Below the pieces are notes generated by a model. It searched no databases. It was not told the DNA's origin and saw nothing but the letters and a program-made list of their open reading frames with translations. From assembly GCA_945872795.1 (NCBI GenBank), contig CAMCAZ010000015.1, positions 1-61,281 on the forward strand: a stretch of DNA of 61,281 bases, written 5' to 3'. The DNA comes from Chryseobacterium gleum. Its GTDB lineage: Bacteria > Bacteroidota > Bacteroidia > Flavobacteriales_F > PHOS-HE28. Of the stretch, positions 1 to 61,281 are shown piece by piece. Made by a program: the position numbers and the translations under genes. The stretch's first letter is position 1. Every line of letters starts with the position of its first letter.

Positions 1-713
1 GGTACAACTACCTGCTGCTGCTGTTGGGCATCTTCATACCCTTCTTCAGCGTGGCCGTGGTCTTCGGCTTCTTCCGACGCACCTCGCCCCTGCTGCTGTG
101 GCTGCCGGTGCTGCTCTTCCTGGTCATCCACTCCTACTTCCCCAACAAACAGGAACGTTTCCTGCTGCCCATTATCCCGTTGCTCTTCGTGCTGGGCTTC
201 GTGACCTGGGAACAGTGGCGAGCACGGAGCAACTGGTGGCAAGGGCATCAGCAGCTGTGGAGGGGAACGCGGGTATTCACCTGGGGCCTGAACACCGTTC
301 TGCTGGTGGTGCTGTGCCTGAGCTACAGCAAACGCAGCCGTGTGGAGGCGCTGTACCTGTTGCGCTCACAGAACGACATCGCGGGCATCGTGATGGAGGA
401 TTCCGCCGAAGGGGAATCGCCCATGCCGCCCCTCTTTTACTGGGGCCATTGGCAGGCCACCGTGGTGCCCTGGACCTCTGCTGATGCGGACCTGGCCGAG
501 GCGCTGGCCACCTTCCCGCCCGACCGCCGACCGAACGCCGTGCTCTTCTTCGGCACCGAGGACCTGGACGAACGGATGCAGCGCGCCGAGCAGGCCATGG
601 GTCCCCTGCGTGTCATCGGACGCGCAGAACCGGGTCTGGTGGACCGTGTGGTGCACTGGCTGAACCCGGTGAACCGCAATGAGGCGATCGTGGTGGCGCG
701 CACCGCACCATAA
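1..713 (+). CDS. Membrane glycosyltransferase, C-terminal part (5' end outside window)
   Basis: The reading frame is open from the first bases of the window, so only the C-terminal ~236 residues are present. Two or three hydrophobic segments are followed by PNKQERFLLPIIP, which resembles the HKE-x-RF-x-xP signature of GT22/Alg9-like mannosyltransferases and related GT-C enzymes. These use lipid-linked sugar donors at the inner membrane. After another membrane segment (around nt 285-345) comes a soluble C-terminal domain of ~120 residues that I do not recognise. The gene ends 67 bp before the next start codon. The GT-C assignment rests on the one motif and the hydrophobicity pattern; substrate is unknown. 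Confidence 0.6.
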   Translation, partial: YNYLLLLLGIFIPFFSVAVVFGFFRRTSPLLLWLPVLLFLVIHSYFPNKQERFLLPIIPLLFVLGFVTWEQWRARSNWWQGHQQLWRGTRVFTWGLNTVLLVVLCLSYSKRSRVEALYLLRSQNDIAGIVMEDSAEGESPMPPLFYWGHWQATVVPWTSADADLAEALATFPPDRRPNAVLFFGTEDLDERMQRAEQAMGPLRVIGRAEPGLVDRVVHWLNPVNRNEAIVVARTAP

Positions 714-748
714 GCCGCATTCGGTGTCAGCACCGGGTGCACAACCGA

Positions 749-756
749 TAGCTTTG
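749..756 (+). promoter_or_regulatory. Bacteroidetes-type -7 box upstream of the PLP enzyme gene
   Basis: TAGCTTTG is an exact match to the TAnnTTTG -7 consensus of Bacteroidetes sigma-ABfA promoters. It ends 24 nt before the ATG at 781 and supports that ATG over an upstream in-frame start at 679, which lies inside the previous gene. No convincing -33 element was picked out. Confidence 0.5.
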
Positions 757-780
757 TCGGCCGAACGGCAGCACACAGCC

Positions 781-2031
781 ATGTCCGACCGCAAGATGCA
801 CCCCGAGAGCCTGATGATGAGCCACGGCTACAAGCCCGCGCTTTCCGAAGGTGCCATCAAGTGCCCCATCTTCCAGACGAGCACCTTCGTGTTCAAGAGC
901 GCCGAGGAGGGCAAGGCCTTCTTCGAAGTGGCCTATGGGCTGCGCGAGAAACGCGAGAAGGAGGAACTGGGCCTGATCTACAGCCGCCTGAACAATCCAG
1001 ACCTGCAGATCCTGGAGGAGCGGCTCTGTCTGTGGGACGAAGCTGAGGAGGGTGCCGTGTTCGAGAGCGGCATGAGCGCCATCAGCACCTGCCTGCTGGA
1101 GTTCCTCTCGCCGGGTGATGTGCTGCTCTTCAGCAATCCGCTGTACGGTGGAACGGACCACTTCATCAAACAGACCCTCACCCGTTTCGGCATCGAGGTC
1201 ATGGGCTTCTATCCGTGGGAACAGGACCGGCTGGGTGAGATCGTGAAGGCCAGTGGCAAGGCCGACCGGGTACGGATGATCTTCGTGGAGACGCCCGCCA
1301 ATCCCACCAACACGCTCATCGGCATCCGTGCCTGCGCCGACCTAGCCCGGTCGCTCAGCACGGACGACCGCAAGGTCCTGGTGGCCGTCGACAACACCTA
1401 TATGGGGCCGCTGTGGCAGCATCCCCTGAAACAGGGCGCCGACCTGGTGCTCTACAGCGCCACCAAGTACATCGGTGGCCACAGTGACGTGATCGCCGGT
1501 GCCTGCCTGGGTTCGCATGAACTGATCACCCGGGTGAAAGGCATGCGCACCTTCCTGGGCTGCATGGCCGGCCCGTGGACCGGCTGGCTGCTGCTCCGCA
1601 GTCTGGAGACGCTCAAGGCCCGGATGGACATCCAGGCGCGCAATGCCGAACAGGTCGCCTCCTTCCTGGAGAACCACCCGATGGTGCAGCGCGTGTTCTA
1701 TATCGGCCAGCTCGATGATCCGGCGCAGCAGGCCATCTACGACGACCAGTGCCTGACGGCCGGAGCGATGCTCTCCTTCACGGTGAAGGGCGGCGAGGCC
1801 GAGGCCTTCCGCTTCCTGAACCACCTGAAGCTGGTGAAGCTGGCCGTGAGCCTGGGCAGCACCGAATCACTCGCCGAGCACCCCGCATCCATGACCCATG
1901 CGGGCGTGGATCCCGAGGAGCGCACCAAACTGGGCATCACCCCCAACCTGGTGCGCCTGAGCGTCGGGGTGGAGCATCCGTCCGACCTCATCCACGATCT
2001 TGGTGTGGCATTGAGCGCCATCGCTTCCTGA
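781..2031 (+). CDS. Cystathionine gamma-synthase / gamma-lyase family PLP enzyme
   Basis: A 416-residue member of the Cys/Met-metabolism PLP-dependent family (fold type I), cytosolic. The lysine that would form the internal aldimine is about residue 229 in YSATKYIGGHSD. Upstream are the phosphate-binding region (ESGMSAIST), NPLYGGT and ETPANPTN, all in family order; length is typical. The family includes cystathionine gamma-synthase, cystathionine gamma-lyase and methionine gamma-lyase, and these motifs do not separate them. A neighbouring met gene that could decide is absent. The ATG at 781 was chosen because the family N-terminus (HGYKPALSEGAIKCPIF) follows closely and a TAnnTTTG box sits just upstream. 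terC follows after 18 bp. Confidence 0.88.
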   Translation: MSDRKMHPESLMMSHGYKPALSEGAIKCPIFQTSTFVFKSAEEGKAFFEVAYGLREKREKEELGLIYSRLNNPDLQILEERLCLWDEAEEGAVFESGMSAISTCLLEFLSPGDVLLFSNPLYGGTDHFIKQTLTRFGIEVMGFYPWEQDRLGEIVKASGKADRVRMIFVETPANPTNTLIGIRACADLARSLSTDDRKVLVAVDNTYMGPLWQHPLKQGADLVLYSATKYIGGHSDVIAGACLGSHELITRVKGMRTFLGCMAGPWTGWLLLRSLETLKARMDIQARNAEQVASFLENHPMVQRVFYIGQLDDPAQQAIYDDQCLTAGAMLSFTVKGGEAEAFRFLNHLKLVKLAVSLGSTESLAEHPASMTHAGVDPEERTKLGITPNLVRLSVGVEHPSDLIHDLGVALSAIAS

Positions 2032-2049
2032 TATCCGAACAACATCCCC

Positions 2050-2811
2050 ATGCTCGACCTCTCCGCCCTCGACTTCTCCGTTCTGTTCACCCTGAACGGC
2101 TTCATCGCCCTGCTCACGCTCACCGCCTTGGAGATCGTGCTGGGCATCGACAACATCATCTTCATCTCCATCATCAGCAATGCCCTGCCGATACCGGCGG
2201 AGCAGCGGAAGGCCCGGCAGCTGGGCCTGGCGCTGGCCATGATCACGCGGATCCTGCTGCTGCTGTCCTTGAGCTGGGTGATGAGCCTCGACAGGCCCTT
2301 TGTCACGGTGTTCGACCATCCGTTCAGCGGCCGCGACATGGTGCTGTTGTTCGGCGGTCTGTTCCTGCTGTACAAGGCCACCGTGGAGATCCACGCCAAG
2401 GTGCAGGGCCACGATGAAAGTCAGTCGAACGGAAAAAAGAGGATCCGTACCCTGGGCGGTGTGATCGCGCAGATCATCCTCATCGACCTGGTGTTCAGCC
2501 TGGACAGCGTGATCACCGCCGTGGGGATGAGCAATGAGATCGTGATCATGATCATCGCGGTGATGATCGCGGTGGGTGTGATGATGCTCGCCGCTGGGGC
2601 CATCAGCACCTTCGTGGAGAAGCACGCCACGGTGAAGATGCTCGCCCTGGCCTTCCTGGTGATGATCGGCATGGCCCTGGTGACCGAGGGCATGGGCGAG
2701 CACATCAACAAGAACTACATCTACTTCGCGATGGGCTTCAGCGTGATGGTGGAGATGCTGAACCTACGGATGATGCGCAACCGCATCATTCAGGACACCA
2801 GCTCTGATTGA
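2050..2811 (+). CDS. TerC family integral membrane protein
   Basis: A 253-residue polytopic inner-membrane protein. The TerC family signatures are present twice: LEIVLGIDNIIFIS near residue 30 and DLVFSLDSVITAVGM in the second half, each placing an acidic residue inside a membrane helix as in TerC/Alx proteins. Family members are linked to tellurite resistance, manganese export and membrane-protein metalation. Which role applies here cannot be read from sequence. It follows the PLP enzyme by 18 bp and may be co-transcribed, though no functional tie is evident. It converges on the peptidase gene 15 bp downstream. Confidence 0.88.
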   Translation: MLDLSALDFSVLFTLNGFIALLTLTALEIVLGIDNIIFISIISNALPIPAEQRKARQLGLALAMITRILLLLSLSWVMSLDRPFVTVFDHPFSGRDMVLLFGGLFLLYKATVEIHAKVQGHDESQSNGKKRIRTLGGVIAQIILIDLVFSLDSVITAVGMSNEIVIMIIAVMIAVGVMMLAAGAISTFVEKHATVKMLALAFLVMIGMALVTEGMGEHINKNYIYFAMGFSVMVEMLNLRMMRNRIIQDTSSD

Positions 2812-2826
2812 TCGGTCGTTCACCGT

Positions 2827-4896
2827 TCACGGAACCTGTGCCGCTCGGGTATTCGTCGGAACGCTCCCCCCGATGCTCTGCAGGATGATGTCCCTGTCAT
2901 TGCCGGCACCTGTGTAACGAACGACCCCGTCCATATTGATGTCCTCCTTGAAGTATCCGGCGACTGTGGCCGTGGGCACGCCGCCTCCGATCCGGCTCAG
3001 CAAGGCATCACGGTCGTTCGACGCACCGGCATAGCGGATCACCCCATCGCGTAGGGCATCTCCAGGGACCTGTACACGCCTGCCAGCGAGCAGGTCAGTG
3101 GCGAGGTTGCCACCGACCAGTGCAGCGCTACCATCGGAAAGATCGACCGAAACAGCAGTGGCGCTCAATGCGATGGACTGTGCCGTAACCACGGAGAGGT
3201 GATTGCGGTGGTGGAGGCCCACCCGGTAATTCCCGGCAGGCAGCGCAAACCCCACCGGGGAAATACCATCGACCGCCACGATATCACCATCGGCCTGGAT
3301 CAGGGCACAGCGTGTGGCGACGACGATGGAAGGTGTGGCCGCATTACGCAGGTCAAGCAGCACCCAATCCACGATGGCATTGGGGCCCGTGGTGGAGAGC
3401 ACCTGGCTGGTGGTGGTCTCGCCACCGCCGCCCACCTGCGCGGATCCTCCTTCGGTGTAGGGTTCCTGCAAAGGGATCAATCCCAATGTGTTCAGGGTGG
3501 TGGCCATCCGGCCGGTGCCGATATCGTATGGTCCGGATAGAAAGGACCTCGCTCTGACACGGACAACCGTCGGGGTGAAGTTCGGATCATAGCCGTCCAA
3601 CTGCGCGGTGGTGTTCGCTGGGTCCAGCCAATCCCGCAGGCGGTTGGTAGCTGCCGCACCATCCCAGCTTTCGCTGAACTTGGCGCAACCGGTGAAGACC
3701 GTCGCCGCATTGGCACACGTCTGGGCACCTTCGGTCATGTGGCCGATGAAGCGCTTGTTCTGATCGAACAAGGGCGAACCGCTGGACACCGCCTCCACGA
3801 TCCCGCTGTCCCAGTAATTGCGCCACATCTGGATCCCTTCCGCGTCGGCATAGGAAGTGGCGGGATCATTATCGAAGGTGATCTTCTTCACGTCGTACAG
3901 CGGGTGGTGGATCACCGTCTGGTTCAAGGGTGGGGCGCCGCTGCGGTCCCAGCCAGCGTAATAGACCCCATAAGATGCTGGTGGCGTATCGAACAGTTCC
4001 ACCAGGCAGAAATCATCATAGTAGTAGGCCGACCGGCGCACTCCTCCCGTCAGCGTCTGCGTGGTGGGGCCGGTGCTGCCCACACAGGTGGGCGAATCGT
4101 AGTTGAAGTAGAACACCCATTGGTCCACGTTGGGCTGATAGCAGTGATTGGCGAGGTAGAAGTATGGCCGGCCAGGGGTCTGGGTATTGTTGATCAGCGT
4201 TCCGGTGCAACCGTTGCCATCCGGGCGCAGGAACAAGGCCACGGCCCGCTTCTGGTCCTGCCAGGCAGCGGCCTGCGGGCACACCACATTGTTGTGGCAG
4301 GGAGCGCTCTGATAGCCCGGGTTGATATCGCGCAGCAGGCCGGCCTCGCCGAAGCGCAGGACATCCACCAGGCCATGGGTGATGCTCGAAATCCTCAACA
4401 CTCCCAATGGAACGCCCCCCGGGACCAGGTATTCGATCACCACCCGATCGCCTGGGATCAGGCTGGTGGCCATGGTCCCCAACGGCGAGGCATTGGTCCC
4501 TTCGAACCCGCCGATGAAGTAGGTCCGATCGGCATTGTACAGGAACACCTGAGCGCCATCCGGCAACCGCCAGCGATCGAACTGCACACCGAGCATCACC
4601 GCACCCGGACTGTGCAACACCACCTGGCACAGGCGGTCGCCCGAAGGCAGCGTGTTCCATGAACCGGTCTGGGGCACATCGATCATCACCGCACGCTGGA
4701 CGCCGTAGCGGAACTCCCCTTCCGTAGGAAGCAGAGCGGCCTGCCCTACAGGGTCCAAGCCCTCCACCATGACGGTCGGGACATCATTCCGCAGTTCGGT
4801 GACCACACCCCATTGTTGGGGTTGGCCACCGTGGGACAGTTGGCCGAACACGAAAGATCCTAAGATCACTCCACCGACGAAAAGTATCGTTCTCAT
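2827..4896 (-). CDS. Secreted trypsin-like serine endopeptidase with C-terminal dockerin-like repeats
   Basis: A 689-residue protein with an N-terminal signal sequence (VGGVILGSFVFG). The middle part is a chymotrypsin-fold protease of the lysyl/glutamyl endopeptidase type: catalytic His near residue 251 in YLANHCY, a following acidic segment (YYDDFCLVEL) likely holding the Asp, and the nucleophile region VSSGSPLFD. Cysteine pairs are typical of secreted enzymes. The last ~75 residues hold two tandem copies of a motif of the form DINMDGVVRYTGAGNDRD...IGGSVPTNT, with calcium-loop-like spacing as seen in dockerin-like tails of Flavobacteriales surface proteins. No classical T9SS type A domain follows. 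Expected outside the cell or on its surface; cleavage specificity unknown. Confidence 0.8.
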   Translation of the reverse strand: MRTILFVGGVILGSFVFGQLSHGGQPQQWGVVTELRNDVPTVMVEGLDPVGQAALLPTEGEFRYGVQRAVMIDVPQTGSWNTLPSGDRLCQVVLHSPGAVMLGVQFDRWRLPDGAQVFLYNADRTYFIGGFEGTNASPLGTMATSLIPGDRVVIEYLVPGGVPLGVLRISSITHGLVDVLRFGEAGLLRDINPGYQSAPCHNNVVCPQAAAWQDQKRAVALFLRPDGNGCTGTLINNTQTPGRPYFYLANHCYQPNVDQWVFYFNYDSPTCVGSTGPTTQTLTGGVRRSAYYYDDFCLVELFDTPPASYGVYYAGWDRSGAPPLNQTVIHHPLYDVKKITFDNDPATSYADAEGIQMWRNYWDSGIVEAVSSGSPLFDQNKRFIGHMTEGAQTCANAATVFTGCAKFSESWDGAAATNRLRDWLDPANTTAQLDGYDPNFTPTVVRVRARSFLSGPYDIGTGRMATTLNTLGLIPLQEPYTEGGSAQVGGGGETTTSQVLSTTGPNAIVDWVLLDLRNAATPSIVVATRCALIQADGDIVAVDGISPVGFALPAGNYRVGLHHRNHLSVVTAQSIALSATAVSVDLSDGSAALVGGNLATDLLAGRRVQVPGDALRDGVIRYAGASNDRDALLSRIGGGVPTATVAGYFKEDINMDGVVRYTGAGNDRDIILQSIGGSVPTNTRAAQVP

Positions 4897-4972
4897 GATG
4901 CCTGGAGTTCCAGCCGAAGTTAATGCCGCTGAACGCGTTTTTTCAGGCGCGCGGGACGGATGGTGGAGCCGC

Positions 4973-7009
4973 TCATCGCCCGGTGATCACGAATTCGGTC
5001 CGTCGGTTCTGGGCCCTGCCCTCGGGTGTATCGTTGGACGCCAAGGGCTTCGTCTGCCCATAACCCTTGAAGGTGAGCCGGGGCCCTGCGATGCCTTTGG
5101 TCTGCAGATAGTCCATCACCGTGAAGGCACGGTCGTTGCTCAAGGCCATATTGTCCTCGGACCGCCCCACATTGTCCGTGTGACCCTCGATGCGGATCTT
5201 CACTGTGGGGTTCTCGCGGAGGAAGGTGATCAGCTCGTCGAGGATGTACTCGCTGCTCTTGGTGATAGCCGCCGAGCTGGTGGCGTACTTGATGTCGTTC
5301 ACCCGGTAGCTCTTGCCCACTTCGATGCGCTGCACCGTCATGTCCACGGTGGCCACGGTGGCCATGGCGGTATCCTCCATGTTGAAGCTGCGCGACTCGA
5401 ACACGTGATCCGCTTTCTTGACCGTCATGATCACGTCACTCCCCGGCTTCAGGCGGAGCACTGTGGCATAGCGTCCATCACCATCATCCACCTTGATGGT
5501 CTCCACCTTGCGGGTGTCCATGTACTTGATCTCCACGAGGGCGTCCTTCACCAATTGTCCATTTTCGTCACGCACTTCGCCCTTTACGATCAGGATCTCC
5601 TCCGGACGTACGTCCGACGGAAGCTCTGTGCTGTAGATGTCCAGCCCGCCAACGCCCTTGTATCGACCACTGGCGAAGTAGGCCGTGTGCCCATCAGCAC
5701 TGACGATCAGGCCATGTTCATCCTCCTGCGTGTTGATGGGGTGACCTATGTTCTTGGGCTTGCTCCATTGGCCATCATCGCCCATGCGGCTGTAGAAGAT
5801 GTCGTAGCCTCCGATGGTCTGATGGCCCTGGCCCTCTGCGTTCTGGCGCGCCGCGAAGTAGAGCGTGCGGCTGTCGCTGTGCATGAAGGGGGCCTTCTCG
5901 TCACCCAGCGTGTTGATGCCGGGCACCGGACGAGCGTCCGACCAGCCCCCCTTGTCGTCGCGCTCACTGTAGTAGATATCCATGCCATCGCTCTTTTCGC
6001 GCAACGTGGCGAAGTAGAGCGTGCGCCCATCACCGCTCAGGGTCGGCTGGCTCTCCCACGAATCCGGGCCGTTGATGCTGGTCCCGATCTCATCCAGTCC
6101 GCTCCACTCCCACTCCTGCCCACCGATATCGAGGTTGAACTTGCTGTCGTAATGCGTGCGGAAGATGTCGCAGTTCCGGTAGCCACGGCTGTCCGCCGGC
6201 CCGCAGACGGTCACGAACATCTCCTTGTTGTTCACGCTCACCGTGACGCCGCCGTAGCTGTCGCCCACGTTGAAAGGCTCGGGCAGTGCCCGACCGGCAT
6301 TGAATGCATCGTCCAGGTCCTTTCGCCGCGCCTCGGTCAGTTCCTCCACCTCCCGGCTCACGATGTCCCCCCTGGCCTTCACCTGTAGTTTGCGGGTGAA
6401 GAACATCAGTTCATTGTCCGGTGAAAGCATCGGCAGGTACTCGTCCACCGTGGTGCTCACCAAGGGCACGACCCTGGGATCGAAGGGCATCGTGTTGCGG
6501 TAGAAATCCACGTAGAACTGGAGCTCGGGCATGATCTCCTCCACGTCCTGGTACTTCTTGTCGTAGTCCTTGGACATGCGCGTGGCATCGTCGCTGGGGA
6601 ACTTCCGGAAGGCTTCGAAGGCCTTGGCCGCCTCCGCGAACTTGTCCTCGGCGTAGTAGATCACCCCCAAGGTGTAGGGCACATCGCTGTGGTAGGTCGG
6701 ACAGGTGGCCTGCACCTTGTCGAAGTATCCGAGGGCTGCCTTATAGCCCTTGCCGCTTTCCTTGCCGATGCGATAGGCCGACAACCCGAGCTGGAACGAG
6801 CATTCCACGCACTCGGGGTCGATCTCCAAGGTGCTTTTCAGCTTCCCGTGGCGTTCCACGGGATCTTTGGCCTTGGCAGCTTCATCCAGCAGCTTCATGA
6901 TCTTCTTGTCTGTGGGTGGGGCGCAGGGGTCCATGCCCTCCTCCTGGGCCTGCAGCGAGATGCATGCGGCGAACACAAAGACCAGCAGGGAACCTGCCCG
7001 CCGCGCCAT
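4973..7009 (-). CDS. OmpA family protein with TPR, PD40 propeller and carboxypeptidase-regulatory domain (PorE-like architecture)
   Basis: A 678-residue envelope protein. Order from the N-terminus: signal sequence (MARRAGSLLVFVFAACISLQ), tetratricopeptide-like helices (~30-150), a long PD40/WD40-like propeller with repeated blades (PTLSGDGRTLYFATLR, APFMHSDSRTLYFAAR, GLIVSADGHTAYFASGR), a carboxypeptidase-regulatory-like beta domain (VKGEVRDENGQLVKDALVEI), and a C-terminal OmpA domain with IEGHTDNVGR and GRAQNRRTEF that should bind peptidoglycan. This is the domain order of PorE, a T9SS component, but paralogous OmpA/PD40 proteins share it. The start at 7009 was chosen over 7066 because a signal peptide begins there. 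The next gene upstream on this strand, an AsmA protein, ends at 7116. Confidence 0.85.
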   Translation of the reverse strand: MARRAGSLLVFVFAACISLQAQEEGMDPCAPPTDKKIMKLLDEAAKAKDPVERHGKLKSTLEIDPECVECSFQLGLSAYRIGKESGKGYKAALGYFDKVQATCPTYHSDVPYTLGVIYYAEDKFAEAAKAFEAFRKFPSDDATRMSKDYDKKYQDVEEIMPELQFYVDFYRNTMPFDPRVVPLVSTTVDEYLPMLSPDNELMFFTRKLQVKARGDIVSREVEELTEARRKDLDDAFNAGRALPEPFNVGDSYGGVTVSVNNKEMFVTVCGPADSRGYRNCDIFRTHYDSKFNLDIGGQEWEWSGLDEIGTSINGPDSWESQPTLSGDGRTLYFATLREKSDGMDIYYSERDDKGGWSDARPVPGINTLGDEKAPFMHSDSRTLYFAARQNAEGQGHQTIGGYDIFYSRMGDDGQWSKPKNIGHPINTQEDEHGLIVSADGHTAYFASGRYKGVGGLDIYSTELPSDVRPEEILIVKGEVRDENGQLVKDALVEIKYMDTRKVETIKVDDGDGRYATVLRLKPGSDVIMTVKKADHVFESRSFNMEDTAMATVATVDMTVQRIEVGKSYRVNDIKYATSSAAITKSSEYILDELITFLRENPTVKIRIEGHTDNVGRSEDNMALSNDRAFTVMDYLQTKGIAGPRLTFKGYGQTKPLASNDTPEGRAQNRRTEFVITGR

Positions 7010-7115
7010 GTTCCGGAAATGCGCCCCGCACGTGAGCGCACCGACTTGGGGAAATAGATACCTCATGCCGATGAGCAGTTGACGGAGAGACGCCCGACGC
7101 GTGGTTGTCTTGAGC

Positions 7116-9944
7116 TCACTTCACGGTCGTGTTGGTCTGCTCCACTTTCAGGATCAGGTCGTCCCCTTTCTTCCGCGCGCTCTCCACCAGTCCATCGGCC
7201 CGTTTGTCGGCTTCCGCGATGAACTGCTGTTCCCTCCGGTCGGCCTCCTTCTTGGCCTTGTCCGCAGCGATCTTGGCGGCGGCCTTGGCGATGGGGTTGT
7301 TCGCCTGTGCCACCAGGTCGTCGGCCGCCTTGTAGCCCTGTGCCTTCACATTGGCGGCTTCGCGACGGGCATCGGCTTTGATCTGGTCGGCCTGCTTCTG
7401 GGCTTCGGCCACCAGCTTGGCGGCTTCCTCTCGTGCCCGAGCGATCGCGTCCTCCTTCGCTTTGTCGATCTGCACGTTCAGCTCCTCCTTGGCGGCTTCC
7501 ACCACCGTCTCCTTCACACTGCTGCTGCCACCGGCGAACACCGGCTTCACCACGGGCTTGTCGATGGTGCCGGTGATCTTCACGGTGACATCAAGATCGG
7601 CCGGCATCTGGATATTGGACCCGAGGAAGCGGTTGGCCTCCCCGAGCAGGCTGCCGGCGGTCTGTGCCGCTGCAGCACCGAACATCGCCGTGGGCACCTT
7701 GGCCGTCATGTCGTAGTCGATGGCCTGATCTGAAAATGCCGTACTGCCGCCCACCCGAGCCTTGATGCGGTCGATCTTCACATCGAAGGGATCGGTGATC
7801 ATCTTGCCTTCCTCGAAGCGGTAGGTGAACGACACATCCTGCAGGGTGGTGTTCTCGATCTCCTTGATCTTGAGCGCCTTCGCAATGTCCACCAAGGGCT
7901 GGAATCCATCCACCCGCACGCTCTTGGTTCGCAGCGTACCCCGGCCGGTCATGGTGTTCAGGTCGGGTTGCATGTGCTGGTCCAACATGGCGCTCATCGC
8001 GAGGTCCGTGCTGATCTTGCCCTTGCAGGTCTTGGCGATCGGCGCCATCTTCTGCACGGTCTCGATGTAGGTCACGGCCTTCTCGATGTCCAGGTCGCGC
8101 ACATCATAGTTGAGCTCGAAGCGGGGCTTGGTGATGTCCTTCGCGTCATAGTTCCCTTTCATGACCACGCTGCCGTCGAAGAGGTTGAAGAACACATCGT
8201 TGAAGTCGACCCGCTGATCATGGATATGCAGCGCGCCCCGGGCATTGGTCAGGTTGAGGTGATCGTAGATCACCTCCTTCACGGCCAGGCCCATCCGGAA
8301 ATCGATGTTCCCGGGCACCTCGATGACGCTCATCGGCATGGTGTCCGCTACTGCCGGGGTGGCAGGCTCCGGTGACGCGGGACCCATGAGCTCATTCAAG
8401 TCCAGCTTGTTGGCGGCCAAGTCGAAGGAGCCCACCAGGGTGCTGTCCTCCAACCACCACTGCAGGTAGTTGTCCATGCGGCCCTTGGCCTGGATGCTGC
8501 TGCTGCCCACCGTGCCATCGAAATTCTCCAGTGCAAGGAACTGCGGGCTGAAATCGAAGTGAAGGGTGTTGATGCCCACTGGTGGCAGCGAGTCGCTGGT
8601 GTACTTCATGCCGGTCAGGATCATCTCGCCGTCGGCCTGGAAGCGCTCGTAACGCTGTGCCTCCACATCGCTCATGCGGCCCTTCATGCGCACGTCGGCG
8701 GTGAGCTTGCCCGAGAGGTCCTCCTTCATCGGCACCACCTTCTTCACGCTCGCCAGGTCCAGATCGGCCTTCAGTTCTGCATCCACGTTGGGGTCGCTGA
8801 TGGGTGTGGTGAGGTACATGCGGGCGGTCACCGGGTTGCCGGCCATGCTCAGGGAGAAGCGTTTCAGGTCCACCACCATCTTGTCCATGTCGCTTCCTCC
8901 GGGACTGTTCACCTTCAGGTCCACGAAGATGTTCTCCACCGCAGCCGGCAGGTCCGGGTACTTGAAGCGGCCATTGTCGACATCCAGCACCAGGCTGAAG
9001 CCAGGCATGCTCGTATCGTTGTAGGTGCCCTTCACGAAGCCGTTGAAGGCCGCCTTGCCGCTCATCTGCACACCGCTCAGGTCGGACGCGAACTCGGCCG
9101 GCACCAGCGAAAGCAGCGTGCCGAAGTCGGTCTTCTTTGCGTTCCAGGTGATGTCCATGTCGATGTCGTCCGCAGGCATTGCCAACCAACCATCGAAGCC
9201 CAGCACGAGCTGGTTGATGATGGCCTCGTTATCCTTGAAGGTGAACTTCATGTTCGGCATGTCCATGTCGAGGTCCGCGGTGATGTCGGCCTTGACGTTC
9301 TTCAGGTAGCCGATGCCATCGAAGACCACGTTGGCGGTGTCAGCATGGGTGGTGGTGCTCAGGGTGAAGAGGTCCTGCGTGAAGTCACCGCTGCCCTTAT
9401 GATCGAGGCCCTTGAGGTCCATGTAGTAGGTCAGGGAAGCATCGTCGTAGATCAGGGTGCCGTCCTCGATCCAGTACTCGCGTAACCCGATGTTGAACGC
9501 GGTGGTCGCCGTGTCGGTGTCAGGGGCGGCGGTGGAATCCACCTTGGCAATGTCCCAGTTGGCCCGGCCATCCGGCAGCACCTTGACATGGATGTACGGC
9601 TTGTTGAGGCCGATTCGCTTGATGTCGATCTTGTCGCCGAACACGCTCTTGATATCCACCGTGGCGCTCAGCGAACCGATGCGGGCCAGGTCGATGCCTT
9701 CGAAGGGGGCCACGTTGCTCACCTTCACATCCGCCACCTCCACGGTCAGGTCCGGGAAACTCTTGAAAATGGTGATGTCCCACTCACCCCAATCCACCAC
9801 CGCATTGATGTTCTTGTTCACCTCGCCCTTCACGGCCGCCTCGATCTTGTCCTTGAACAGGATGGGGATGAGGACAGCGGCGGCAAGAAGCAGCACGATG
9901 AGGATGCCCAAGGTGAGCAGGATGCGTTTGGTCCACTTGGCCAT
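7116..9944 (-). CDS. AsmA family protein with alanine-rich coiled-coil tail
   Basis: A 942-residue protein. An N-terminal membrane anchor (RILLTLGILIVLLLAAAVLIP) is followed by the AsmA N-terminal domain, a long central beta-rich region and the AsmA C-terminal domain around residues 600-800 (FNDVFFNLFDGSVVMKGNYD, TGRGTLRTKSVRVDGF). AsmA-like proteins form periplasmic bridge-like structures implicated in lipid transport or outer-membrane assembly. The final ~160 residues are an Ala/Lys/Glu/Asp-rich helix predicted as a coiled coil, which is not part of the core family. The ATG at 9944 directly precedes the anchor; an upstream in-frame ATG at 10058 would add 38 residues lacking family character. 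A near-consensus -7 box lies ~95 nt upstream. Confidence 0.85.
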   Translation of the reverse strand: MAKWTKRILLTLGILIVLLLAAAVLIPILFKDKIEAAVKGEVNKNINAVVDWGEWDITIFKSFPDLTVEVADVKVSNVAPFEGIDLARIGSLSATVDIKSVFGDKIDIKRIGLNKPYIHVKVLPDGRANWDIAKVDSTAAPDTDTATTAFNIGLREYWIEDGTLIYDDASLTYYMDLKGLDHKGSGDFTQDLFTLSTTTHADTANVVFDGIGYLKNVKADITADLDMDMPNMKFTFKDNEAIINQLVLGFDGWLAMPADDIDMDITWNAKKTDFGTLLSLVPAEFASDLSGVQMSGKAAFNGFVKGTYNDTSMPGFSLVLDVDNGRFKYPDLPAAVENIFVDLKVNSPGGSDMDKMVVDLKRFSLSMAGNPVTARMYLTTPISDPNVDAELKADLDLASVKKVVPMKEDLSGKLTADVRMKGRMSDVEAQRYERFQADGEMILTGMKYTSDSLPPVGINTLHFDFSPQFLALENFDGTVGSSSIQAKGRMDNYLQWWLEDSTLVGSFDLAANKLDLNELMGPASPEPATPAVADTMPMSVIEVPGNIDFRMGLAVKEVIYDHLNLTNARGALHIHDQRVDFNDVFFNLFDGSVVMKGNYDAKDITKPRFELNYDVRDLDIEKAVTYIETVQKMAPIAKTCKGKISTDLAMSAMLDQHMQPDLNTMTGRGTLRTKSVRVDGFQPLVDIAKALKIKEIENTTLQDVSFTYRFEEGKMITDPFDVKIDRIKARVGGSTAFSDQAIDYDMTAKVPTAMFGAAAAQTAGSLLGEANRFLGSNIQMPADLDVTVKITGTIDKPVVKPVFAGGSSSVKETVVEAAKEELNVQIDKAKEDAIARAREEAAKLVAEAQKQADQIKADARREAANVKAQGYKAADDLVAQANNPIAKAAAKIAADKAKKEADRREQQFIAEADKRADGLVESARKKGDDLILKVEQTNTTVK

Positions 9945-10325
9945 GGGGTGGATTGTGGTTGGATAAGTTGAGCGTTGAAGAAGTTGGTGGGTGGGCAAAT
10001 GACACCGCCCTTCAACCATGCAGGGGTACGATCCAGTGTACAAAGATCGTTCCGACAAGCCCCCATCGCGTCGGGATCACAGGAATGCTTCGTTCACATC
10101 TCCTTGGTGAACAACTCCTCGCCATGCGAACGGGCGGTGATGTTGCTTCAAGGGTGATCGCCCGTGCTGTTCACTCGACTGCAGGACATCTCCCAGCGAT
10201 AGGCAAGACCCGCTCCATGGTGAACGTGGACCCGCCATGGCCGCTGGTTGGCACCTTGCGGATGCCCTCTCTCCGTTCCAGCTGCCGGCCTACAGGACTG
10301 ACATCCTTCGACCGTTTAGAACTGC
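9945..10325. other. Intergenic stretch upstream of the AsmA gene
   Basis: 381 bp without a convincing gene, between the AsmA start and the aroC stop, both on the minus strand. On the minus strand GATCTTTG (10048 to 10041) is a 7/8 match to TAnnTTTG and could drive the AsmA gene with a leader of about 90 nt. I see nothing else certain; short open frames here have no recognisable family and poor codon pattern. Confidence 0.35.
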
Positions 10326-11504
10326 TCAGCAGCGGGCAGTGCGTTGACGAAGTAGATGATCGATCAGGACCAGACAGGTCATGGCCTCCACGATGGGGAC
10401 GGCACGGGGAACGACGCAGGGATCATGCCTGCCCTTGGCCTCCAGGGTGACCTCCTCCCAGCGGGTATTGACCGTGCGTTGGGCCTTGGCGATGGTGGCC
10501 GGTGGCTTGAAGGCCACATCGAAGCGGACATCCTCGCCGCTGCTGATGCCTCCTTGTGTCCCCCCCCCATGGTTGGTCACGCTACGGATGGCCCCTTTCT
10601 CAACGGACATACCCTCGGGAACGAGTGTCGAATGCTCCTTCCGCCAGCCGATGATGAAGGCATCGTTGTGCTCCGAGCCGCGCATGGCAGGCGAACCGAA
10701 GCCGCTGCCGATCTGGAAACCCTTGGTGGCGTTGATGGACAACATCGCCTTGGCCAGGTCGGCCTCCAGGCGATCGAACACTGGTTCGCCCAATCCGAGC
10801 GGTATGCCCTGCGCCACACAGGAGACCACTCCGCCGATGGAATCGCCTTCGCTGCGCACCTGTTCGATGAGGCTGATCATCTCGACGGCAACTTCCGGGT
10901 CGGGACAACGGACGTTACTGTTCCATGTGTCGGCCAGCTTCAACTCCTGATAGGGACGCTCCAAGCAGACAGGCCCCACCTGTGACACGTATGCGGACAC
11001 GGTGATGCCTTCCTTGGCCAACAGTTGCCGAGCGATCGCACCGGCCACCACGCGACAGGCTGTCTCACGCGCGCTGCTGCGGCCACCTCCACGGTGATCC
11101 CGGATGCCGAATTTCTCCTCCCAGCTCAGGTCCGCGTGGCCCGGACGATACACGTCCTTCAAGTGATCATAGTCCGCACTCTGAGCGTCCTTATTGCGGA
11201 TCAGGAAGCCTATGGGAGTGCCCAAGGTCCGATGAATGACCGTGGGGACCATCTCACCCGTGTCATCACTACGAAGATCATCGTTGGCCAGGACCCCGCT
11301 CAGCAGTTCCACCACATCGCCTTCGCTCCGCGCCGTGCCCAGTGGGGTGCTGCCCGGTCTGCGCCGGTCCAGTTCCTGCTGGATGGCGGCCAGGTCCAGC
11401 TCCAGCCCTGCGGGACATCCGTCGATCACGCCACCGATGGCGGCTCCATGGCTTTCGCCGAAGGTCGTGAGACGGAAAAGCTGTCCGAAGCTGTTACCAG
11501 GCAT
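10326..11504 (-). CDS. aroC: Chorismate synthase
   Basis: Cytosolic FMNH2-dependent enzyme converting 5-enolpyruvylshikimate 3-phosphate to chorismate, the last step of the shikimate pathway. At 392 residues it has normal length. It begins with the family N-terminus GQLFRLTTFGESHGAAIGGV and carries RPGHADLSWEEKFGIRDHRGGGRSSARET, quoted here only as its parts RPGHAD, KFGIRDHRGGGRSSARET, and further FGSPAMRGSEHND and GGTQGGISSGED. The ATG at 11504 is preceded by TATCTTCG six nt upstream, a near-consensus -7 box implying a very short or absent leader. The C-terminus (MTCLVLIDHLLRQRTARC) is complete. No other aro gene is nearby. Confidence 0.95.
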   Translation of the reverse strand: MPGNSFGQLFRLTTFGESHGAAIGGVIDGCPAGLELDLAAIQQELDRRRPGSTPLGTARSEGDVVELLSGVLANDDLRSDDTGEMVPTVIHRTLGTPIGFLIRNKDAQSADYDHLKDVYRPGHADLSWEEKFGIRDHRGGGRSSARETACRVVAGAIARQLLAKEGITVSAYVSQVGPVCLERPYQELKLADTWNSNVRCPDPEVAVEMISLIEQVRSEGDSIGGVVSCVAQGIPLGLGEPVFDRLEADLAKAMLSINATKGFQIGSGFGSPAMRGSEHNDAFIIGWRKEHSTLVPEGMSVEKGAIRSVTNHGGGTQGGISSGEDVRFDVAFKPPATIAKAQRTVNTRWEEVTLEAKGRHDPCVVPRAVPIVEAMTCLVLIDHLLRQRTARC

Positions 11505-11604
11505 GGTGGCGAAGATAGCAGACCACCCGGCGAGAAGAAGATGCACCAGGAGCTTGCGGAGTCGCGAGATCCGCCTATTTTCGAACGACCATCACCATCC
11601 ATCC

Positions 11605-13242
11605 ATGAACAGATCACTGCTCCTCTCCTGCCTCCTTCTCCTGCTCCACACGGAAAGTACGGGCCAATGCAGCGAACCGACCCGCAACAAAGTGCTCCTG
11701 GTCGGCGACAGCTGGGCCTTCTTCATGGGAGTGGACCAGACGATCAACGAGGTGCTGGAAAAGTGGGGGCATTCGGGCTCACGATACTACACCAACCTTA
11801 CGCTGGCCGAGAACGGGGCCGAGACCGACGACTTCCTGGGCGCCGAGAAGCAGGCCGAGATCGCGGACCAGTTGCTCAACGATGCGGACATCAAGGTGGT
11901 GCACCTGAGCATTGGCGGAAATGATGTTTTGGGAGACTGGAACGTGGACTTCACGGAAGCGCAGACCGATTCCCTGGAGCAGGCCGTATTCCTCCGCCTG
12001 CGCAGTGTGATCGACTTCATCCTCGATGTCCGACCGGACATTCACGTGCTCTGGAGCGGCTACATGTATCCCAATTTCGGAGAGGTGATCGAGGATATCG
12101 CTCCCCTCCAATCCATACACCCCTTCTACGGCACCTGGGAAGGTATGGGCTTCCCCAGCTTTGAGCAGCTCAACACCATCTTGAACGATTTCTCGGCGAC
12201 CATCGAGGCTTACACGGACACGATGCCGCGCGTCAGCTTCGTCAACTCCCCGGGCCTGATGCAGCACACCTTCGGGCAGAGCAGCTCGCTGGGCGTTGCT
12301 CCCGGTGGAAGTTATCCTCCACTGACCGCTCCGCTGCCGCAAGGCTTTCTTGACTATCCTTCCCCCAAGAGCTCCATGCGCAACTATGGTCTCACGCGCG
12401 ACTGCTTCCACCTTTCGGCCTCAGGATATCGCGACATGCTCGACCTGCACGCACAGAAGTTCTATCACAAGTTCCTGATGGACGACCAGTACCTTCTATC
12501 CTCAGGCAGCGAGGATGGTTCCGTATCGAACACAGGCACGGTGAACAGCTCGCTGCAACTGGGCGGCCAGGGGACCGAGCAGTTCGCCACGGTGCTCACC
12601 TTCAATACCACGACCATGACGGAAAGTGTGGTGGAAGCGGCCAGCATCTTCCTGCGCAGGGAAAGTTTGGTGGGAGTCAACCCCGTGAATGGGCCCCTGC
12701 AGGTCAAGGTGAAGAGCGGGGCCTTCGGGGGTAACGCCAGCGTGGAAGCGGTGGACTTTTATGCCCAACCCGATGCCAGCGCAGAAGCATGCCGCTTTGG
12801 CTCCACCAGCGCGAACGGACATTGGATCAGGGTGGACCTTCCTGCTGAGCTGTTGGTCTACATCACCCCGTTCAACAACACCCAGTTCATGCTGAGCGCG
12901 CCCGGATTCCCCGAAGGAATCGTGAGCTTCAGCGGTGCTGCGGACCCCGACTTCGCGCCCGTGCTCAACCTCACCTTCGGCGACCTCAGTACGGGTGTTG
13001 CACCGGTGGCGGATGGCCCCTCCATGACCGTCCTGCCCAACCCCACCAACGGTCCGATCACCTTCGATATCCCGGATGCCGAGATCCTCAAGTTGGAGGT
13101 CATCGACCTGCTGGGACAAGTGGTGCTGCAGCGCCACGACCAGCGCCGGACCGTGGACCTGTCCGGGTTACCGAACGGCACCTATGTGGTCCACGTTTCC
13201 ACCGACGCGGGATCCATGATGCAGCGTGTGGTGAAGTGGTGA
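11605..13242 (+). CDS. Secreted SGNH/GDSL hydrolase with T9SS type A sorting domain
   Basis: A 545-residue exported hydrolase. Signal peptide at residues 1-20 (SLLLSCLLLLLHTESTGQ), then an SGNH esterase fold: block I GDSW (Ser36), block III GGND (104-107), and the block V pair Asp266/His269 in RDCFHL. A ~190-residue beta region follows that resembles a carbohydrate-binding or DNRLRE-type module. The C-terminus (VLPNPTNGPITFDI ... MMQRVVKW) is a T9SS type A sorting domain, so the protein should cross the outer membrane by T9SS. Likely an esterase acting on acetylated polysaccharide or lipid; substrate unknown. It is divergent from aroC. TATTTTCG (7/8 box) lies shortly upstream of the ATG. Confidence 0.85.
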   Translation: MNRSLLLSCLLLLLHTESTGQCSEPTRNKVLLVGDSWAFFMGVDQTINEVLEKWGHSGSRYYTNLTLAENGAETDDFLGAEKQAEIADQLLNDADIKVVHLSIGGNDVLGDWNVDFTEAQTDSLEQAVFLRLRSVIDFILDVRPDIHVLWSGYMYPNFGEVIEDIAPLQSIHPFYGTWEGMGFPSFEQLNTILNDFSATIEAYTDTMPRVSFVNSPGLMQHTFGQSSSLGVAPGGSYPPLTAPLPQGFLDYPSPKSSMRNYGLTRDCFHLSASGYRDMLDLHAQKFYHKFLMDDQYLLSSGSEDGSVSNTGTVNSSLQLGGQGTEQFATVLTFNTTTMTESVVEAASIFLRRESLVGVNPVNGPLQVKVKSGAFGGNASVEAVDFYAQPDASAEACRFGSTSANGHWIRVDLPAELLVYITPFNNTQFMLSAPGFPEGIVSFSGAADPDFAPVLNLTFGDLSTGVAPVADGPSMTVLPNPTNGPITFDIPDAEILKLEVIDLLGQVVLQRHDQRRTVDLSGLPNGTYVVHVSTDAGSMMQRVVKW

Positions 13243-13289
13243 TGGCCGATGGTACCGGGTTGCAACGCTTCGCTGTTCCTTTGCACCCC

Positions 13290-14558
13290 ATGCACCGGAT
13301 GCTCATCACCCATGCCAAAGCCCTCGTAGGCACACATCCCGCAGGCGTGGAACGGATCGCCGGCAGGGCCATGGCCGACCTTCCCCTCATCGAGAACGCC
13401 TGGCTGCTGATCGAGGATGGGCGTATCGCGGCCTTGGGCAGTATGAGCGAATTGCCTTCGACGATCGACCCGAAGGGCCTGACGACCATCGATGCGAGCG
13501 GACGCTATGTGCTGCCCGGCTGGTGCGATCCGCACACGCACAGCGTGTTCGCGGCACCGCGGGAGGAGGAGTTCGTGGACAAGGTCAAGGGACTGAGCTA
13601 CCAGGAGATCGCCGACAAGGGTGGTGGCATCCTCAACAGCGCGCGAAAGCTGCGCGCCATGGATGAGGAGGAACTGTTCCAAGGGTCCAGGAAGCGGCTG
13701 GAGGAGATGATGCATCAGGGCACCGTGGCCGTGGAGATCAAGAGCGGCTACGGCCTTTCATTGGAGAGCGAGCTGAAGATGTTGCGCGTCGCCAAGCGGC
13801 TGAAGGGCTCCCTTCCCCTGCAGATCAGGACCACCCTGCTGGCCGCCCACGCCCTGCCACCGGAGTACAAGGAGGACCGCGGCAGCTACATCGACCTGAT
13901 CTGCGACACGCTCATCCCTCAGGTGGCGGCGGAAGGCCTCGCCGACTTCGTGGACGTGTTCTGCGAGACCAACTACTTCACCGTGGCGGAGATGGAACGG
14001 GTGCTGGAGGCCGGCGCCCGCAGGGGACTGCCCGGCAAGGTGCACGTCAACCAGTTCACCAGCATCGGAGGGATCCAGGCGGCCGTGAAGCATGGTGCCC
14101 TCAGCGTGGATCACCTGGAAGTGATGGAGGAGGCGGATCTGGATGCCTTGGCGGGGAGCAGCACCATTCCCACCCTGTTGCCATCCTGTTCCTTCTTCCT
14201 GCGGATCCCCTACGGACCGGCCCGGCAGTTGATGGACCGAGACCTTCCGCTGGCGCTGGCCACGGACCACAATCCGGGCAGCACCCCAAGCGGGAACATG
14301 AACCTAGTGCTCTCCCTGGCCTGCATCCAATTGCGCATGCTGCCCGAGGAGGCGATCCACGCGATGACGCTGAACAGCGCGGCGGCCATGGGCCTCTCCC
14401 AGGAGCTCGGCAGCATTACCGTGGGCAAGCGCGCCAGCCTCATCATCACCAACAAGGTACCTTCGCTCGCCTATCTGCCTTACGCCTTCGGCAGCGATCA
14501 TATCGATACCGTGCTCATTGATGGAACAGTTGTCCGCTCCGGAGAGGTCCTCCCCTGA
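13290..14558 (+). CDS. hutI: Imidazolonepropionase
   Basis: Cytosolic amidohydrolase that opens 4-imidazolone-5-propanoate to N-formimino-L-glutamate in histidine degradation. The metal-binding HTHSVF motif near residue 83, REEEFVDKVKGLSYQEIADKGGGI (seen as EEFVDKVKGLSYQEI and GGGI), the His-containing VNQFTSIGG and SVDHLE, and ATDHNPGSTPSGNM all match HutI. Length 422 residues is close to the family norm. The ATG at 13290 is chosen; the one at 13299 is also possible, while the earlier in-frame start at 13236 overlaps the previous gene and adds unrelated sequence. TTCCTTTG just upstream is a 7/8 -7 box. Its product is the substrate of the ftcD product encoded two genes downstream. Confidence 0.93.
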   Translation: MHRMLITHAKALVGTHPAGVERIAGRAMADLPLIENAWLLIEDGRIAALGSMSELPSTIDPKGLTTIDASGRYVLPGWCDPHTHSVFAAPREEEFVDKVKGLSYQEIADKGGGILNSARKLRAMDEEELFQGSRKRLEEMMHQGTVAVEIKSGYGLSLESELKMLRVAKRLKGSLPLQIRTTLLAAHALPPEYKEDRGSYIDLICDTLIPQVAAEGLADFVDVFCETNYFTVAEMERVLEAGARRGLPGKVHVNQFTSIGGIQAAVKHGALSVDHLEVMEEADLDALAGSSTIPTLLPSCSFFLRIPYGPARQLMDRDLPLALATDHNPGSTPSGNMNLVLSLACIQLRMLPEEAIHAMTLNSAAAMGLSQELGSITVGKRASLIITNKVPSLAYLPYAFGSDHIDTVLIDGTVVRSGEVLP

Positions 14559-15312
14559 TCCTTCGAAGAACGAGGAGCACCGCCCACCGACCCTGGAGTT
14601 CGCCATGGGGGTGGCGCTCTTCTCCATGATCCTGCTCGTGTTCATGCTCGTGCAGTTCGGGGTGATGGTGAACGGAGTTGCGGAGCGCGACCCGGCCTTC
14701 GCGGAAGAAAGGTTCTCGTTGTCCCTGCTGCAGGATGAAGCCTTCCGCTCCGCCATGGAACGCTTCCTCTACAACGGCGACCTGATCGCCTTGGAAGCGC
14801 TGTGGAGCGGGCTGATGGGCCTGGGGCTGATCATCGGCACTGTTCACCTCTGGAAGCGCAAGAGCATGACCGCCTTCCTCGGGCTTTCCATGCCCACGGC
14901 CATGCAGTTCCTCAAATGGCTCGGCATCTTCATCCTGCTGGCCATCGTGCTGGAGGTGCTGATGCGCCTGTCCCCCCAGTTCCAAACGGATTTCATGGAA
15001 AAGGTGCTGGCCACCTCCACCAACAAGTTCCTGCTACTGTTGGGGGTGGGACTGATGGCACCGCTCTTCGAGGAGTTCCTTCTTCGCGGCCTGCTCCTCG
15101 GGTCGATCCGGCACATGACGGATGAACATTCGGCCATCGCCCTGACGGCCGGGGTCTTTACGCTGATGCACCTGCAGTACAGTTGGACCGTCATGCTCCT
15201 GATCCTACCCATGGGCATCGTACTGGGCTACGCCCGGGTGCGCAGCGGGTCCATCTGGGTGCCGGTGGTGCTGCACATCCTCAACAATTCCCTGAGCGTG
15301 CTGCTGGGTTGA
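14521..15312 (+). CDS. CPBP family intramembrane glutamic protease
   Basis: A 263-residue polytopic membrane protein of the CPBP (Abi/Rce1-like) family. The three motifs are present in order: EExxxR in FEEFLLRG, the FxxxH-type motif in FTLMHLQYS, and HxxxN in VLHILNN, near the C-terminus. These are the presumed catalytic and metal-site residues of intramembrane proteases that cleave prenylated proteins or activate regulators. The start overlaps the hutI stop by 38 bp, so it is probably translated from the hutI transcript. A TTG immediately before the ATG could also serve. The substrate is unknown, and a link to histidine use is contextual only. Confidence 0.85.
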   Translation: MEQLSAPERSSPDPSKNEEHRPPTLEFAMGVALFSMILLVFMLVQFGVMVNGVAERDPAFAEERFSLSLLQDEAFRSAMERFLYNGDLIALEALWSGLMGLGLIIGTVHLWKRKSMTAFLGLSMPTAMQFLKWLGIFILLAIVLEVLMRLSPQFQTDFMEKVLATSTNKFLLLLGVGLMAPLFEEFLLRGLLLGSIRHMTDEHSAIALTAGVFTLMHLQYSWTVMLLILPMGIVLGYARVRSGSIWVPVVLHILNNSLSVLLG

Positions 15313-15406
15313 GCAGGGACCCAGGAACATCCATCGGTCCGGCGCACCGCTCGCTTCCGACAGGATGACCCGACATCGGAGACACGTCCACTTGGCCCGG
15401 CTCCCG

Positions 15407-15414
15407 TAGCTTTG
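15407..15414 (+). promoter_or_regulatory. Bacteroidetes-type -7 box upstream of ftcD
   Basis: TAGCTTTG matches TAnnTTTG exactly and ends 23 nt before the ftcD ATG at 15438. It suggests that ftcD has its own promoter in the 125-bp gap after the CPBP gene rather than relying only on read-through from hutI. Confidence 0.5.
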
Positions 15415-15437
15415 CGCCCCATTCAACGCCCTTTTCC

Positions 15438-17099
15438 ATGCAACGCCAACTGATCGAATGCGTCCCCAACATCAGCGAGGGACGCGACCGTGCCAAGATC
15501 GATGCCATCGCCGCCGTGGTGGAGACCGTGGAGGGTGTGCGCCTGTTGGACGTTGACCCCGGAAAGGCCACGAACCGGACGGTGATCACCTTCGTGGGTG
15601 AACCTGGTCCTGTGTGCGAAGCGGCATTCCGGTTGATCAAAAAGGCGCAGGAGCTGATCGACATGCGCAGTCACAAGGGCGAGCATCCCCGTTTCGGGGC
15701 CACCGACGTGTGCCCCTTGGTGCCCATCAGCGGCATCAGCATGGAGGAGACCGCCGAGCACGCCCGAAAGCTCGCTGCCCGCGTGGGTGGTGAACTGGGC
15801 ATCCCCGTGTACTGCTACGAAGCGGCCGCCACCGAGGAGAAGCGCCGGAACCTGGCCAACAACCGCAGTGGCGAATACGAGGGCCTTCCGCAGAAACTGA
15901 GCGACCCGGCATGGAGACCCGACTTCGGGCCGGCCGCCTTCTCCGACAGTGTGGCCCGCAGCGGTGCCATCGCCATCGGCGCCCGGAACTTCCTGGTGGC
16001 CTACAACGTCAACCTGAACACTACCAGCACCCGCCGCGCCAACGCCATCGCGTTCGACATCCGTGAGGCGGGTCGAAAGGTGAAGCAAGCCGATGGCAGC
16101 GAGCTGCAGGTGCCCGGCAAACTGAAGAGCGTGAAGGGGATCGGTTGGTTCATCGAGGAGTACGGCATCGCCCAGCTCTCCCTGAACCTGACCGACATCA
16201 CCGTCACGCCCGTCCACATCGCCTTCGATGAGGCCTGCAGGAGCGCGGCCGAACGTGGCATCCGGGTCACGGGCAGTGAGCTCGTGGGGCTCATCCCGAA
16301 GCAGTCCCTCTTGGATGCAGCGGACTTCTACCTGGCCCGCCAGGAGCGGAGCCTGGGGATCCCCGAGCGCGAAAAGATCAAGCTGGCCGTGAAGTCCCTG
16401 GGGCTCGATGACCTGGGTCCCTTCGACCCACAGAAGAAGGTGATCGAATACATGCTCGAGGAGCCCGGAAACGAGCGACTGGTGCGCATGGACCTCAAGC
16501 GGTTCAGCGAGGAGACCGCCAGTGAAAGTCCCGCCCCCGGTGGCGGATCGGTGGCCGCCTATGTGGGTGCACTGGGCGTTTCGCTCGGCACCATGGTGGC
16601 CAACCTCAGCGCGCACAAACGCGGCTGGGACGAGCGCTGGGAGCACTACAGCAACTGGGCCGCGATCGGCGAAAAGCTCCGGAACGAGCTGCTCTTCCTG
16701 GTGGACGAGGACACCCGCGCCTTTGATCGCATCATGACCGCCATGGGCCTGCCCAAGGGCAGCGATACCGAAAAGGCGGCCCGCAAAGCGGCGATGACCG
16801 AGGCCACCAAGGGCGCCATCAACACGCCACTGCGCACCATGCAGGTCTGTGTGGAGAGCATGGCGCTGATGAAGGCCATGGCCGAGAGCGGATCGGCCGC
16901 CAGTGTCAGTGATGCCGGCGTGGGTGCCTTGTGCGCGCGTACCGGTGCCTTGGGCGGCTACCTCAACGTGCGGATCAACTGCGCCGGCCTCGACGATGAG
17001 GCCTTCAAGGCCGATGTGCTGAAGCAGGCCGAGACCCTGCGCGCCCAGGCCGATGCGCTGGAGGCCGAAGTGATGGCCCTCACGCTGGCCAAGGTCTGA
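15438..17099 (+). CDS. ftcD: Bifunctional glutamate formimidoyltransferase / formimidotetrahydrofolate cyclodeaminase
   Basis: A 553-residue fusion enzyme. Residues 1 to ~305 are the formimidoyltransferase (start QLIECVPNISEGRD, HKGEHPRFGATDVCPLVPIS in pieces GEHPRFGATDVCP, and GIGWFIEEYGIAQLSLNL). Residues ~335-545 are the cyclodeaminase (FSEETASESPAPGGGSVAAY). The first moves the formimino group from N-formiminoglutamate to tetrahydrofolate, giving glutamate; the second releases ammonia to form 5,10-methenyl-tetrahydrofolate. Length matches animal FTCD, and such fusions are also known in Bacteroidota. With hutI two genes upstream this gives the last two steps of histidine degradation; hutH and hutU are not in the window. 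Confidence 0.95.
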   Translation: MQRQLIECVPNISEGRDRAKIDAIAAVVETVEGVRLLDVDPGKATNRTVITFVGEPGPVCEAAFRLIKKAQELIDMRSHKGEHPRFGATDVCPLVPISGISMEETAEHARKLAARVGGELGIPVYCYEAAATEEKRRNLANNRSGEYEGLPQKLSDPAWRPDFGPAAFSDSVARSGAIAIGARNFLVAYNVNLNTTSTRRANAIAFDIREAGRKVKQADGSELQVPGKLKSVKGIGWFIEEYGIAQLSLNLTDITVTPVHIAFDEACRSAAERGIRVTGSELVGLIPKQSLLDAADFYLARQERSLGIPEREKIKLAVKSLGLDDLGPFDPQKKVIEYMLEEPGNERLVRMDLKRFSEETASESPAPGGGSVAAYVGALGVSLGTMVANLSAHKRGWDERWEHYSNWAAIGEKLRNELLFLVDEDTRAFDRIMTAMGLPKGSDTEKAARKAAMTEATKGAINTPLRTMQVCVESMALMKAMAESGSAASVSDAGVGALCARTGALGGYLNVRINCAGLDDEAFKADVLKQAETLRAQADALEAEVMALTLAKV

Positions 17100-17269
17100 C
17101 GTGGGCTCAGGGGCGCACAAACGCGCCTCAACGGTTGGTCGGGCACACGTGCGTAGGAGCGCTCTTGGCGGTCCGGGAACACGGCACGGTGGGCAGTTCC
17201 TGAGCCGGCTCACAACATCGCGGAGCTTTGGAGCGTATACTTGGAACAAACGCGTCCAAGGGCGCCACC

Positions 17270-19648
17270 ATGACCGCTAGGCTCACATACCGGCAGTGGG
17301 TCCGAAGGATCCTCTACTTCTTCCCGCTGCAGCTGTTGCTCCTGCATTTCAAGAAGAACCACCTGCTGCTGCTCGTATGGTTGCTGCTCTTCGGGTACAT
17401 CACCCAAGGGCTGGGGGTGAAGTACGGCATCCCCAACCTCTTCCTCTACCCGGAGTACTTCGGGTCCGTGGGCTTCATCTCTTACGCCATCACGGGTTTC
17501 GCGCTGGGCGGCTTCATCACGGCCTTCAACCTGTACACCTACACCATGCACGGGTACCGCTTCCCGTTCATCGCCACCATCGCGCGGCCCTTCCTGAAAT
17601 TCAACGTGAACAACGGCGTGATCCCCGGGCTGTTCATCCTCACCTACCTGATCTGCTCGGCCCGCTTCCAGTACACCAAGGAACTCGTGCCCGCAGGGTC
17701 CATCGCGCTGCACCTCGTGGGCTTCCTCATCGGCATGTTCGTCTTCCTCGCTGTGGCGCTGCTCTACTTCACCCGCACCAACACGGACATCATCAAGCTG
17801 CTGGGCAACGAACCCGATGAATACCGGCCCCAGGAACCCTTGGTGGACATCATCGCCCCCATGCATGATGCGCCGCCCGCAAGACGCCCTGAACGGCGCA
17901 AGGCATACCGCTGGCTGAAGCGTCAGCAGCGCACCGAGAAGTGGCGCGTGGAGACCTACCTAAGCCCGCGGCTCCGCATCATGCTGGCGCGCAGCAGTGC
18001 GCACTATGACCAGGAGATGCTGCGCGACATCCTCTGGCAGAACCACATCAACGGCTCCATCTTCGAACTGGTCCTGATCCTGAGCTTCGTGGCCTTGGGG
18101 GCGTTCAGCGACATCCCCTTCTTCTCCATTCCTGCGGGTGCCAGCGTGTTCCTGTTCCTGACCATGGTACTGATGCTCTTCAGTGCCCTGTTCAGCTGGC
18201 TGCAGGGCTGGACGGGGACCATCGTCATCAGCGTGCTCGTCCTGCTCAACATCCTGAGCCACCACACCGACCGCTTCCTTGCGGATGCCCAGGTCTACGG
18301 CCTGGATTACCGGCCCGCACCCGCTGTTTATGACCAGCCCACCATCCACGCCATGGCAACGGATGATACCCAGGCCCGGACGGATGCCACTGCGGTGCAG
18401 GCCACCCTGGAACGCTGGCGGGAACGGAACGCAGTGCTCACCGGCGCCGATCAAAAGCCCATGATGGTGATCATCAACACCAGTGGTGGTGGCCTGCGCG
18501 CCATGCTCTGGACGATGCACTGCCTGCAGGAGGTCGACAGCCTGTTGGAGGGAAGCCTGATGCAGCGGTCCACCTTGATGACCGGCTCCTCGGGCGGACT
18601 GATCGGGGCCGCCTACTTCCGTCAGCTCTACCTGGCCGATGAGGCGCAGGGCACCCGCATGCGCCATGAACCCGCAGTGCTGCAGGAGGTGGCGGGTGAT
18701 ATGCTGAACAACCTCACCTTCAGCTTCGTGACGAACGACATGTTCGTGCGCTACCGCAAGGTGCGTGATGGCGAATTGACCTATACCCGAGATCGCGGGA
18801 AGACCTTCGAGGAGCGCCTCAACGCCAACACACGCGGGCTGCTGGACGTGCGCCTGAACGACCTGGCCGGGCCGGAACGTGAGGGTCGTGTGCCCCACCT
18901 GGTGATCAGCCCCACTTCCATCAACGATGGCCGGCGCGTGGTAATCGCCTCCCGCCCCATGAGCTTCCTTACCCACATCACCCCGGCCCGGTCCACCATC
19001 AGTGCCGGACAGCCCGAAGCCATCGAATTCCAGCGCCTCTTTGCGGCCCACGACCCCGGCAACCTGAAGCTCACCAGCGCGCTGCGGATGAACGCCTCCT
19101 TCCCCTACATCACCCCGATGGTGACGCTGCCCAGCGAGCCGCCCATGCGCGTGATGGATGCCGGCGTGCGCGACAACTACGGGTACCGCACCACCCTCGA
19201 TTTCCTCTACACCTTCCGCGACTGGATCGCCTCGAACACCGGCGGCGTAGTGATCCTGCAACTGCGCGACACGCAGAAGGAACTGGCGGTCCACCCCAGC
19301 AGCGGGTCGCTCTTCGGCCGCTTCTTCGATCCGGTGGGCAGTGTCTATGACAACTTCGTGCGGGTGCAGGACCAGGACTATGACCTGATGCTGAAACAGG
19401 CGAGCGGCTGGATGCCGGTACCGATGGAGGTGATCGACCTGCAACTCCGGCATAGCGATGAGGAACAGATCAGCCTCAGCTGGCACCTCACCGCATTGGA
19501 ACGTGCCCGGGTGCTACGCAGCCTTTCCTCACCCGAGAACAAGGCCGCCCTATTACGCGTCCAGGAGGTCCTTCAGCTCAGGCCGGGGTCGCCCGTCCAC
19601 GATGGTATTCCACCAGTCCTGGCAGCGGATCCCGCTCCACGACCGTAA
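17270..19648 (+). CDS. Membrane-anchored patatin-like phospholipase
   Basis: A 792-residue protein. Residues ~1-200 and ~245-340 contain several membrane segments (LLLLVWLLLFGYITQGLG, FGSVGFISYAITGFALGGF, FLIGMFVFLAVALLYF, and a second cluster near nt 18060-18250). The patatin domain starts near residue 395: oxyanion-hole GGGLRAM, nucleophile elbow TGSSGGLIG and the dyad Asp in VMDAGVRDNYG. The usual DGG/DGA motif is DAG here. It should hydrolyse acyl chains of membrane lipids. A TTG at 17228 is in frame, but the ATG at 17270 fits the hydrophilic N-terminus better. The last 71 bp overlap the convergent kinase gene. Confidence 0.83.
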   Translation: MTARLTYRQWVRRILYFFPLQLLLLHFKKNHLLLLVWLLLFGYITQGLGVKYGIPNLFLYPEYFGSVGFISYAITGFALGGFITAFNLYTYTMHGYRFPFIATIARPFLKFNVNNGVIPGLFILTYLICSARFQYTKELVPAGSIALHLVGFLIGMFVFLAVALLYFTRTNTDIIKLLGNEPDEYRPQEPLVDIIAPMHDAPPARRPERRKAYRWLKRQQRTEKWRVETYLSPRLRIMLARSSAHYDQEMLRDILWQNHINGSIFELVLILSFVALGAFSDIPFFSIPAGASVFLFLTMVLMLFSALFSWLQGWTGTIVISVLVLLNILSHHTDRFLADAQVYGLDYRPAPAVYDQPTIHAMATDDTQARTDATAVQATLERWRERNAVLTGADQKPMMVIINTSGGGLRAMLWTMHCLQEVDSLLEGSLMQRSTLMTGSSGGLIGAAYFRQLYLADEAQGTRMRHEPAVLQEVAGDMLNNLTFSFVTNDMFVRYRKVRDGELTYTRDRGKTFEERLNANTRGLLDVRLNDLAGPEREGRVPHLVISPTSINDGRRVVIASRPMSFLTHITPARSTISAGQPEAIEFQRLFAAHDPGNLKLTSALRMNASFPYITPMVTLPSEPPMRVMDAGVRDNYGYRTTLDFLYTFRDWIASNTGGVVILQLRDTQKELAVHPSSGSLFGRFFDPVGSVYDNFVRVQDQDYDLMLKQASGWMPVPMEVIDLQLRHSDEEQISLSWHLTALERARVLRSLSSPENKAALLRVQEVLQLRPGSPVHDGIPPVLAADPAPRP

Positions 19649-20459
19649 GGGTCATCCCCCGATCGAGCAGGCATTCCGCCAGCAGCTCCTTGAAGCCCCA
19701 GGCCACGGATCCGGTGGCACGCACCTCCTCCCGCTGTTCAGGAGGGAAGAAGTTCACCAGGAGCTCGGCCATGGCATGGAAGCGCGACAGGATCAGGTCG
19801 CGCACGTAGCGCTGTTCCACATGGGGTGCCAGCAGTGCCGTGTAGGACGCCAGTGCGCGCGAGGGGAACGGTGAGCGATAGACCCGATCGATGACCTCGG
19901 CCAGGGCTGGACCATCAGGACCGAACAGCGCGGCATGGACCTCTTCCGGGATCCGGCGATAGAAGGCATCCTGCAATAGTGCCCGACCGATGTCGGCACC
20001 GCTGCCTTCATCGCCCAGCACATAGCCCAGGGAAGGCATGGGCTGCGTCAGCTGACGGCCATCAAAGTGCCCGGCGTTCATCCCGGTGCCCAGGATCAGG
20101 ACCAGGCTCGGCGAGCTTCCACAAAGACCCAGCGCAGCGCCTCGGATATCCGTCTGGACATCCATGAGCGCAGCGGGCCACAAGGGCCGCAACGTGGCCT
20201 CCATCCGTTCTCGCCGGTCGAGCGAACCACAGCCCGCACCGTAAAGGACCACGTGGGCCGCGTGAAGAGCTGGCGGACAATGATCGGCCAGGTAGGTCCC
20301 GACGACGGCGGCGAAGGCCTCCCCATCACCGGATACCGGATTGAACCCGGGCACCCGGTCGCCCTTGAGCGGAAGCATCACGGTCGATCCGTCCGGTGCC
20401 AGAAAGGCCCAGCGCGAAGAACTGCCGCCAATTTCACCGATCAGGGTTCCGCCGTCCAT
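19578..20459 (-). CDS. BadF/BadG/BcrA/BcrD-type ATPase, N-acetylglucosamine kinase-like
   Basis: A 293-residue cytosolic protein of the actin-like ATPase superfamily. The N-terminal phosphate-1 loop reads GEIGGSSSRWAFL. The middle motif LILGTGMNAGHFDG and GYVLGDEGSGADIGR are typical of Bacteroidota GlcNAc-kinase-like BadF proteins. The likely reaction is ATP-dependent phosphorylation of an amino sugar, perhaps from cell-wall turnover, but substrate is not visible. The gene converges on the patatin gene and their 3' ends overlap by 71 bp in antisense. TACCTTGC just upstream of the ATG is a partial -7 box. Upstream on the same strand there is 27 bp to the LuxR-type gene stop. Confidence 0.78.
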   Translation of the reverse strand: MDGGTLIGEIGGSSSRWAFLAPDGSTVMLPLKGDRVPGFNPVSGDGEAFAAVVGTYLADHCPPALHAAHVVLYGAGCGSLDRRERMEATLRPLWPAALMDVQTDIRGAALGLCGSSPSLVLILGTGMNAGHFDGRQLTQPMPSLGYVLGDEGSGADIGRALLQDAFYRRIPEEVHAALFGPDGPALAEVIDRVYRSPFPSRALASYTALLAPHVEQRYVRDLILSRFHAMAELLVNFFPPEQREEVRATGSVAWGFKELLAECLLDRGMTLTVVERDPLPGLVEYHRGRATPA

Positions 20460-20486
20460 GCAGGCAAGGTAGCCAGCGGTTGCGCA

Positions 20487-21167
20487 TCAGGCCGAGCGCT
20501 CGAAGAGGTATCGGTTGGGACTTACCAACCCGTTCTTCACAGCGTACATCACCACGGCAGCGGTGTTGTTCACCCCCAGTTTCTGCATGACATTGCGCCG
20601 ATGGGTGTTCACCGTATGGGCGCTCAGGTTCAACTGGTCGGCGATGCGTGTGTAGGAAAGTCCCTCGGCGATCAGCTGCACGACCTCGCACTCGCGATCG
20701 CTCAGCGTCACCGGCGCGCAGCTCAACGGCTCCATCAGGAACTGCTCCACATTGAAGTTGGACCGGCGCAACGATTCGAGGATCTTGCCGCAGAAGAACT
20801 TCTCACCATCGGCCGTCTGCAGCACGGCATCGATGATCTCGGCCACATCACAATCCTTCTTGATGTAGCTGGTGACACCACTGCGGATGGCGCTCATCAA
20901 GGCCACGGAAGAGGGGTCGGGAGTGATGGCCACGAAGCGCGTCCGTTTCGAACGCTTGATTCCGTCACGGATGACCCGCGCGTGGAAACCCTCGGCGGTG
21001 TGGTCCAACAACACCACATCGGGATGATGCCGGACCAGCAGGGCCTGCAGTTCGATCGGATCACGCGCCACACCCACCACCTCGATGCGGTCCACACCGG
21101 CAAAAATGGCCTGAAGGCCGATGATCGCCAGTTCGCTGTGGTCCGCAATGATCGTTCTAACTCCCAT
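20487..21167 (-). CDS. LuxR-type DNA-binding response regulator
   Basis: A 226-residue regulator. Residues 1-~125 form a receiver domain with the phosphorylatable Asp55 in VVLLDHT and Lys in SYIKKDCD. Residues ~155-220 form a LuxR/FixJ helix-turn-helix (LSDRECEVVQLIAEGLSYTRIADQLNLS in pieces LSDRECEVVQLIAEGL and SAHTVNTHRRNVMQKLGVNN). It should activate or repress transcription in response to a sensor kinase, but none is adjacent. The acidic pocket is reduced: only one Asp precedes Ser in IIADHSE, so phosphorylation may be weak. The ATG at 21167 begins the receiver fold; an in-frame ATG at 21200 adds 11 residues that do not belong to it. Confidence 0.85.
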   Translation of the reverse strand: MGVRTIIADHSELAIIGLQAIFAGVDRIEVVGVARDPIELQALLVRHHPDVVLLDHTAEGFHARVIRDGIKRSKRTRFVAITPDPSSVALMSAIRSGVTSYIKKDCDVAEIIDAVLQTADGEKFFCGKILESLRRSNFNVEQFLMEPLSCAPVTLSDRECEVVQLIAEGLSYTRIADQLNLSAHTVNTHRRNVMQKLGVNNTAAVVMYAVKNGLVSPNRYLFERSA

Positions 21168-21197
21168 ATCCCTATTTGGAATGAATCCAGATAAGGA

Positions 21198-21205
21198 CAA
21201 AGGTA
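21198..21205 (-). promoter_or_regulatory. Bacteroidetes-type -7 box for the LuxR-type regulator
   Basis: On the minus strand the sequence reads TACCTTTG, an exact TAnnTTTG match, 31-38 nt upstream of the ATG at 21167. It lies in the gap between this gene and rnz, so the regulator has its own promoter. Confidence 0.5.
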
Positions 21206-21227
21206 CCTGAGCATGGGGATCCGGCCA

Positions 21228-22169
21228 TCATAAGTTGTCCACCGCCTTACGTTCAGGAATGACGTACACCCGGCCATCACTGCTGGCCCGGGTGTTCGCA
21301 AAGATCGCTGTGGCCTCGGCCAGCAATTGCGCTTCATCCTTGTAGCGTGAACTGAAGTGTCCCAACAACAAGGCCTGGACGCTGGCATCGGCGGCAATCC
21401 GGGCCGCTTGGGCCGCCGTGGAATGCATGGTCTCCTTGGCACGGGCCGCCATGGGCTGGGTGAACGTGGCTTCGTGGTAGAGCAGGTCCACCCCCTGCAG
21501 ATGGGGGATCAGCGCCGGTTCGTAGGCCGTGTCGCTGCAATAGGCGTATCGCCTGGGCAGTGGCGGGTCCAGTGTCAGGTCGGCATTGCGATGCACGGTG
21601 CCATCGGGCAGTGCGAGGTCCTCCCCCTGCTTCACCGCCAGGCGTTTGAAGTGCGGGATCAAGGGCAGCCTGTCCAGTCGCAGACTGCGCAGCGCAGGTG
21701 TTTCCTTGAACACGAAGCCGGTGCAGGGGATCCGGTGTTTGAGGGCCAGCAGCACGACCTCGGCATGTGCATCGCGGTGCACCACCACCCCGCTCTCCGG
21801 CACCAGCGCGTGGAACACCAGGGAATAGCGCAGGTAGGTGGTGGAGGCCCGCAGTTGCAGATCGATGATCTCCTTGAGCATGGCCGGTCCGTACACATGC
21901 AGTTCCTGTTGCCGGCCCATCAGGTGCATGGAGCTGATGAGGCCTTGCAGACCGAGGTAGTGGTCGCCGTGGAGGTGACTGATGAAAATGTGGCCGATGC
22001 GGAGGAAGTTGATGCCGGCCGCACGCAGACGTTCCTGGGTGCCTTCGCCACAGTCCACGAGGTATAGGGCCTCGTGAACGTTGATGAGCTGCGACGTGGG
22101 ATAACGTCCACGGGCGGGTAGGGCGGCACCCGTGCCCAGGGTCATCACCTCAAATCGTCGGTTGCTCAT
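21228..22169 (-). CDS. rnz: Ribonuclease Z
   Basis: A 313-residue metallo-beta-lactamase-fold endonuclease that matures tRNA 3' ends. Seen: the family N-terminus VMTLGTGAALPARGRYPTSQ (20 residues), CGEGTQERLR, the zinc motif FISHLHGDHYLGLQG, the conserved YCSDTAY with its metal-binding Asp, and YHEATF and LLGHFSSRY near the C-terminus, as in RNase Z. Length matches the short bacterial form. It lies downstream of a T9SS protein and STAS gene on the same strand, but a rho-independent terminator at 22184-22216 separates it from them. pyrB and pyrR lie further upstream. Confidence 0.93.
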   Translation of the reverse strand: MSNRRFEVMTLGTGAALPARGRYPTSQLINVHEALYLVDCGEGTQERLRAAGINFLRIGHIFISHLHGDHYLGLQGLISSMHLMGRQQELHVYGPAMLKEIIDLQLRASTTYLRYSLVFHALVPESGVVVHRDAHAEVVLLALKHRIPCTGFVFKETPALRSLRLDRLPLIPHFKRLAVKQGEDLALPDGTVHRNADLTLDPPLPRRYAYCSDTAYEPALIPHLQGVDLLYHEATFTQPMAARAKETMHSTAAQAARIAADASVQALLLGHFSSRYKDEAQLLAEATAIFANTRASSDGRVYVIPERKAVDNL

Positions 22170-22183
22170 CTCAGGAACGAAAA

Positions 22184-22216
22184 ACCCCCACCCTGGTATG
22201 AACGCAGGATGGGGGT
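22184..22216 (-). terminator. Rho-independent terminator after the T9SS protein gene
   Basis: On the minus strand a 12-bp stem, ACCCCCATCCTG pairing with CAGGGTGGGGGT (one mismatch), is followed by a run of five T. It lies 23 nt past the stop of the 22239-23000 gene and ends transcription before rnz. Confidence 0.85.
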
Positions 22217-22238
22217 CTGATGATCGTGTCGAGCCGGT

Positions 22239-23000
22239 TCAGCGATGGATGACCATGCGACCGGTCTGGGTCTTCTTGCCCGATGCCAGTTTGTAGATGT
22301 ACACGCCTTCGGACAACGACTGCCCGTCGAACGGCACCTTGTTGACACCGGCCTTGCCTTGGATGCTTCGGTTCCACATCTCCTCGCCCAGGAGGTTGAA
22401 GACACGGAGCTCGACCACACCGCTGCGATCCAGTTCGAACTCGAACGAGGTGCGCACCGCGAAGGGGTTCGGCACGGTACGGACGGAACCCAAGCTCGTC
22501 AGCTCGGGACCTTCGATGCTGGTGGTATTGTCGGTGATGACGATCTGGTATCCACCGAAGGTGTAAGGCACCGAAAGGACGTTGCCGAAGATGGAACTGT
22601 GCGCGAGCACGTTCAGCACCAAGGGGAAGGTCCCCGTTTCGGTGGGCGTGCCGGTGATCACCCCGCAGCCCAGCTGGCCGGTGATGTAGGTGCAGGCTGC
22701 CGGGGTCTGTGAGTTGCAGGCAACCGAAAGACCCAAGGGCAATCCGGTGATGCCGACGAATCCCACGGAGTCGATCACCAGACCGGCGAACTGCGGATCC
22801 ACCAGACCGGCGTCGGACGGAACGATGAGGTTCAGGATCTGCTCGTAAGGGATGCCGATCATACCCGCTGAGAAATTCTCGGTGGTATCCGGCCACACAC
22901 CGAAGACGCTATCGGCGTATAGGGGATCGGGGGTGCAAGGCTGTGCGAGTGCGATGGACGACGCAGCAGCAAAAAAGAGCGAGAGTAGGAGTTGTTTCAT
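22239..23000 (-). CDS. T9SS type A sorting domain-containing secreted protein
   Basis: A 253-residue protein with a signal peptide (KQLLLSLFFAAASSIALAQ) and a C-terminal T9SS type A domain (VPNPFAVRTSFEFEL ... VYIYKLASGKKTQTGRMVIHR, ~75 residues). The middle ~150 residues contain paired cysteines and a putative-Ig-like segment (GVITGTPTETGTFPLVLNVLA) seen in many Bacteroidota surface proteins. No catalytic motif is visible, so function is unknown. The gene starts 6 bp after the STAS gene stop, so both probably share one transcript that ends at the terminator at 22184-22216. Confidence 0.8.
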   Translation of the reverse strand: MKQLLLSLFFAAASSIALAQPCTPDPLYADSVFGVWPDTTENFSAGMIGIPYEQILNLIVPSDAGLVDPQFAGLVIDSVGFVGITGLPLGLSVACNSQTPAACTYITGQLGCGVITGTPTETGTFPLVLNVLAHSSIFGNVLSVPYTFGGYQIVITDNTTSIEGPELTSLGSVRTVPNPFAVRTSFEFELDRSGVVELRVFNLLGEEMWNRSIQGKAGVNKVPFDGQSLSEGVYIYKLASGKKTQTGRMVIHR

Positions 23001-23006
23001 ATGCGC

Positions 23007-23381
23007 TTAGTTATCCTTGTTGATATCCTTCTCGATCTCCTCCATGTAGAGCAGGTCGATGCCTTCGGAAGCGGTCGGGGTGATGGAGAGCACCGTCTCC
23101 AGCTGAGAGATCTGTACCAGCTTCTGCACAGGCTCCTGCAGACCGCATACCACCAAGCTGCCGTTGACACTTTTGCATAGGCGGTTGGCCACCAACAGGG
23201 CGCTGAGGCCGGAAGAATCGCAGTAGCGGGTATTGGTCAGGTCCATGAGCACGTTGCGTACACCTGTCTTGTTCAGGTACACCAGCTCACTTTTCAGTTC
23301 CGGGGCACACGTGGTATCCAGCTTTTCGACATTACTGGTGACAAGCGTGTAGCGGCCTTTGTCCTCAATGGTGAAATTCAT
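23007..23381 (-). CDS. STAS domain anti-sigma-factor antagonist-like protein
   Basis: A 124-residue single STAS domain, similar in size to SpoIIAA/RsbV. The phosphorylation loop is seen in YCDSSGLSALLVANR near residues 57-71, with the conserved Ser after Asp. Such proteins switch partner anti-sigma kinases or other signalling complexes. No RsbW-type kinase, PP2C phosphatase or sigma factor is nearby, so the partner is unknown. The ATG at 23381 begins the domain (NFTIEDKGRYTLV); the in-frame ATG at 23402 would fall on the promoter box. STAS next to rnz and pyrB is an arrangement I recall from other Bacteroidota. Confidence 0.85.
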   Translation of the reverse strand: MNFTIEDKGRYTLVTSNVEKLDTTCAPELKSELVYLNKTGVRNVLMDLTNTRYCDSSGLSALLVANRLCKSVNGSLVVCGLQEPVQKLVQISQLETVLSITPTASEGIDLLYMEEIEKDINKDN

Positions 23382-23399
23382 GATGCGTTGGCTTCCGGT

Positions 23400-23407
23400 C
23401 AAAGATA
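23400..23407 (-). promoter_or_regulatory. Bacteroidetes-type -7 box for the STAS gene
   Basis: Minus-strand TATCTTTG matches TAnnTTTG exactly and ends 18 nt before the ATG at 23381. It also argues against an upstream start at 23402. Confidence 0.55.
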
Positions 23408-23451
23408 ATCAGCTATGGATACGCCCGACAGACCCCACCACTTCCCTTGTT

Positions 23452-24417
23452 TCAAACAGACTGCCGTGGGATCCGGGCGGCAAGAAGGTACAGCACGGCC
23501 ATGCGGATGGCCACTCCGTTCTCCACCTGGTCGAGGATGATGCTGTTGGCGTGGTCGGCCACTTCGCTGCTCACCTCCACCCCGCGGTTGATCGGCCCCG
23601 GATGCATGATCACCACGTCCTTCCCGACCCTGCGATAGCGCTCCAGGTCAAGCCCATAGAGCATGGCGTACTCCCTCAAACTGGGGAAATTGGCGATCCC
23701 GTCCCCCCCCTGCCGCTCCAGCTGGATGCGCAGCATGTTGACCACATCGCACCACATCAGGGCCTTGTCCAGGTCGTGCTCCACCTTCACCCCCAGGCTG
23801 GTGATGTACCGCGGCATCAGGGTGGTGGGCCCGGAAAGCATCACCTCGGCTCCCAGCTTCTGAAGGCACAGGATGTTGCTCAAGGCCACCCGGCTGTGCA
23901 GGATATCGCCCACGATCAGCACCTTCACGCCTTTCACACGGCCCAGCTTCTCGCGGATGCTGTAGGCGTCCAGCAGGGCCTGTGTGGGATGCTCATGGGT
24001 ACCATCACCGGCGTTGACGATGCGGGCATCCACATGGCGGCTCAGGAAGACGGCTGCTCCCGGATCGGGATGGCGCATCACCACCATGTCCACCTTCATC
24101 GCCAGGATGTTGTTCACCGTATCCACCAAGGTCTCGCCCTTGCTGACGCTGGATCCCGATGAAGCGAAATTGACCACGTCAGCGCTCAGGCGGCGCTCGG
24201 CCAGCTCGAAGCTGACGCGGGTGCGGGTGCTGCTCTCGAAGAAGAGGTTGGCGATGGTGATGTCGCGCAACGAGGGCACCTTCTTGATCGGCCGGTTGAT
24301 CACTTCCTTGAAGCCATCGGCCGTGCGGAACACCAGGTCGATATCGCCCGGGGTGAGGTCGCCGATGCCCAGCAGATGCTCGGTGCTCAGTTGATCGCTC
24401 TGTGCCGCAGTGCTCAT
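23452..24417 (-). CDS. pyrB: Aspartate carbamoyltransferase, catalytic subunit
   Basis: A 321-residue enzyme that condenses carbamoyl phosphate with aspartate, the first committed step of pyrimidine synthesis. The carbamoyl-phosphate loop STRTRVSFELAERRL, the region SSVSKGETLVDT, the aspartate-site segment HPTQALLDAYSI and MHPGPINRGVE are all present. The start at 24417 overlaps the pyrR stop by 4 bp (ATGA), indicating translational coupling; an in-frame start 90 bp earlier would lie inside pyrR. No pyrI regulatory subunit gene is present, as usual in this phylum. Confidence 0.95.
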   Translation of the reverse strand: MSTAAQSDQLSTEHLLGIGDLTPGDIDLVFRTADGFKEVINRPIKKVPSLRDITIANLFFESSTRTRVSFELAERRLSADVVNFASSGSSVSKGETLVDTVNNILAMKVDMVVMRHPDPGAAVFLSRHVDARIVNAGDGTHEHPTQALLDAYSIREKLGRVKGVKVLIVGDILHSRVALSNILCLQKLGAEVMLSGPTTLMPRYITSLGVKVEHDLDKALMWCDVVNMLRIQLERQGGDGIANFPSLREYAMLYGLDLERYRRVGKDVVIMHPGPINRGVEVSSEVADHANSIILDQVENGVAIRMAVLYLLAARIPRQSV

Positions 24418-24959
24418 GATGGGTGACTGTATAGCATGACACGGTCCTGCCCATCGGCCTCCTTCCATTCCACGGTCACCCGCTGGTCGGCGATGCTGTC
24501 CACCCATTTCCCCACATAGTCGGGTTGGATGGGAAGCTCGCGACTGAAGCGGCGGTCGATGAGGACCAGCAACTGCACGGAGGCCGGCCGGCCGAAGGCG
24601 AGCATGGCATCGAGCCCGGCGCGGATGGTCCGGCCCGTGAAGAGCACATCATCCACCAATACCACCTTGCGCTCATCCAGGCTGAAATCGAGCTGGGTGA
24701 TGCTGGGTGCGGGCGGTGTGGCACGGTGCCGGAAATCGTCCCGGTGAAAGGTGATGTCCAGTTCGCCGTATTGAAGCTTCTCCTCCCCCAGGATGCGGCG
24801 CAGCTCGGCCCGCAGACGGCGGGCGAGCAGGATGCCCCGGGGCTGGAGGCCCACCAAGGCCACGCCCTTCAGGTCGCCATGGTCCTCGATCAGCTGATGA
24901 CAGAGGCGACCCACGGTGAGCCCGAAGGCTTTGTTCGTCAGGATGGTCACCGGTTGCAT
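24414..24959 (-). CDS. pyrR: PyrR: pyrimidine operon regulator / uracil phosphoribosyltransferase-like
   Basis: A 181-residue type I phosphoribosyltransferase. The PRPP-binding loop is VVLVDDVLFTGRTIRAGLDA; upstream are GVALVGLQPRGILLARRL and DITFHRDDFRHR, all PyrR-like. In Gram-positive bacteria PyrR binds pyr mRNA to attenuate transcription; in Bacteroidota its RNA role is less clear. It forms a two-gene operon with pyrB (4-bp overlap). TATCTTCG six nt before the ATG at 24959 is a 7/8 -7 box and would give an mRNA with almost no leader. That leaves no room for a PyrR attenuator upstream of pyrR itself. Confidence 0.9.
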   Translation of the reverse strand: MQPVTILTNKAFGLTVGRLCHQLIEDHGDLKGVALVGLQPRGILLARRLRAELRRILGEEKLQYGELDITFHRDDFRHRATPPAPSITQLDFSLDERKVVLVDDVLFTGRTIRAGLDAMLAFGRPASVQLLVLIDRRFSRELPIQPDYVGKWVDSIADQRVTVEWKEADGQDRVMLYSHPS

Positions 24960-25051
24960 CGTGGCGAAGATAGCGGTCCCGGCCGGAGCGCGACCTGAGC
25001 GCCTTCGCATCGTTCGGGTGGTACGATGTGGTCGATATCGCGCGAACGCAA

Positions 25052-25086
25052 GAAGCCCGGCCTCCGCTTTCGCGGGGCCGGGCTTC
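25052..25086 (-). terminator. Hairpin terminator after rpsA
   Basis: A GC-rich inverted repeat with arms GAAGCCCGGCC and GGCCGGGCTTC and an inner stem around a CGAAAG-type loop. On the minus strand it ends in TTCTTG. It sits ~22 nt past the rpsA stop and separates rpsA from pyrR. Confidence 0.75.
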
Positions 25087-25107
25087 ACGTTCAGCGATGG
25101 GGTCCGC

Positions 25108-26976
25108 TTATTCGGAGTCCTCGTCGTCGTTGTCCTTGTCGTGCTTCCTGCTCTTGGAAGCGCGCTCCTTGTTCTCCATGGCGCTCTTCAGGTCGCTCAG
25201 CACGCTGAGGTCACCGAGGGTGCTCTTCTCCACTTTGTCGTTCACGCTCTTCACCGAGGTGCCGGCGGGGCTTGCGCCCTCCTTGCGGGCACCGCGCTTG
25301 GCGGGTGCGCTCTCGATGGGCTCCTCACCCTCTTCGAAGGTGCGGGTGTGGCTCAGCACGATGCGGCGGGCCTCACCGTTGAACTCCAGGACCATGAACG
25401 GAAGCTTGTCCTCCATGTCGGCCTTGGAACCGTCGGCCTTCTTCAGGTGCTTGGCGGTCACGGTGCCTTCCACGCCGTAAGCGAGGCTCACCACGAAGTT
25501 CTGACCGGCACGACCCGTGATCGTTCCTTCATGGACGCTGCCCGGGGTGAACACGTTCGAGAACACTTCCCATGGGTTCTCCTCCACTTGCTTGTGGCCG
25601 AGGCTCAGGCGACGGTTCTCCTTGTCCACTTCCAGTACCATCACCTCCACTTCATCACCCACGTTGCAGAACTCGCTCGGGTGCTTGATGCGCTTGGTCC
25701 AGCTCAGGTCGCTGATGTGGACCAGACCATCCACGCCCTCCTCCAGCTCGGCGAAGATGCCGAAGTGGGTGAAGTTGCGGACCTTGGCCGTGTGCTTGGA
25801 ACGCACAGGGTACTTGAACTCGATGTCGGCCCAAGGGTCGGCGGCGAGCTGCTTCATGCCCAGGCTCATCTTGCGCTCTTCGCGGTCGATGTTCAGGATC
25901 ACGCACTCGATCTCCTGTCCCTCCTTCAGGAAGTCCTTCGGGCTGCGCAGGTGCTGGCTCCAGCTCATCTCGCTCACGTGCAACAGGCCTTCCACACCGG
26001 GGGCCACTTCCACGAACGCGCCGTAGTCGGTGATGACCATCACCTTGCCTTTCACCTTGTCGCCAGCGTTGAGCTCGGCGCTCAGGGCATCCCAGGGATG
26101 CGACTGCAGCTGCTTCAGGCCCAGTGCGATGCGCTTCTTCTCGTCGTCGAAGTCCAGGATCACGACGTTGATCTTCTCGTCCAGCTTCACCACCTCCTCG
26201 GGGTGGCTCACGCGACCGTAGCTCAGGTCGGTGATGTGGATCAGGCCGTCGACACCGCCCAGGTCCACGAACACGCCGTAGCTGGTGATGTTCTTGACGG
26301 TACCCTCCAACACCTGACCTTTCTCCAGGCCACCGATGATCTGCTTCTTCTGGGCTTCCAGTTCGGCTTCGATCAGCGCCTTGTGCGAGACCACCACGTT
26401 CTTGAACTCCTGGTTGATCTTCACGACCTTGAACTCCATGTTCTTGCCCACGAACTGGTCGTAGTCACGGATGGGCTTCACGTCGATCTGGCTGCCGGGC
26501 AGGAAGGCCTCGATGCCGAAGACGTCCACGATGAGACCGCCTTTCGTGCGGCACTTCACGTAGCCCGTGATGATCTCGTTGGTCTCCATGGCATGGTTCA
26601 CCTTGCCCCAGGCATTGTGCACGCGGGCCGTCTTGTGGCTCACCACCATCTGACCGCCTCGGTCCTCCTGCTTCTCGATGTAGACCTCCACCTGGTCACC
26701 GATCTTCAGATCGGGTTTGTAGCGGAACTCACTGACGGGGACCACACCCTCGGACTTGTAGCCGATGTTGATCACCACTTCCTTCTTGTTCATGCCCACC
26801 ACGGTACCCATGAGCACTTCCTTCTCGGAGATGCTGCTGAGGGTGTCCTCGTAGGCCTTCTCCATCTTCTCGCGGTCCGCCGCGGAGATGGTCTTCTTGT
26901 CATCCTCGATGCCCGCCCAATCGAAATCGGCTGGTGGTTCGGCGAAGGTGACCTTGTTGTTCTCGACTACTGACAT
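25108..26976 (-). CDS. rpsA: 30S ribosomal protein S1
   Basis: A 622-residue RNA-binding ribosomal protein that helps dock mRNA on the 30S subunit. Six S1/OB repeats are recognisable, for example GTVVGMNKKEVVINIGYKSE, VKNITSYGVFVDLGGVDGL, VMVITDYGAFVEVAPGVEGL and VRNFTHFGIFAELEEGVDGL. The last ~80 residues are low-complexity and charged, ending in an acidic tail (DKDNDDEDSE). S1 matters particularly in this phylum because most mRNAs here lack Shine-Dalgarno sequences. A leader of ~125 nt separates the start from an exact -7 box at 27105-27112 and could hold autoregulatory structure. Confidence 0.95.
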   Translation of the reverse strand: MSVVENNKVTFAEPPADFDWAGIEDDKKTISAADREKMEKAYEDTLSSISEKEVLMGTVVGMNKKEVVINIGYKSEGVVPVSEFRYKPDLKIGDQVEVYIEKQEDRGGQMVVSHKTARVHNAWGKVNHAMETNEIITGYVKCRTKGGLIVDVFGIEAFLPGSQIDVKPIRDYDQFVGKNMEFKVVKINQEFKNVVVSHKALIEAELEAQKKQIIGGLEKGQVLEGTVKNITSYGVFVDLGGVDGLIHITDLSYGRVSHPEEVVKLDEKINVVILDFDDEKKRIALGLKQLQSHPWDALSAELNAGDKVKGKVMVITDYGAFVEVAPGVEGLLHVSEMSWSQHLRSPKDFLKEGQEIECVILNIDREERKMSLGMKQLAADPWADIEFKYPVRSKHTAKVRNFTHFGIFAELEEGVDGLVHISDLSWTKRIKHPSEFCNVGDEVEVMVLEVDKENRRLSLGHKQVEENPWEVFSNVFTPGSVHEGTITGRAGQNFVVSLAYGVEGTVTAKHLKKADGSKADMEDKLPFMVLEFNGEARRIVLSHTRTFEEGEEPIESAPAKRGARKEGASPAGTSVKSVNDKVEKSTLGDLSVLSDLKSAMENKERASKSRKHDKDNDDEDSE

Positions 26977-27104
26977 TGTACTTGGACTGACTTGTATCCC
27001 GGACGATGGACGCTTTCCGGAAGGGTTTGTTTGTTGGCCTACTGCGTCACGGCAGGCTTCCCGAACCAGCCGTCGCCTAGGCTATGGCCGGTAAATCGGG
27101 GCCG

Positions 27105-27112
27105 CAAATGTA
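27105..27112 (-). promoter_or_regulatory. Bacteroidetes-type -7 box for rpsA
   Basis: Minus-strand TACATTTG matches TAnnTTTG exactly, ~130 nt before the rpsA ATG. The implied leader is one of the longest suggested by these boxes in this window, consistent with regulation in the 5' UTR. Confidence 0.5.
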
Positions 27113-27197
27113 GGGAAAGTCCTGAGAATTAGATGATGGGACGATCGGCCGGCCGGAAAATGGTCAGCGCACAGACTCCCCTCCCGAACAGGGCCGG

Positions 27198-27205
27198 TAC
27201 CTTTG
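27198..27205 (+). promoter_or_regulatory. Bacteroidetes-type -7 box for ispH
   Basis: TACCTTTG matches TAnnTTTG exactly. Transcription would begin near 27210-27213, so a start codon at 27203 (TTG) would lie upstream of the mRNA. This pushes the ispH start to the TTG at 27299. Confidence 0.5.
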
Positions 27206-27298
27206 GCGTTCGGGCTGCGCGGCCTTCAACTTCGGACGACCCTGAGTGTCGACGATGCCGGAGCGCAGCCGAACGATCGCACCAACGCCACGACCGCC

Positions 27299-28543
27299 TT
27301 GCGCAGCTTCACCATCCCCTCCCACTACCGCAGCGAGCTCATCGGGCGCCTGAAGGCCTTCCGTAAGGCGCAGGACCCCAAGAAGAAGGACCTCTCGCCC
27401 ACCCTGCTGGATCTGGGGCCGGTGCGCTTCGTGTTCGCCCGGCACTTCGGCTTCTGTTATGGGGTGGAGAACGCCATCGAGATCAGCTACCGGGCCCTGG
27501 AGGAGAACCCCGGCAAGCGCATCTTCCTGCTGAGCCAGATGATCCACAACCCGGCCGTGAACGACGACCTCACCAGCCGGGGCATGCGCTTCATCCAGGA
27601 TACACACGGGCAGATGCTCATGGACTGGAGCGAGATCACGGCGGATGACACCGTGATCATCCCCGCCTTCGGCACCACACTGCAGACCGAGGAGAAGCTC
27701 AAGGCCATCGGCATTGACCCGCTGAAGTACAACACCACCTGCCCCTTCGTGGAGAAGGTGTGGAACCGCAGCGCCCAGCTGGGCCAGAAGGACTATACGG
27801 TGGTGATACACGGCAAGGCGGCCCACGAGGAGACCCGCGCCACCTTCAGCCATACCGCCGCCGGTGCGCCCGCCGTGATCGTGAAGGACATGGCCGAGAC
27901 GCAGGAGCTGGGCCGTATCATCCTGGGCGAACTGCCGCTTGAGCGCTTCCACGAGCTCTTTGGCACGCGTTGCACACCGGGCTTCGACCCCGCCAAGGAC
28001 CTTGCCCGCATCGGGGTGGTGAACCAGACCACCATGCTGGCCACCGAGACCCAGGCCATTGCCGATCACCTGAAGCAGGTGATGGTGCGCAAGCATGGCG
28101 AGGCGGACATCAAGGCCCACTTCGCGGACACACGCGACACGCTCTGCTACGCCACCAACGACAACCAGGACGCCACCAACGAACTGCTGAAGGTGGAAGC
28201 TGATCTGGCGCTGGTGGTGGGCGGCTACAACAGCAGCAACACCAGCCACCTGGTGGAACTGCTGGAGCACAAGTTCCCCACCTACTACATCAAGGACGAG
28301 GGCGAGATCCTCAGCGCGGACACCATCCAGCACTTCAACTACCCGGAGCACAAGCTGGAGAGCACGAGCAATTGGTTGCCGGTCCTGAGCGGAGTCGAAG
28401 GACGGCGACCCATCACCATCATCCTCACCAGCGGCGCCAGTTGCCCGGACACCTTGCTGGACAAGGTGATGCTGAAGGTGCTGGGCTTCGTGGAGGGGGT
28501 GAAGGATCCGGTGGATACCGTAGATGCGATCGTGAGCGCTTGA
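27299..28543 (+). CDS. ispH: 4-hydroxy-3-methylbut-2-enyl diphosphate reductase
   Basis: Iron-sulfur enzyme making IPP and DMAPP, the last step of the MEP isoprenoid pathway. The 414-residue length fits the long IspH form. The cluster-binding cysteines lie in FGFCYGVENAI (Cys53), NTTCPFVEKVW and SGASCPDTLL; TFSHTAAG, VVNQTTMLA and GGYNSSNTSHL are also present. There is no ATG; the TTG at 27299 gives MRSFTIPSHYRS, the family-like N-terminus, and lies downstream of the promoter box. The open frame extends back to a TTG at 27203. Residues ~362-369 (LSGVEGRR) come from a 22-bp palindromic repeat inserted in frame just before the last cysteine motif. Confidence 0.92.
   Translation: MRSFTIPSHYRSELIGRLKAFRKAQDPKKKDLSPTLLDLGPVRFVFARHFGFCYGVENAIEISYRALEENPGKRIFLLSQMIHNPAVNDDLTSRGMRFIQDTHGQMLMDWSEITADDTVIIPAFGTTLQTEEKLKAIGIDPLKYNTTCPFVEKVWNRSAQLGQKDYTVVIHGKAAHEETRATFSHTAAGAPAVIVKDMAETQELGRIILGELPLERFHELFGTRCTPGFDPAKDLARIGVVNQTTMLATETQAIADHLKQVMVRKHGEADIKAHFADTRDTLCYATNDNQDATNELLKVEADLALVVGGYNSSNTSHLVELLEHKFPTYYIKDEGEILSADTIQHFNYPEHKLESTSNWLPVLSGVEGRRPITIILTSGASCPDTLLDKVMLKVLGFVEGVKDPVDTVDAIVSA
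28382..28403 (+). repeat. Dispersed palindromic repeat inserted in frame in ispH
   Basis: A 22-bp unit beginning GTCCTGAGCGGAG and ending TCGAAGGAC, with 5-bp complementary ends (GTCCT/AGGAC). It encodes LSGVEG in the ispH frame, a peptide I recognise from many proteins carrying this class of dispersed repeat. A second, longer copy is at 60388-60417. Confidence 0.6.
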
Positions 28544-28549
28544 TTCGCA

Positions 28550-28759
28550 ATGATGACCAGAGTCGCGCTGCTCACCCTATTCGGTAGCATGGTCTCCTTG
28601 TGTAATGCGCAAACGGGTTCGTTCAAAGGAGTCGAGTACGTCAAGACCAAGGCGCAGCCCGAAGGGTAGTTCCGAGGTGGCTTCCCAATGCAGCCGGAAC
28701 TGATCGCGGTGCTGCAGGAGAAGTTCGAGGATGTGTGGCGGCGGGGGCTGCTGGCTTGA
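28550..28759 (+). pseudogene. Small secreted-protein reading frame broken by an in-frame TAG
   Basis: The ATG at 28550 starts 39 codons ending in TAG (28667-28669): a clear signal peptide (RVALLTLFGSMVSLCNAQ) followed by TGSFKGVEYVKTKAQPEG. The same frame stays open for another 29 codons after the TAG, to TGA at 28757 (FRGGFPMQPELIAVLQEKF and onward), with coding-like composition. The simplest reading is a decayed gene for a small exported protein, or the truncated start of a larger one. It begins 6 bp after the ispH stop and ends 33 bp before vapB. No family is recognised. Confidence 0.4.
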
Positions 28760-28779
28760 ACAGACCTTTCCTGAACGCT

Positions 28780-28787
28780 TATCTTTG
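28780..28787 (+). promoter_or_regulatory. Bacteroidetes-type -7 box directly before vapB
   Basis: TATCTTTG matches TAnnTTTG exactly and is followed by only GGTTC before the ATG at 28793. Because transcription starts a few nt after this box, the vapBC mRNA is probably leaderless. Confidence 0.6.
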
Positions 28788-28792
28788 GGTTC

Positions 28793-29068
28793 ATGAAGTC
28801 CCTCAGCTTCAAAGAGCCTTGGGTGAACAGCTACGTGGAGCGGCTGCTCGGCTTGAGCACGGCCACGAAGAAGGCGATCATATGTGCCTTAGAGCGTAGC
28901 ATGGAATACAAAAGCCCGCAGGAACCGGAAGACAACATGGTCAAGGAGCGCACCGAACGTTTCTGGGCTTCTTTCGGCAGTTGGGAGGGTGATGGGACTG
29001 CTGAAGAACTCGCGGCTTCCATCCGCAATGCACGCACCGAGAATCCTGAGCGTGAACCGCTGGACTGA
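28793..29068 (+). CDS. vapB: VapB-like type II antitoxin
   Basis: A 91-residue protein directly upstream of a PIN-domain toxin. The N-terminal part (PWVNSYVERLLGLSTATKKAII) is helical and the C-terminal part (FWASFGSWEGDGTAEELAASI, then a charged tail ending NPEREPLD) resembles the toxin-binding tails of Bacteroidota antitoxins that include a W-x-x-D/E pattern and DELI-like helix. Antitoxins of this type bind and inhibit VapC and repress their own promoter. No clear AbrB or RHH DNA-binding motif is seen. The mRNA is probably leaderless. Assignment rests mainly on position and size. Confidence 0.7.
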   Translation: MKSLSFKEPWVNSYVERLLGLSTATKKAIICALERSMEYKSPQEPEDNMVKERTERFWASFGSWEGDGTAEELAASIRNARTENPEREPLD

Positions 29069-29079
29069 ACTCGACCGGC

Positions 29080-29475
29080 TTGCCTTACCTGCTTGATACC
29101 AACATCTGCATCTTCCTGATGAGGGGCAGGGTTGAACTGACCGAACGAACTCGTCGGGAACGGATCCAGGACCTGTTCATTTCCGAAGTAACCTTGGCTG
29201 AACTGAAGTATGGAGTGGCCAAGAGCGATAGGCCCTTGGCTAATAAAGCCCATTTGGAAGAGTTCCTCTTAGGGGTATCCGTTCTACCGCTTCGCGAAGC
29301 GCTCGATGTATTCGCTTTCGAAAAAGCGCGATTGTACCGTTCTGGCCAACCCCTCCCAGACTTCGACCTACTGATCGGAGCCACCGCCGTCCACCATGGA
29401 CTCACGCTAGTGACCAACAACACCAAGCACTTCCAGCGCATCCAAGGCATTCAATTGGAGGACTGGACCAGCTGA
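29080..29475 (+). CDS. vapC: PIN-domain ribonuclease toxin
   Basis: A 131-residue PIN domain. The acidic site is complete: Asp6 in YLLDTNICIF, Glu41 in LAELKYG, Asp94/Asp96 in LPDFDLLIG and a polar residue in VTNNTKHF (position ~114). VapC toxins cleave tRNA or rRNA when antitoxin is degraded. The start is TTG at 29080, chosen because the conserved MxYLLDTNI follows at once and no ATG is available; it lies 11 bp after the vapB stop. The pair has lower GC than neighbouring genes, consistent with transfer. The stop is 6 bp from the convergent cmk stop. Confidence 0.88.
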   Translation: MPYLLDTNICIFLMRGRVELTERTRRERIQDLFISEVTLAELKYGVAKSDRPLANKAHLEEFLLGVSVLPLREALDVFAFEKARLYRSGQPLPDFDLLIGATAVHHGLTLVTNNTKHFQRIQGIQLEDWTS

Positions 29476-29481
29476 GGACAG

Positions 29482-30183
29482 CTACTCCTGCCCCACCTGT
29501 GCCAGCACATCCACCACAATGTCCAGGGCTTTGCGGAACTGCTCCTCGGCGGTGATGTCGCTGTTGTCGATCTCGGTGGCGTCATGCGCCTTGATCAAGG
29601 GGTCGGCGGCGCGTTTGGTGTCGTCCTCATCGCGGCGCTCGATGTTCTCCAGCACACTGGCGTAGTCCACCTCCACGCCCTTGGACTTCAGTTCGTGGTA
29701 ACGGCGCTTGGCGCGTACGTCCGGGCGGGCCGTCATGTAGAGCTTCACCTCGGCATCGGGGAACACTACGGTGCCGATGTCGCGGCCGTCCATCACCACC
29801 CCTTTCTCCAGACCGAAGGCCTGTTGCAGCTTCACGAGCTTGGCGCGCACCTCGGGCACCGGGCTCACGAGGGTGACGTAACGGCTCACCTCCATGCCGC
29901 GGATCTTGCTCTCCACGTTGCGCCCGTTGAGCCAGGTCTCGCTCCTGCCGGTCATGGGGTCGTGCTGGAAGCGGATGTCCAGACCATCCAATACCTGCAT
30001 CAGGCCCTCGCGGTCCAGCTTGCCATCGTGCACCAGCCCGTTCTCGATGACGTACAGGGCCACGGCGCGGTACATGGCGCCGCTGTCGATGTAGGTGTAT
30101 CCCAGGTGACCGGCCAATTGTTTGGCCAGGGTGCTCTTCCCGCAGGAGGAGAAGCCGTCGATGGCGATGGTGATGCGGTTCAC
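29482..30183 (-). CDS. cmk: Cytidylate kinase
   Basis: A 233-residue P-loop kinase that phosphorylates CMP and dCMP. Walker A is IDGFSSCGKSTLAKQLA at the N-terminus; DSGAMYRAVALY, MDGRDIGTVVFPDAEVKLYM (20 residues) and the lid ARPDVRAKRRYHEL are typical Cmk features, followed by KAHDATEIDNS. Length is normal. TACCTTCG ~25 nt upstream is a 7/8 -7 box. porQ lies directly upstream on the same strand; I recall cmk-porQ proximity in other Bacteroidota. The gene converges with vapC. Confidence 0.93.
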   Translation of the reverse strand: MNRITIAIDGFSSCGKSTLAKQLAGHLGYTYIDSGAMYRAVALYVIENGLVHDGKLDREGLMQVLDGLDIRFQHDPMTGRSETWLNGRNVESKIRGMEVSRYVTLVSPVPEVRAKLVKLQQAFGLEKGVVMDGRDIGTVVFPDAEVKLYMTARPDVRAKRRYHELKSKGVEVDYASVLENIERRDEDDTKRAADPLIKAHDATEIDNSDITAEEQFRKALDIVVDVLAQVGQE

Positions 30184-30238
30184 GGGAAGGAGCTACAGCC
30201 GCGAAGGTAGGCCTCGCAACGCTGCCGATGGCCCCGGA

Positions 30239-31276
30239 TCAGCTCTTCCGGAAATCCGCGAAGCGGGCCGCGAGGGTGATCGTGTTGGAGATCCCCGCCA
30301 GATTGATCTGCGAATAGCCGTAGCTGATGTGGAACTTGCTCACGCGAAGGCCCGCACCGAAGCTCAGGCCCGTGATCGCGGGCTTGTCGGGGAGCACCAT
30401 CTCCTGCCGGCGCCGGAAGTTGTAGCCCAGTCGCAGCATGAAGTTCTCGCTGAGCAGGATCTCGGCGCTGGGGACGAGGTGCAGGAAGACCTTCTCAGCC
30501 GAGGTGACCTTGTCCTCGATCACCTCACCCGTCGTGGGGTCGATGTTCACTGTGGCGTTCGGGTCATCGTAGGTCAGGTCCCACTGCTGCAGCTGTTCAA
30601 CCATAAGTCCCAAACGAAAGGGAGCATGCTTGAACTTGTAGGTGATGCCCAGCTGGGCCTGGAAGGGCAGCTTCTCGCGCTGATCCGTGAACGTGGAGGT
30701 CTGATAGCCGATGTTGCGCAACATGGCAGCGACCGTCAGCCCCAGTTTGCGCTTCACGAAGACGCCTCCGATATCCACGGCCCATGCGGTGGAATTGTAG
30801 TTCTCGAGACTGCTGGTGATGAACTTCACGTTCGCCCCCACACTGAACAGGCTATCGATGGCCCTGCCGGCCCCGACCTGGATGACATACTCCCCGGCGC
30901 TGAACTGTCCGAGCTCCGCGCCGGTCTCGTCCCGGCGGGTGAAATCCCCGTAATCCACGTACTGCACGGTGCCGGAGAAGGTGGTCTTGAGGCTGTCACA
31001 GTGATGCCCGTAGGCCGCGTACCCGATGTTGATGCCCTCGAAATAGGGCAGGTAGCTCAGCGCCACCTGGCTGCCCATGTCGGCGTTCAACAGCGCGGGA
31101 TTGAAGATCCCGAGGTTGATATCGTTGTCCTTGACGGCGATGTAGTTCCCACCCAACGCTGAGGCGCGGGCCGAACTGGGGATATCCAGGATGCGGAACG
31201 CTTCAGTGCCTCCCAATTGAGCCGAGGCCCAGGGAGCGATGAGCGCCAGGATGAGGGTGGGTATCGAACGGTGCAT
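30239..31276 (-). CDS. porQ: Type IX secretion system protein PorQ
   Basis: A 345-residue outer-membrane beta-barrel of the PorV/PorQ group. Signal peptide (LILALIAPWASAQ), then family-typical FRILDIPSSARASALGGNYIAVKD in pieces FRILDIPSSARASALGG and NLGIFNPALLN, alternating strands through the length and a C-terminal FGAGLRVSKFHISYGYSQIN. PorQ is needed with PorU, PorV and PorZ for attaching T9SS cargo at the cell surface. The window encodes at least four such cargo proteins. TATCTTCG, a 7/8 -7 box, lies just upstream. These proteins are often mislabelled penicillin-binding proteins. Confidence 0.88.
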   Translation of the reverse strand: MHRSIPTLILALIAPWASAQLGGTEAFRILDIPSSARASALGGNYIAVKDNDINLGIFNPALLNADMGSQVALSYLPYFEGINIGYAAYGHHCDSLKTTFSGTVQYVDYGDFTRRDETGAELGQFSAGEYVIQVGAGRAIDSLFSVGANVKFITSSLENYNSTAWAVDIGGVFVKRKLGLTVAAMLRNIGYQTSTFTDQREKLPFQAQLGITYKFKHAPFRLGLMVEQLQQWDLTYDDPNATVNIDPTTGEVIEDKVTSAEKVFLHLVPSAEILLSENFMLRLGYNFRRRQEMVLPDKPAITGLSFGAGLRVSKFHISYGYSQINLAGISNTITLAARFADFRKS

Positions 31277-31330
31277 ACGGGCTGGGAACGAAGATAGGGA
31301 GCGACTATTGTACGGCAGTGAACAGGGGCG

Positions 31331-32539
31331 TCAATGAGCCTGTCGCCACAGCAGCGAGCCGTCGCCGTAGCTCAGGAAGCGGTACCCACGGTCCAGGGCA
31401 TGCTGGTAGACCCTGCGCCAGTGCTCTCCGATGAAGGCGGCCACCAGCAGGAGCAAGGTGCTCTGTGGCTGGTGGAAATTGGTGATCAGGCCGGTCGCAA
31501 AACGGAACCTGTACCCCGGTGCGATGAGCAGGCGGGTGCCACCGACGAGTTGCTGGTCCGGCAGCCCCGTGACCTGTTCGATCACCGCCCGCAAGGCTTC
31601 TCGCACATCGGGGAGTGCTTCCTGGGGCTGTTCATAGGGCTGCCATTGATGTACATCGATCTCCTCTCCCGCCGTTCCGCAGATCAGCGCCACACCATGC
31701 CAGTAGATGCTCTCGAGCGTGCGCATGGCGGTGGTACCCACCGCCACCACCGGTCCCTTGTCCATGTGGGCCAACAGGGTCCTTAACGTGGCCAGCGGAA
31801 TGCGGAGCTGTTCCCGGTGCATGTCGTGATCGGCCATGCGATCGGACTTCACCGGCAGAAAGGTCCCCGCACCGACATGGAGCGTGAGGCTGGTGCTGGC
31901 AACCCCCTTGTCGGCTAGCGCGCCCAGAAGCTCGGGGGTGAAATGCAGGCTGGCCGTGGGCGCTGCCACCGAGCCGTCATGGCGGGCAAAGACGGTGTTG
32001 TACCGCACTTTGTCGGCGATTTCATCGGCCCGTTTCATGTAGGGAGGCAGGGGCACATGGCCCACGTCCTCGAGCACCTCGGCGAAGGTCATTTCGGGCG
32101 GTGTCCAGCTGAAGCGGATCAGCTCGGCCTCCTCGCGTTCCACCTGCACCACCACGCGTTCGCCGCGCAGGGCGAGCACCTCTCCCGCCTTCCAGCGCTT
32201 GGCGTTGCCCACAAATCCTTTCCAGCGACCGGTGCCTTTATCCCGGAAGGCCTCCTCCACCGGGCGCGCCTCCGCGGGCTCTAGGCACAAGACCTCGATG
32301 CGGGCGCCACTATCCCGGTGGAACACGAGCCGCGCATTGATCACGCGGGTATCGTTGAGCACCATCAGCGCGTTGGCCGGCAGCAGACCCACTAGGTCGT
32401 GGAAATGATGGTCGGTCACTACGCCATCGCGGAACTCGAGCAGCCGGCTTGAGTCCCGGTCGACCAGGGGCTGTTGTGCGATCCGTTCCTCAGGCAGCAC
32501 GTAGGTCATGTCGGCGATCGAAATTCCACGGGGATCCAT
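31331..32539 (-). CDS. queA: S-adenosylmethionine:tRNA ribosyltransferase-isomerase
   Basis: A 402-residue enzyme that transfers the ribosyl group of SAM to 7-aminomethyl-7-deazaguanine in tRNA, making epoxyqueuosine. Seen: LPEERIAQQPLVDRDSSRLL, VLNDTRVINARL, the VRYNTVFARHDGSVAAPTAS region (20 residues), LTLHVGAGTFLPV, VGTTAMRTLES and NFHQPQSTLLLLVAAFIG. The protein is longer than E. coli QueA, as usual in Bacteroidota. GATCTTCG lies 6 nt before the ATG, a 6/8 box in the same close spacing as aroC and pyrR. No other queuosine gene is in the window. Confidence 0.93.
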   Translation of the reverse strand: MDPRGISIADMTYVLPEERIAQQPLVDRDSSRLLEFRDGVVTDHHFHDLVGLLPANALMVLNDTRVINARLVFHRDSGARIEVLCLEPAEARPVEEAFRDKGTGRWKGFVGNAKRWKAGEVLALRGERVVVQVEREEAELIRFSWTPPEMTFAEVLEDVGHVPLPPYMKRADEIADKVRYNTVFARHDGSVAAPTASLHFTPELLGALADKGVASTSLTLHVGAGTFLPVKSDRMADHDMHREQLRIPLATLRTLLAHMDKGPVVAVGTTAMRTLESIYWHGVALICGTAGEEIDVHQWQPYEQPQEALPDVREALRAVIEQVTGLPDQQLVGGTRLLIAPGYRFRFATGLITNFHQPQSTLLLLVAAFIGEHWRRVYQHALDRGYRFLSYGDGSLLWRQAH

Positions 32540-32596
32540 GGCGCGAAGATCGGTCGGGCCGATGATCCCATGAGCGGGGCCCCATGGAGCGTTCGA

Positions 32597-34783
32597 TCAT
32601 TGTTTGATGCAGCGCAGCACACCCGACGCACTGCCCTGCAGCTGCACCCCGTACATGCCCGGTGCCAGATCGGCCAGGTCCAGGGTGATCGTTCCGCCCT
32701 GCGGCACACGCTGCTGCTGGAGCACGCGCCCGGTCATGTCGACCAGCTCCAGCCAGGCATCCGCTGCCGGGACCCGCAACTGCACGAAGACCTGATCGGT
32801 GGCCGGATTGGGCCATAGGGAGAGGACATCTCCGATCTGCTCATCGATGCCGGTCAGGCCCAGTGCCTCGATCACGGCGTGGTAGGCGTTGACCTTTCCC
32901 TGCCCCCAGCGCACGCTGCCCTCCGGTGGAATGACCCCGGTGAAGTTGTCCCTGCGGGCCGTGGTCAGCAGGATCTCCTTGACGTCCGCTGCGGAAAGCG
33001 TGGGATCGGCCTCCAGTACCAGGGCCGCGATGCCTGTAACCGCCGGGGCCGCCATGCTCGTACCCGAGAAACGGGCAAAGGGGTATGAGCGGCCCTGGAA
33101 AGTGAGGGAACCCGCAGAACTGTAGGAGTTGTCCGTGAAGGAGCTGATGGATGAGGCGACGTTCACACCGGGCGCGGCGATGTCCGGTTTACGGCGCTCA
33201 TCCAGCGTGGGGCCGTACGAGCTGAAGGTGGCGATAGCGCCTCCGGTGGGCGAACCTCCGGGCGGCGTGTACTCGCCGGTATAGGCCGCCACGGCGAGCA
33301 GGCTTTCGGTGCAGGCCGGCTCACTGATCCCGTAGTTCTTGTCACCGTTCACCCAGCCGGTCTGCGCTGCGCTGAAGGTCTGCCCCCAGTTGCCCACGTC
33401 GTTGGTGAGCTCGGTGACGTTCCAGAAATGCACGATGCCCGCCGGGGCCGTCGCCTTCAGGGCGATCTTCAGCTGGCTGCTGCGGTTCTTCACCCGCAAA
33501 CGGAAGTGCGGACGGCCGTTCAGGGGGTGCGCCGCATCGCAGGTCAGGTTGAAGTAAACGGTGTCCGTCCCCTGCACCATGAAGGAATCGAGGTAGGCCT
33601 CCTGCGTGTTGGTGCTGTACCAGGGCGTCTCCTGCAGGGTGTTGTTCGAATTGTTGGTGATGAGGAAACCCGCCGTGATGCTCTGGCCGGGCTCGCCCCA
33701 CATGCTGATGCTCTGTCCCCACATCTTCGGATGGGCACTGTAGGGATAGAACTGGATGCGCGAACGCAGCGTGTCGCCGGCGAAGGTGCGTTTGATGTGG
33801 AAGTTCACGTCGCCATTGTTGCCTCCGGAGTTCACAAAGACCACACCTTCCTCGGACCAGGTGTCGATGGCCTGGCTCACGAGCGAGTTGCCATCGAGCG
33901 TGCCCATGTGATACAGGCCCCAGCTCATGTTCATCACCAAACGCTTGCCGTCCTGATCGGCGATGGCCTTCATCCAGGCGAAGGCGTCGAGCACAGCGGC
34001 CGCATCCACCAGGAAGGTGCAAAAAAGGAACTGCGACCCGAAGGCCACTCCGCGATACGGCAGGCCCGCCCCACCGCCCCCTGCGATGCCCGCCACGTGG
34101 CTGCCATGGGTGGCATAGCTGTAGATGTTCGCGGTGTCCGCCTGAACGGCCAGCAGGTCCTCGGTGGTGGTGAACTCCGAGCCATAGCCATAGGCTGCCG
34201 GTGCCGGACCGGCCTGCCGGTAGTGGTCCCATGCGGCACGCACGCGCGAGGTGGTGAGCAGGGTATCGTAGAACATCGGGTGGGTGTAATCGAAGCCCCA
34301 GTCGGTGATACCGATCAACACATCCTCGCCGGTGTATGCCTGTGGCAGGTTGATGCCCCGGTGCACACTATCGGCCCGAACGGCCTTGACCAGCCGGTCC
34401 AGATCGGGTTTCACCTTGCCGGCGAGTTCGACGTAGGTGATCCCGGTCAGAGCATACAACGCATCGAGCTGCTGGGCGTCGATGCGGAAGGACACCACAT
34501 CACCGATCCGCGCACCGACCTGCACCGGTCCCGGAACCACACCCTCCAGGACCGCACCTGGTGCCAGCCTGCCCAGAAAACCGACCATGCAACGACCGTG
34601 CATGTAAGCGGTCGGATGGCTGCCTTCAGTAAGCCGCACAAGCTCCTTGGCATCGGAGTGCCTGGCCGCCAGCGCACCGATCTCGGTCAATCCCACACGG
34701 GTGGTGGCCGGCATGTGGATCTGGGCCACCAGCAGGGTGGGCAATGCGACGAACAGGATGAGCAGGGTACGGATCATGGCCAT
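32597..34783 (-). CDS. Secreted subtilisin-like (S8) peptidase with T9SS type A sorting domain
   Basis: A 728-residue exported protease. Signal sequence (RTLLILFVALPTLLVAQ), a propeptide-like region, then the S8 catalytic triad in order: Asp in IGITDWGFDYTHP, His in THGSHVAGIAGG and Ser in SGTSMAAPAVTGIAALVLE; the oxyanion Asn region is NSGGNNGD. A beta domain is inserted between His and Ser. The last ~75 residues (LWPNPATDQVFVQL ... GVLRCIKQ) form a T9SS type A sorting domain. Two in-frame ATGs (34783 and 34777) both precede the signal sequence. It lies 79 bp downstream of lon on the same strand; a shared transcript is possible. Confidence 0.9.
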   Translation of the reverse strand: MAMIRTLLILFVALPTLLVAQIHMPATTRVGLTEIGALAARHSDAKELVRLTEGSHPTAYMHGRCMVGFLGRLAPGAVLEGVVPGPVQVGARIGDVVSFRIDAQQLDALYALTGITYVELAGKVKPDLDRLVKAVRADSVHRGINLPQAYTGEDVLIGITDWGFDYTHPMFYDTLLTTSRVRAAWDHYRQAGPAPAAYGYGSEFTTTEDLLAVQADTANIYSYATHGSHVAGIAGGGGAGLPYRGVAFGSQFLFCTFLVDAAAVLDAFAWMKAIADQDGKRLVMNMSWGLYHMGTLDGNSLVSQAIDTWSEEGVVFVNSGGNNGDVNFHIKRTFAGDTLRSRIQFYPYSAHPKMWGQSISMWGEPGQSITAGFLITNNSNNTLQETPWYSTNTQEAYLDSFMVQGTDTVYFNLTCDAAHPLNGRPHFRLRVKNRSSQLKIALKATAPAGIVHFWNVTELTNDVGNWGQTFSAAQTGWVNGDKNYGISEPACTESLLAVAAYTGEYTPPGGSPTGGAIATFSSYGPTLDERRKPDIAAPGVNVASSISSFTDNSYSSAGSLTFQGRSYPFARFSGTSMAAPAVTGIAALVLEADPTLSAADVKEILLTTARRDNFTGVIPPEGSVRWGQGKVNAYHAVIEALGLTGIDEQIGDVLSLWPNPATDQVFVQLRVPAADAWLELVDMTGRVLQQQRVPQGGTITLDLADLAPGMYGVQLQGSASGVLRCIKQ

Positions 34784-34861
34784 AAGCTTCGGAGTCCCGA
34801 AGTAACAGGATCCCAAGCCACGTTCAACGGGCTGGAGCAACTAACTGACCTCTACGGCACC

Positions 34862-37309
34862 CTACGCCACCTTCAGCGCGTTCTCGACCTTCTCCTTCAG
34901 CAGGGCGTGCTTCACCACCTCGATCATCTCGTTGACGTAGGTGAAACGCATGCCCTTGGTGTAGCGCGCATCGATGTCCTCGATGTCCTTGCGGTTGTCG
35001 GCGCTGAGGACGATCTCCTTGATGCCCGCGCGCTTGGCGGCGAGGATCTTCTCCTTGATGCCGCCGACCGGCAGCACGCGGCCACGCAGGGTGATCTCTC
35101 CCGTCATGGCGGTGAACTTGCGCACCTTCTGCTGGGTGAAGGCACTGGCGATGCTGGTGAGCATGGTGATGCCGGCGCTCGGTCCATCCTTGGGTGTGGC
35201 GCCTTCCGGCACGTGCACGTGGACGTTCCAGCGCTTGAACACATCGGGGTCGATGCCGATGATGGTGCTGTGCGCCTTGAGGTATTCCAGGGCGATCACC
35301 GCGCTTTCCTTCATCACATCGCCCAGGTTGCCCGTGAGCGTGAGCTTGCCTTCACCTTTGGTGATGCTGGTCTCGATGAACAGGATGTCGCCACCCGTGG
35401 GCGTCCAGGCCAGACCGGTGACCACGCCGGCCACGTCATTGCCCTGGTATTTGTCGCGGGCATGGCTGGGACCGTAGATGCGCACCAGGTCATCGACGCC
35501 GATGGTGATGCTGTGCTTCTCCTTCAGCGCGATCTGCTTGGCCCGGTAGCGCACCAGCTTGGCGATGCGTTTCTCCAGGGTGCGGACGCCGCTCTCATCG
35601 GTGTACTGATCGATGATGGCCTCGATGAGACCGGCCTGCAACTTCAGCTGCTTGGGCTTGATGCCGTTCTCGGTGAACTGCTTGGGCAGCAGGTGACGGT
35701 TGGCGATCTCCACCTTCTCCTCCTGCGTATACCCGTTCACCTCGATGATCTCCATGCGGTCGCGCAACGCGGGATGGATGGAGCTCAGGGAATTGGCCGT
35801 GGCCACGAACATCACGCGGCTCAGATCGTACTCCACCTCCACGTAGTTGTCGTAGAAGTGATTGTTCTGCTCCGGGTCGAGCACCTCCAGCAGCGCGCTG
35901 GCCGGATCGCCCTGGTTGCTGCGGCCCACCTTGTCGATCTCGTCCAGCACGAAGAGCGGGTTGCTGGTACCGGCCTTCTTCAGGCTCTGGATCAGTCGAC
36001 CGGGCATGGCGCCGATGTAGGTCTTGCGGTGGCCGCGGATCTCGGCCTCATCATGCAGGCCACCGAGGCTCATGCGCACGTACTTGCGGCCCAAGGCCTC
36101 GGCCATGCTCTTGCCCAGGCTGGTCTTGCCCACACCGGGAGGTCCGTACAGGCAGATGATCGGCGCCTTCATGTCGCCCTTCAACTTCAGCACGGCAAGG
36201 TGCTCAATAATGCGCTCCTTCACCTTGTCCAGACCGAAGTGGTCACGGTCCAGGATCTTCTGCGCGTTCTTCAGGTCGAACTTGTCGCTGCTGTACTCGC
36301 CCCAAGGGAGTTCCAGCAGGAGCTGCACATAGTTGCTCTGCACGCTGAACTCGGCTCCGGCCGGGTTCATCCGCTGGAGCTTCATCAATTCCTTCTCAAA
36401 GACCTCCCCCACCTTGCGCGTCCACTTCTTCTTGGCCGCCTTGGCGCGCATGTCATCGATCTCCTGTTCGATGGGGTTGCCGCCCAGCTCGTCCTGGATG
36501 GTCTTCATCTGCTGGTGGAGGAAGTACTCCCGCTGCTGGCGGTCCACCTCGGTGCGCACCTTGCTCTGGATCTCGTTCTTCATTTGGAGCATCTGAAGCT
36601 CCTTGGTAAGGTGAGCCAACAGCAGGCTGGCGCGTTCGCGCAGGTCGGCGACCTCGAGCATCTTCTGCTTCTCGACCACCTCGGCGTTCATGTTGCTACT
36701 GATGAAGTTCACCAGGAAGCTCGGGCTGTCGATGTTCTTCAGTGCGAACTGGGCCTCCGTGGGGATGTTCGGGCTCTGCTTGATGATCTCTAGGGCGAGG
36801 TCCTTCAGGGAGCTCACCAAGGCCTGGAACGACTTGTCGTCCTTGGCCGGACGGATCTCCTCGAACTCCTTCACCCGCGCGGTGAAATAGGGGTCCACCT
36901 TGATCATCTCGGTGATCTCGAAACGCTTCTTGCCCTGGATGATGGCCGTGGTGCTGCCGTCCGGCATGCGCAACATGCGGATGATGGTGGCAATGGTGCC
37001 CACGCTGTTGAGGTCCTCGGCACGCGGCTCCTCCAACTGGCCGTCCTTCTGGCTGACCACACCCAAGGTGCGGTTGCCCCGGTACACGTCCTGGATCAGG
37101 CGGATGCTGCGGTCGCGGCCCACGGTGATGGGGATGACCACACCCGGGAAAAGCACGGTGTTGCGCAGGGGCAGGATGGGGAGCTCGGGCGGCGTGCTCT
37201 CCGCGTTCATCTGCTCTTCGTCCTCGGACGTGATCAGGGGAATGAGCTCGGTCTCATTCTCGATCTGGTCGGAGCTGAAGAGGCTGTCAGTATGGAGGAT
37301 GTCGTTCAT
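34862..37309 (-). CDS. lon: ATP-dependent protease Lon
   Basis: An 815-residue cytosolic AAA+ protease degrading misfolded and regulatory proteins. The N-terminal LON substrate domain ([19 protein letters not shown]) is preceded by a ~38-residue Bacteroidota-type extension. Walker A is [20 protein letters not shown], the second strand [13 protein letters not shown] is Walker B, and the proteolytic Ser lies in [14 protein letters not shown] with the dyad Lys in [13 protein letters not shown]. Length and order are standard. Lon is also the usual protease for type II antitoxins such as the VapB encoded in this window, though that link is general knowledge. An exact -7 box is at 37338-37345. Confidence 0.96.
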
Positions 37310-37337
37310 CGACAGAAGGAGGTCAGGATGTCAGTCG

Positions 37338-37345
37338 CAAAGATA
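37338..37345 (-). promoter_or_regulatory. Bacteroidetes-type -7 box for lon
   Basis: Minus-strand TATCTTTG, an exact TAnnTTTG match, ends 28 nt before the lon ATG at 37309. No CIRCE or other heat-shock operator was recognised. Confidence 0.55.
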
Positions 37346-37456
37346 CCGTCGCCGCAAAGGGTCCCATCCAGACCAGCGTTCGCCGCGGACCGCTCTCCTG
37401 CCAAGCTTCGTGCCGCGGCAGGTGTGCCTGTCAGATGGACAGGTGAGCACGCGGTC

Positions 37457-38641
37457 CTACTGCCGTGTGGTCGTGAACACGTGCCGCAACACAGCCTCGT
37501 CCAGGGAGTCCAGGGGAATGCTCCTGCGCTCCATCACCCGCCGCGCCGTGACCAGCGCCCGTTCGATGTCGTAGGTATCGAAGCCCTCCGCTCCGCCCCA
37601 GGCGAAAGAGGGTATGTGCTTGGGCGGGAATCCACCGCCGAAGACGTTGGCGGCCACGCCCACCACGGTGCCGGTGTTGAACATGGTATTGATCCCGCTC
37701 TTGGCATGATCGCCCATGATCAGGCCGCAGAACTGCAGGCCGGTATCCACATCACCACCGCTTTCATAACTGTGCACCTTGATGGAGCCGTAGGTGTTCT
37801 TGAGGTTGCTGTTGTTGGTGTCCGCGCCCAGGTTGCACCACTCGCCCAGCACGCTGTTGCCCAGGAAACCATCGTGCCCCTTGTTGCTGTAGCCCAGCAT
37901 CACGCTGTTGTTCACCTCCCCTCCCACCCGGCATTCGGGTCCGAAGGCGGACGGACCGTAGACCTTGGCCCCCATCTTCAACTGGGCATGATCGCCAAGC
38001 ACCATGGGACCACGGATGATGCAGCCTTCCATCACCTCGGCATCCTTGCCGATGTAGATGGGACCGTTCTTCGTATTCAGGATGCTGGCCTCCACCACCG
38101 CGCCCTCCTCCAGGAAGATGAGGTCGGGATCGCCCACCACCGTGTTCAGGGCGCTGAGGCGCTGCGAACGGCGTCCTTCGGTGAGCAGCGGAAAATCGTG
38201 CGCGATGGCCTTGCCGCAGTGCTGGAACAGATGCCAGGGACGTTCGAAGCGGATCACTTCACCGGTGAACACCACCTGACGGAGATAGGCCGGAGGACCG
38301 CTCCAGTCCAGCGGCGCCGGTACGGCATCGCCCTCCAGGGCAAAGGCCAGTGCGCGGCCTTCCTGCACCAGCACCTGACCTGCCCGCAGGTCCAGCACAG
38401 CGGAGACGAGCTGGTCCGTGGGGAACAGGGATCCGTCCACCTCATAGCTGGGTATGCCAGGCGGTATGGGGAACGATGCAGCGAGGTAACCTTCCGTGCG
38501 GTAGCCCACAGCGATACCGCTGCGCACGTACCAACCCTCGCCCAGACGCAGGATGCCCGGGCGCAACTGGCCGACCGGACGGGTGAACGTGAGGGGGAGC
38601 AAATGCCGGTGATGACCGGCGTCGTTCAGAATGATGGACAT
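37457..38641 (-). CDS. GlmU-like sugar nucleotidyltransferase / hexapeptide protein
   Basis: A 394-residue protein in which a shortened N-terminal nucleotidyltransferase-like domain (IILNDAGHHRHLLPLTFTRP) is joined to a C-terminal left-handed beta-helix of hexapeptide repeats (IYIGKDAEVMEGCIIRGPMV, LGDHAQLKMGAKVYG). Bacteroidota proteins of this form are usually named putative sugar nucleotidyltransferase and may make or acetylate UDP-GlcNAc-like sugars. The classical GxGxR pyrophosphorylase loop is not visible, so nucleotidyl transfer is uncertain. The ATG at 38641 starts the domain; an in-frame start at 38752 adds unrelated sequence. TACCTTGG ~25 nt upstream is a partial -7 box. Confidence 0.75.
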   Translation of the reverse strand: MSIILNDAGHHRHLLPLTFTRPVGQLRPGILRLGEGWYVRSGIAVGYRTEGYLAASFPIPPGIPSYEVDGSLFPTDQLVSAVLDLRAGQVLVQEGRALAFALEGDAVPAPLDWSGPPAYLRQVVFTGEVIRFERPWHLFQHCGKAIAHDFPLLTEGRRSQRLSALNTVVGDPDLIFLEEGAVVEASILNTKNGPIYIGKDAEVMEGCIIRGPMVLGDHAQLKMGAKVYGPSAFGPECRVGGEVNNSVMLGYSNKGHDGFLGNSVLGEWCNLGADTNNSNLKNTYGSIKVHSYESGGDVDTGLQFCGLIMGDHAKSGINTMFNTGTVVGVAANVFGGGFPPKHIPSFAWGGAEGFDTYDIERALVTARRVMERRSIPLDSLDEAVLRHVFTTTRQ

Positions 38642-38752
38642 GACCCTGGGCTTGGGCGCACCAAGGTAACGGCTGGGCGACCGTCCTTCACAGAGCGGGC
38701 GTGATGGAATTTGCCATGGGCAGCTGTGACGGCCTTTCCAGCCGCTGCGCAC

Positions 38753-39883
38753 CTACGCGATGAAGAAGCCGCAGAGCCAATAGGCGATGGCCGCCAGTAC
38801 GGCGCTCACCGGGATGGTGAGGATCCAGGCCCAGAGCAGCTGGATGGTCACCCCCCAGCGCACGGCGCTCACGCGCTTGGTGACACCCACACCGATGATG
38901 GCACCCGTGATGGTGTGCGTGGTGCTCACCGGGATGCCGAGCTGTTCGGTCATGTACAGGGTCATGGCACCGGCCGATTCCGCACACACGCCTTCCAACG
39001 GGGTCACCTTGGTGATCCGTGTGCCCATGGTCTTCACGATCTTCCAACCGCCGCTCAGGGTGCCCAGTCCGATGGCTCCGTAACAGGCGAGGGGCACCCA
39101 GTAGGGCATGTCATCCAAGGCCGCTCGCTCACCACCGGCCACCAAGGCGACCATGATGATGCCCATCACCTTCTGGGCATCGTTGCCACCGTGCCCGATG
39201 CTGAAGGCGGCGGAGCTCAGCAGCTGCAGGCGCTTGTACAGGTTGGCGGTCCGCGTGGCGCTGGGCTTGCTGGTGAGGTCCCACACGTAGGCGATGACGA
39301 ACACCAAGGAGAAAGCGGCCATCGCGATCCGCAGGTCCGTGTTCTTGAGGATGAACATCGAGGTGATGGCCGTGGCGATGGCGATGAGCAGCACACGCAC
39401 CCACAGGCGCTGGACGATGGTGACCAAGGTGATGAAGATGGAGATGGCCATGCCCAGGATCGGCGCCAGGAAGATGAACGCCGCGATCAGGCCGATCTTC
39501 TCCAGGTTGATGCTGCCAATATCGAACCCGGCACCCGCCAGCGCCGCACCGGCAAAACCGCCGATGAGGGTGTGCGACGAACTGCTGGGGATGCCGTACC
39601 ACCAGGTCAGCAGGTTCCAGGTGATGGCGGCGAGCAGGCCGGCGAGCACCACGCGCAACGTGATGAACTCCTCGTTCACCGTCTTGGCCACGGTATTGGC
39701 CACGTGGTGGTCGCTAAAGATGAAGTAGGCCACGAAGTTGAAGGCCGCCGCCCAGACCACGGCCTGGAATGGCGTGAGCACCTTTGTGCTGACAATGGTG
39801 GCGATGGAATTGGCCGCGTCGTGGAAGCCGTTGATATAGTCGAATATCAACGCCAGCGCAATGATGACGATGAGCAGGGTCAT
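38753..39883 (-). CDS. Inorganic phosphate transporter, PiT family
   Basis: A 376-residue polytopic inner-membrane carrier coupling phosphate uptake to cations. Both PiT inverted-repeat signatures are seen: FDYINGFHDAANSIATIVST at the N-terminus (20 residues) and AFSIGHGGNDAQKVMGI in the second half. Ten or so membrane segments are evident. It starts 4 bp after the stop of the DUF47 gene, its usual partner, so the two form an operon transcribed from near 40556. Confidence 0.93.
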   Translation of the reverse strand: MTLLIVIIALALIFDYINGFHDAANSIATIVSTKVLTPFQAVVWAAAFNFVAYFIFSDHHVANTVAKTVNEEFITLRVVLAGLLAAITWNLLTWWYGIPSSSSHTLIGGFAGAALAGAGFDIGSINLEKIGLIAAFIFLAPILGMAISIFITLVTIVQRLWVRVLLIAIATAITSMFILKNTDLRIAMAAFSLVFVIAYVWDLTSKPSATRTANLYKRLQLLSSAAFSIGHGGNDAQKVMGIIMVALVAGGERAALDDMPYWVPLACYGAIGLGTLSGGWKIVKTMGTRITKVTPLEGVCAESAGAMTLYMTEQLGIPVSTTHTITGAIIGVGVTKRVSAVRWGVTIQLLWAWILTIPVSAVLAAIAYWLCGFFIA

Positions 39884-39887
39884 ATGC

Positions 39888-40535
39888 TCAGGCGTACTTC
39901 AGCATGATGGACTCGATCACGTTACCCACGTCCTCACACTTGTCCGTGGCCATCTCGAGGGTGGAATACATGTCGCGCATCCGGATCAGTTGGATGGGGT
40001 CCTTCTCCTCTGCAAAGAGACGCTGGATGGCGCGATCATGCACCTCATCGGCCTGGTTCTCCATGCTGTTGATCTGCACCACGAACTCGCTGTGGGCGTT
40101 GGTCTTGTGCATGTTCCGCAGTCCCTGCACGGCCATCTGCACGATGCGGGCGCCCTCGTTCACCAAGCGGGCCAGTTCGCGGCAGGTCTCATCCGGCTTG
40201 CCGATGCCGAACAGCTCCAGGTTCTTGGCCGAGGCCAGGATGTAATCCGCCACGTCATCCAAGCTGGAGGCCAGGTAGTGGATGTCCTCGCGGTCGATGG
40301 GCGTGATGAAATTCCGCGCGAGGTCCGTGAAGATGGTGTGGGTCAGGTCGTCGTTGGCATGCTCTGCGATCTCCAGGCGCTGAAGCAGGGCCGTGCGCTG
40401 TGAACCGGGCTCGGTGTTCATGATCGCGATCAGGTCCTCTGACATCTTCAGCACGTTCGCGGCGGAGGCCTCGAAGTGGTAGAAGAACACGCGATCGCGT
40501 GGCTTGAAGATCTTGAGGATGCTTTCCAGGGACAT
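39888..40535 (-). CDS. DUF47 (PhoU-like) Pit accessory protein
   Basis: A 215-residue helical cytosolic protein of the DUF47/PhoU-like family (KIFKPRDRVFFYHFEASAAN, 20 residues; IDREDIHYLASSLDDVADYI; MENQADEVHDRAI; KCEDVGNVIESIMLKYA). The acidic ExxD-type metal-binding helices of PhoU-like proteins are present. It is thought to control the PiT transporter encoded 4 bp downstream. TACATTTA at 40563 to 40556 is a 7/8 -7 box ~20 nt before the ATG. It is divergent from the hexapeptide gene at 40678. Confidence 0.9.
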   Translation of the reverse strand: MSLESILKIFKPRDRVFFYHFEASAANVLKMSEDLIAIMNTEPGSQRTALLQRLEIAEHANDDLTHTIFTDLARNFITPIDREDIHYLASSLDDVADYILASAKNLELFGIGKPDETCRELARLVNEGARIVQMAVQGLRNMHKTNAHSEFVVQINSMENQADEVHDRAIQRLFAEEKDPIQLIRMRDMYSTLEMATDKCEDVGNVIESIMLKYA

Positions 40536-40677
40536 GGGAGAACGGTTTCGGCGGCTAAATGTACCCGGGTCTGCGATCGGTCAACTTGGGATGACCGATC
40601 CTTAACCCAGGGTTAACATACAAAATCCGTCCGATATGCCCAAAATGCCGGGTTAACTTGCGGGCCATCAAGGCTCC

Positions 40678-41274
40678 ATGATCTACGAATTCAACGGATA
40701 TCGACCGGTGGTCCATCCCACCGCCTTTGTGCATCCGCAGGCCGTCGTCACCGGCAATGTCATCATCGGCCGCCACGTGTATATCGGGCCTGGGGCGGCG
40801 CTGCGCGGCGATTGGGGCGAGATCATCATCGCCGACGGCTGCAATGTGCAGGAGAACTGCACGGTCCACATGTTCCCCGGCGTGACAGTGCGACTGGAGG
40901 AGGGCGCGCACATCGGTCACGGGGCCATCGTCCATGGGGCGCACGTGGGCCGCAACTGCATGGTGGGCATGAACGCTGTGCTGATGGACAACGTGGAGCT
41001 CGGCGAAGGATGCATCGTGGGCGCCCTATCCTTCCTGCAGGCCGGATCCGTGTGGGCAGCGCGCAAGGTGATCGTGGGCAATCCGGCACGGGTGGTGAAG
41101 GACGTGAGCGACGAGATGCTGGCCTGGAAGACCGAGGGGACCGCGCTCTACCAAGGGCTTCCAGCGGAACTGCAGGAGACCTTGAAGGCCTGCGAGCCTT
41201 TGCGGGAGGTTCCGGCCGACCGCGAACCGATCACGGTGCGCTACCGGACATGGAAGCAAACAAAGGAAGAGTGA
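40678..41274 (+). CDS. Gamma-carbonic-anhydrase-like hexapeptide protein (PaaY/CaiE type)
   Basis: A 198-residue left-handed beta-helix protein. VVHPTAFVHPQAVVTGNVII starts the repeats (20 residues), followed by GPGAALRGDWGEIIIADGCN, NCTVHMFPG and HIGHGAIVHGAHVGRNCMVG, which supply the three His ligands expected of the gamma-CA fold. The C-terminal helix (SDEMLAWKTEGTALYQGLP) is like PaaY/CaiE. PaaY is a thioesterase linked to phenylacetate degradation and CaiE relates to carnitine use, but no such pathway genes are near, so the activity (carbonic anhydrase, thioesterase or acyltransferase) is open. TAACTTGC upstream is a weak -7 match. Confidence 0.82.
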   Translation: MIYEFNGYRPVVHPTAFVHPQAVVTGNVIIGRHVYIGPGAALRGDWGEIIIADGCNVQENCTVHMFPGVTVRLEEGAHIGHGAIVHGAHVGRNCMVGMNAVLMDNVELGEGCIVGALSFLQAGSVWAARKVIVGNPARVVKDVSDEMLAWKTEGTALYQGLPAELQETLKACEPLREVPADREPITVRYRTWKQTKEE

Positions 41275-41752
41275 TCGCAACAGGGGGCAGGCCCGCGTTG
41301 CCCGGACGATCACCTGCATGTAAGAGCCTGTTCAAGATCTCTTCACACGCGTCCCTCGGCCTCCTCTGAGCCCATGCTTCGCGGAAAAAATTCCCCGTAG
41401 GCACCGCTAAGCAGAGCTTTTTCGGTCTCGCCTGACCTCAACGTAGAAGCCATCTCAAAATAATCCTTCGGGCTGCGCCGACGCCTGTTTCGACCATCCT
41501 GCGTTGCTCAACCCTTACAGAGCGTCCAGCTATGCGCGGGTTTCGCGCCTTGGCTGGCCGAAAGATCCATCCGGCTCGCTCCCGAGGCCTCGGGACAAAA
41601 ACTATTGTGAGATGGCTTCCAATCTCGAGGTCCATCGCGCAAGAGATCTTGAACAGGCTCTCAGGGATCAACACACGAACGTTGACCGTGCGACGGCCGC
41701 ATCAGCGCAGGAAGCATCGCTGGAGGAGACCTTCGCAGCACCGTATCCCGCT
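41275..41752. other. Long gene-free stretch holding a nested inverted-repeat element
   Basis: About 480 bp between the hexapeptide gene and the DUF486 start. It is mostly occupied by the element at 41323-41661. Immediately after the hexapeptide stop there is GTGATCG with a complementary CGATCAC ~35 nt later, a possible weak hairpin without a T run. Open frames through the stretch read poorly as protein. Confidence 0.5.
41323..41661. repeat. Nested inverted-repeat element (MITE-like or IS remnant)
   Basis: Outer arms: a perfect 21-bp inverted repeat at 41323-41343 (begins AGAGCCTGTTCAAG) and 41641-41661. Inner arms: GAAGCCATCTCA at 41446-41457 with its complement at 41608-41619, continuing imperfectly for several more bases. 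The core carries the 14-bp palindrome CCCGAGGCCTCGGG (41581-41594). Total 339 bp with no coding frame of its own. No flanking target duplication was identified. It could be a non-autonomous mobile element or the fused ends of a lost insertion sequence. Confidence 0.65.
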
Positions 41753-42121
41753 TTGAAGGTCGCCTACACCATCGGTCTGCTGTTGCTTTCCAACGCCTTC
41801 ATGACGCTGGCCTGGTACGGGCACCTGCGTTTCAAGGACTTTGAATGGTCCAAGGGGCTTGGGCTCTTCTCCATCATCCTCATCAGCTGGGGTCTGGCGT
41901 TCTTCGAGTATGTGTTGCAAGTCCCGGCGAACCGCATCGGCCATGTGGAACACGGCGGGCCCTTCACCCTGGTCCAGCTGAAGGTGCTGCAGGAGGTCAT
42001 CACGCTGGTGGTCTTCACCATCTTTACGCTGGTGGCCTTCCGGAACGAAGCACTGCGTTGGAACCATGCGCTGGCCGGAGTGCTCCTCATCGCAGCCGTG
42101 TGGCTGGTGTTCAAGAAGTAG
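41753..42121 (+). CDS. DUF486 family membrane protein (DMT-like)
   Basis: A ~122-residue protein with four membrane helices: YTIGLLLLSNAFMTLAWYGH (20 residues), FSIILISWGLAFFEYVLQVP, a central QLKVLQEVITLVVFTIFTLVAF region and a last helix ending AVWLVFKK. This is the DUF486 pattern, related to small drug/metabolite transporters; substrate unknown. The family normally starts just before YTIGLL, which here falls on a TTG at 41753. The frame is open back to 41504, running through the right arm of the inverted-repeat element, but that extension is not family-like. It ends 2 bp before the antiporter ATG, so both are probably co-expressed. Confidence 0.78.
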   Translation: MKVAYTIGLLLLSNAFMTLAWYGHLRFKDFEWSKGLGLFSIILISWGLAFFEYVLQVPANRIGHVEHGGPFTLVQLKVLQEVITLVVFTIFTLVAFRNEALRWNHALAGVLLIAAVWLVFKK

Positions 42122-42123
42122 AC

Positions 42124-44127
42124 ATGCACTTCCCCCTCTTCGGTGAACTCATCGTCATCCTCGGCCTCGCTGCCGGGATCCTGTTGCTGTTCCGGCGCTT
42201 CAAACTCCCTGGGATACTGGGCTTCATCCTTACCGGGATGATCGCCGGCCCCCACGGACTGGGATGGGTGAGGGAGGTGGATGAGGTGCAGGCCATGGCC
42301 GAGATCGGGGTCATCTTCCTGCTCTTCGTCATCGGCATGGAGTTCAGCCTCAAGAAGCTGGCCTCGCTCGGTCGCACGGTGCTCATCGGAGGAACGCTGC
42401 AGGCCGGTCTCACCATCGGAGCCGTGGTCCTCATCCTCGGGGCCTTCGGCATGCGCACGGAAAGCGCGGTGTTCATCGGCTTCCTGGTCACGCTCTCCAG
42501 TACGGCCATCGTGCTGCGCGTACTGCAGGAACAGGGCAAAATGGATGCGGCCCATGGTCGGGTCGCCACGGCCATCCTCATCTTCCAGGACATCATCGTG
42601 GTGCCCATGATGCTGGTGACCCCACTGCTCGCCGGCAAGAGCGATGACATCAGCGGCGACCTGCTCCTCTTGCTGGGCAAGATGCTGCTGCTGCTGGTGG
42701 CGGTGTTCGTCAGCGGGCGTTATGTGGTGCCCCGGCTGCTGCGCGAGGCCGTGAAGGGCAAGGGCAACGAACTGTTCATCATCACCATCGTGGTGATCTG
42801 CTTCGCCGCGGCCTATGCCACGCAGGCCCTCGGCCTCTCGCTCGCCTTGGGTGCCTTTTTCGCCGGACTGGTGATCAGTGAGACCGACCATGCCTACCAC
42901 GCCACCGGCATCGTACTGCCCTTCCACGAACTGTTTATGAGCTTCTTTTTCGTCAGCATCGGCATGCTGGTGGATATCAACCAGTTCCTCGAGGCCCCCT
43001 TCACCATCCTCGGGCTCACGGTGCTGATGACCCTGGTGAAGGTGCTGGCCGCCATGATCGCCGTGTGGGTGCTGCGCTATCCCCTGCGCACCGCCATGAT
43101 GAGCGGACTGTCGCTCTTCCAGCTGGGCGAGTTCGGTTTCATCCTCGCACTGCCGGGCCTGGAGAACGAACTGCTCAGCGAGGAGCACTACCAGATCTTC
43201 CTATCCGTGGCCATCATCAGCATGGGCGCCACCCCGTTCATGCTCGAATATTCCGAACGCATCGTGCGGCGCACCTTCCTTTCCTTTGTCCCCGCCCAGG
43301 TGTCGAAGCGCTTTGACCGAATGGGCCGCATACGCAAGGAACAGGACAAGGTCCTCGCCAAGGTCCTTCGCGACCACCTGGTGATCGTGGGCTTTGGGCT
43401 GAACGGGCAGAACGTGGCCAGTTCAGCCATCAATTCCGGGGTGAACTGCCTGGTGATCGAGGAGGATCCCGACCTGGCGGCAAAGGCCAGAAAACTGGGC
43501 ATCAACGTGTTGGTGGGCGATGCGGCCAACACGCACCTGTTGGAACAGGCCCATGTGGAACGGGCCCGGGTGGTGGTGGTGGCCATCAGCGATGCCACCG
43601 TCACGCGGAATATCGTGGCCTCCCTGCGTTCACTCACCTCCTCGGCGCACATCATCGTGCGTACGCGATTTGTCCGGGAGATGGGTCCCATCATGGACGT
43701 GGGAGCCAACGAGGTGATCCCCGAGGAGTTCGAGACGAGCATCCAGATCTTCCACAAGGTGCTCCGCAAATACCTGGTCCCCGAGGACCGCATCCAGGAC
43801 CTCATCGCCTCCTGCCGCCGAGACCACTACGGCATGCTGCGTGGCGTGCCGGCCAACAAGCTGAAGAGCCGGACGCTGGACGGGCCGGTGGTCACCGACA
43901 TGGAGATCGCCACCATCACCGTGACACTGGGCAAGGGCAAGGTGGTGGGCCATACCATCCAGGAGGCGGCATTGCGCGAACAGTTCGGTATCACCGTCCT
44001 GGCCATCCGCCGCGATGGACGGTACATCACCCCGGTCACCGGCAGCGTGCGCATCCTCACCGATGATACGCTCTACCTGCTGGGTTCGCCCGATCACATC
44101 GTGAAGCTGGGCCACGCCCTGAGGTAA
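42124..44127 (+). CDS. Kef-type CPA2 cation:proton antiporter with RCK domain
   Basis: A 667-residue inner-membrane protein. Residues 1-~390 are a CPA2 antiporter with about 12 membrane helices (FRRFKLPGILGFILTGMIAG, GVIFLLFVIGMEFSLKKL, SSTAIVLRVL). A cytosolic TrkA-N/RCK Rossmann domain follows (VIVGFGLNGQNVASSAI, then the acidic VIEEDPDLAAKA and VGDAANTHLLEQA), then a TrkA-C domain (GKVVGHTIQEAALREQFG). Kef-type proteins exchange K+ (or Na+) for H+ and are gated by NAD(H) or glutathione adducts at the RCK domain. It starts 2 bp after the DUF486 stop. A bidirectional hairpin follows at 44134-44155. Confidence 0.93.
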   Translation: MHFPLFGELIVILGLAAGILLLFRRFKLPGILGFILTGMIAGPHGLGWVREVDEVQAMAEIGVIFLLFVIGMEFSLKKLASLGRTVLIGGTLQAGLTIGAVVLILGAFGMRTESAVFIGFLVTLSSTAIVLRVLQEQGKMDAAHGRVATAILIFQDIIVVPMMLVTPLLAGKSDDISGDLLLLLGKMLLLLVAVFVSGRYVVPRLLREAVKGKGNELFIITIVVICFAAAYATQALGLSLALGAFFAGLVISETDHAYHATGIVLPFHELFMSFFFVSIGMLVDINQFLEAPFTILGLTVLMTLVKVLAAMIAVWVLRYPLRTAMMSGLSLFQLGEFGFILALPGLENELLSEEHYQIFLSVAIISMGATPFMLEYSERIVRRTFLSFVPAQVSKRFDRMGRIRKEQDKVLAKVLRDHLVIVGFGLNGQNVASSAINSGVNCLVIEEDPDLAAKARKLGINVLVGDAANTHLLEQAHVERARVVVVAISDATVTRNIVASLRSLTSSAHIIVRTRFVREMGPIMDVGANEVIPEEFETSIQIFHKVLRKYLVPEDRIQDLIASCRRDHYGMLRGVPANKLKSRTLDGPVVTDMEIATITVTLGKGKVVGHTIQEAALREQFGITVLAIRRDGRYITPVTGSVRILTDDTLYLLGSPDHIVKLGHALR

Positions 44128-44133
44128 TGAAAA

Positions 44134-44155
44134 GAGGGGAGCTCGCGCCCCCCTC
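44134..44155. terminator. Hairpin between convergent genes
   Basis: GAGGGG pairs with CCCCTC around a 10-nt spacer that includes AGCTCGCG. It sits between the antiporter stop (44127) and the DUF2330 stop (44178) and could end transcription from both sides, although T tracts are weak. Confidence 0.5.
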
Positions 44156-44177
44156 CTGCTCGCTGCTATATGCCGGC

Positions 44178-45635
44178 TCATTCCAAGGATACGGTCGTCC
44201 TGCGGCGCATCAGGTATGAACCGATGAGCAAGGCCAACAGTCCGAGCAGAAGGACCGTGGGGCCATTGGGTCCGTCTCCTCCAGGACCCGGACCGCCGGT
44301 CGGGATATAGGGTACCTCCAGACCGTTGCGCCGTGTGGGGGTCATCCTCCCCTTCACTTCGTTCATGTAGTTCCGCTCATTGGTGAGGTCCCAGCCGGTG
44401 AGGGCATAGAGCTCGTCCATCTCCCGCGTGCGGCGGTAGAACAGTTCCTCGAGATAGTCCTGCCCGGCATTGCAGCTGAGGTCGCCGGTGGCAGGATGCG
44501 TCAGGATGTACCGCGCCTGGAAATGCTCCGTGTTCGGGGTCACCTGAAAGGCAAGGTCCTGGGGGAATTTGTCGCGACCATAGCGCACATGCAGGCGGGT
44601 GAAGAATACCTGGCCGCCACCATTGCCGGCCCAGTCCACACCGGCCTGGGCGAATTCGTTCGGCATCGGTGGTGGTCCCACACAGGGATCGCATTTCATG
44701 CCGCCCCAGGAAGGCGTCACGTTCCAGGCATACTCCAGCGCCACGGCGTTGCGTCCTTCCTGTTTCCAGTTCCTGGCGAAGAGGTCCTTGTAGAACTCAC
44801 CGAAGCGCTCCTTGGTGAACAGGGGGATGTTCTTATCAGAGGGCACTTTCACGGTGCGGTAGTTCACGCATTCCACGCGGCCGGTGCGGGTGAAGGCATA
44901 GACGATCATGTCCTGGACCCCGCTGCTGTTGGCCATTCCCAGGCGGATGGGCAGCATGAACTTCTCACTTTCGAAACGCACCTGGATGGGCCTCAGGAAG
45001 TCGTATCCGCTCGCCTGCATGCGCTGCAGGTCGACCTTCACCACGAAGAACTTCATGCCGCTGCGGATGTACGGATCCAGCACTTCATGCGCGCTCTCCG
45101 GGATCTTGTATCCATTGTCCAGCAACCAATCCTTCAGGCCGTTGCTTTCCTTGGCACCCAGGATCAGGATGTCGTACTCCCCCACGGCGTAACGCGCCTC
45201 GATCGTCACGCCATAGTCCTCGGCCTTCTTCTCCCGCAAGCGGGGAGCTCTTGCGTTGTTCGTGGATGTCGCCATGTCCATGACCTCCTCAGCTTCCGCA
45301 TACTGCCATCTCTGGCAGGGGTTCTCGTCCCAGTATTCCACCAGGCGCGGCGAACTGTACGCGTCCAGCGCGCTGAACACACTGCGCTCCACGATCCGGA
45401 TATCGCTCTGCTGCAGCACGGTGGGTACGGGCACCACCATGGCGAAGTCCGTCACGCTCCCGTTGAAGTCATTGCTCATGGTGATGATCGTGCGCTGTCC
45501 GTCGCGGACCAGGATGACCTCGCTGCGATCGTTGAAGAGCGTGGCGTCCGCGCGGGCCACATAGAACCCGCAGAAGGCGGAAGCGCTGCCGGACGCGAGC
45601 AGCGCGGCGAGGGTGAACAGGTGATGCGTTCTCAT
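44178..45635 (-). CDS. DUF2330 domain-containing exported protein with C-terminal membrane anchor
   Basis: A 485-residue protein. The signal peptide (HHLFTLAALLASGSASA) leads to CGFYVARADATLFNDRSEVI, IVERSVFSALDAYSSPRLVE and EARYAVGEYDILILGAKES, the DUF2330 pattern, with a conserved N-terminal Cys. A long periplasmic part with a cysteine pair (MKCDPCVGPPP) ends in a Gly/Pro linker, one membrane helix (VLLLGLLALLIGSYLM) and RRR, an archaetyle GlyGly-CTERM-like tail. Function is unknown. A RnfD/NqrB-like membrane protein is encoded just upstream on the same strand (32-bp gap), a pairing I recall from other genomes. The ATG at 45635 starts the signal peptide. Confidence 0.82.
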   Translation of the reverse strand: MRTHHLFTLAALLASGSASAFCGFYVARADATLFNDRSEVILVRDGQRTIITMSNDFNGSVTDFAMVVPVPTVLQQSDIRIVERSVFSALDAYSSPRLVEYWDENPCQRWQYAEAEEVMDMATSTNNARAPRLREKKAEDYGVTIEARYAVGEYDILILGAKESNGLKDWLLDNGYKIPESAHEVLDPYIRSGMKFFVVKVDLQRMQASGYDFLRPIQVRFESEKFMLPIRLGMANSSGVQDMIVYAFTRTGRVECVNYRTVKVPSDKNIPLFTKERFGEFYKDLFARNWKQEGRNAVALEYAWNVTPSWGGMKCDPCVGPPPMPNEFAQAGVDWAGNGGGQVFFTRLHVRYGRDKFPQDLAFQVTPNTEHFQARYILTHPATGDLSCNAGQDYLEELFYRRTREMDELYALTGWDLTNERNYMNEVKGRMTPTRRNGLEVPYIPTGGPGPGGDGPNGPTVLLLGLLALLIGSYLMRRRTTVSLE

Positions 45636-45667
45636 GGGTCGTTGCAGTTTGTGTTGTGAAGCGGGGT

Positions 45668-46540
45668 TCAGGCTCTTGCGGTGACGGGGACGTTCAGGGA
45701 CCTCCGTTCCATGGGATGGCGATCGCCCGGTAACCAGCTGAATCGTTCTCCCTTGAAGAGGGCATCGAGCAACGGCGTGACCGCGCAGAACACGAAGAGG
45801 GCCCACACCGGGGCGGTGTGCACATGTGCGAACGCGCCCATGCCGAAGGTGATCAGTGCAACGAGGACGCTCCATGCGATACGCGCCCTGTGTGCATCGG
45901 GCGTCGTCATCGGATCGGTGATCATGAAGAAGCTGAACAACAGCAGGGACCCGTTCATCATCCGATGCGCCCAGACATCCAAGCCCCAGCCCAGGTACAG
46001 GACCGTACGGCCCAGGTCCAGCAGTGCGAACGTGAGCAGGAAGGCCATGCTTGTATCAATGCGCCCGACGCGGAGCACCACCATCAGACCGGCCGCACCC
46101 ACCAGGAACACCAGGGCAGGTCCTGCGCCCCACTGTCCGGGGCTCACCCAGGCATCACCGGTCAGGAGTATCGCACCGACGATACCGATGTTGGCCGGAT
46201 TGAAGATGTGCTTGCCGCGAACCCGGATGAGGAACTTGCTGGCGATCGCGATGGCCGCTCCGAGCGCAACGGTCCACAGGCTGCCCGCATGCAGCAGCAG
46301 GCACAGTCCGAGCGCGGTGATCAATGCGCTCTTCAACGCGCTCCACGGCAGTCCCTTCCAACGGATGAAGATGGCTTGTGTCGACAGGGCGGTGATGAAC
46401 AATACGAGGTAGCGTTCCCATTCAGCATCCCATTGCAGGGCCAGCAAACCGTAGGCCAGGAAGGTGGAGAGGAACACGATCTGGAAATGACGCGCGTCCT
46501 TCCGCAGGGTTCGGAGCAGGTGGTCCATCGGATGTGTCAT
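45668..46540 (-). CDS. RnfD/NqrB-like membrane protein
   Basis: A 290-residue polytopic protein of the NqrB/RnfD/RseF family (FQIVFLSTFLAYGLLALQWD (20 residues), FLIRVRGKHIFNPANIGIVG (20), FSFFMITDPMTTPDA). In Rnf and Nqr complexes these subunits carry covalent FMN on a Thr and move electrons and ions across the inner membrane. The flavinylation consensus (D/S-G-A-T-S/T) is not obvious; the nearest position is MNGSLLLFSF. No other rnf or nqr gene is near, so this is a stand-alone member, probably working with the DUF2330 protein. The ATG at 46540 is used; an earlier in-frame start would overlap the divergent response-regulator gene. Confidence 0.8.
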   Translation of the reverse strand: MTHPMDHLLRTLRKDARHFQIVFLSTFLAYGLLALQWDAEWERYLVLFITALSTQAIFIRWKGLPWSALKSALITALGLCLLLHAGSLWTVALGAAIAIASKFLIRVRGKHIFNPANIGIVGAILLTGDAWVSPGQWGAGPALVFLVGAAGLMVVLRVGRIDTSMAFLLTFALLDLGRTVLYLGWGLDVWAHRMMNGSLLLFSFFMITDPMTTPDAHRARIAWSVLVALITFGMGAFAHVHTAPVWALFVFCAVTPLLDALFKGERFSWLPGDRHPMERRSLNVPVTARA

Positions 46541-46639
46541 GGCATCGATCTTGACCCACCCGTACACGCCTGTCCGCAGCAAGTTCGATCGGCAGAACTT
46601 TTTTCGCTGAGCACCGTTCAAAGCGTCCGCTGGAAGCAC

Positions 46640-47068
46640 ATGATCTCGGAAGCAATCACCATCGCCCATATCCTTCTCGTTGACGACGAGGATGATTGCA
46701 ACTTCGTGACCAAGCTGGTACTGAAGAAGGCCGGCTTCGTTGGTCGACTGACCTGCCACACCTCCGCCGAGGAGGCCCTGGATTTCATGCGCACGACCGA
46801 CGACATGCCCGACCTCATGTTCGTGGACATCAACATGCCACGTGTGAACGGCTTCGAATTCCTGCACATCTGTGAGCGCGAGGAGCTGCTGCCCAACGGC
46901 ACCACTTCGGTCATCATGTTCTCCTCCAGCAACCGTCCGGCCGATCTGGAACAGGCACTCGCCATCCGTTCCGTGAGCGGCTATGTCGAAAAGGCCCTCA
47001 CAGTGGATAGCTTCGAACAGGTGTTGCGCGACCGCATGGCATCGAACATCAACCCACGGACCACCTGA
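46640..47068 (+). CDS. Single-domain response regulator
   Basis: A 142-residue receiver domain without output module. Acidic pocket VDDEDD (14-19), phosphorylatable Asp63 in MFVDINMP, Ser/Thr switch in IMFSSS and Lys in YVEKALT. Similar CheY/Rcp-like proteins relay phosphate or act on partner proteins. It is the first of three closely spaced genes (next start 10 bp downstream): receiver, receiver, histidine kinase. The ATG at 46640 was chosen because the receiver fold begins at AHILLVDD. Confidence 0.9.
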   Translation: MISEAITIAHILLVDDEDDCNFVTKLVLKKAGFVGRLTCHTSAEEALDFMRTTDDMPDLMFVDINMPRVNGFEFLHICEREELLPNGTTSVIMFSSSNRPADLEQALAIRSVSGYVEKALTVDSFEQVLRDRMASNINPRTT

Positions 47069-47078
47069 ACCCACGAGC

Positions 47079-47441
47079 ATGAAAAAGGTGATCATCATCG
47101 AGGACGAGACCATCATCTCCTTCGGTTACCGGCTGCAGCTGGAAGGCATGGGTTTCGATGTGGTGGGAACGGCACGAAGCTCGGATGAAGCGGACGATCT
47201 GCTCCGCAGCACCACGCCGGACCTGATCATCATGGACATCTACCTCAAAGGCGAGAAGACCGGACTTGAGCTGGCCCAGGAGATCCATGCCAGGCAGCCG
47301 ATCCCGATCCTTTTCCTCACGGCCAGCACCAAGCCGGAGGTCATCGCCGCCATCCGCGAGCTGAAGGACTGCCAATACCTGTCCAAGCCCATCAATTCCG
47401 ACAGCCTGGAGGATGTGCTGATGCGCTTCGCCCAGCAGTGA
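47079..47441 (+). CDS. Single-domain response regulator
   Basis: A 120-residue receiver domain: acidic residues EDE (8-10), phosphorylatable Asp53 in LIIMDIYLKG, Thr in LFLTAS and Lys in YLSKPIN. The LKGEKTGLELAQEI motif is of the type found in receivers paired with HWE/HisKA_2 kinases or signal-receiver chains (ethylene-receptor-like group). It follows the first receiver gene by 10 bp and precedes a histidine kinase by 12 bp, so the three are one operon. No output domain is present. Confidence 0.9.
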   Translation: MKKVIIIEDETIISFGYRLQLEGMGFDVVGTARSSDEADDLLRSTTPDLIIMDIYLKGEKTGLELAQEIHARQPIPILFLTASTKPEVIAAIRELKDCQYLSKPINSDSLEDVLMRFAQQ

Positions 47442-47453
47442 ACGATCCGCACC

Positions 47454-48158
47454 ATGGCACTTCAGGACGACCGTCGCGCGAACGCCGCCCAGGCGGAACG
47501 TCTGCACAAGTTCGCCCATGACCTGCGCAACCGCCTGGCCGGTCTGCAGCAGGTGATCCAGCACCTCGGTGCCAGCGCCACCACGGAGGAGGAGAAGGAG
47601 CTCTACGAGTTCGGCATGCAGCAGCAGTTCAAGGCCATGCGTGAAACTGAAGTCCTCCTGGATGACCTCGGCGTCGACCGGAGCGTGGGGAAATTGGATC
47701 GGCAGGCCGTGGAACTGCTCCCAACGATCGTAAAGGCACAACAACAACTCCAGCATCGCTTCACGCGCAAAGAACAACAGGTGACGGTGGCTGTGAATGA
47801 CCGGCTCTCCGTGTCGGCCGATGCCCACTACCTGGGGGAGATCATCGCCGTGCTGCTTTCCAACGCGTCCAAGTTCAGCCCCAAAGGCGCCTCGATCCAC
47901 GTGCGGGCTGAACAGGTGGGTGGACAGGTCAGCATCGAAGTACAGGACCCCGGAGTTGGGCTGAGCGCGGAAGACCTGCAACAGATCTTCGTTCGCTATG
48001 CCTGGCTCAGTTCACGCAGTACGGACGGGGAACCGCAGGGGCGTTCATCCCTCGCCAAGGCCCGCCAATGGGCCGAAGCCATGGATGGAACGTTGAACGC
48101 GACGAGCGCCGGACCGGGTCAGGGCACCGTGTTCACCCTGCGACTGGGAGCTGCCTGA
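47454..48158 (+). CDS. Soluble sensor histidine kinase
   Basis: A 234-residue kinase with no membrane segment or sensor domain. The phospho-acceptor is His22 in KFAHDLRNRLAGL. The ATPase lobe has the N box (VLLSNASKFSPKG) and G1 box (VQDPGVGLS). The expected G2 box (GxGLGL) is replaced by PQGRSSLAKARQWAEAMDG, so ATP-lid function may differ. Signal input must come from another protein or a small ligand. It is the last gene of the receiver-receiver-kinase operon and probably phosphorylates one or both of these receivers. Confidence 0.87.
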   Translation: MALQDDRRANAAQAERLHKFAHDLRNRLAGLQQVIQHLGASATTEEEKELYEFGMQQQFKAMRETEVLLDDLGVDRSVGKLDRQAVELLPTIVKAQQQLQHRFTRKEQQVTVAVNDRLSVSADAHYLGEIIAVLLSNASKFSPKGASIHVRAEQVGGQVSIEVQDPGVGLSAEDLQQIFVRYAWLSSRSTDGEPQGRSSLAKARQWAEAMDGTLNATSAGPGQGTVFTLRLGAA

Positions 48159-48162
48159 AATC

Positions 48163-49098
48163 CTACTCGGCGCGGGTGATGCTGCGCGCCACGCGCTGGC
48201 CCTTGTGGTTCACGGCCACATTGAACTCCACCTCATCGTTGATCGCCAGTTCCTCAAAGGGGATACCCTGCAGATCGTCGTAGCGGAAGAAGAGGTTGTT
48301 CTCCGGAAACCGGATGAATCCGTAGCCGTTCAGGAGGCTCATGATGGTGCTGCGGTGCCGCTCATCGTCCACCATGGTCAATGGACCGCTCACGCGCTCG
48401 TTACCGTCCGCATCCTGCTCGCGCGAAGGGTCGCGCAACACGAAGACCTCGCGGATCACCTCATCGTCCTCGCGCAGGCCCTCCTCGATCAGATCGTGCA
48501 TGGGCAAGGGGTAGCTCACCTCATTCCACAGATCGGTGCTCGTCTTGGTGGTCTGCAGCTCACCGGACTCCTGGTCATTGAACTCGAAATCCCAACCCAA
48601 CAGCATGGTCTTGCAGCCCAGGGCGTGCAACTTGCGGACCAGGGGCATATGGTCGCCATCGGAGGCCACCAAGGCCACCACATCGTAGCGCTTCAGCATG
48701 CACAGTTCAAAGGTCTCCAAGGCCATGAGCACATCGATCCCTTTCTCACGCTTGCGGCCCATCATGTCCTTCACGGGCAGATAATGGGTCTGTACGTTGT
48801 TGTACATCAATACATCATCGAACACCCGGTCGTAGTAAAGCTGATTGGGCTTCTCGTTGGCATCGCGCGCCGTGAACCGCCCGCGGAAGAAGTGTGCGTC
48901 GATGATGTGGCAGAGGTTGGGAAGGGTGCCTTCCTTCTCGGCCACCACATGCTTGATATAGTCGTGCAGGCCACCGATGTGCAGCCTGCGGCGGTGGGGA
49001 TGGACGTAGTTATAGTAGTTGCTGACGTGGGTGAAGTAGCTTCCGTCATAGAACACACCCACCTTTAGCGCCCTGTTGGCGATTCCGATAGAACTCAT
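48163..49098 (-). CDS. NYN-domain nuclease with C-terminal cold-shock-like domain
   Basis: A 311-residue protein. Residues ~10-190 form a NYN (LabA/DUF88) PIN-like domain: acidic residues in VGVFYDGSYF, in LMALETFELC and in VALVASDGDHMPLVRKL, with CKTMLLGWDFEF closing the fold. These coordinate Mg2+ for RNA cleavage. The last ~65 residues (MSLLNGYGFIRFPENNLFFR, 20 residues, then NDEVEFNVAVNHKGQRVARSI) resemble a cold-shock domain with an RNP1-like GYGFIRF. The combination suggests a nuclease guided by its own RNA-binding module. The ATG at 49098 was chosen; an exact -7 box is upstream. It converges on the kinase gene with a 4-bp gap. Confidence 0.82.
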   Translation of the reverse strand: MSSIGIANRALKVGVFYDGSYFTHVSNYYNYVHPHRRRLHIGGLHDYIKHVVAEKEGTLPNLCHIIDAHFFRGRFTARDANEKPNQLYYDRVFDDVLMYNNVQTHYLPVKDMMGRKREKGIDVLMALETFELCMLKRYDVVALVASDGDHMPLVRKLHALGCKTMLLGWDFEFNDQESGELQTTKTSTDLWNEVSYPLPMHDLIEEGLREDDEVIREVFVLRDPSREQDADGNERVSGPLTMVDDERHRSTIMSLLNGYGFIRFPENNLFFRYDDLQGIPFEELAINDEVEFNVAVNHKGQRVARSITRAE

Positions 49099-49122
49099 TT
49101 GGAACAAATTTTGATAAGCGGT

Positions 49123-49130
49123 CAAAGGTA
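49123..49130 (-). promoter_or_regulatory. Bacteroidetes-type -7 box for the NYN gene
   Basis: Minus-strand TACCTTTG matches TAnnTTTG exactly and ends 24 nt before the ATG at 49098. The divergent gene at 49170 has TAACTTTC on the plus strand nearby, so this 70-bp gap probably holds two promoters. Confidence 0.5.
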
Positions 49131-49169
49131 AGGAACGGAGCGTCCCTTGAACCCCGCTAACTTTCCCCC

Positions 49170-49730
49170 GTGGACCGATGGACCGCCCTGCTGGGCCTGC
49201 TTTTCCTTCCTGCCTTGTGCGGGGCCCAATCGCTGCCGAACGATGGCACGGCAGCGATGAGCTTCAACCGGTCGGTGAGCGTCCCCTTGAACGCGGTGCA
49301 GCTCTTCGACAAGGCGGTGGAAGCCTGGACGTGGAGCTTCGGGCGTGAACCGGGGGCGAAACTGCTGCGGTCGGACCGCGAACAGGGAATCATTGAGGGA
49401 GTGTCCCGCCTGAACTTCCGTTCGGAGATGCTCACCATGCGCGAGGAGAGCATGGGGGTGGTGAGCTACCACATCACCATCCGCATCAAGCCCGGTGAGT
49501 GCACCACCCAGATCACCGAGCTGGTGCACACGGGCAACCGGAACACCACACTGGGTGGTGTGCACCTGGGTCTGCTTCCGAAAGGCGACACTCCCACGCA
49601 GCGGACGCCGGGCATGGGGAAGGCCAATGCGCAGCGCCTGCTCATGGAAGTGAAGAACACGGCCACGACCCGCATACAGGCCTTGATGGCGGCCTTGGAA
49701 TCCCGCCTGCGCGCCGCATCAGAACCCTGA
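49170..49730 (+). CDS. Exported protein, DUF4468-like
   Basis: A 186-residue protein with signal peptide (TALLGLLFLPALCGAQ). The start is GTG at 49170; no ATG is available in frame before the signal sequence. The mature part, with SVPLNAVQLFDKAVEAWTWS (20 residues), EQGIIEGVSRLNF and VVSYHITIRIKPGECTTQI, resembles DUF4468 (TBP-like fold), where a helix packs on a sheet with the pattern of converting residual G-x-G strands. Function is unknown. It is 40 bp upstream of a HisKA_2 kinase gene and may share its transcript. Confidence 0.6.
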   Translation: MDRWTALLGLLFLPALCGAQSLPNDGTAAMSFNRSVSVPLNAVQLFDKAVEAWTWSFGREPGAKLLRSDREQGIIEGVSRLNFRSEMLTMREESMGVVSYHITIRIKPGECTTQITELVHTGNRNTTLGGVHLGLLPKGDTPTQRTPGMGKANAQRLLMEVKNTATTRIQALMAALESRLRAASEP

Positions 49731-49770
49731 CGAAACCCTCCGTGGTGCATTGCGTTGAAGGGGACGCATC

Positions 49771-51087
49771 ATGCTCAACTCCAATCGTACTCCGTGGCGT
49801 CGGTGGCCCATCGTGGCATCCGTCGTGTCCTTCATCTTCATCGCGTACGGCGTTGTCCTGGTCTCCCGGTCCACCGCCCTGCAGCAGCGTATTGCCCACG
49901 AGGTGAAGCTGCTGGACGAGCTCAGCACGATCAGCGATGGCATCCACCAGCTGGGCCTGGTGCACCGGGTGGACCTCGGTGCCGGACAGCAGCAATGGCC
50001 AGATGAGCTTCGCCGCCTGCGCGAACGGATCAAGAACACGCATCAGCGTTACGTCGATTCACCCGGCATGGCGGAACTTCCGGCCGCGCTGGAGCGCTCC
50101 CTGCACCAGACCGATTCACTGCACCGACAGACCCTGGCCCATACCGGCGCCTGGAGCGATCTGCGTTCACAGGAGGCCGTGCTGCAGATCATGCTGCAAC
50201 GCGCCCAGAAATCCGTGGACCGCGCCGCCCGCAGCGTGCACGAACAGGGCTTGAGCGCACACTCTGCCACCCTCAGTGCCCGCTGGAGCGAGGCCCGCGT
50301 ACTGCTCATCGCCGCCTGCCTGATGGCCGTGATCATGGCCTGGCTGGTGGGCGTCAGCAACAAACTGCTCCAGCGCAGCCGCATCCATTCGGAGCAACTG
50401 GAGACCGCACGACGCAACCTGGAGACCACCAACAAGGAACTGCGCGAGACCATGCTGAGCAAGGAGGAGAAGGAGGTGATGCTGAAGGAGATCCACCACC
50501 GGGTGAAGAACAACCTCCAGATCGTCAAGAGCCTCATCCGCTTCCAGATGGACCAGGTGAAGGATGAACGCACCCTGGAACTGTTCAACGAATGTGTGAA
50601 CCGCGTCAGCGCCATGGCCCTGGTGCACGAGCAGACCTACCTGAGCAAGGACCTGGCGAACATCGACGTGAACGCCTACCTCTCGCACCTCACCCGTGAC
50701 CTCTGCTATGCCTACACCATCGACACGAAGCTGCACCTGGACGTGCGGATCAACATCCCCACCCTCAGCGTGGAGACCCTGATCCCGCTGGGACTCATCA
50801 TCAACGAGATCATCTCCAACTCCCTGAAGTACGCCTTCAAGGGGCGGAAGGAGGGGACCATCCTGGTGCACCTGGACGGTGACGCGTATGGCGGCATCCA
50901 CCTGCGCATAGGCGATGATGGCGTGGGCCTCCCCGACCGTTCCAAGTGGGAACGCCCCCAGAGCCTGGGCATGGAGCTGATCCACACCCTGGCAGGCCAG
51001 CTGGGCACCACGGTGGAACTGATGTCGGGGCCGGGAACGGTCTTCGCCCTCGCCAGCGTGCAGGAACAGAAGCGCAAACGCGCCTGA
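49771..51087 (+). CDS. Membrane histidine kinase of the HisKA_2 type
   Basis: A 438-residue kinase. An N-terminal membrane helix (IVASVVSFIFIAYGVVLV), a ~150-residue periplasmic helical sensor, a second helix (VLLIAACLMAVIMAWLVG), and a coiled coil precede the dimerisation domain. The phospho-acceptor His is in LKEIHHRVKNNLQIVKSLI, diagnostic of HisKA_2. The ATPase lobe shows INEIISNSLKYAFKG, IGDDGVGLPD and SLGMELIHTLAGQLG. It probably senses an envelope signal. The partner could be one of the receivers encoded ~3 kb upstream, whose type fits, but this is inference. Confidence 0.9.
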   Translation: MLNSNRTPWRRWPIVASVVSFIFIAYGVVLVSRSTALQQRIAHEVKLLDELSTISDGIHQLGLVHRVDLGAGQQQWPDELRRLRERIKNTHQRYVDSPGMAELPAALERSLHQTDSLHRQTLAHTGAWSDLRSQEAVLQIMLQRAQKSVDRAARSVHEQGLSAHSATLSARWSEARVLLIAACLMAVIMAWLVGVSNKLLQRSRIHSEQLETARRNLETTNKELRETMLSKEEKEVMLKEIHHRVKNNLQIVKSLIRFQMDQVKDERTLELFNECVNRVSAMALVHEQTYLSKDLANIDVNAYLSHLTRDLCYAYTIDTKLHLDVRINIPTLSVETLIPLGLIINEIISNSLKYAFKGRKEGTILVHLDGDAYGGIHLRIGDDGVGLPDRSKWERPQSLGMELIHTLAGQLGTTVELMSGPGTVFALASVQEQKRKRA

Positions 51088-51150
51088 CCCGGCGAACCGT
51101 CCATCACCCAAGGCATCGTGGAGCGCCGGACCGGCCTTTGTCCGGCCGGT

Positions 51151-51158
51151 TACCTTTG
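51151..51158 (+). promoter_or_regulatory. Bacteroidetes-type -7 box for the prolyl oligopeptidase gene
   Basis: TACCTTTG matches TAnnTTTG exactly, 34 nt before the ATG at 51193. Just upstream, GCCGGAC (51125-51131) and GTCCGGC (51140-51146) can form a 7-bp hairpin, possibly ending the kinase transcript. Confidence 0.5.
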
Positions 51159-51192
51159 GCGCCGTCCAACCAACCTTGGACACACGTTCACA

Positions 51193-53367
51193 ATGCGCAC
51201 CATCCCCCTATTTGCCCTGCCCGTCGCCCTGCTCGCTCTGCAAGCCTGTGGTGAGGGCGAACCCACAGCCACCGTGGAGAAGATGACCTACCCTGAGACC
51301 CGCCGGGACAGTACCGCCGGAGATACCCTGCACGGCACCTGGATCGCCGACCCCTATCGCTGGCTGGAGAACGACACCAGCGCGGAGACGGCCGACTGGG
51401 TGAAGCGGCAGAACGCGTTGACCCAGGCCCATCTGGCCAAGATCTCCTATCGCGACGCCATCGCCAAGCGCTATGAGGAACTGTACAACTTCCCCAAGGT
51501 GGGATCGCCCTACAAGGTGGGCGAGCTCTACTTCATCAGCAAGAACAGCGGCCTGCAGAACCAGTTCGTGATCAATGTGCGCAAGGGCCTCGATGGGGAG
51601 GACCAGGTCTTCATCGACCCCAATGCCATCGACCCGGCCGGGACCACCACCTTCAGCCTTATGGGTGGCGACCACAAGGACCGCTACATGGCCGTGGGCG
51701 TGCAGAAGGCGGGAAGCGACTGGCAGGACATCACGGTGTACGACCTCGGCACCATGAAGCAGACGACCGATGTGCTGAAGTGGGCCAAGTTCAGCGGAGT
51801 GGCCTGGTACAAGGACGGTTTCTTCTACAGCCGCTATCCGGAGCCCGCCAAGGGCACGGAACTGAGCGCTGCCAGCAAGTTCCAGAAGGTCTATTACCAC
51901 AAACTGGGTGATGCACAGGAGAAGGACGTGCTGGTGTGGGAGAACAAGGTGAACGGCGACCTGTACGTGGGCGCCGGGGTCACCGAAGGCGAGGAATTCG
52001 CCACGCTGTACGTGAGCACCGGGACCGACGGCTTCGAGATGTACTTCCATGACCTGCGCAAGGGTGGCATCCCCAGCCCTTCCACCGCATGGACGCCCCT
52101 CCAGCAGGGCTTCGACCACAAGACGAGCATCGTTGAGTTCGTGCCTGCCACCGGCAAGTTCCTGGTGATGACCGAAGTGGATGCCCCCAACTACCGCCTG
52201 GTGGAGGTGGATCCGGCGAAACCGGCCAAGGAGAACTGGAGGGACATCATCCCCCAGCGGGAACAGCTGCTGGAAGGCGTCAGCACCGGCGGCCCCTACA
52301 TGTTCGCGAGCTACCTGAAGGATGCCACCACGCGCATCCACCGCTTCAAGCTGGACGGCACGGACGAACAGGAGATCCAACTGCCCGACCTGGGCAGTGC
52401 GGGCGGCTTCGGCGGAAAGCGGGACGCCACTTTCGGCTTCTACAGCTTCACCAGCTTCACCGACCCCGGCACCATCTTCAAATACGACTATGCCACGGGC
52501 AAGAGCGAGGTGTTCAGCCGCCCCGAGCTGAAGTTCGACCCCTCACAGTTCGTCACGGAACAGGTGTTCTATCCCAGCAAGGACGGCGCCAAGGTCCCCA
52601 TGTTCATCGTGCACAAAAAGGGCCTGGAGAAGAACGGCAACAACCCGACCCTGCTCTATGCCTACGGTGGTTTCAACGTCAGCCTCTCCCCCAGCTTCAG
52701 CACCAGCCGGATGATCCTGCTTGAACAGGGTGGCGTGTTCGCCCTGGCCAACCTGCGCGGTGGCGGCGAGTATGGCGAGGACTGGCACAAGGCCGGCATG
52801 AAGGAGAAGAAGCAGAATGTGTTCGATGACTTCATCGCAGCTGCGGAATACCTGATCGCCGAGAAGTGGACGGACACCCCGCACCTGGGCGTTAACGGAG
52901 GCAGCAACGGCGGACTGCTCATCGGTGCGGTGATGACCCAGCGTCCCGAGCTCTTCGGCGTGTGCTTCCCCGAGGTGGGCGTGCTGGACATGCTGCGCTA
53001 TCAGAAGTTCACCGCCGGCTTCGGCTGGGTGCCCGAGTACGGCAACGCGGATAACAGCAAGGAGGAACTGGACTACCTGATGAAGTACTCCCCGCTGCAC
53101 AACGTGAGGCCAGCGAAGTACCCGGCCACCATGGTGATGACCGCTGACCACGATGACCGCGTGGTGCCCGCGCACAGCTTCAAGTTCATCAGCACCCTGC
53201 AGCCCGCGCAACAGGGCGACGCGCCCGTGCTGATCCGCGTGCAGGTGCAGGCCGGCCACGGTGCAGGCATGCCCACGAACATGATCATCGATCAGCAGGC
53301 GGACAAGTGGGCCTTCTTCTTCCACAGCATGGGTGTCACACCGACGTTCAAGACCCTAGCGAACTAG
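51193..53367 (+). CDS. Prolyl oligopeptidase family (S9A) lipoprotein
   Basis: A 724-residue serine peptidase. The N-terminus FALPVALLALQACGEGEP carries a lipobox (LQAC), so it is a lipoprotein of the periplasm or outer membrane. A seven-bladed beta-propeller occupies roughly residues 95-430 and gates access to peptides. The alpha/beta-hydrolase part holds the triad: Ser571 in NGGSNGGLLIG, Asp655 in DHDDRVVPAH and His689 in QAGHGAGMP. It should cleave short peptides after proline. The ATG at 51193 follows an exact -7 box. Family and active site are clear; exact specificity is inferred. Confidence 0.93.
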   Translation: MRTIPLFALPVALLALQACGEGEPTATVEKMTYPETRRDSTAGDTLHGTWIADPYRWLENDTSAETADWVKRQNALTQAHLAKISYRDAIAKRYEELYNFPKVGSPYKVGELYFISKNSGLQNQFVINVRKGLDGEDQVFIDPNAIDPAGTTTFSLMGGDHKDRYMAVGVQKAGSDWQDITVYDLGTMKQTTDVLKWAKFSGVAWYKDGFFYSRYPEPAKGTELSAASKFQKVYYHKLGDAQEKDVLVWENKVNGDLYVGAGVTEGEEFATLYVSTGTDGFEMYFHDLRKGGIPSPSTAWTPLQQGFDHKTSIVEFVPATGKFLVMTEVDAPNYRLVEVDPAKPAKENWRDIIPQREQLLEGVSTGGPYMFASYLKDATTRIHRFKLDGTDEQEIQLPDLGSAGGFGGKRDATFGFYSFTSFTDPGTIFKYDYATGKSEVFSRPELKFDPSQFVTEQVFYPSKDGAKVPMFIVHKKGLEKNGNNPTLLYAYGGFNVSLSPSFSTSRMILLEQGGVFALANLRGGGEYGEDWHKAGMKEKKQNVFDDFIAAAEYLIAEKWTDTPHLGVNGGSNGGLLIGAVMTQRPELFGVCFPEVGVLDMLRYQKFTAGFGWVPEYGNADNSKEELDYLMKYSPLHNVRPAKYPATMVMTADHDDRVVPAHSFKFISTLQPAQQGDAPVLIRVQVQAGHGAGMPTNMIIDQQADKWAFFFHSMGVTPTFKTLAN

Positions 53368-53402
53368 TTCACCGCGACGGCGCAACGAGCGCAACGAAAG
53401 GC

Positions 53403-53433
53403 AAGCCCCGATCTCCGCGAGAGGTCGGGGCTT
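53403..53433 (+). terminator. Rho-independent-type hairpin after the prolyl oligopeptidase gene
   Basis: AAGCCCCGA pairs with TCGGGGCTT across a 13-nt loop, 35 nt past the stop codon. The T tail is short (TTTCT). It may act in both directions, since the DUF2490 gene converges from the other side. Confidence 0.75.
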
Positions 53434-53522
53434 TCTGCTGAAGGACTTGCCCGATCAACTCCAACCGATGACCGAGCGCACGGCCTTCAGCGCAGGATGG
53501 CATGAATGGCTTACGACAACCC

Positions 53523-54290
53523 TTACTGCGGGTCGGCCTTCTTTTTGCGCAGGTCCAGGTTGACCACCGCAGCTATATGCAACGTGGCGTTCCTCTGGCT
53601 CAGGTCCTCGCCGTTGGCTGCACCTGGTCGCTCCAGGTCCTGCTGCAGGTATCCGATGAGCAGATTCACCTCTTTCACCGGTCTGTATCCCACCATGGCG
53701 GCCAAGCGGTTCTGATTGAAGCGGTCCACGCCACTGGCGGCTCGGGTGACCAGGAATAATTCCCAGTACGTGTTTGCAGTGAATTTCTCCGATCGTCCGA
53801 TCGGATACGTGAGCCATAGGCGGTAGCGCATCCGGTTGGAGGTGCTGTAGCCATCGAAGACACCTTCATTCCCGGTATCATCCGGAACTATTTGTGCGAT
53901 CCAGCGGTGCTCGATCCGATAGCGGTGTGCCAAGGCCAGCTTCCCCAGACGATGTGTGATCTGCGCCTGCTCGTAGATATGGTGCTCCCAATTCTGGAAC
54001 CGGATCGGGAATTCCCCGAATGGATAATTCTCGTAATAACTATAACCCAACGTGAACATCACCTGATCATTGAGGTGGTAGTTGACAGCCGGGCGGATGA
54101 GCAACTGCTGTGCGCTGGCACCCATGTCGGCGCGCCGGATATGGAACTCAGAGTGTAGGCTCCATTTATCGGCCACCATGTGATCACCCCAGTGGCTGAA
54201 CCAAAAATTCTGGTTGCGCTCCACCACACGATCGCTCTGGGCATGTGCAAAAAGAGGGAACAGGGCAATGGTCAGCAAATGAGTCCTCAT
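53523..54290 (-). CDS. DUF2490 domain-containing outer-membrane protein
   Basis: A 255-residue protein with signal peptide (HLLTIALFPLFAHAQ). The body is a series of amphipathic strands (LIRPAVNYHLNDQVMFTLGY, 20 residues; AHRYRIEHRWIAQ; RMRYRLWLTYPI; NLLIGYLQQDL) as in DUF2490, a family of predicted beta-barrels of Bacteroidota. The RYRIEHRW motif is the family hallmark. Function is unknown. It sits alone between the terminator at 53403 and a ~270-bp gap. Confidence 0.8.
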   Translation of the reverse strand: MRTHLLTIALFPLFAHAQSDRVVERNQNFWFSHWGDHMVADKWSLHSEFHIRRADMGASAQQLLIRPAVNYHLNDQVMFTLGYSYYENYPFGEFPIRFQNWEHHIYEQAQITHRLGKLALAHRYRIEHRWIAQIVPDDTGNEGVFDGYSTSNRMRYRLWLTYPIGRSEKFTANTYWELFLVTRAASGVDRFNQNRLAAMVGYRPVKEVNLLIGYLQQDLERPGAANGEDLSQRNATLHIAAVVNLDLRKKKADPQ

Positions 54291-54329
54291 GTGGGTGGAG
54301 GGTTCTGGGGGGATGTGACAGCGCGCCGA

Positions 54330-54533
54330 TCAATGATGACCGATGTGGAATTGATGGATGCACCCCTGTCCAATAAAACGGTGCAACCGTGCCATCTGTA
54401 GACTGTGCGGTCGGCGGGCATCGGTGCTGTCAAGGAGGAATTCCACGGGCACAGGATCCGACCGTACCAGCAGCGTGCAGTGAACCCGCGACCACAATAA
54501 GAGCGATGAGCCGTAGGCGACCCCAAGGCTCAC
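54330..54533 (-). CDS. Doubtful small open frame between DUF2490 and beta-carbonic anhydrase
   Basis: A 67-codon frame in the 268-bp gap. The C-terminal part (PVPVEFLLDSTDARRPHSL, then QMARLHRFIGQGCIHQFHI) looks somewhat protein-like, but third-position GC is only moderate compared with neighbouring genes and no family is recognised. It could be a small gene or a remnant. Otherwise nothing is seen in this gap. Confidence 0.2.
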   Translation of the reverse strand: MSLGVAYGSSLLLWSRVHCTLLVRSDPVPVEFLLDSTDARRPHSLQMARLHRFIGQGCIHQFHIGHH

Positions 54534-54558
54534 CGCACTCAGCGCAAAAGAGTCCGGT

Positions 54559-55317
54559 TCAATTCAGGAACTCCACGGCGCCGGTCTCCATGTCATAATA
54601 CGCACCGACGATCTTCACCGCACCGGCCTTCACCAGTTCAGCAATGATCGGGCTTTGGGCAAGAATGGTCTCCTGCACATGCAGTACGTTGTTCTTGGCC
54701 ACATGGTCGACGAAAGCCACGTTCGAGCTGACCTTCTCACCGGCGAAGTCCTGCGACTTGGCCACAGCAGGCTGGATCTTGCTCAACATGGCAGTGATGT
54801 TCCCAAGCTCCACCTTGTTGATCGCCGAGACGACCGCACCACAATTCTTGTGGCCCAGGACCACGATCACTTTGGCACCACTGACCTTGGTACCGAACTC
54901 CATGCTTCCCAGCAGGTCCTCGTTCACAATGTTCCCAGCCACCCGGCCCACGAACACAGAACCCAGACCAAGGTCGAACACATCCTCCACGGGGATCCGG
55001 CTATCCAGGCAGGAGAGCACGACCGCCATGGGGAACTGGCCACCAACAGCAGAACGCACTTTCGACATATGGTCGCGCACGGTGAGGTCATTGGCAAGGA
55101 AACGGGCATTACCATCCTTCATGTTCTGGATGATCATTTCCGGGGTCAGGGCTGCCTGCTCCTCGGCGGTCATCGCTTTGGAAAGAACGGGTTTTTGCAC
55201 CTCAGCAGCAGGCACTGCATCAGTGGCTGGTGTTGTCGCAGCCGGATCAGGCGTTCCACAGCCCACAAGGAACGGGAGTACAAATAGGGCGCTCGAAAAA
55301 CGGAACTGGGCGAACAT
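54559..55317 (-). CDS. Exported beta-carbonic anhydrase (lipoprotein)
   Basis: A 252-residue zinc enzyme. The N-terminal signal ends in a lipobox (FLVGC20), followed by an Ala/Thr/Pro-rich linker, so the enzyme is likely anchored in the periplasm or outer membrane. Zinc ligands and the catalytic dyad of beta-CAs are present: Cys103-x-Asp105-x-Arg107 (SCLDSR) and His156-x-x-Cys159 (GHKNC). It interconverts CO2 and bicarbonate. Most bacterial beta-CAs are cytosolic. TATCTTTA at 55353 to 55346 is a 7/8 -7 box upstream. Confidence 0.88.
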   Translation of the reverse strand: MFAQFRFSSALFVLPFLVGCGTPDPAATTPATDAVPAAEVQKPVLSKAMTAEEQAALTPEMIIQNMKDGNARFLANDLTVRDHMSKVRSAVGGQFPMAVVLSCLDSRIPVEDVFDLGLGSVFVGRVAGNIVNEDLLGSMEFGTKVSGAKVIVVLGHKNCGAVVSAINKVELGNITAMLSKIQPAVAKSQDFAGEKVSSNVAFVDHVAKNNVLHVQETILAQSPIIAELVKAGAVKIVGAYYDMETGAVEFLN

Positions 55318-55586
55318 GGTGGAAATGGTTTGGTGATTCTGGCGCTAAAGATATACTCGGACCTCGATCTGATCTAAGCCCTCAGAAGATCTCCTTATTC
55401 GAATACAGCATGGCATACCGGGCAGGCCTGCCGATCGCGCTTATCGCTTGGTGGTACTGTGCATGATCATGCCCCCGACGAACAGGACCGTGTGGTATCC
55501 GGGCATCCCGTCAAGTACAACAGTGACCTGCCACAGACCTCCAGGTCGTCCCAGCTAATACGCACTGGTCGGGGGCTAGGTATTTG

Positions 55587-55594
55587 TAGATTCG
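55587..55594 (+). promoter_or_regulatory. Near-consensus -7 box of the GNAT remnant
   Basis: TAGATTCG is a 7/8 match to TAnnTTTG and lies 7 nt before the ATG at 55602, the same close spacing seen before other genes in this window. Confidence 0.3.
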
Positions 55595-55601
55595 AACGAT
55601 C

Positions 55602-55767
55602 ATGCTTTTCACGCTGCGCCTCTTCCGTCCGGACGACCTGCACGCCCTGGTGAAGCACGCCAACGACCCCATGTGCGCGTCAACCTTACGGATGCCTTCT
55701 CGCACCCCTTCACCGGGGATCTCGAGGCAGATGACGATCGGGTCTACGCGTTGCGGGCCACTGAACT
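55602..55767 (+). pseudogene. GNAT (RimJ/RimL-type) acetyltransferase remnant, frameshifted and truncated
   Basis: The ATG at 55602 encodes LRLFRPDDLHALVKHANDP, the usual N-terminus of RimJ/RimL-like N-acetyltransferases. The expected continuation, VRVNLTDAFSHPFT (family pattern NLTDxFPHPYT), follows in another frame from 55673, so a base was lost in the CCCC run at 55667-55670. After PFT the similarity fades within ~20 codons and the sequence runs into the 3' end of the ABC ATPase gene on the other strand. The acetyl-CoA-binding half is missing. This is a dead 5' fragment. Confidence 0.65.
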
Positions 55768-56449
55768 AGCCCAACTTCTCGATCACCTCGCTGGTGCGCC
55801 GATCGAGTTCCGCGAACAGCGCCCTCTCCAGACCATCCGTGGCCCCGCGCTCAAACACGTTCGCGAACAGGCCATGCTGCAGCAGGTGGATGCGGTCGCA
55901 CACATTGATGAGTGGACCCAGCACGTGCGAGGTGATGAGCACCGTGCGGCCCCGGTCAGCAAGCCGCTTGATCACCGCCTCCAGCACCCGTACCGAGGCC
56001 ATGTCCAGGCCGTTCGTCGGCTCGTCCAGCAGAACCACAGCCCGATCCAGACCAAGCACGCCAAGCAGCGCAAGCTTGCGCCGCATACCAGTGGAATATG
56101 TTGAGATCAGCGTATCGAGCGGCACCTCCAGTAGCTCGTTCAACACCTTCACATCCGCTCCGCCCGGCCCGCTCATGAACAGCTCCAGATACTCGCGTCC
56201 GGTGATGCCCGGATGGAAATAGTTGTCCGTCTCAAGGAAAGCCGTGTTGGCATGACCCATGTCGGCGCCGCTCCAGTGGATGCGGGCCCCGGCATTTCGG
56301 CCGAAGCCATACAGCGCGTTGAGCAGGGTGGTCTTGCCGGCACCGTTGAGGCCCACGATGCCGTGCACTCCTGGGGCCATTTCGTAATGCGGGATGTCCA
56401 GCACGGGCCTGTCGCCATAGGCGGAGTGAAGGTCAGCGATGGTGAGCAT
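55766..56449 (-). CDS. ABC transporter ATP-binding protein
   Basis: A 227-residue ATPase. Walker A is GLNGAGKTTLLNALYG, the signature is YSTGMRRKLALLGVLGLD (a degenerate LSGGQ, as in drug/bacteriocin exporters and ABC-2 systems), Walker B is AVVLLDEPTNGLD and the switch His is in ITSHVL. It powers the membrane protein encoded directly upstream, whose stop overlaps this start by 17 bp. Likely an exporter or a membrane-remodelling ABC-2 type pair; substrate unknown. The 3' end abuts the GNAT remnant. Confidence 0.9.
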   Translation of the reverse strand: MLTIADLHSAYGDRPVLDIPHYEMAPGVHGIVGLNGAGKTTLLNALYGFGRNAGARIHWSGADMGHANTAFLETDNYFHPGITGREYLELFMSGPGGADVKVLNELLEVPLDTLISTYSTGMRRKLALLGVLGLDRAVVLLDEPTNGLDMASVRVLEAVIKRLADRGRTVLITSHVLGPLINVCDRIHLLQHGLFANVFERGATDGLERALFAELDRRTSEVIEKLG

Positions 56450-57434
56450 GGAAGTAAGCGTTGAGGTTGGCGCAGGCCTTGGGCCATTCGGTGAGGAGCA
56501 TCACGAGCGGCACCACGGATAGGCCGGGCAAAATGGCGAAGAGCACGGCGATGGTCAAGTAGGCGCCATTGGCCTCCAGGCGTGCGCTGGGTCGGTAGTT
56601 GGCGTATTTCAGCACCACAGCATAGGCCACCATCGCCACCATGCCAAAGCCGAAGCCCAGGTGTACCCACCACCAGTCGGGCCGGAATAACGTGGCCGCG
56701 ACCAGAACGGGCAGCATCAAACCGCCAATGAGCATCACCGCACCGCGAACTTTGGTCAGCAGGAGTGAGCGGCCATCCGTGGCCGTGGCCAACAGCATGA
56801 CGCGCGGCTCGCACTGCTCCTGGCTGGCCGTGGCTGTCAGTGCAACGATGCCAAGCAGGAAGATCGGCAGTACCGGCAGCCAGCAGAAGGCGAGCGCCGC
56901 CCCCCAGAGCAGCAGGCTGATGGGGTGCGTGGCCTGCAAGAAAGCCCGCCATTCGAAGAGGCGCACGGGGACCCATCGACGCAGCCAGGCGCCGCGCACG
57001 CTCCCGCTCCGAAACACCGGTAGCCAGGCCGCGAGGCAAACCAGCGGGAGCATCCCCGCCACCGCCCATGCGCGAACCGACAGAAGTCCCACGAGCACCG
57101 GCAACACAAGGACACCGTACTCCATGGCCATCGCCTGTCGGGCTTGAGGCACATGGCGGAGCAGGAAGTGCAGGTCTTCACGACGCTGATGGAGACTCCA
57201 TACGATCAACAGCGCGCCACCGGCGAAGGAGGGCACCGCCCGGTGATACTGCAGCATTACACGGTGCAACAGCCATATCGCCGTGACCACCGCGAGGGCC
57301 AGGATGACCAGACCGTACGGCGGGAAGGCCCGGCGCAGCTGCAGCCAACGAAGGCGTAGGAGGATGAAGGGGGCGAACGAAGAGCGCAACGGCCAAATAT
57401 GGGCGATCGGGACGAATGCGGCGGAATGCTCCAT
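56433..57434 (-). CDS. ABC transporter membrane protein
   Basis: A 333-residue protein with about eight hydrophobic helices (YGLVILALAVVTAIWLLHRV, 20 residues; LVLPVLVGLLSVRAWAVAGM, 20; LPVLPIFLLGIVALTA; AVLFAILPGLSVVPLVMLLT, 20). It overlaps the ATPase gene by 17 bp and must be its membrane partner. It matches no permease family I can name. The ATG at 57434 lies 6 bp after the stop of the upstream gene fragment at 57441, so the fragment was the first gene of the same operon. A TTG at 57389 preceded by CATATTTG is an alternative start that would survive loss of that operon promoter. Confidence 0.72.
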   Translation of the reverse strand: MEHSAAFVPIAHIWPLRSSFAPFILLRLRWLQLRRAFPPYGLVILALAVVTAIWLLHRVMLQYHRAVPSFAGGALLIVWSLHQRREDLHFLLRHVPQARQAMAMEYGVLVLPVLVGLLSVRAWAVAGMLPLVCLAAWLPVFRSGSVRGAWLRRWVPVRLFEWRAFLQATHPISLLLWGAALAFCWLPVLPIFLLGIVALTATASQEQCEPRVMLLATATDGRSLLLTKVRGAVMLIGGLMLPVLVAATLFRPDWWWVHLGFGFGMVAMVAYAVVLKYANYRPSARLEANGAYLTIAVLFAILPGLSVVPLVMLLTEWPKACANLNAYFHAHHR

Positions 57435-57440
57435 GACCAG

Positions 57441-57611
57441 TCACATGCCAATGGAGCCGCCAATGCCCAGGATAGCGTCGGCGTATAGCCTGACGCCTCC
57501 GTTCGAGTTGACGTTCAGCCTTGGCTCCAGGTATCCTGTTGCCACTATTTGGAGGAACCGCTCCCGTTCCCCCCATAGAGACTGCCGATCCCGGTCCCCA
57601 CTCACTACTAT
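57441..57611 (-). pseudogene. 3' fragment of a gene cut by the IS630-family element
   Basis: Directly next to the insertion sequence the minus strand reads 56 codons with high third-position GC, in sections VVSGDRDRQSLWGERERF, LQIVATGYLEPRLNV and NSNGGVRLYADAILGIGGSI, then GM and a stop. The end looks like the last strands of a beta-rich or membrane protein. Its stop lies 6 bp before the ABC permease ATG. Across the IS, the frame can be continued into ATG-GTC at 58753 (MVTKAPLRAVL), which would make a 67-residue protein; whether that was the original start is unclear. Confidence 0.5.
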
Positions 57612-58729
57612 TACTGAGCCGGTGACGAAGATCCGTACTCATGCGGCGTAGGAGACATCTGGATGAAGGAAGTACTGCATGACCTTGACAGGTGTCCGTT
57701 GAACGCTTCTGTAGTGGCCGATAATGGACTTGACCATCTGCTCCTCAGTGCGGGCTGGAGCTTTGGAGGTAACGTTCTTCTTCAGCGCCGCATTGGCCAC
57801 TTCCACCGGATTGAGTTCCTGGGAGTAGCTGGGTAGGAAGAAGAGTTCGATGCGATGGCTGTTGATGGCCAACCAAGACTGTAGAGCTTTGGCGTGATGC
57901 ACCGGCAGGTTATCCAAGATCAGGAAGACCTTCCGATTTGCGCGCGCGATCAGGCGTTCCAAGAAACGGCGGAACAACCGCACATTGAGGGCTCCTTTGA
58001 ACACCATCCAGCGCATGATGCCCCGGTTGCTGATCGCCGAGATGATCGAGCGTCCATAGCGCATATTGTTCACGCGTACGATCGGGGTTTGGCCACGCTT
58101 GGCGAAGCTGCGCCCGCGCACATCATCGTTGCGAACCCCGGTCTCGTCACCCCAAAGGATCTCGGCCCCTTCCCGCTTGGCGCGGTGCTCAATACCTGGA
58201 TAGATCTCCGTCTTCCATTTGTGTGCTTCGGCAGGGCGCTGTTCAAATGCCCGGGGCATGGGCTTCTGTGAAGTGACCCCCAGCGCTTCATGTAGTCGGT
58301 CAGCGTAAGTTCGGCAAGTGCCACACCATAGCGTTCGCAGATCAACTGACCAACGGCCTTGCGCGTCCATAGTGCAAAGGGCAGTTTGAGCTGATCGGGC
58401 ATTTTGTCACTGATCGGTCGTTGTATCTCTTGCTGCTGCTCATCCGTGAGCAGATGCCCGCTGCCCGATGGCCGACCTATGCGCCTTGTCTCCAACGCTT
58501 TCCATCCCTTCTTCAGGTACAGTTGCCACGCACGGTTGGCAGCATGTCGGCTCATACTGCAGAGTTCACCGGAGTCCTTCAGGCCAACGCCCCGCTGTCG
58601 GCATCGCACTACCTGCTTGCGCCGCTCGATAAGCGCTTCTTCTCCAAGGCTTCTTGAATCGCTTCTGTTCATGTCCGCCGTGATCCACAGATCGTGCCGA
58701 TCGTCTGTTTCTTTCCCACCGGCTCAGTA
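57612..58729 (-). mobile_element. IS630-family insertion sequence with TA target duplication
   Basis: The element spans 57614-58727. Its ends are inverted repeats CTGAGCCGGTG (57614-57624) and CACCGGCTCAG (58717-58727), with imperfect pairing further in. Each end is bordered by TA (57612-57613 and 58728-58729), the target duplication expected of IS630/mariner elements. One transposase gene fills it on the minus strand but is frameshifted. Total ~1.1 kb, normal for the family. Confidence 0.85.
57639..58672 (-). pseudogene. IS630-family transposase, two frames joined by a -1 shift
   Basis: The first frame (58672 down to ~58280) encodes an N-terminal helix-turn-helix region (EEALIERRKQVVRCRQRGVG, 20 residues; LTLTDYMKRWG). 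The second frame, open from 58370 to 57639, continues VTSQKPMPRAFEQRPAEAHK (20) and holds the DDE catalytic domain: WGDETGV, LILDNLPVHHAK and SYSQELNPVE. The frames meet at five G (58281 to 58277): one more G restores a continuous protein. This could be a dead copy or a site of -1 ribosomal slippage, which is reported for some IS630 elements. Without a shift, neither frame gives an active enzyme. Confidence 0.8.
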
Positions 58730-58934
58730 ACACTGCTCGCAGCGGTGCTTTGGTGACCATCAACTAGCCCGACCTGCCGGGAGCTGCCTCATGGCTAACA
58801 GACGCACTTGACGGCCCACGGAGCGTGCTTCACGATGGTCCGACACAAGCGATGTCCCTTGCAGGCGCATTTTTTTTCCGGACACTGTAACCTTTTCATG
58901 ACCGCGTTGGTAAAAGGACACAAACCCAATCACC

Positions 58935-59285
58935 ATGAAACTCCTGAAACTCTTCCTTCTGCCCCTGGCACTCGGCTTTGCCACCCTCGGCTACAGTCAG
59001 ACCGATGGTCCCGGTTTCCCTGCGGCGAGCGTCACCGACGGTGAGGTCACCATCTGGCCCAACCCGTTCCGCGATGACCTCAACATCATGGTGAACAACC
59101 TTCACACCGAGGATCTCACCATCCAGGTGGTGAACAGCCGCCTGCGTGTATTATCAGAATACCGCGGAGAGTTCCATATCCAGACCGTGATGAACCTCTC
59201 CTCACTGCCCGCCGGTACTTACTGGGTACTGATCATCAAGGATGGCCAGACCATCGCCAAACGGGCAGTTCGTAAGAGGAACTGA
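58935..59285 (+). CDS. Minimal T9SS type A sorting-domain protein
   Basis: A 116-residue protein made almost only of secretion signals. A signal peptide (LKLFLLPLALGFATLGYSQ) is followed by ~16 residues of linker and then a complete T9SS C-terminal domain (VTIWPNPFRDDLNIMVNN at ~38, LSSLPAGTYWVLIIKDGQ, ending AKRAVRKRN). There is no room for a functional domain. It may be a degenerate cargo protein, a decoy for the sorting machinery or a small surface protein. It has its own terminator. Composition is like the rest of the genome. Confidence 0.8.
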   Translation: MKLLKLFLLPLALGFATLGYSQTDGPGFPAASVTDGEVTIWPNPFRDDLNIMVNNLHTEDLTIQVVNSRLRVLSEYRGEFHIQTVMNLSSLPAGTYWVLIIKDGQTIAKRAVRKRN

Positions 59286-59309
59286 TACAATCCACTCAAA
59301 CACTGAAAG

Positions 59310-59332
59310 AGCCCCGTACTACGGGGCTTTTT
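59310..59332 (+). terminator. Rho-independent terminator after the minimal T9SS gene
   Basis: AGCCCCGT and ACGGGGCT form a perfect 8-bp stem around ACT, followed by TTTTTC, 24 nt past the stop codon. A clean intrinsic terminator, which suggests that the small gene is, or recently was, expressed. Confidence 0.9.
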
Positions 59333-59633
59333 CATTTCCACGGATGATCTTCATGGACATTCGTTTACCGAATGTACTTCAGAGCCGAAAAGGAACCTGC
59401 ATGGTCGCCGTCCGATACTTTATTGATCTGGTCATGATAAAGCGGACGATCGGCATGAACTGTGGATCTTGTTCTGGCATGAGTGACTGCGATAGCCCGA
59501 GGTTGTCGATGCCGGAAGTCAACGAGCGTCGTCCTCAAGCGGTGCAATGCCTGATAGAGGGCATATGTTCTATCCACCTAAAAAACAGCACACGTTCATG
59601 GTTGCAAGACCATAAACGTGTCCGGGAAGTTAG
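59333..59633. other. Gene-free stretch of lower GC
   Basis: About 300 bp between the terminator and the inverted-repeat element, visibly richer in A+T than the rest of the window. No frame has recognisable homology. A hairpin lies near its right end (59590-59621). Confidence 0.4.
59590..59621. repeat. Imperfect hairpin
   Basis: ACACGTTCATGGT (59590-59602) pairs with ACCATAAACGTGT (59609-59621) with one mismatch and a 6-nt loop (TGCAAG). On the minus strand it is followed within a few nt by a T-rich run (GCTGTTTTTT), so it could act as a terminator for transcripts coming from the toxin-antitoxin side. Confidence 0.5.
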
Positions 59634-59892
59634 GGGTACCTCGAAGAACCTCGAACGGATGGCGCGCGCAGCTATCGTTCGGTCAGACGAGGCGCCCCGA
59701 AGTGAGGATACTGGTCTCCGACGCGCCAAAGCGCTCTGGTCGCACTTCGCCAAAGCGCTCCGGCGACGGCGCGCGACGGAGCGAACGAAGTATCCAACTG
59801 AGGGGCAACGAAGTATGGCCGGACGAGAGCAAGTGCACATGGAAAGCGCCCCTGCCTCCATCGCCGCCGGAGCGAGGTTCTTCGAGGTACCC
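59634..59892. repeat. 259-bp element bounded by perfect 20-bp inverted repeats
   Basis: The arms are 59634-59653 (begins GGGTACCTCGAAG) and 59873-59892 (ends TTCGAGGTACCC), perfectly complementary over 20 bp. The inside includes a 13-bp direct repeat CGCCAAAGCGCTC at 59724 and 59748 and other short GC-rich repeats; no gene is seen. The right arm ends exactly at the stop codon of the truncated toxin frame. It resembles a small non-autonomous mobile element, but no target duplication was found. Confidence 0.65.
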
Positions 59893-60000
59893 TTAGGCGG
59901 CTAAAACTTGATCCAAGCCTCGGGTTATCTCTTCCAGACCATCGGGGCCCGAAGCGGCATCAGCTTCCGCTTCGGGCTGCACGACCAGCGTGTAGATCAT
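59893..60000 (-). pseudogene. ParE/RelE-type toxin, 5' fragment
   Basis: The frame begins ATG at 60000, overlapping the antitoxin stop by 4 bp (ATGA), and reads MIYTLVVQPEAEADAA, the typical N-terminus of ParE/RelE toxins. Similarity stops there; 19 further residues (SGPDGLEEITRGLDQVLAA) lead to a stop formed at the edge of the inverted-repeat element. Full toxins of this family are ~95-100 residues, so this copy lacks its fold and should be inactive. Confidence 0.65.
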
Positions 60001-60282
60001 GGTCGCCGGGAACGCAGGCGCTCCAGGGAGTCCTTCCGCGATGAACCCTTGCTCTCACCACGCAGTCGTGCCTGGTGGCGGCGCTCCATCTCGGCAAGCT
60101 CCTCCTCACTCATCTCCTCATCGGGGGCTCCAGTGGGTACTGTGGCCAACACCTCCCCCACCAACGCTCGTACCTCGTCCGCCGTGTACAGCCGGTCCTC
60201 CAACTTCAGGAAGGGAACCGCGCTTCATCCTCCACGTTGGCGATGCGCTCGAGGAATTCGAGTTTGTGGGTCTTGAGGTCCA
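59997..60282 (-). pseudogene. Antitoxin of the ParDE/RelBE type, frameshifted
   Basis: The ATG at 60282 begins MDLKTHKLEFLERIANVEDE, like many Bacteroidota antitoxins that start MDLxxxKLEL. After ~25 codons this frame meets TGA. In the -1 frame the protein continues FLKLEDRLYTADEVRAL, then GAPDEEMSEEELAEMERRHQ and a basic tail, ending in the ATGA overlap with the toxin start. One lost base near 60205-60218 would explain the break. Either the antitoxin is dead, in keeping with the truncated toxin, or the shortened product from an internal start (around 60203) remains. Confidence 0.6.
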
Positions 60283-60286
60283 TGAC

Positions 60287-60294
60287 CCAAAGCT
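60287..60294 (-). promoter_or_regulatory. Bacteroidetes-type -7 box directly before the antitoxin
   Basis: Minus-strand TAGCTTTG matches TAnnTTTG exactly and only GGTC separates it from the ATG at 60282. The arrangement is almost the same as before vapB (28780-28795) and implies a leaderless mRNA. Confidence 0.55.
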
Positions 60295-60387
60295 AATGGC
60301 CGGACACTATGCCCGCGTGAGCGATCGAACGGGAAAGCCCAGAGCCGTCTTCGGCGAGGACTTGCACGGAAGAGCGCGACCCGAGGG

Positions 60388-60417
60388 CCCTGAGCGGAGC
60401 AGAGCGGAGTCGAAGGG
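60388..60417 (+). repeat. Second copy of the dispersed palindromic repeat
   Basis: CCCTGAGCGGAG at the start and GAGTCGAAGGG at the end match the unit inside ispH (28382-28403). Here the core is lengthened by a 10-bp partial duplication (GAGCGGAGCA then GAGCGGAGTC). This copy is intergenic. Confidence 0.55.
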
Positions 60418-60534
60418 TGCGAGGGGCACGCCCAAACAACCCGCATTCCCGTTGCGCACTCGTTGCGTTCGTAGCAGCTTGCCCCGGGCTTGAACCGGGG
60501 TTGCGGTAGAGCATTCCTCCCGATCTTCGCCCTC

Positions 60535-60639
60535 ATGCAATTAGAGAAGTACGCCAGCGGCCAATGGGTCGCCGGCTTGTTGGTGAGCATGCATGCCCGG
60601 ATGATGACCGACGGCAGCCCGGAGGAACGAATGGCCTGA
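60535..60639 (+). CDS. Doubtful 34-residue open frame
   Basis: ATG at 60535 to TGA at 60637. The product (MQLEKYASGQWVAGLLVSMH then ARMMTDGSPEERMA) has coding-like codon choice, and GATCTTCG lies 5 nt before the ATG, the same close spacing as other starts here. It may be a small gene or the start of one cut short. No family is recognised. Confidence 0.25.
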   Translation: MQLEKYASGQWVAGLLVSMHARMMTDGSPEERMA

Positions 60640-60704
60640 TCGGCCGCCCGCTCAGGTAGCACGAAGGATGTGCCACCAGGCGCACGTTCTGCGCAACGAT
60701 ACGC

Positions 60705-61281
60705 TCAGCGCAACACGGTCACATGGCCGCGTACCGTCCTGACCTTCTCGGTCACACAGCGGTCCGCTGTGCTCAACTTGTAAGCGTACAGGTCATTGGG
60801 ATATCCTTCCGCGGTCCAGCGCTCCCCGGGATCGGTGGAACGGAACACTTCGCCCCCCCACCGGTCGAAGATCACCAGCTCGAACTCGGCCGGCACCGGG
60901 AAGAGGGACGCCCCCAGATCGTCGTTAATGCCATCACCGTTCGGGGTGAACGTGTTGGGAAAATACACCGACAAGGGTTCCTCCAGCCGCACACGCGTGG
61001 TGCCGGAGGTGGCGCATCCATTGGAATCGGTGGCCGTCACGGTGAACTCGGTCTCCACCTCGGGGATGATGGTGATGCTGCTGCCAACGCCTTGGTTCGA
61101 CCAGTCGAAGGTGACTTCGCCCGTGCCACCGGAACTACCCACACTGATGGTGAGGGGTCGGTCTTGGCAGGCGAGCAGTTCCTCTTCCAGCAAGATCTCC
61201 AGTGGCGCAGGCTCCACCAGGCTGAAGGTGATGGTAGTGTCACATCCCCCTTCGGAAACGATGGTCACGGAGTAATCTCCC
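60705..61281 (-). CDS. Gliding-motility-type C-terminal (CHU_C, T9SS type B) protein, 5' end outside window
   Basis: The frame stays open to the right edge, so at least 191 C-terminal residues are present and the N-terminus is missing. An Ig-like/PKD-type repeat (EVTFDWSNQGVGSSITIIPE, 20 residues; TVTATDSNGCATSG) is followed by the CHU_C domain: VYFPNTFTPNGDGINDDLGA (20), FELVIFDRWGGEVFRSTDP and the ending YAYKLSTADRCVTEKVRTV, RGHVTVLR. Such tails direct large surface proteins through T9SS, often with help of the SprF/PorP-type partner. The full protein is probably a multi-repeat adhesin. Confidence 0.9.
   Translation of the reverse strand, partial: GDYSVTIVSEGGCDTTITFSLVEPAPLEILLEEELLACQDRPLTISVGSSGGTGEVTFDWSNQGVGSSITIIPEVETEFTVTATDSNGCATSGTTRVRLEEPLSVYFPNTFTPNGDGINDDLGASLFPVPAEFELVIFDRWGGEVFRSTDPGERWTAEGYPNDLYAYKLSTADRCVTEKVRTVRGHVTVLR

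Follow-up and report, generated by a model that had tools for sequence, protein, structure and literature searches.

An 18-bp REP-like palindrome in frame in ispH of an uncultured Flavobacteriales bacterium, and complementary flanks at some of its copies

The best documentation of palindromic repeats lying in frame within genes comes from Rickettsia and a set of REP-rich genomes. The RPEs are dispersed palindromic repeats that occur in frame in many genes and are tolerated there as extra peptides, as described in passages of PMC10969869 and PMC3733652; they are about 150 bp long with a conserved peptide, and among the shorter ones RPE-4 and RPE-6 are equated with CGTC repeats (passages of PMC3733652). 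According to excerpts of the latter source (Di Nocera 2013, PMC3733652), the CGTC REPs are short imperfect hairpins without a dedicated transposase, which are found inside genes, including those for DNA synthesis and repair, and in Bacteroidetes. They have the tetranucleotide CGTC (or TGTC/CCTC) at one end, a stem of 8–9 bp with A-T in the first two positions and a loop of 4–5 nt (same excerpts). In yeast, template switching at quasipalindromes homogenises arms, inverts spacers and produces clustered amino-acid changes in coding genes (parts of PMC8604942), and PMC8794818 appears to deal with the same subject. Topic searches of the literature yielded, among the papers listed, no kinds beyond those discussed here.

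The unit described here is only 18 bp long and lies in replication, tRNA-charging, Fe-S and isoprenoid genes of a Flavobacteriales lineage. It is like the RPEs in being inserted in frame where orthologues are without it (ispH, sufD, valS and a second dnaE-type gene) and differs from them, as judged from their descriptions, in its length, its host and in being read in five frames over both orientations. As with the CGTC REPs, no dedicated transposase was seen adjoining its copies at 50 Y1_Tnp loci (about half of 107 matches), and a TGTCA[CT] tag stands 5' of the core in 19 phylum-wide copies; phylum-wide, T at position -4 and C at -3 occur in 19/19, G at -5 and T at -6 in 84% each. Unlike in the CGTC REPs, the tag is missing at the ispH copy, where the five bases 5' of the core are CCGGT, and is rare among 69 copies of the genus and its class, three of which have GTCAC directly 5' of the core. 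The fold differs as well, since the 22-bp form as single-stranded DNA has 5 outer pairs and a 12-nt loop (-1.8 kcal/mol, z -0.15, which is unremarkable) instead of a stem of 8–9 bp and a loop of 4–5 nt. From GTAG REPs and the RAYT REPtron it is set apart because no GTAG tag stands out among the copies and no RAYT gene flanks them at the 50 Y1_Tnp loci. The unit works like RPE and CGTC repeats and is probably derived from the CGTC kind, although we do not call it a member. Its core may already be part of the consensus sequences drawn in PMC3733652. Eight strings of 14 to 16 bases taken from the unit and its variants were not found in the paper texts searched, a search that does not reach figures, that consensus included.

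The insertion in ispH and its history

The window, i.e. the whole stretch of 61,281 nucleotides that was analysed, comes from the draft genome of an uncultured Flavobacteriales bacterium (G000; 102 contigs, 3.3 Mb). Other genomes, contigs and loci are given by our own numbers (G, C and L). The features around the insertion are:

27203–28543, forward strand: ispH (lytB) open reading frame, 4-hydroxy-3-methylbut-2-enyl diphosphate reductase, long form; intact, 446 aa, Pfam LYTB (IspH) match 1.9e-63
28376–28383, forward strand: left arm TTGCCGGT, imperfect complement of the right arm, local alignment score 14
28382–28403, forward strand: 22-bp unit GTCCTGAGCGGAGTCGAAGGAC with complementary ends GTCC/GGAC
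28384–28401, forward strand: 18-bp conserved core CCTGAGCGGAGTCGAAGG, in frame inside the Ala codon after WLP, read as LSGVEG
28402–28408, forward strand: right arm ACGGCGA (CGAAGCG in close relatives), resembling the reverse complement of the left arm, a weak resemblance for the ispH copy alone

The initial annotation, which had placed a 22-bp unit in frame in this gene, is thus confirmed, with an intact reading frame and a clear family match. The alignment of close homologues begins at about residue 31, and a search of the G000 genome gave a single match and no second ispH. With the insert excluded, dN/dS against G449, G009 and G010 is 0.15–0.18, and among relatives 0.10–0.13 (four pairs); outside the insert, the gene is under purifying selection.

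The unit had been credited with adding eight residues, LSGVEGRR, but the net gain is six, as VLSGVEGRR replaces AKR. Its position directly before SGASCPD holds, whereas the label of that stretch as the third cluster-cysteine motif has to be dropped: compared with the solved chain 4h4c, SGASCPD aligns weakly with AGASAPD, and the conserved motif with a cysteine lies earlier, at DTLCYATN; this cysteine we take to be a cluster ligand. The insert falls between aligned stretches, where there are 36 residues in the query versus 11 in 4h4c, and it sits in a length-variable stretch of the protein.

For its borders, 42 IspH proteins from fetched loci were aligned, 34 from the genus itself and 8 from other families of its class, leaving out matches without a fetched locus and a second copy in G018. 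The unit is absent from 40 of them, as had been expected of other IspH proteins (39 are six residues shorter, L066 five). These relatives do not share the residues with divergent codons but lack them altogether, so the insert is a lineage-specific gain of 18 nt. The two proteins with the unit are those of G000 and G449: WLP-AKR-P (or a variant) has become WLP-VLSGVEGRR-P in the former, and the latter reads WLP-AFDSAQAER-P, which is the reverse orientation of the 18-bp unit at the identical Ala codon. Both insertions are a net gain of 18 nt with no target duplication, and the target without an insert, GCGAAGCGC, already forms a tiny palindrome.

On a codon tree of 32 ispH sequences of the genus, from which the insert had been removed, G449 groups with G018 (bootstrap 99) and both then with G009 and G010 (100), with G000 outside; G018, G009 and G010 are empty. 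The insert requires a minimum of two changes on this tree, and a clade of G000 and G449, a pair picked because both have the insert, is rejected on this single gene tree with p-AU 0.0057. The simplest reading is that there were apparently two independent insertions in opposite orientation at one ispH codon, which makes the gene a natural replicate, as far as one gene tree can tell. The AU test speaks against an insertion that G000 and G449 inherited from a shared ancestor, and a single gain followed by losses in G018 and on the G009/G010 branch needs three steps. In G018 there are two ispH matches, G018:C40 and G018:C38, which are 89% and 90% identical to the query; with a contamination of 5% in this genome, the second could belong to a different organism.

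The genome being a draft of 102 contigs and the insert being known from the assembly alone, one might think of an assembly or binning artefact; yet the reading frame is intact, the same codon also holds an insertion in an independent genome, and like insertions recur in other genomes and genes, making an artefact barely credible.

Copies in the genome, the phylum and other genes

Within the window, 3 matches with up to three mismatches were observed vs 0.05 expected. Besides the ispH copy, they are:

26246–26263: match inside an open reading frame, which we take to be that of ribosomal protein S1; probably fortuitous
60388–60417, forward strand: composite copy, CCCTGAGCGGAGCAGAGCGGAGTCGAAGGG adjoining GTGCGAGGGGCACGCCC

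The latter had been noted as a longer, intergenic copy of the same unit. The copy is real, but instead of being simply longer it is a composite of CCCTGAGCGGAGC plus AGAGCGGAGTCGAAGGG, intergenic going by the listing of reading frames there. Rfam gave no match at gathering score in the window. The second window copy (60399–60440) and that of L016 (contig C96) share the flank GTGCGAGGGGCACGCCC, and GGGCGTGCC-like flanks adjoin copies in other species, which suggests a larger dispersed repeat.

The whole G000 genome holds 16 places for the unit vs 1 for a control read backward; at least one match of this search, L008 (presumably fabI), which has three mismatches, looks like ordinary coding sequence. 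The strict consensus CCTGAGCNNAGNCGAAGG has 5 copies in G000 and is found in 30 of the 45 genomes of the genus, up to 47 times, and in none of them with the backward control; the remaining 15 are without it. A looser pattern, CCNGAGCNNAGTCGANGG, matches 81 of 395 genomes of the phylum and its control once. The exact 22-mer is present in 67 stretches of the genome_contigs collection (about 0.03 expected by chance, by our own estimate), in records labelled Endozoicomonas, Niastella, Pedobacter, Flavobacterium, Ignavibacteria, Chloroflexi, Cyanobacteria, Acidobacteriaceae, Phycisphaerales, Peregrinibacteria and others, and the exact 18-mer in 67 stretches of viral contigs. A chance frequency, which would have spoken against the initial annotation, is far exceeded in genome, genus and phylum.

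Being short, dispersed and partly inside genes, the unit could be imagined as a DNA uptake or recognition sequence kept for its function, with the place in ispH incidental. With 5 strict copies in a 3.3-Mb genome and none in 15 of 45 genomes of the genus, it is too rare and too patchy for this, and we regard such a role as extremely improbable.

The length of 18 bp is a multiple of three, and the unit is free of stop codons in 5 of 6 frames; peptides from all five open frames, over both orientations, were seen (PERSRR, LSGVEG, PSTPLR, FDSAQ and LRLRSG). Positions 3 and 16 of the core covary among the 150 places listed for the phylum, with T-A at 131, C-G at 12, T-G at 3, T-T at 2, A-A and A-C at 1 each and C-A at 0 (Fisher p 3e-15, the places being several per genome and not independent).

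The suggestion of the initial annotation that a dispersed palindromic repeat enters coding regions in frame and is tolerated is borne out by further genes of the genus, many of them usually essential, in which the unit is tolerated in frame. The first ten unit-bearing reading frames all matched protein families: the replicative dnaE (G000, contig C95), sufD, hsdR, valS, the second dnaE-type gene (L045, L135), a DNA methylase, a mannosyltransferase-like protein and two proteins with secretion-tail domains. In dnaE, sufD and L045 the unit is inside the matched domain, and in the remaining seven it is beside or between domains. From the second ten, nine matched family models; for L492 no family model matched. 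These include an NRPS in G446 and, in G449, ispD, ispG, ispH, ileS, mtaB, a ligase-associated helicase, a GH3-type protein (best model OlsH) and an aldehyde dehydrogenase, with ileS slightly under the model cut-off, the helicase and GH3 models well under it and two of these loci cut at stretch ends. For the aldehyde dehydrogenase most models stop at the unit. That ispD, ispG and ispH of G449, all of one pathway, have the unit is probably coincidence given 15 copies. Tandem in-frame expansions are also seen in G449 (L483 and L481), with PFDPAQGKPFDSAQGKPADSAQGRPADSAQGRPAE in mtaB and LSGVEGVSGVEGVSG in ileS.

In sufD, the unit is absent from 23 rows (22 genomes) covering the site, and the net gain is 18 nt versus the closest relatives. 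The valS site is common to G019 and G004 and empty in the other 25 rows covering it (row L293 is poorly aligned there); G044, placed with G019 by the ispH tree, is without the unit, and the two copies could be one old insertion or two. The dnaE copy of G000 lies in a linker which varies in length between species, so that the insertion borders are blurred. This linker seems to collect repeats: in relatives (L334, L335, L340, L347, L348) it holds other apparently repeat-derived peptides such as KVNGEWSMANG...HSPFTNSHSP. Across species, the second dnaE-type gene has the unit at no fewer than three sites, and at one of them the orientation in G006 is opposite to that in G004 and G019. Near the G019 site of this gene, G002 and G017 have different in-frame hairpins (L242, L253), and that of G017, TGTCACTCCGAGCGCAGCCGAGGAGGACA, resembles a REP of the CGTC type. 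Repeats like the 18-bp unit can go on supplying proteins with short additional peptides, as related species with the unit in other essential genes illustrate.

Inverted arms and the possible origin of the copies

Beyond the 18-bp core, the flanks are complementary to each other at some copies, with a sequence that differs by locus. These inverted arms, which are new relative to the initial annotation, were scored by local alignment of 20-nt flanks after removal of near-duplicates and rows containing N, with a threshold of at least 16. In a first set from the genus and its class, 8 of 67 copies reached it vs 0.84 by permutation (maximum 4 in 500 runs) and 1.37 for random centres in the same loci (maximum 4 in 100 runs); the genus accounts for 7/54 (0.61 by permutation, maximum 4 of 500) and the class outside the genus for 1/13. 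The enrichment recurred in a second, later genus set of 85 copies, 42 of them independent: 14 of these reached the threshold, where permutation gave 0.70 and random centres 0.54 (maximum 4 each). For the genus in total this makes 21 of 96 copies, most copies being without long arms. Enrichment is weak in IMG/VR contigs (4/69 vs 0.84, permutation maximum 5) and among the named 22-mer copies (4/57 vs 0.49, maximum 4), where one of the four (L452) is a second instance of a locus counted before.

The folding energies calculated for the hairpins as single-stranded DNA are -15.0 kcal/mol (z -4.7) in the dnaE-type gene of G019, -9.6 (z -2.65) in valS of G019 and -6.2 (z -0.87) in ispH.

Three coding copies can be polarised, each combining an ancestral arm with a derived one. 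The second dnaE-type gene of G019 has ancestral coding sequence in its left arm and a new right arm, and in G007 it is the other way round, with an ancestral right and a new left arm; both score 22, which with sliding boundaries is reached by 0/21 and 0/25 empty relatives, respectively. In valS of G004, a copy missed by the search pattern as its core is mutated, the arms are complementary at 14 of 15 bases and score 26, the left one coding for a conserved KGW; the maximum in 25 empty rows is 16. Elsewhere the picture is less clear. The valS arms of G019 score 15, equalled by 2 of 25 empty relatives, and five of the eight coding copies score 10–12, equalled with sliding boundaries by 13–20 of 20–25 empty relatives. 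For ispH of G000, the score of 14 is reached by 1/40 empty homologues with a fixed and 5/40 with a sliding boundary, and the copy of G449 has no arms (score 6).

A derived arm complementary to an ancestral one is what replication template switching would leave, and in this the dnaE-type copies of G019 and G007 and the valS copy of G004 are like template-switch products, a likeness that is absent or unclear at the other tested coding copies. The opposite orientation at one dnaE-type site (G006 versus G004 and G019) fits the spacer inversion described for template switching in part of PMC8604942. In contrast to the situation in yeast, where the process acts on existing inverted repeats, the arms here are tied to a dispersed hairpin and occur in bacteria. 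They connect a dispersed repeat with templated mutagenesis in a way that can be tested, and they bear on how REP families without a transposase spread.

It could be argued that the unit merely prefers pre-existing palindromes and that the arms are older than the insertion, since arms are frequent around the copies of the genus and the empty ispH target is itself palindromic. The arms are, however, missing in the empty relatives at both dnaE-type sites, and no empty valS row exceeds 16 as compared with 26 in G004. The scores of the empty relatives refute pre-existing palindromes at these three polarised sites, and as a general explanation we find this preference improbable.

We hold it to be the probable explanation that a REP-like palindrome of 18 bp was inserted and that flanks were template-switched. 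The insertions, in both orientations and repeatedly at one site, and the derived arms of three copies are observed. The ispH feature is, on this reading, one copy of a very short, dispersed, imperfect palindrome resembling CGTC/TGTC-tagged REP repeats, which entered a length-variable stretch of ispH as an 18-bp unit and was probably kept there because the frame is preserved and only one of six frames has a stop codon. The tip of the hairpin would promote switching of the polymerase template, the nascent strand folding back or switching and copying its own flank, and such copying would rewrite the protein next to the insert. Least certain is the arrival of the unit itself, which may occur by template switching to another copy and not by a dedicated transposase. 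The initial proposal of a spread by gene conversion is half right: local templated copying of flanks is observed, and a spread of the unit itself by this route is putative. A stronger version, in which a transposase-free parasite, an 18-bp hairpin neutral to the frame, spreads and remodels solely by replication template switching, recurs at the same codon and rewrites its neighbours, we consider rather unlikely. The presence of the unit in many phyla points to an enzyme acting in trans or to horizontal transfer, and for this spread template switching offers no explanation.

An enzyme of this kind might be a RAYT (IS200/IS605-like) transposase that mobilises the unit in trans as a non-autonomous REP. 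RAYTs insert single-stranded hairpins without target duplication, and no target duplication is present at the ispH insertions. Y1_Tnp proteins occur in 31 of 39 genomes searched, with one in G000, copy number correlates weakly with the Y1_Tnp count (rho 0.40, p 0.06, n 23), and inverted doublets of fixed spacing resemble REPINs; REPs are moreover often associated with RAYTs (passages of PMC3733652). On the other hand, the expected linkage did not materialise at the loci covered, about half of the 107 Y1_Tnp matches: there was no credible copy within about 1.5 kb of 30 Y1_Tnp loci at up to 3 mismatches (one hit with three mismatches, L077, is probably chance) or of 20 further loci at up to 2 mismatches. 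That no GTAG tag stands out also speaks against a RAYT, as do copies in G001, G003 and G007, in which no Y1_Tnp was detected (these genomes being 66–84% complete), and arms that copy the local flank would be left unexplained. Mobilisation by a RAYT is accordingly a possible but doubtful alternative to insertion of a REP-like palindrome with template-switched flanks.

The inverted doublets mentioned above contain a GGAGCCG variant at a distance of 38–40 nt (L031, L140, L146, L162, L495, L496, L497, L500, L515, L517 and L522). Their spacers differ in sequence, several of them starting like CCARACTCTCTTTT, and the fixed spacing is REPIN-like; in two more, L142 and L505, the distance is 49 nt.
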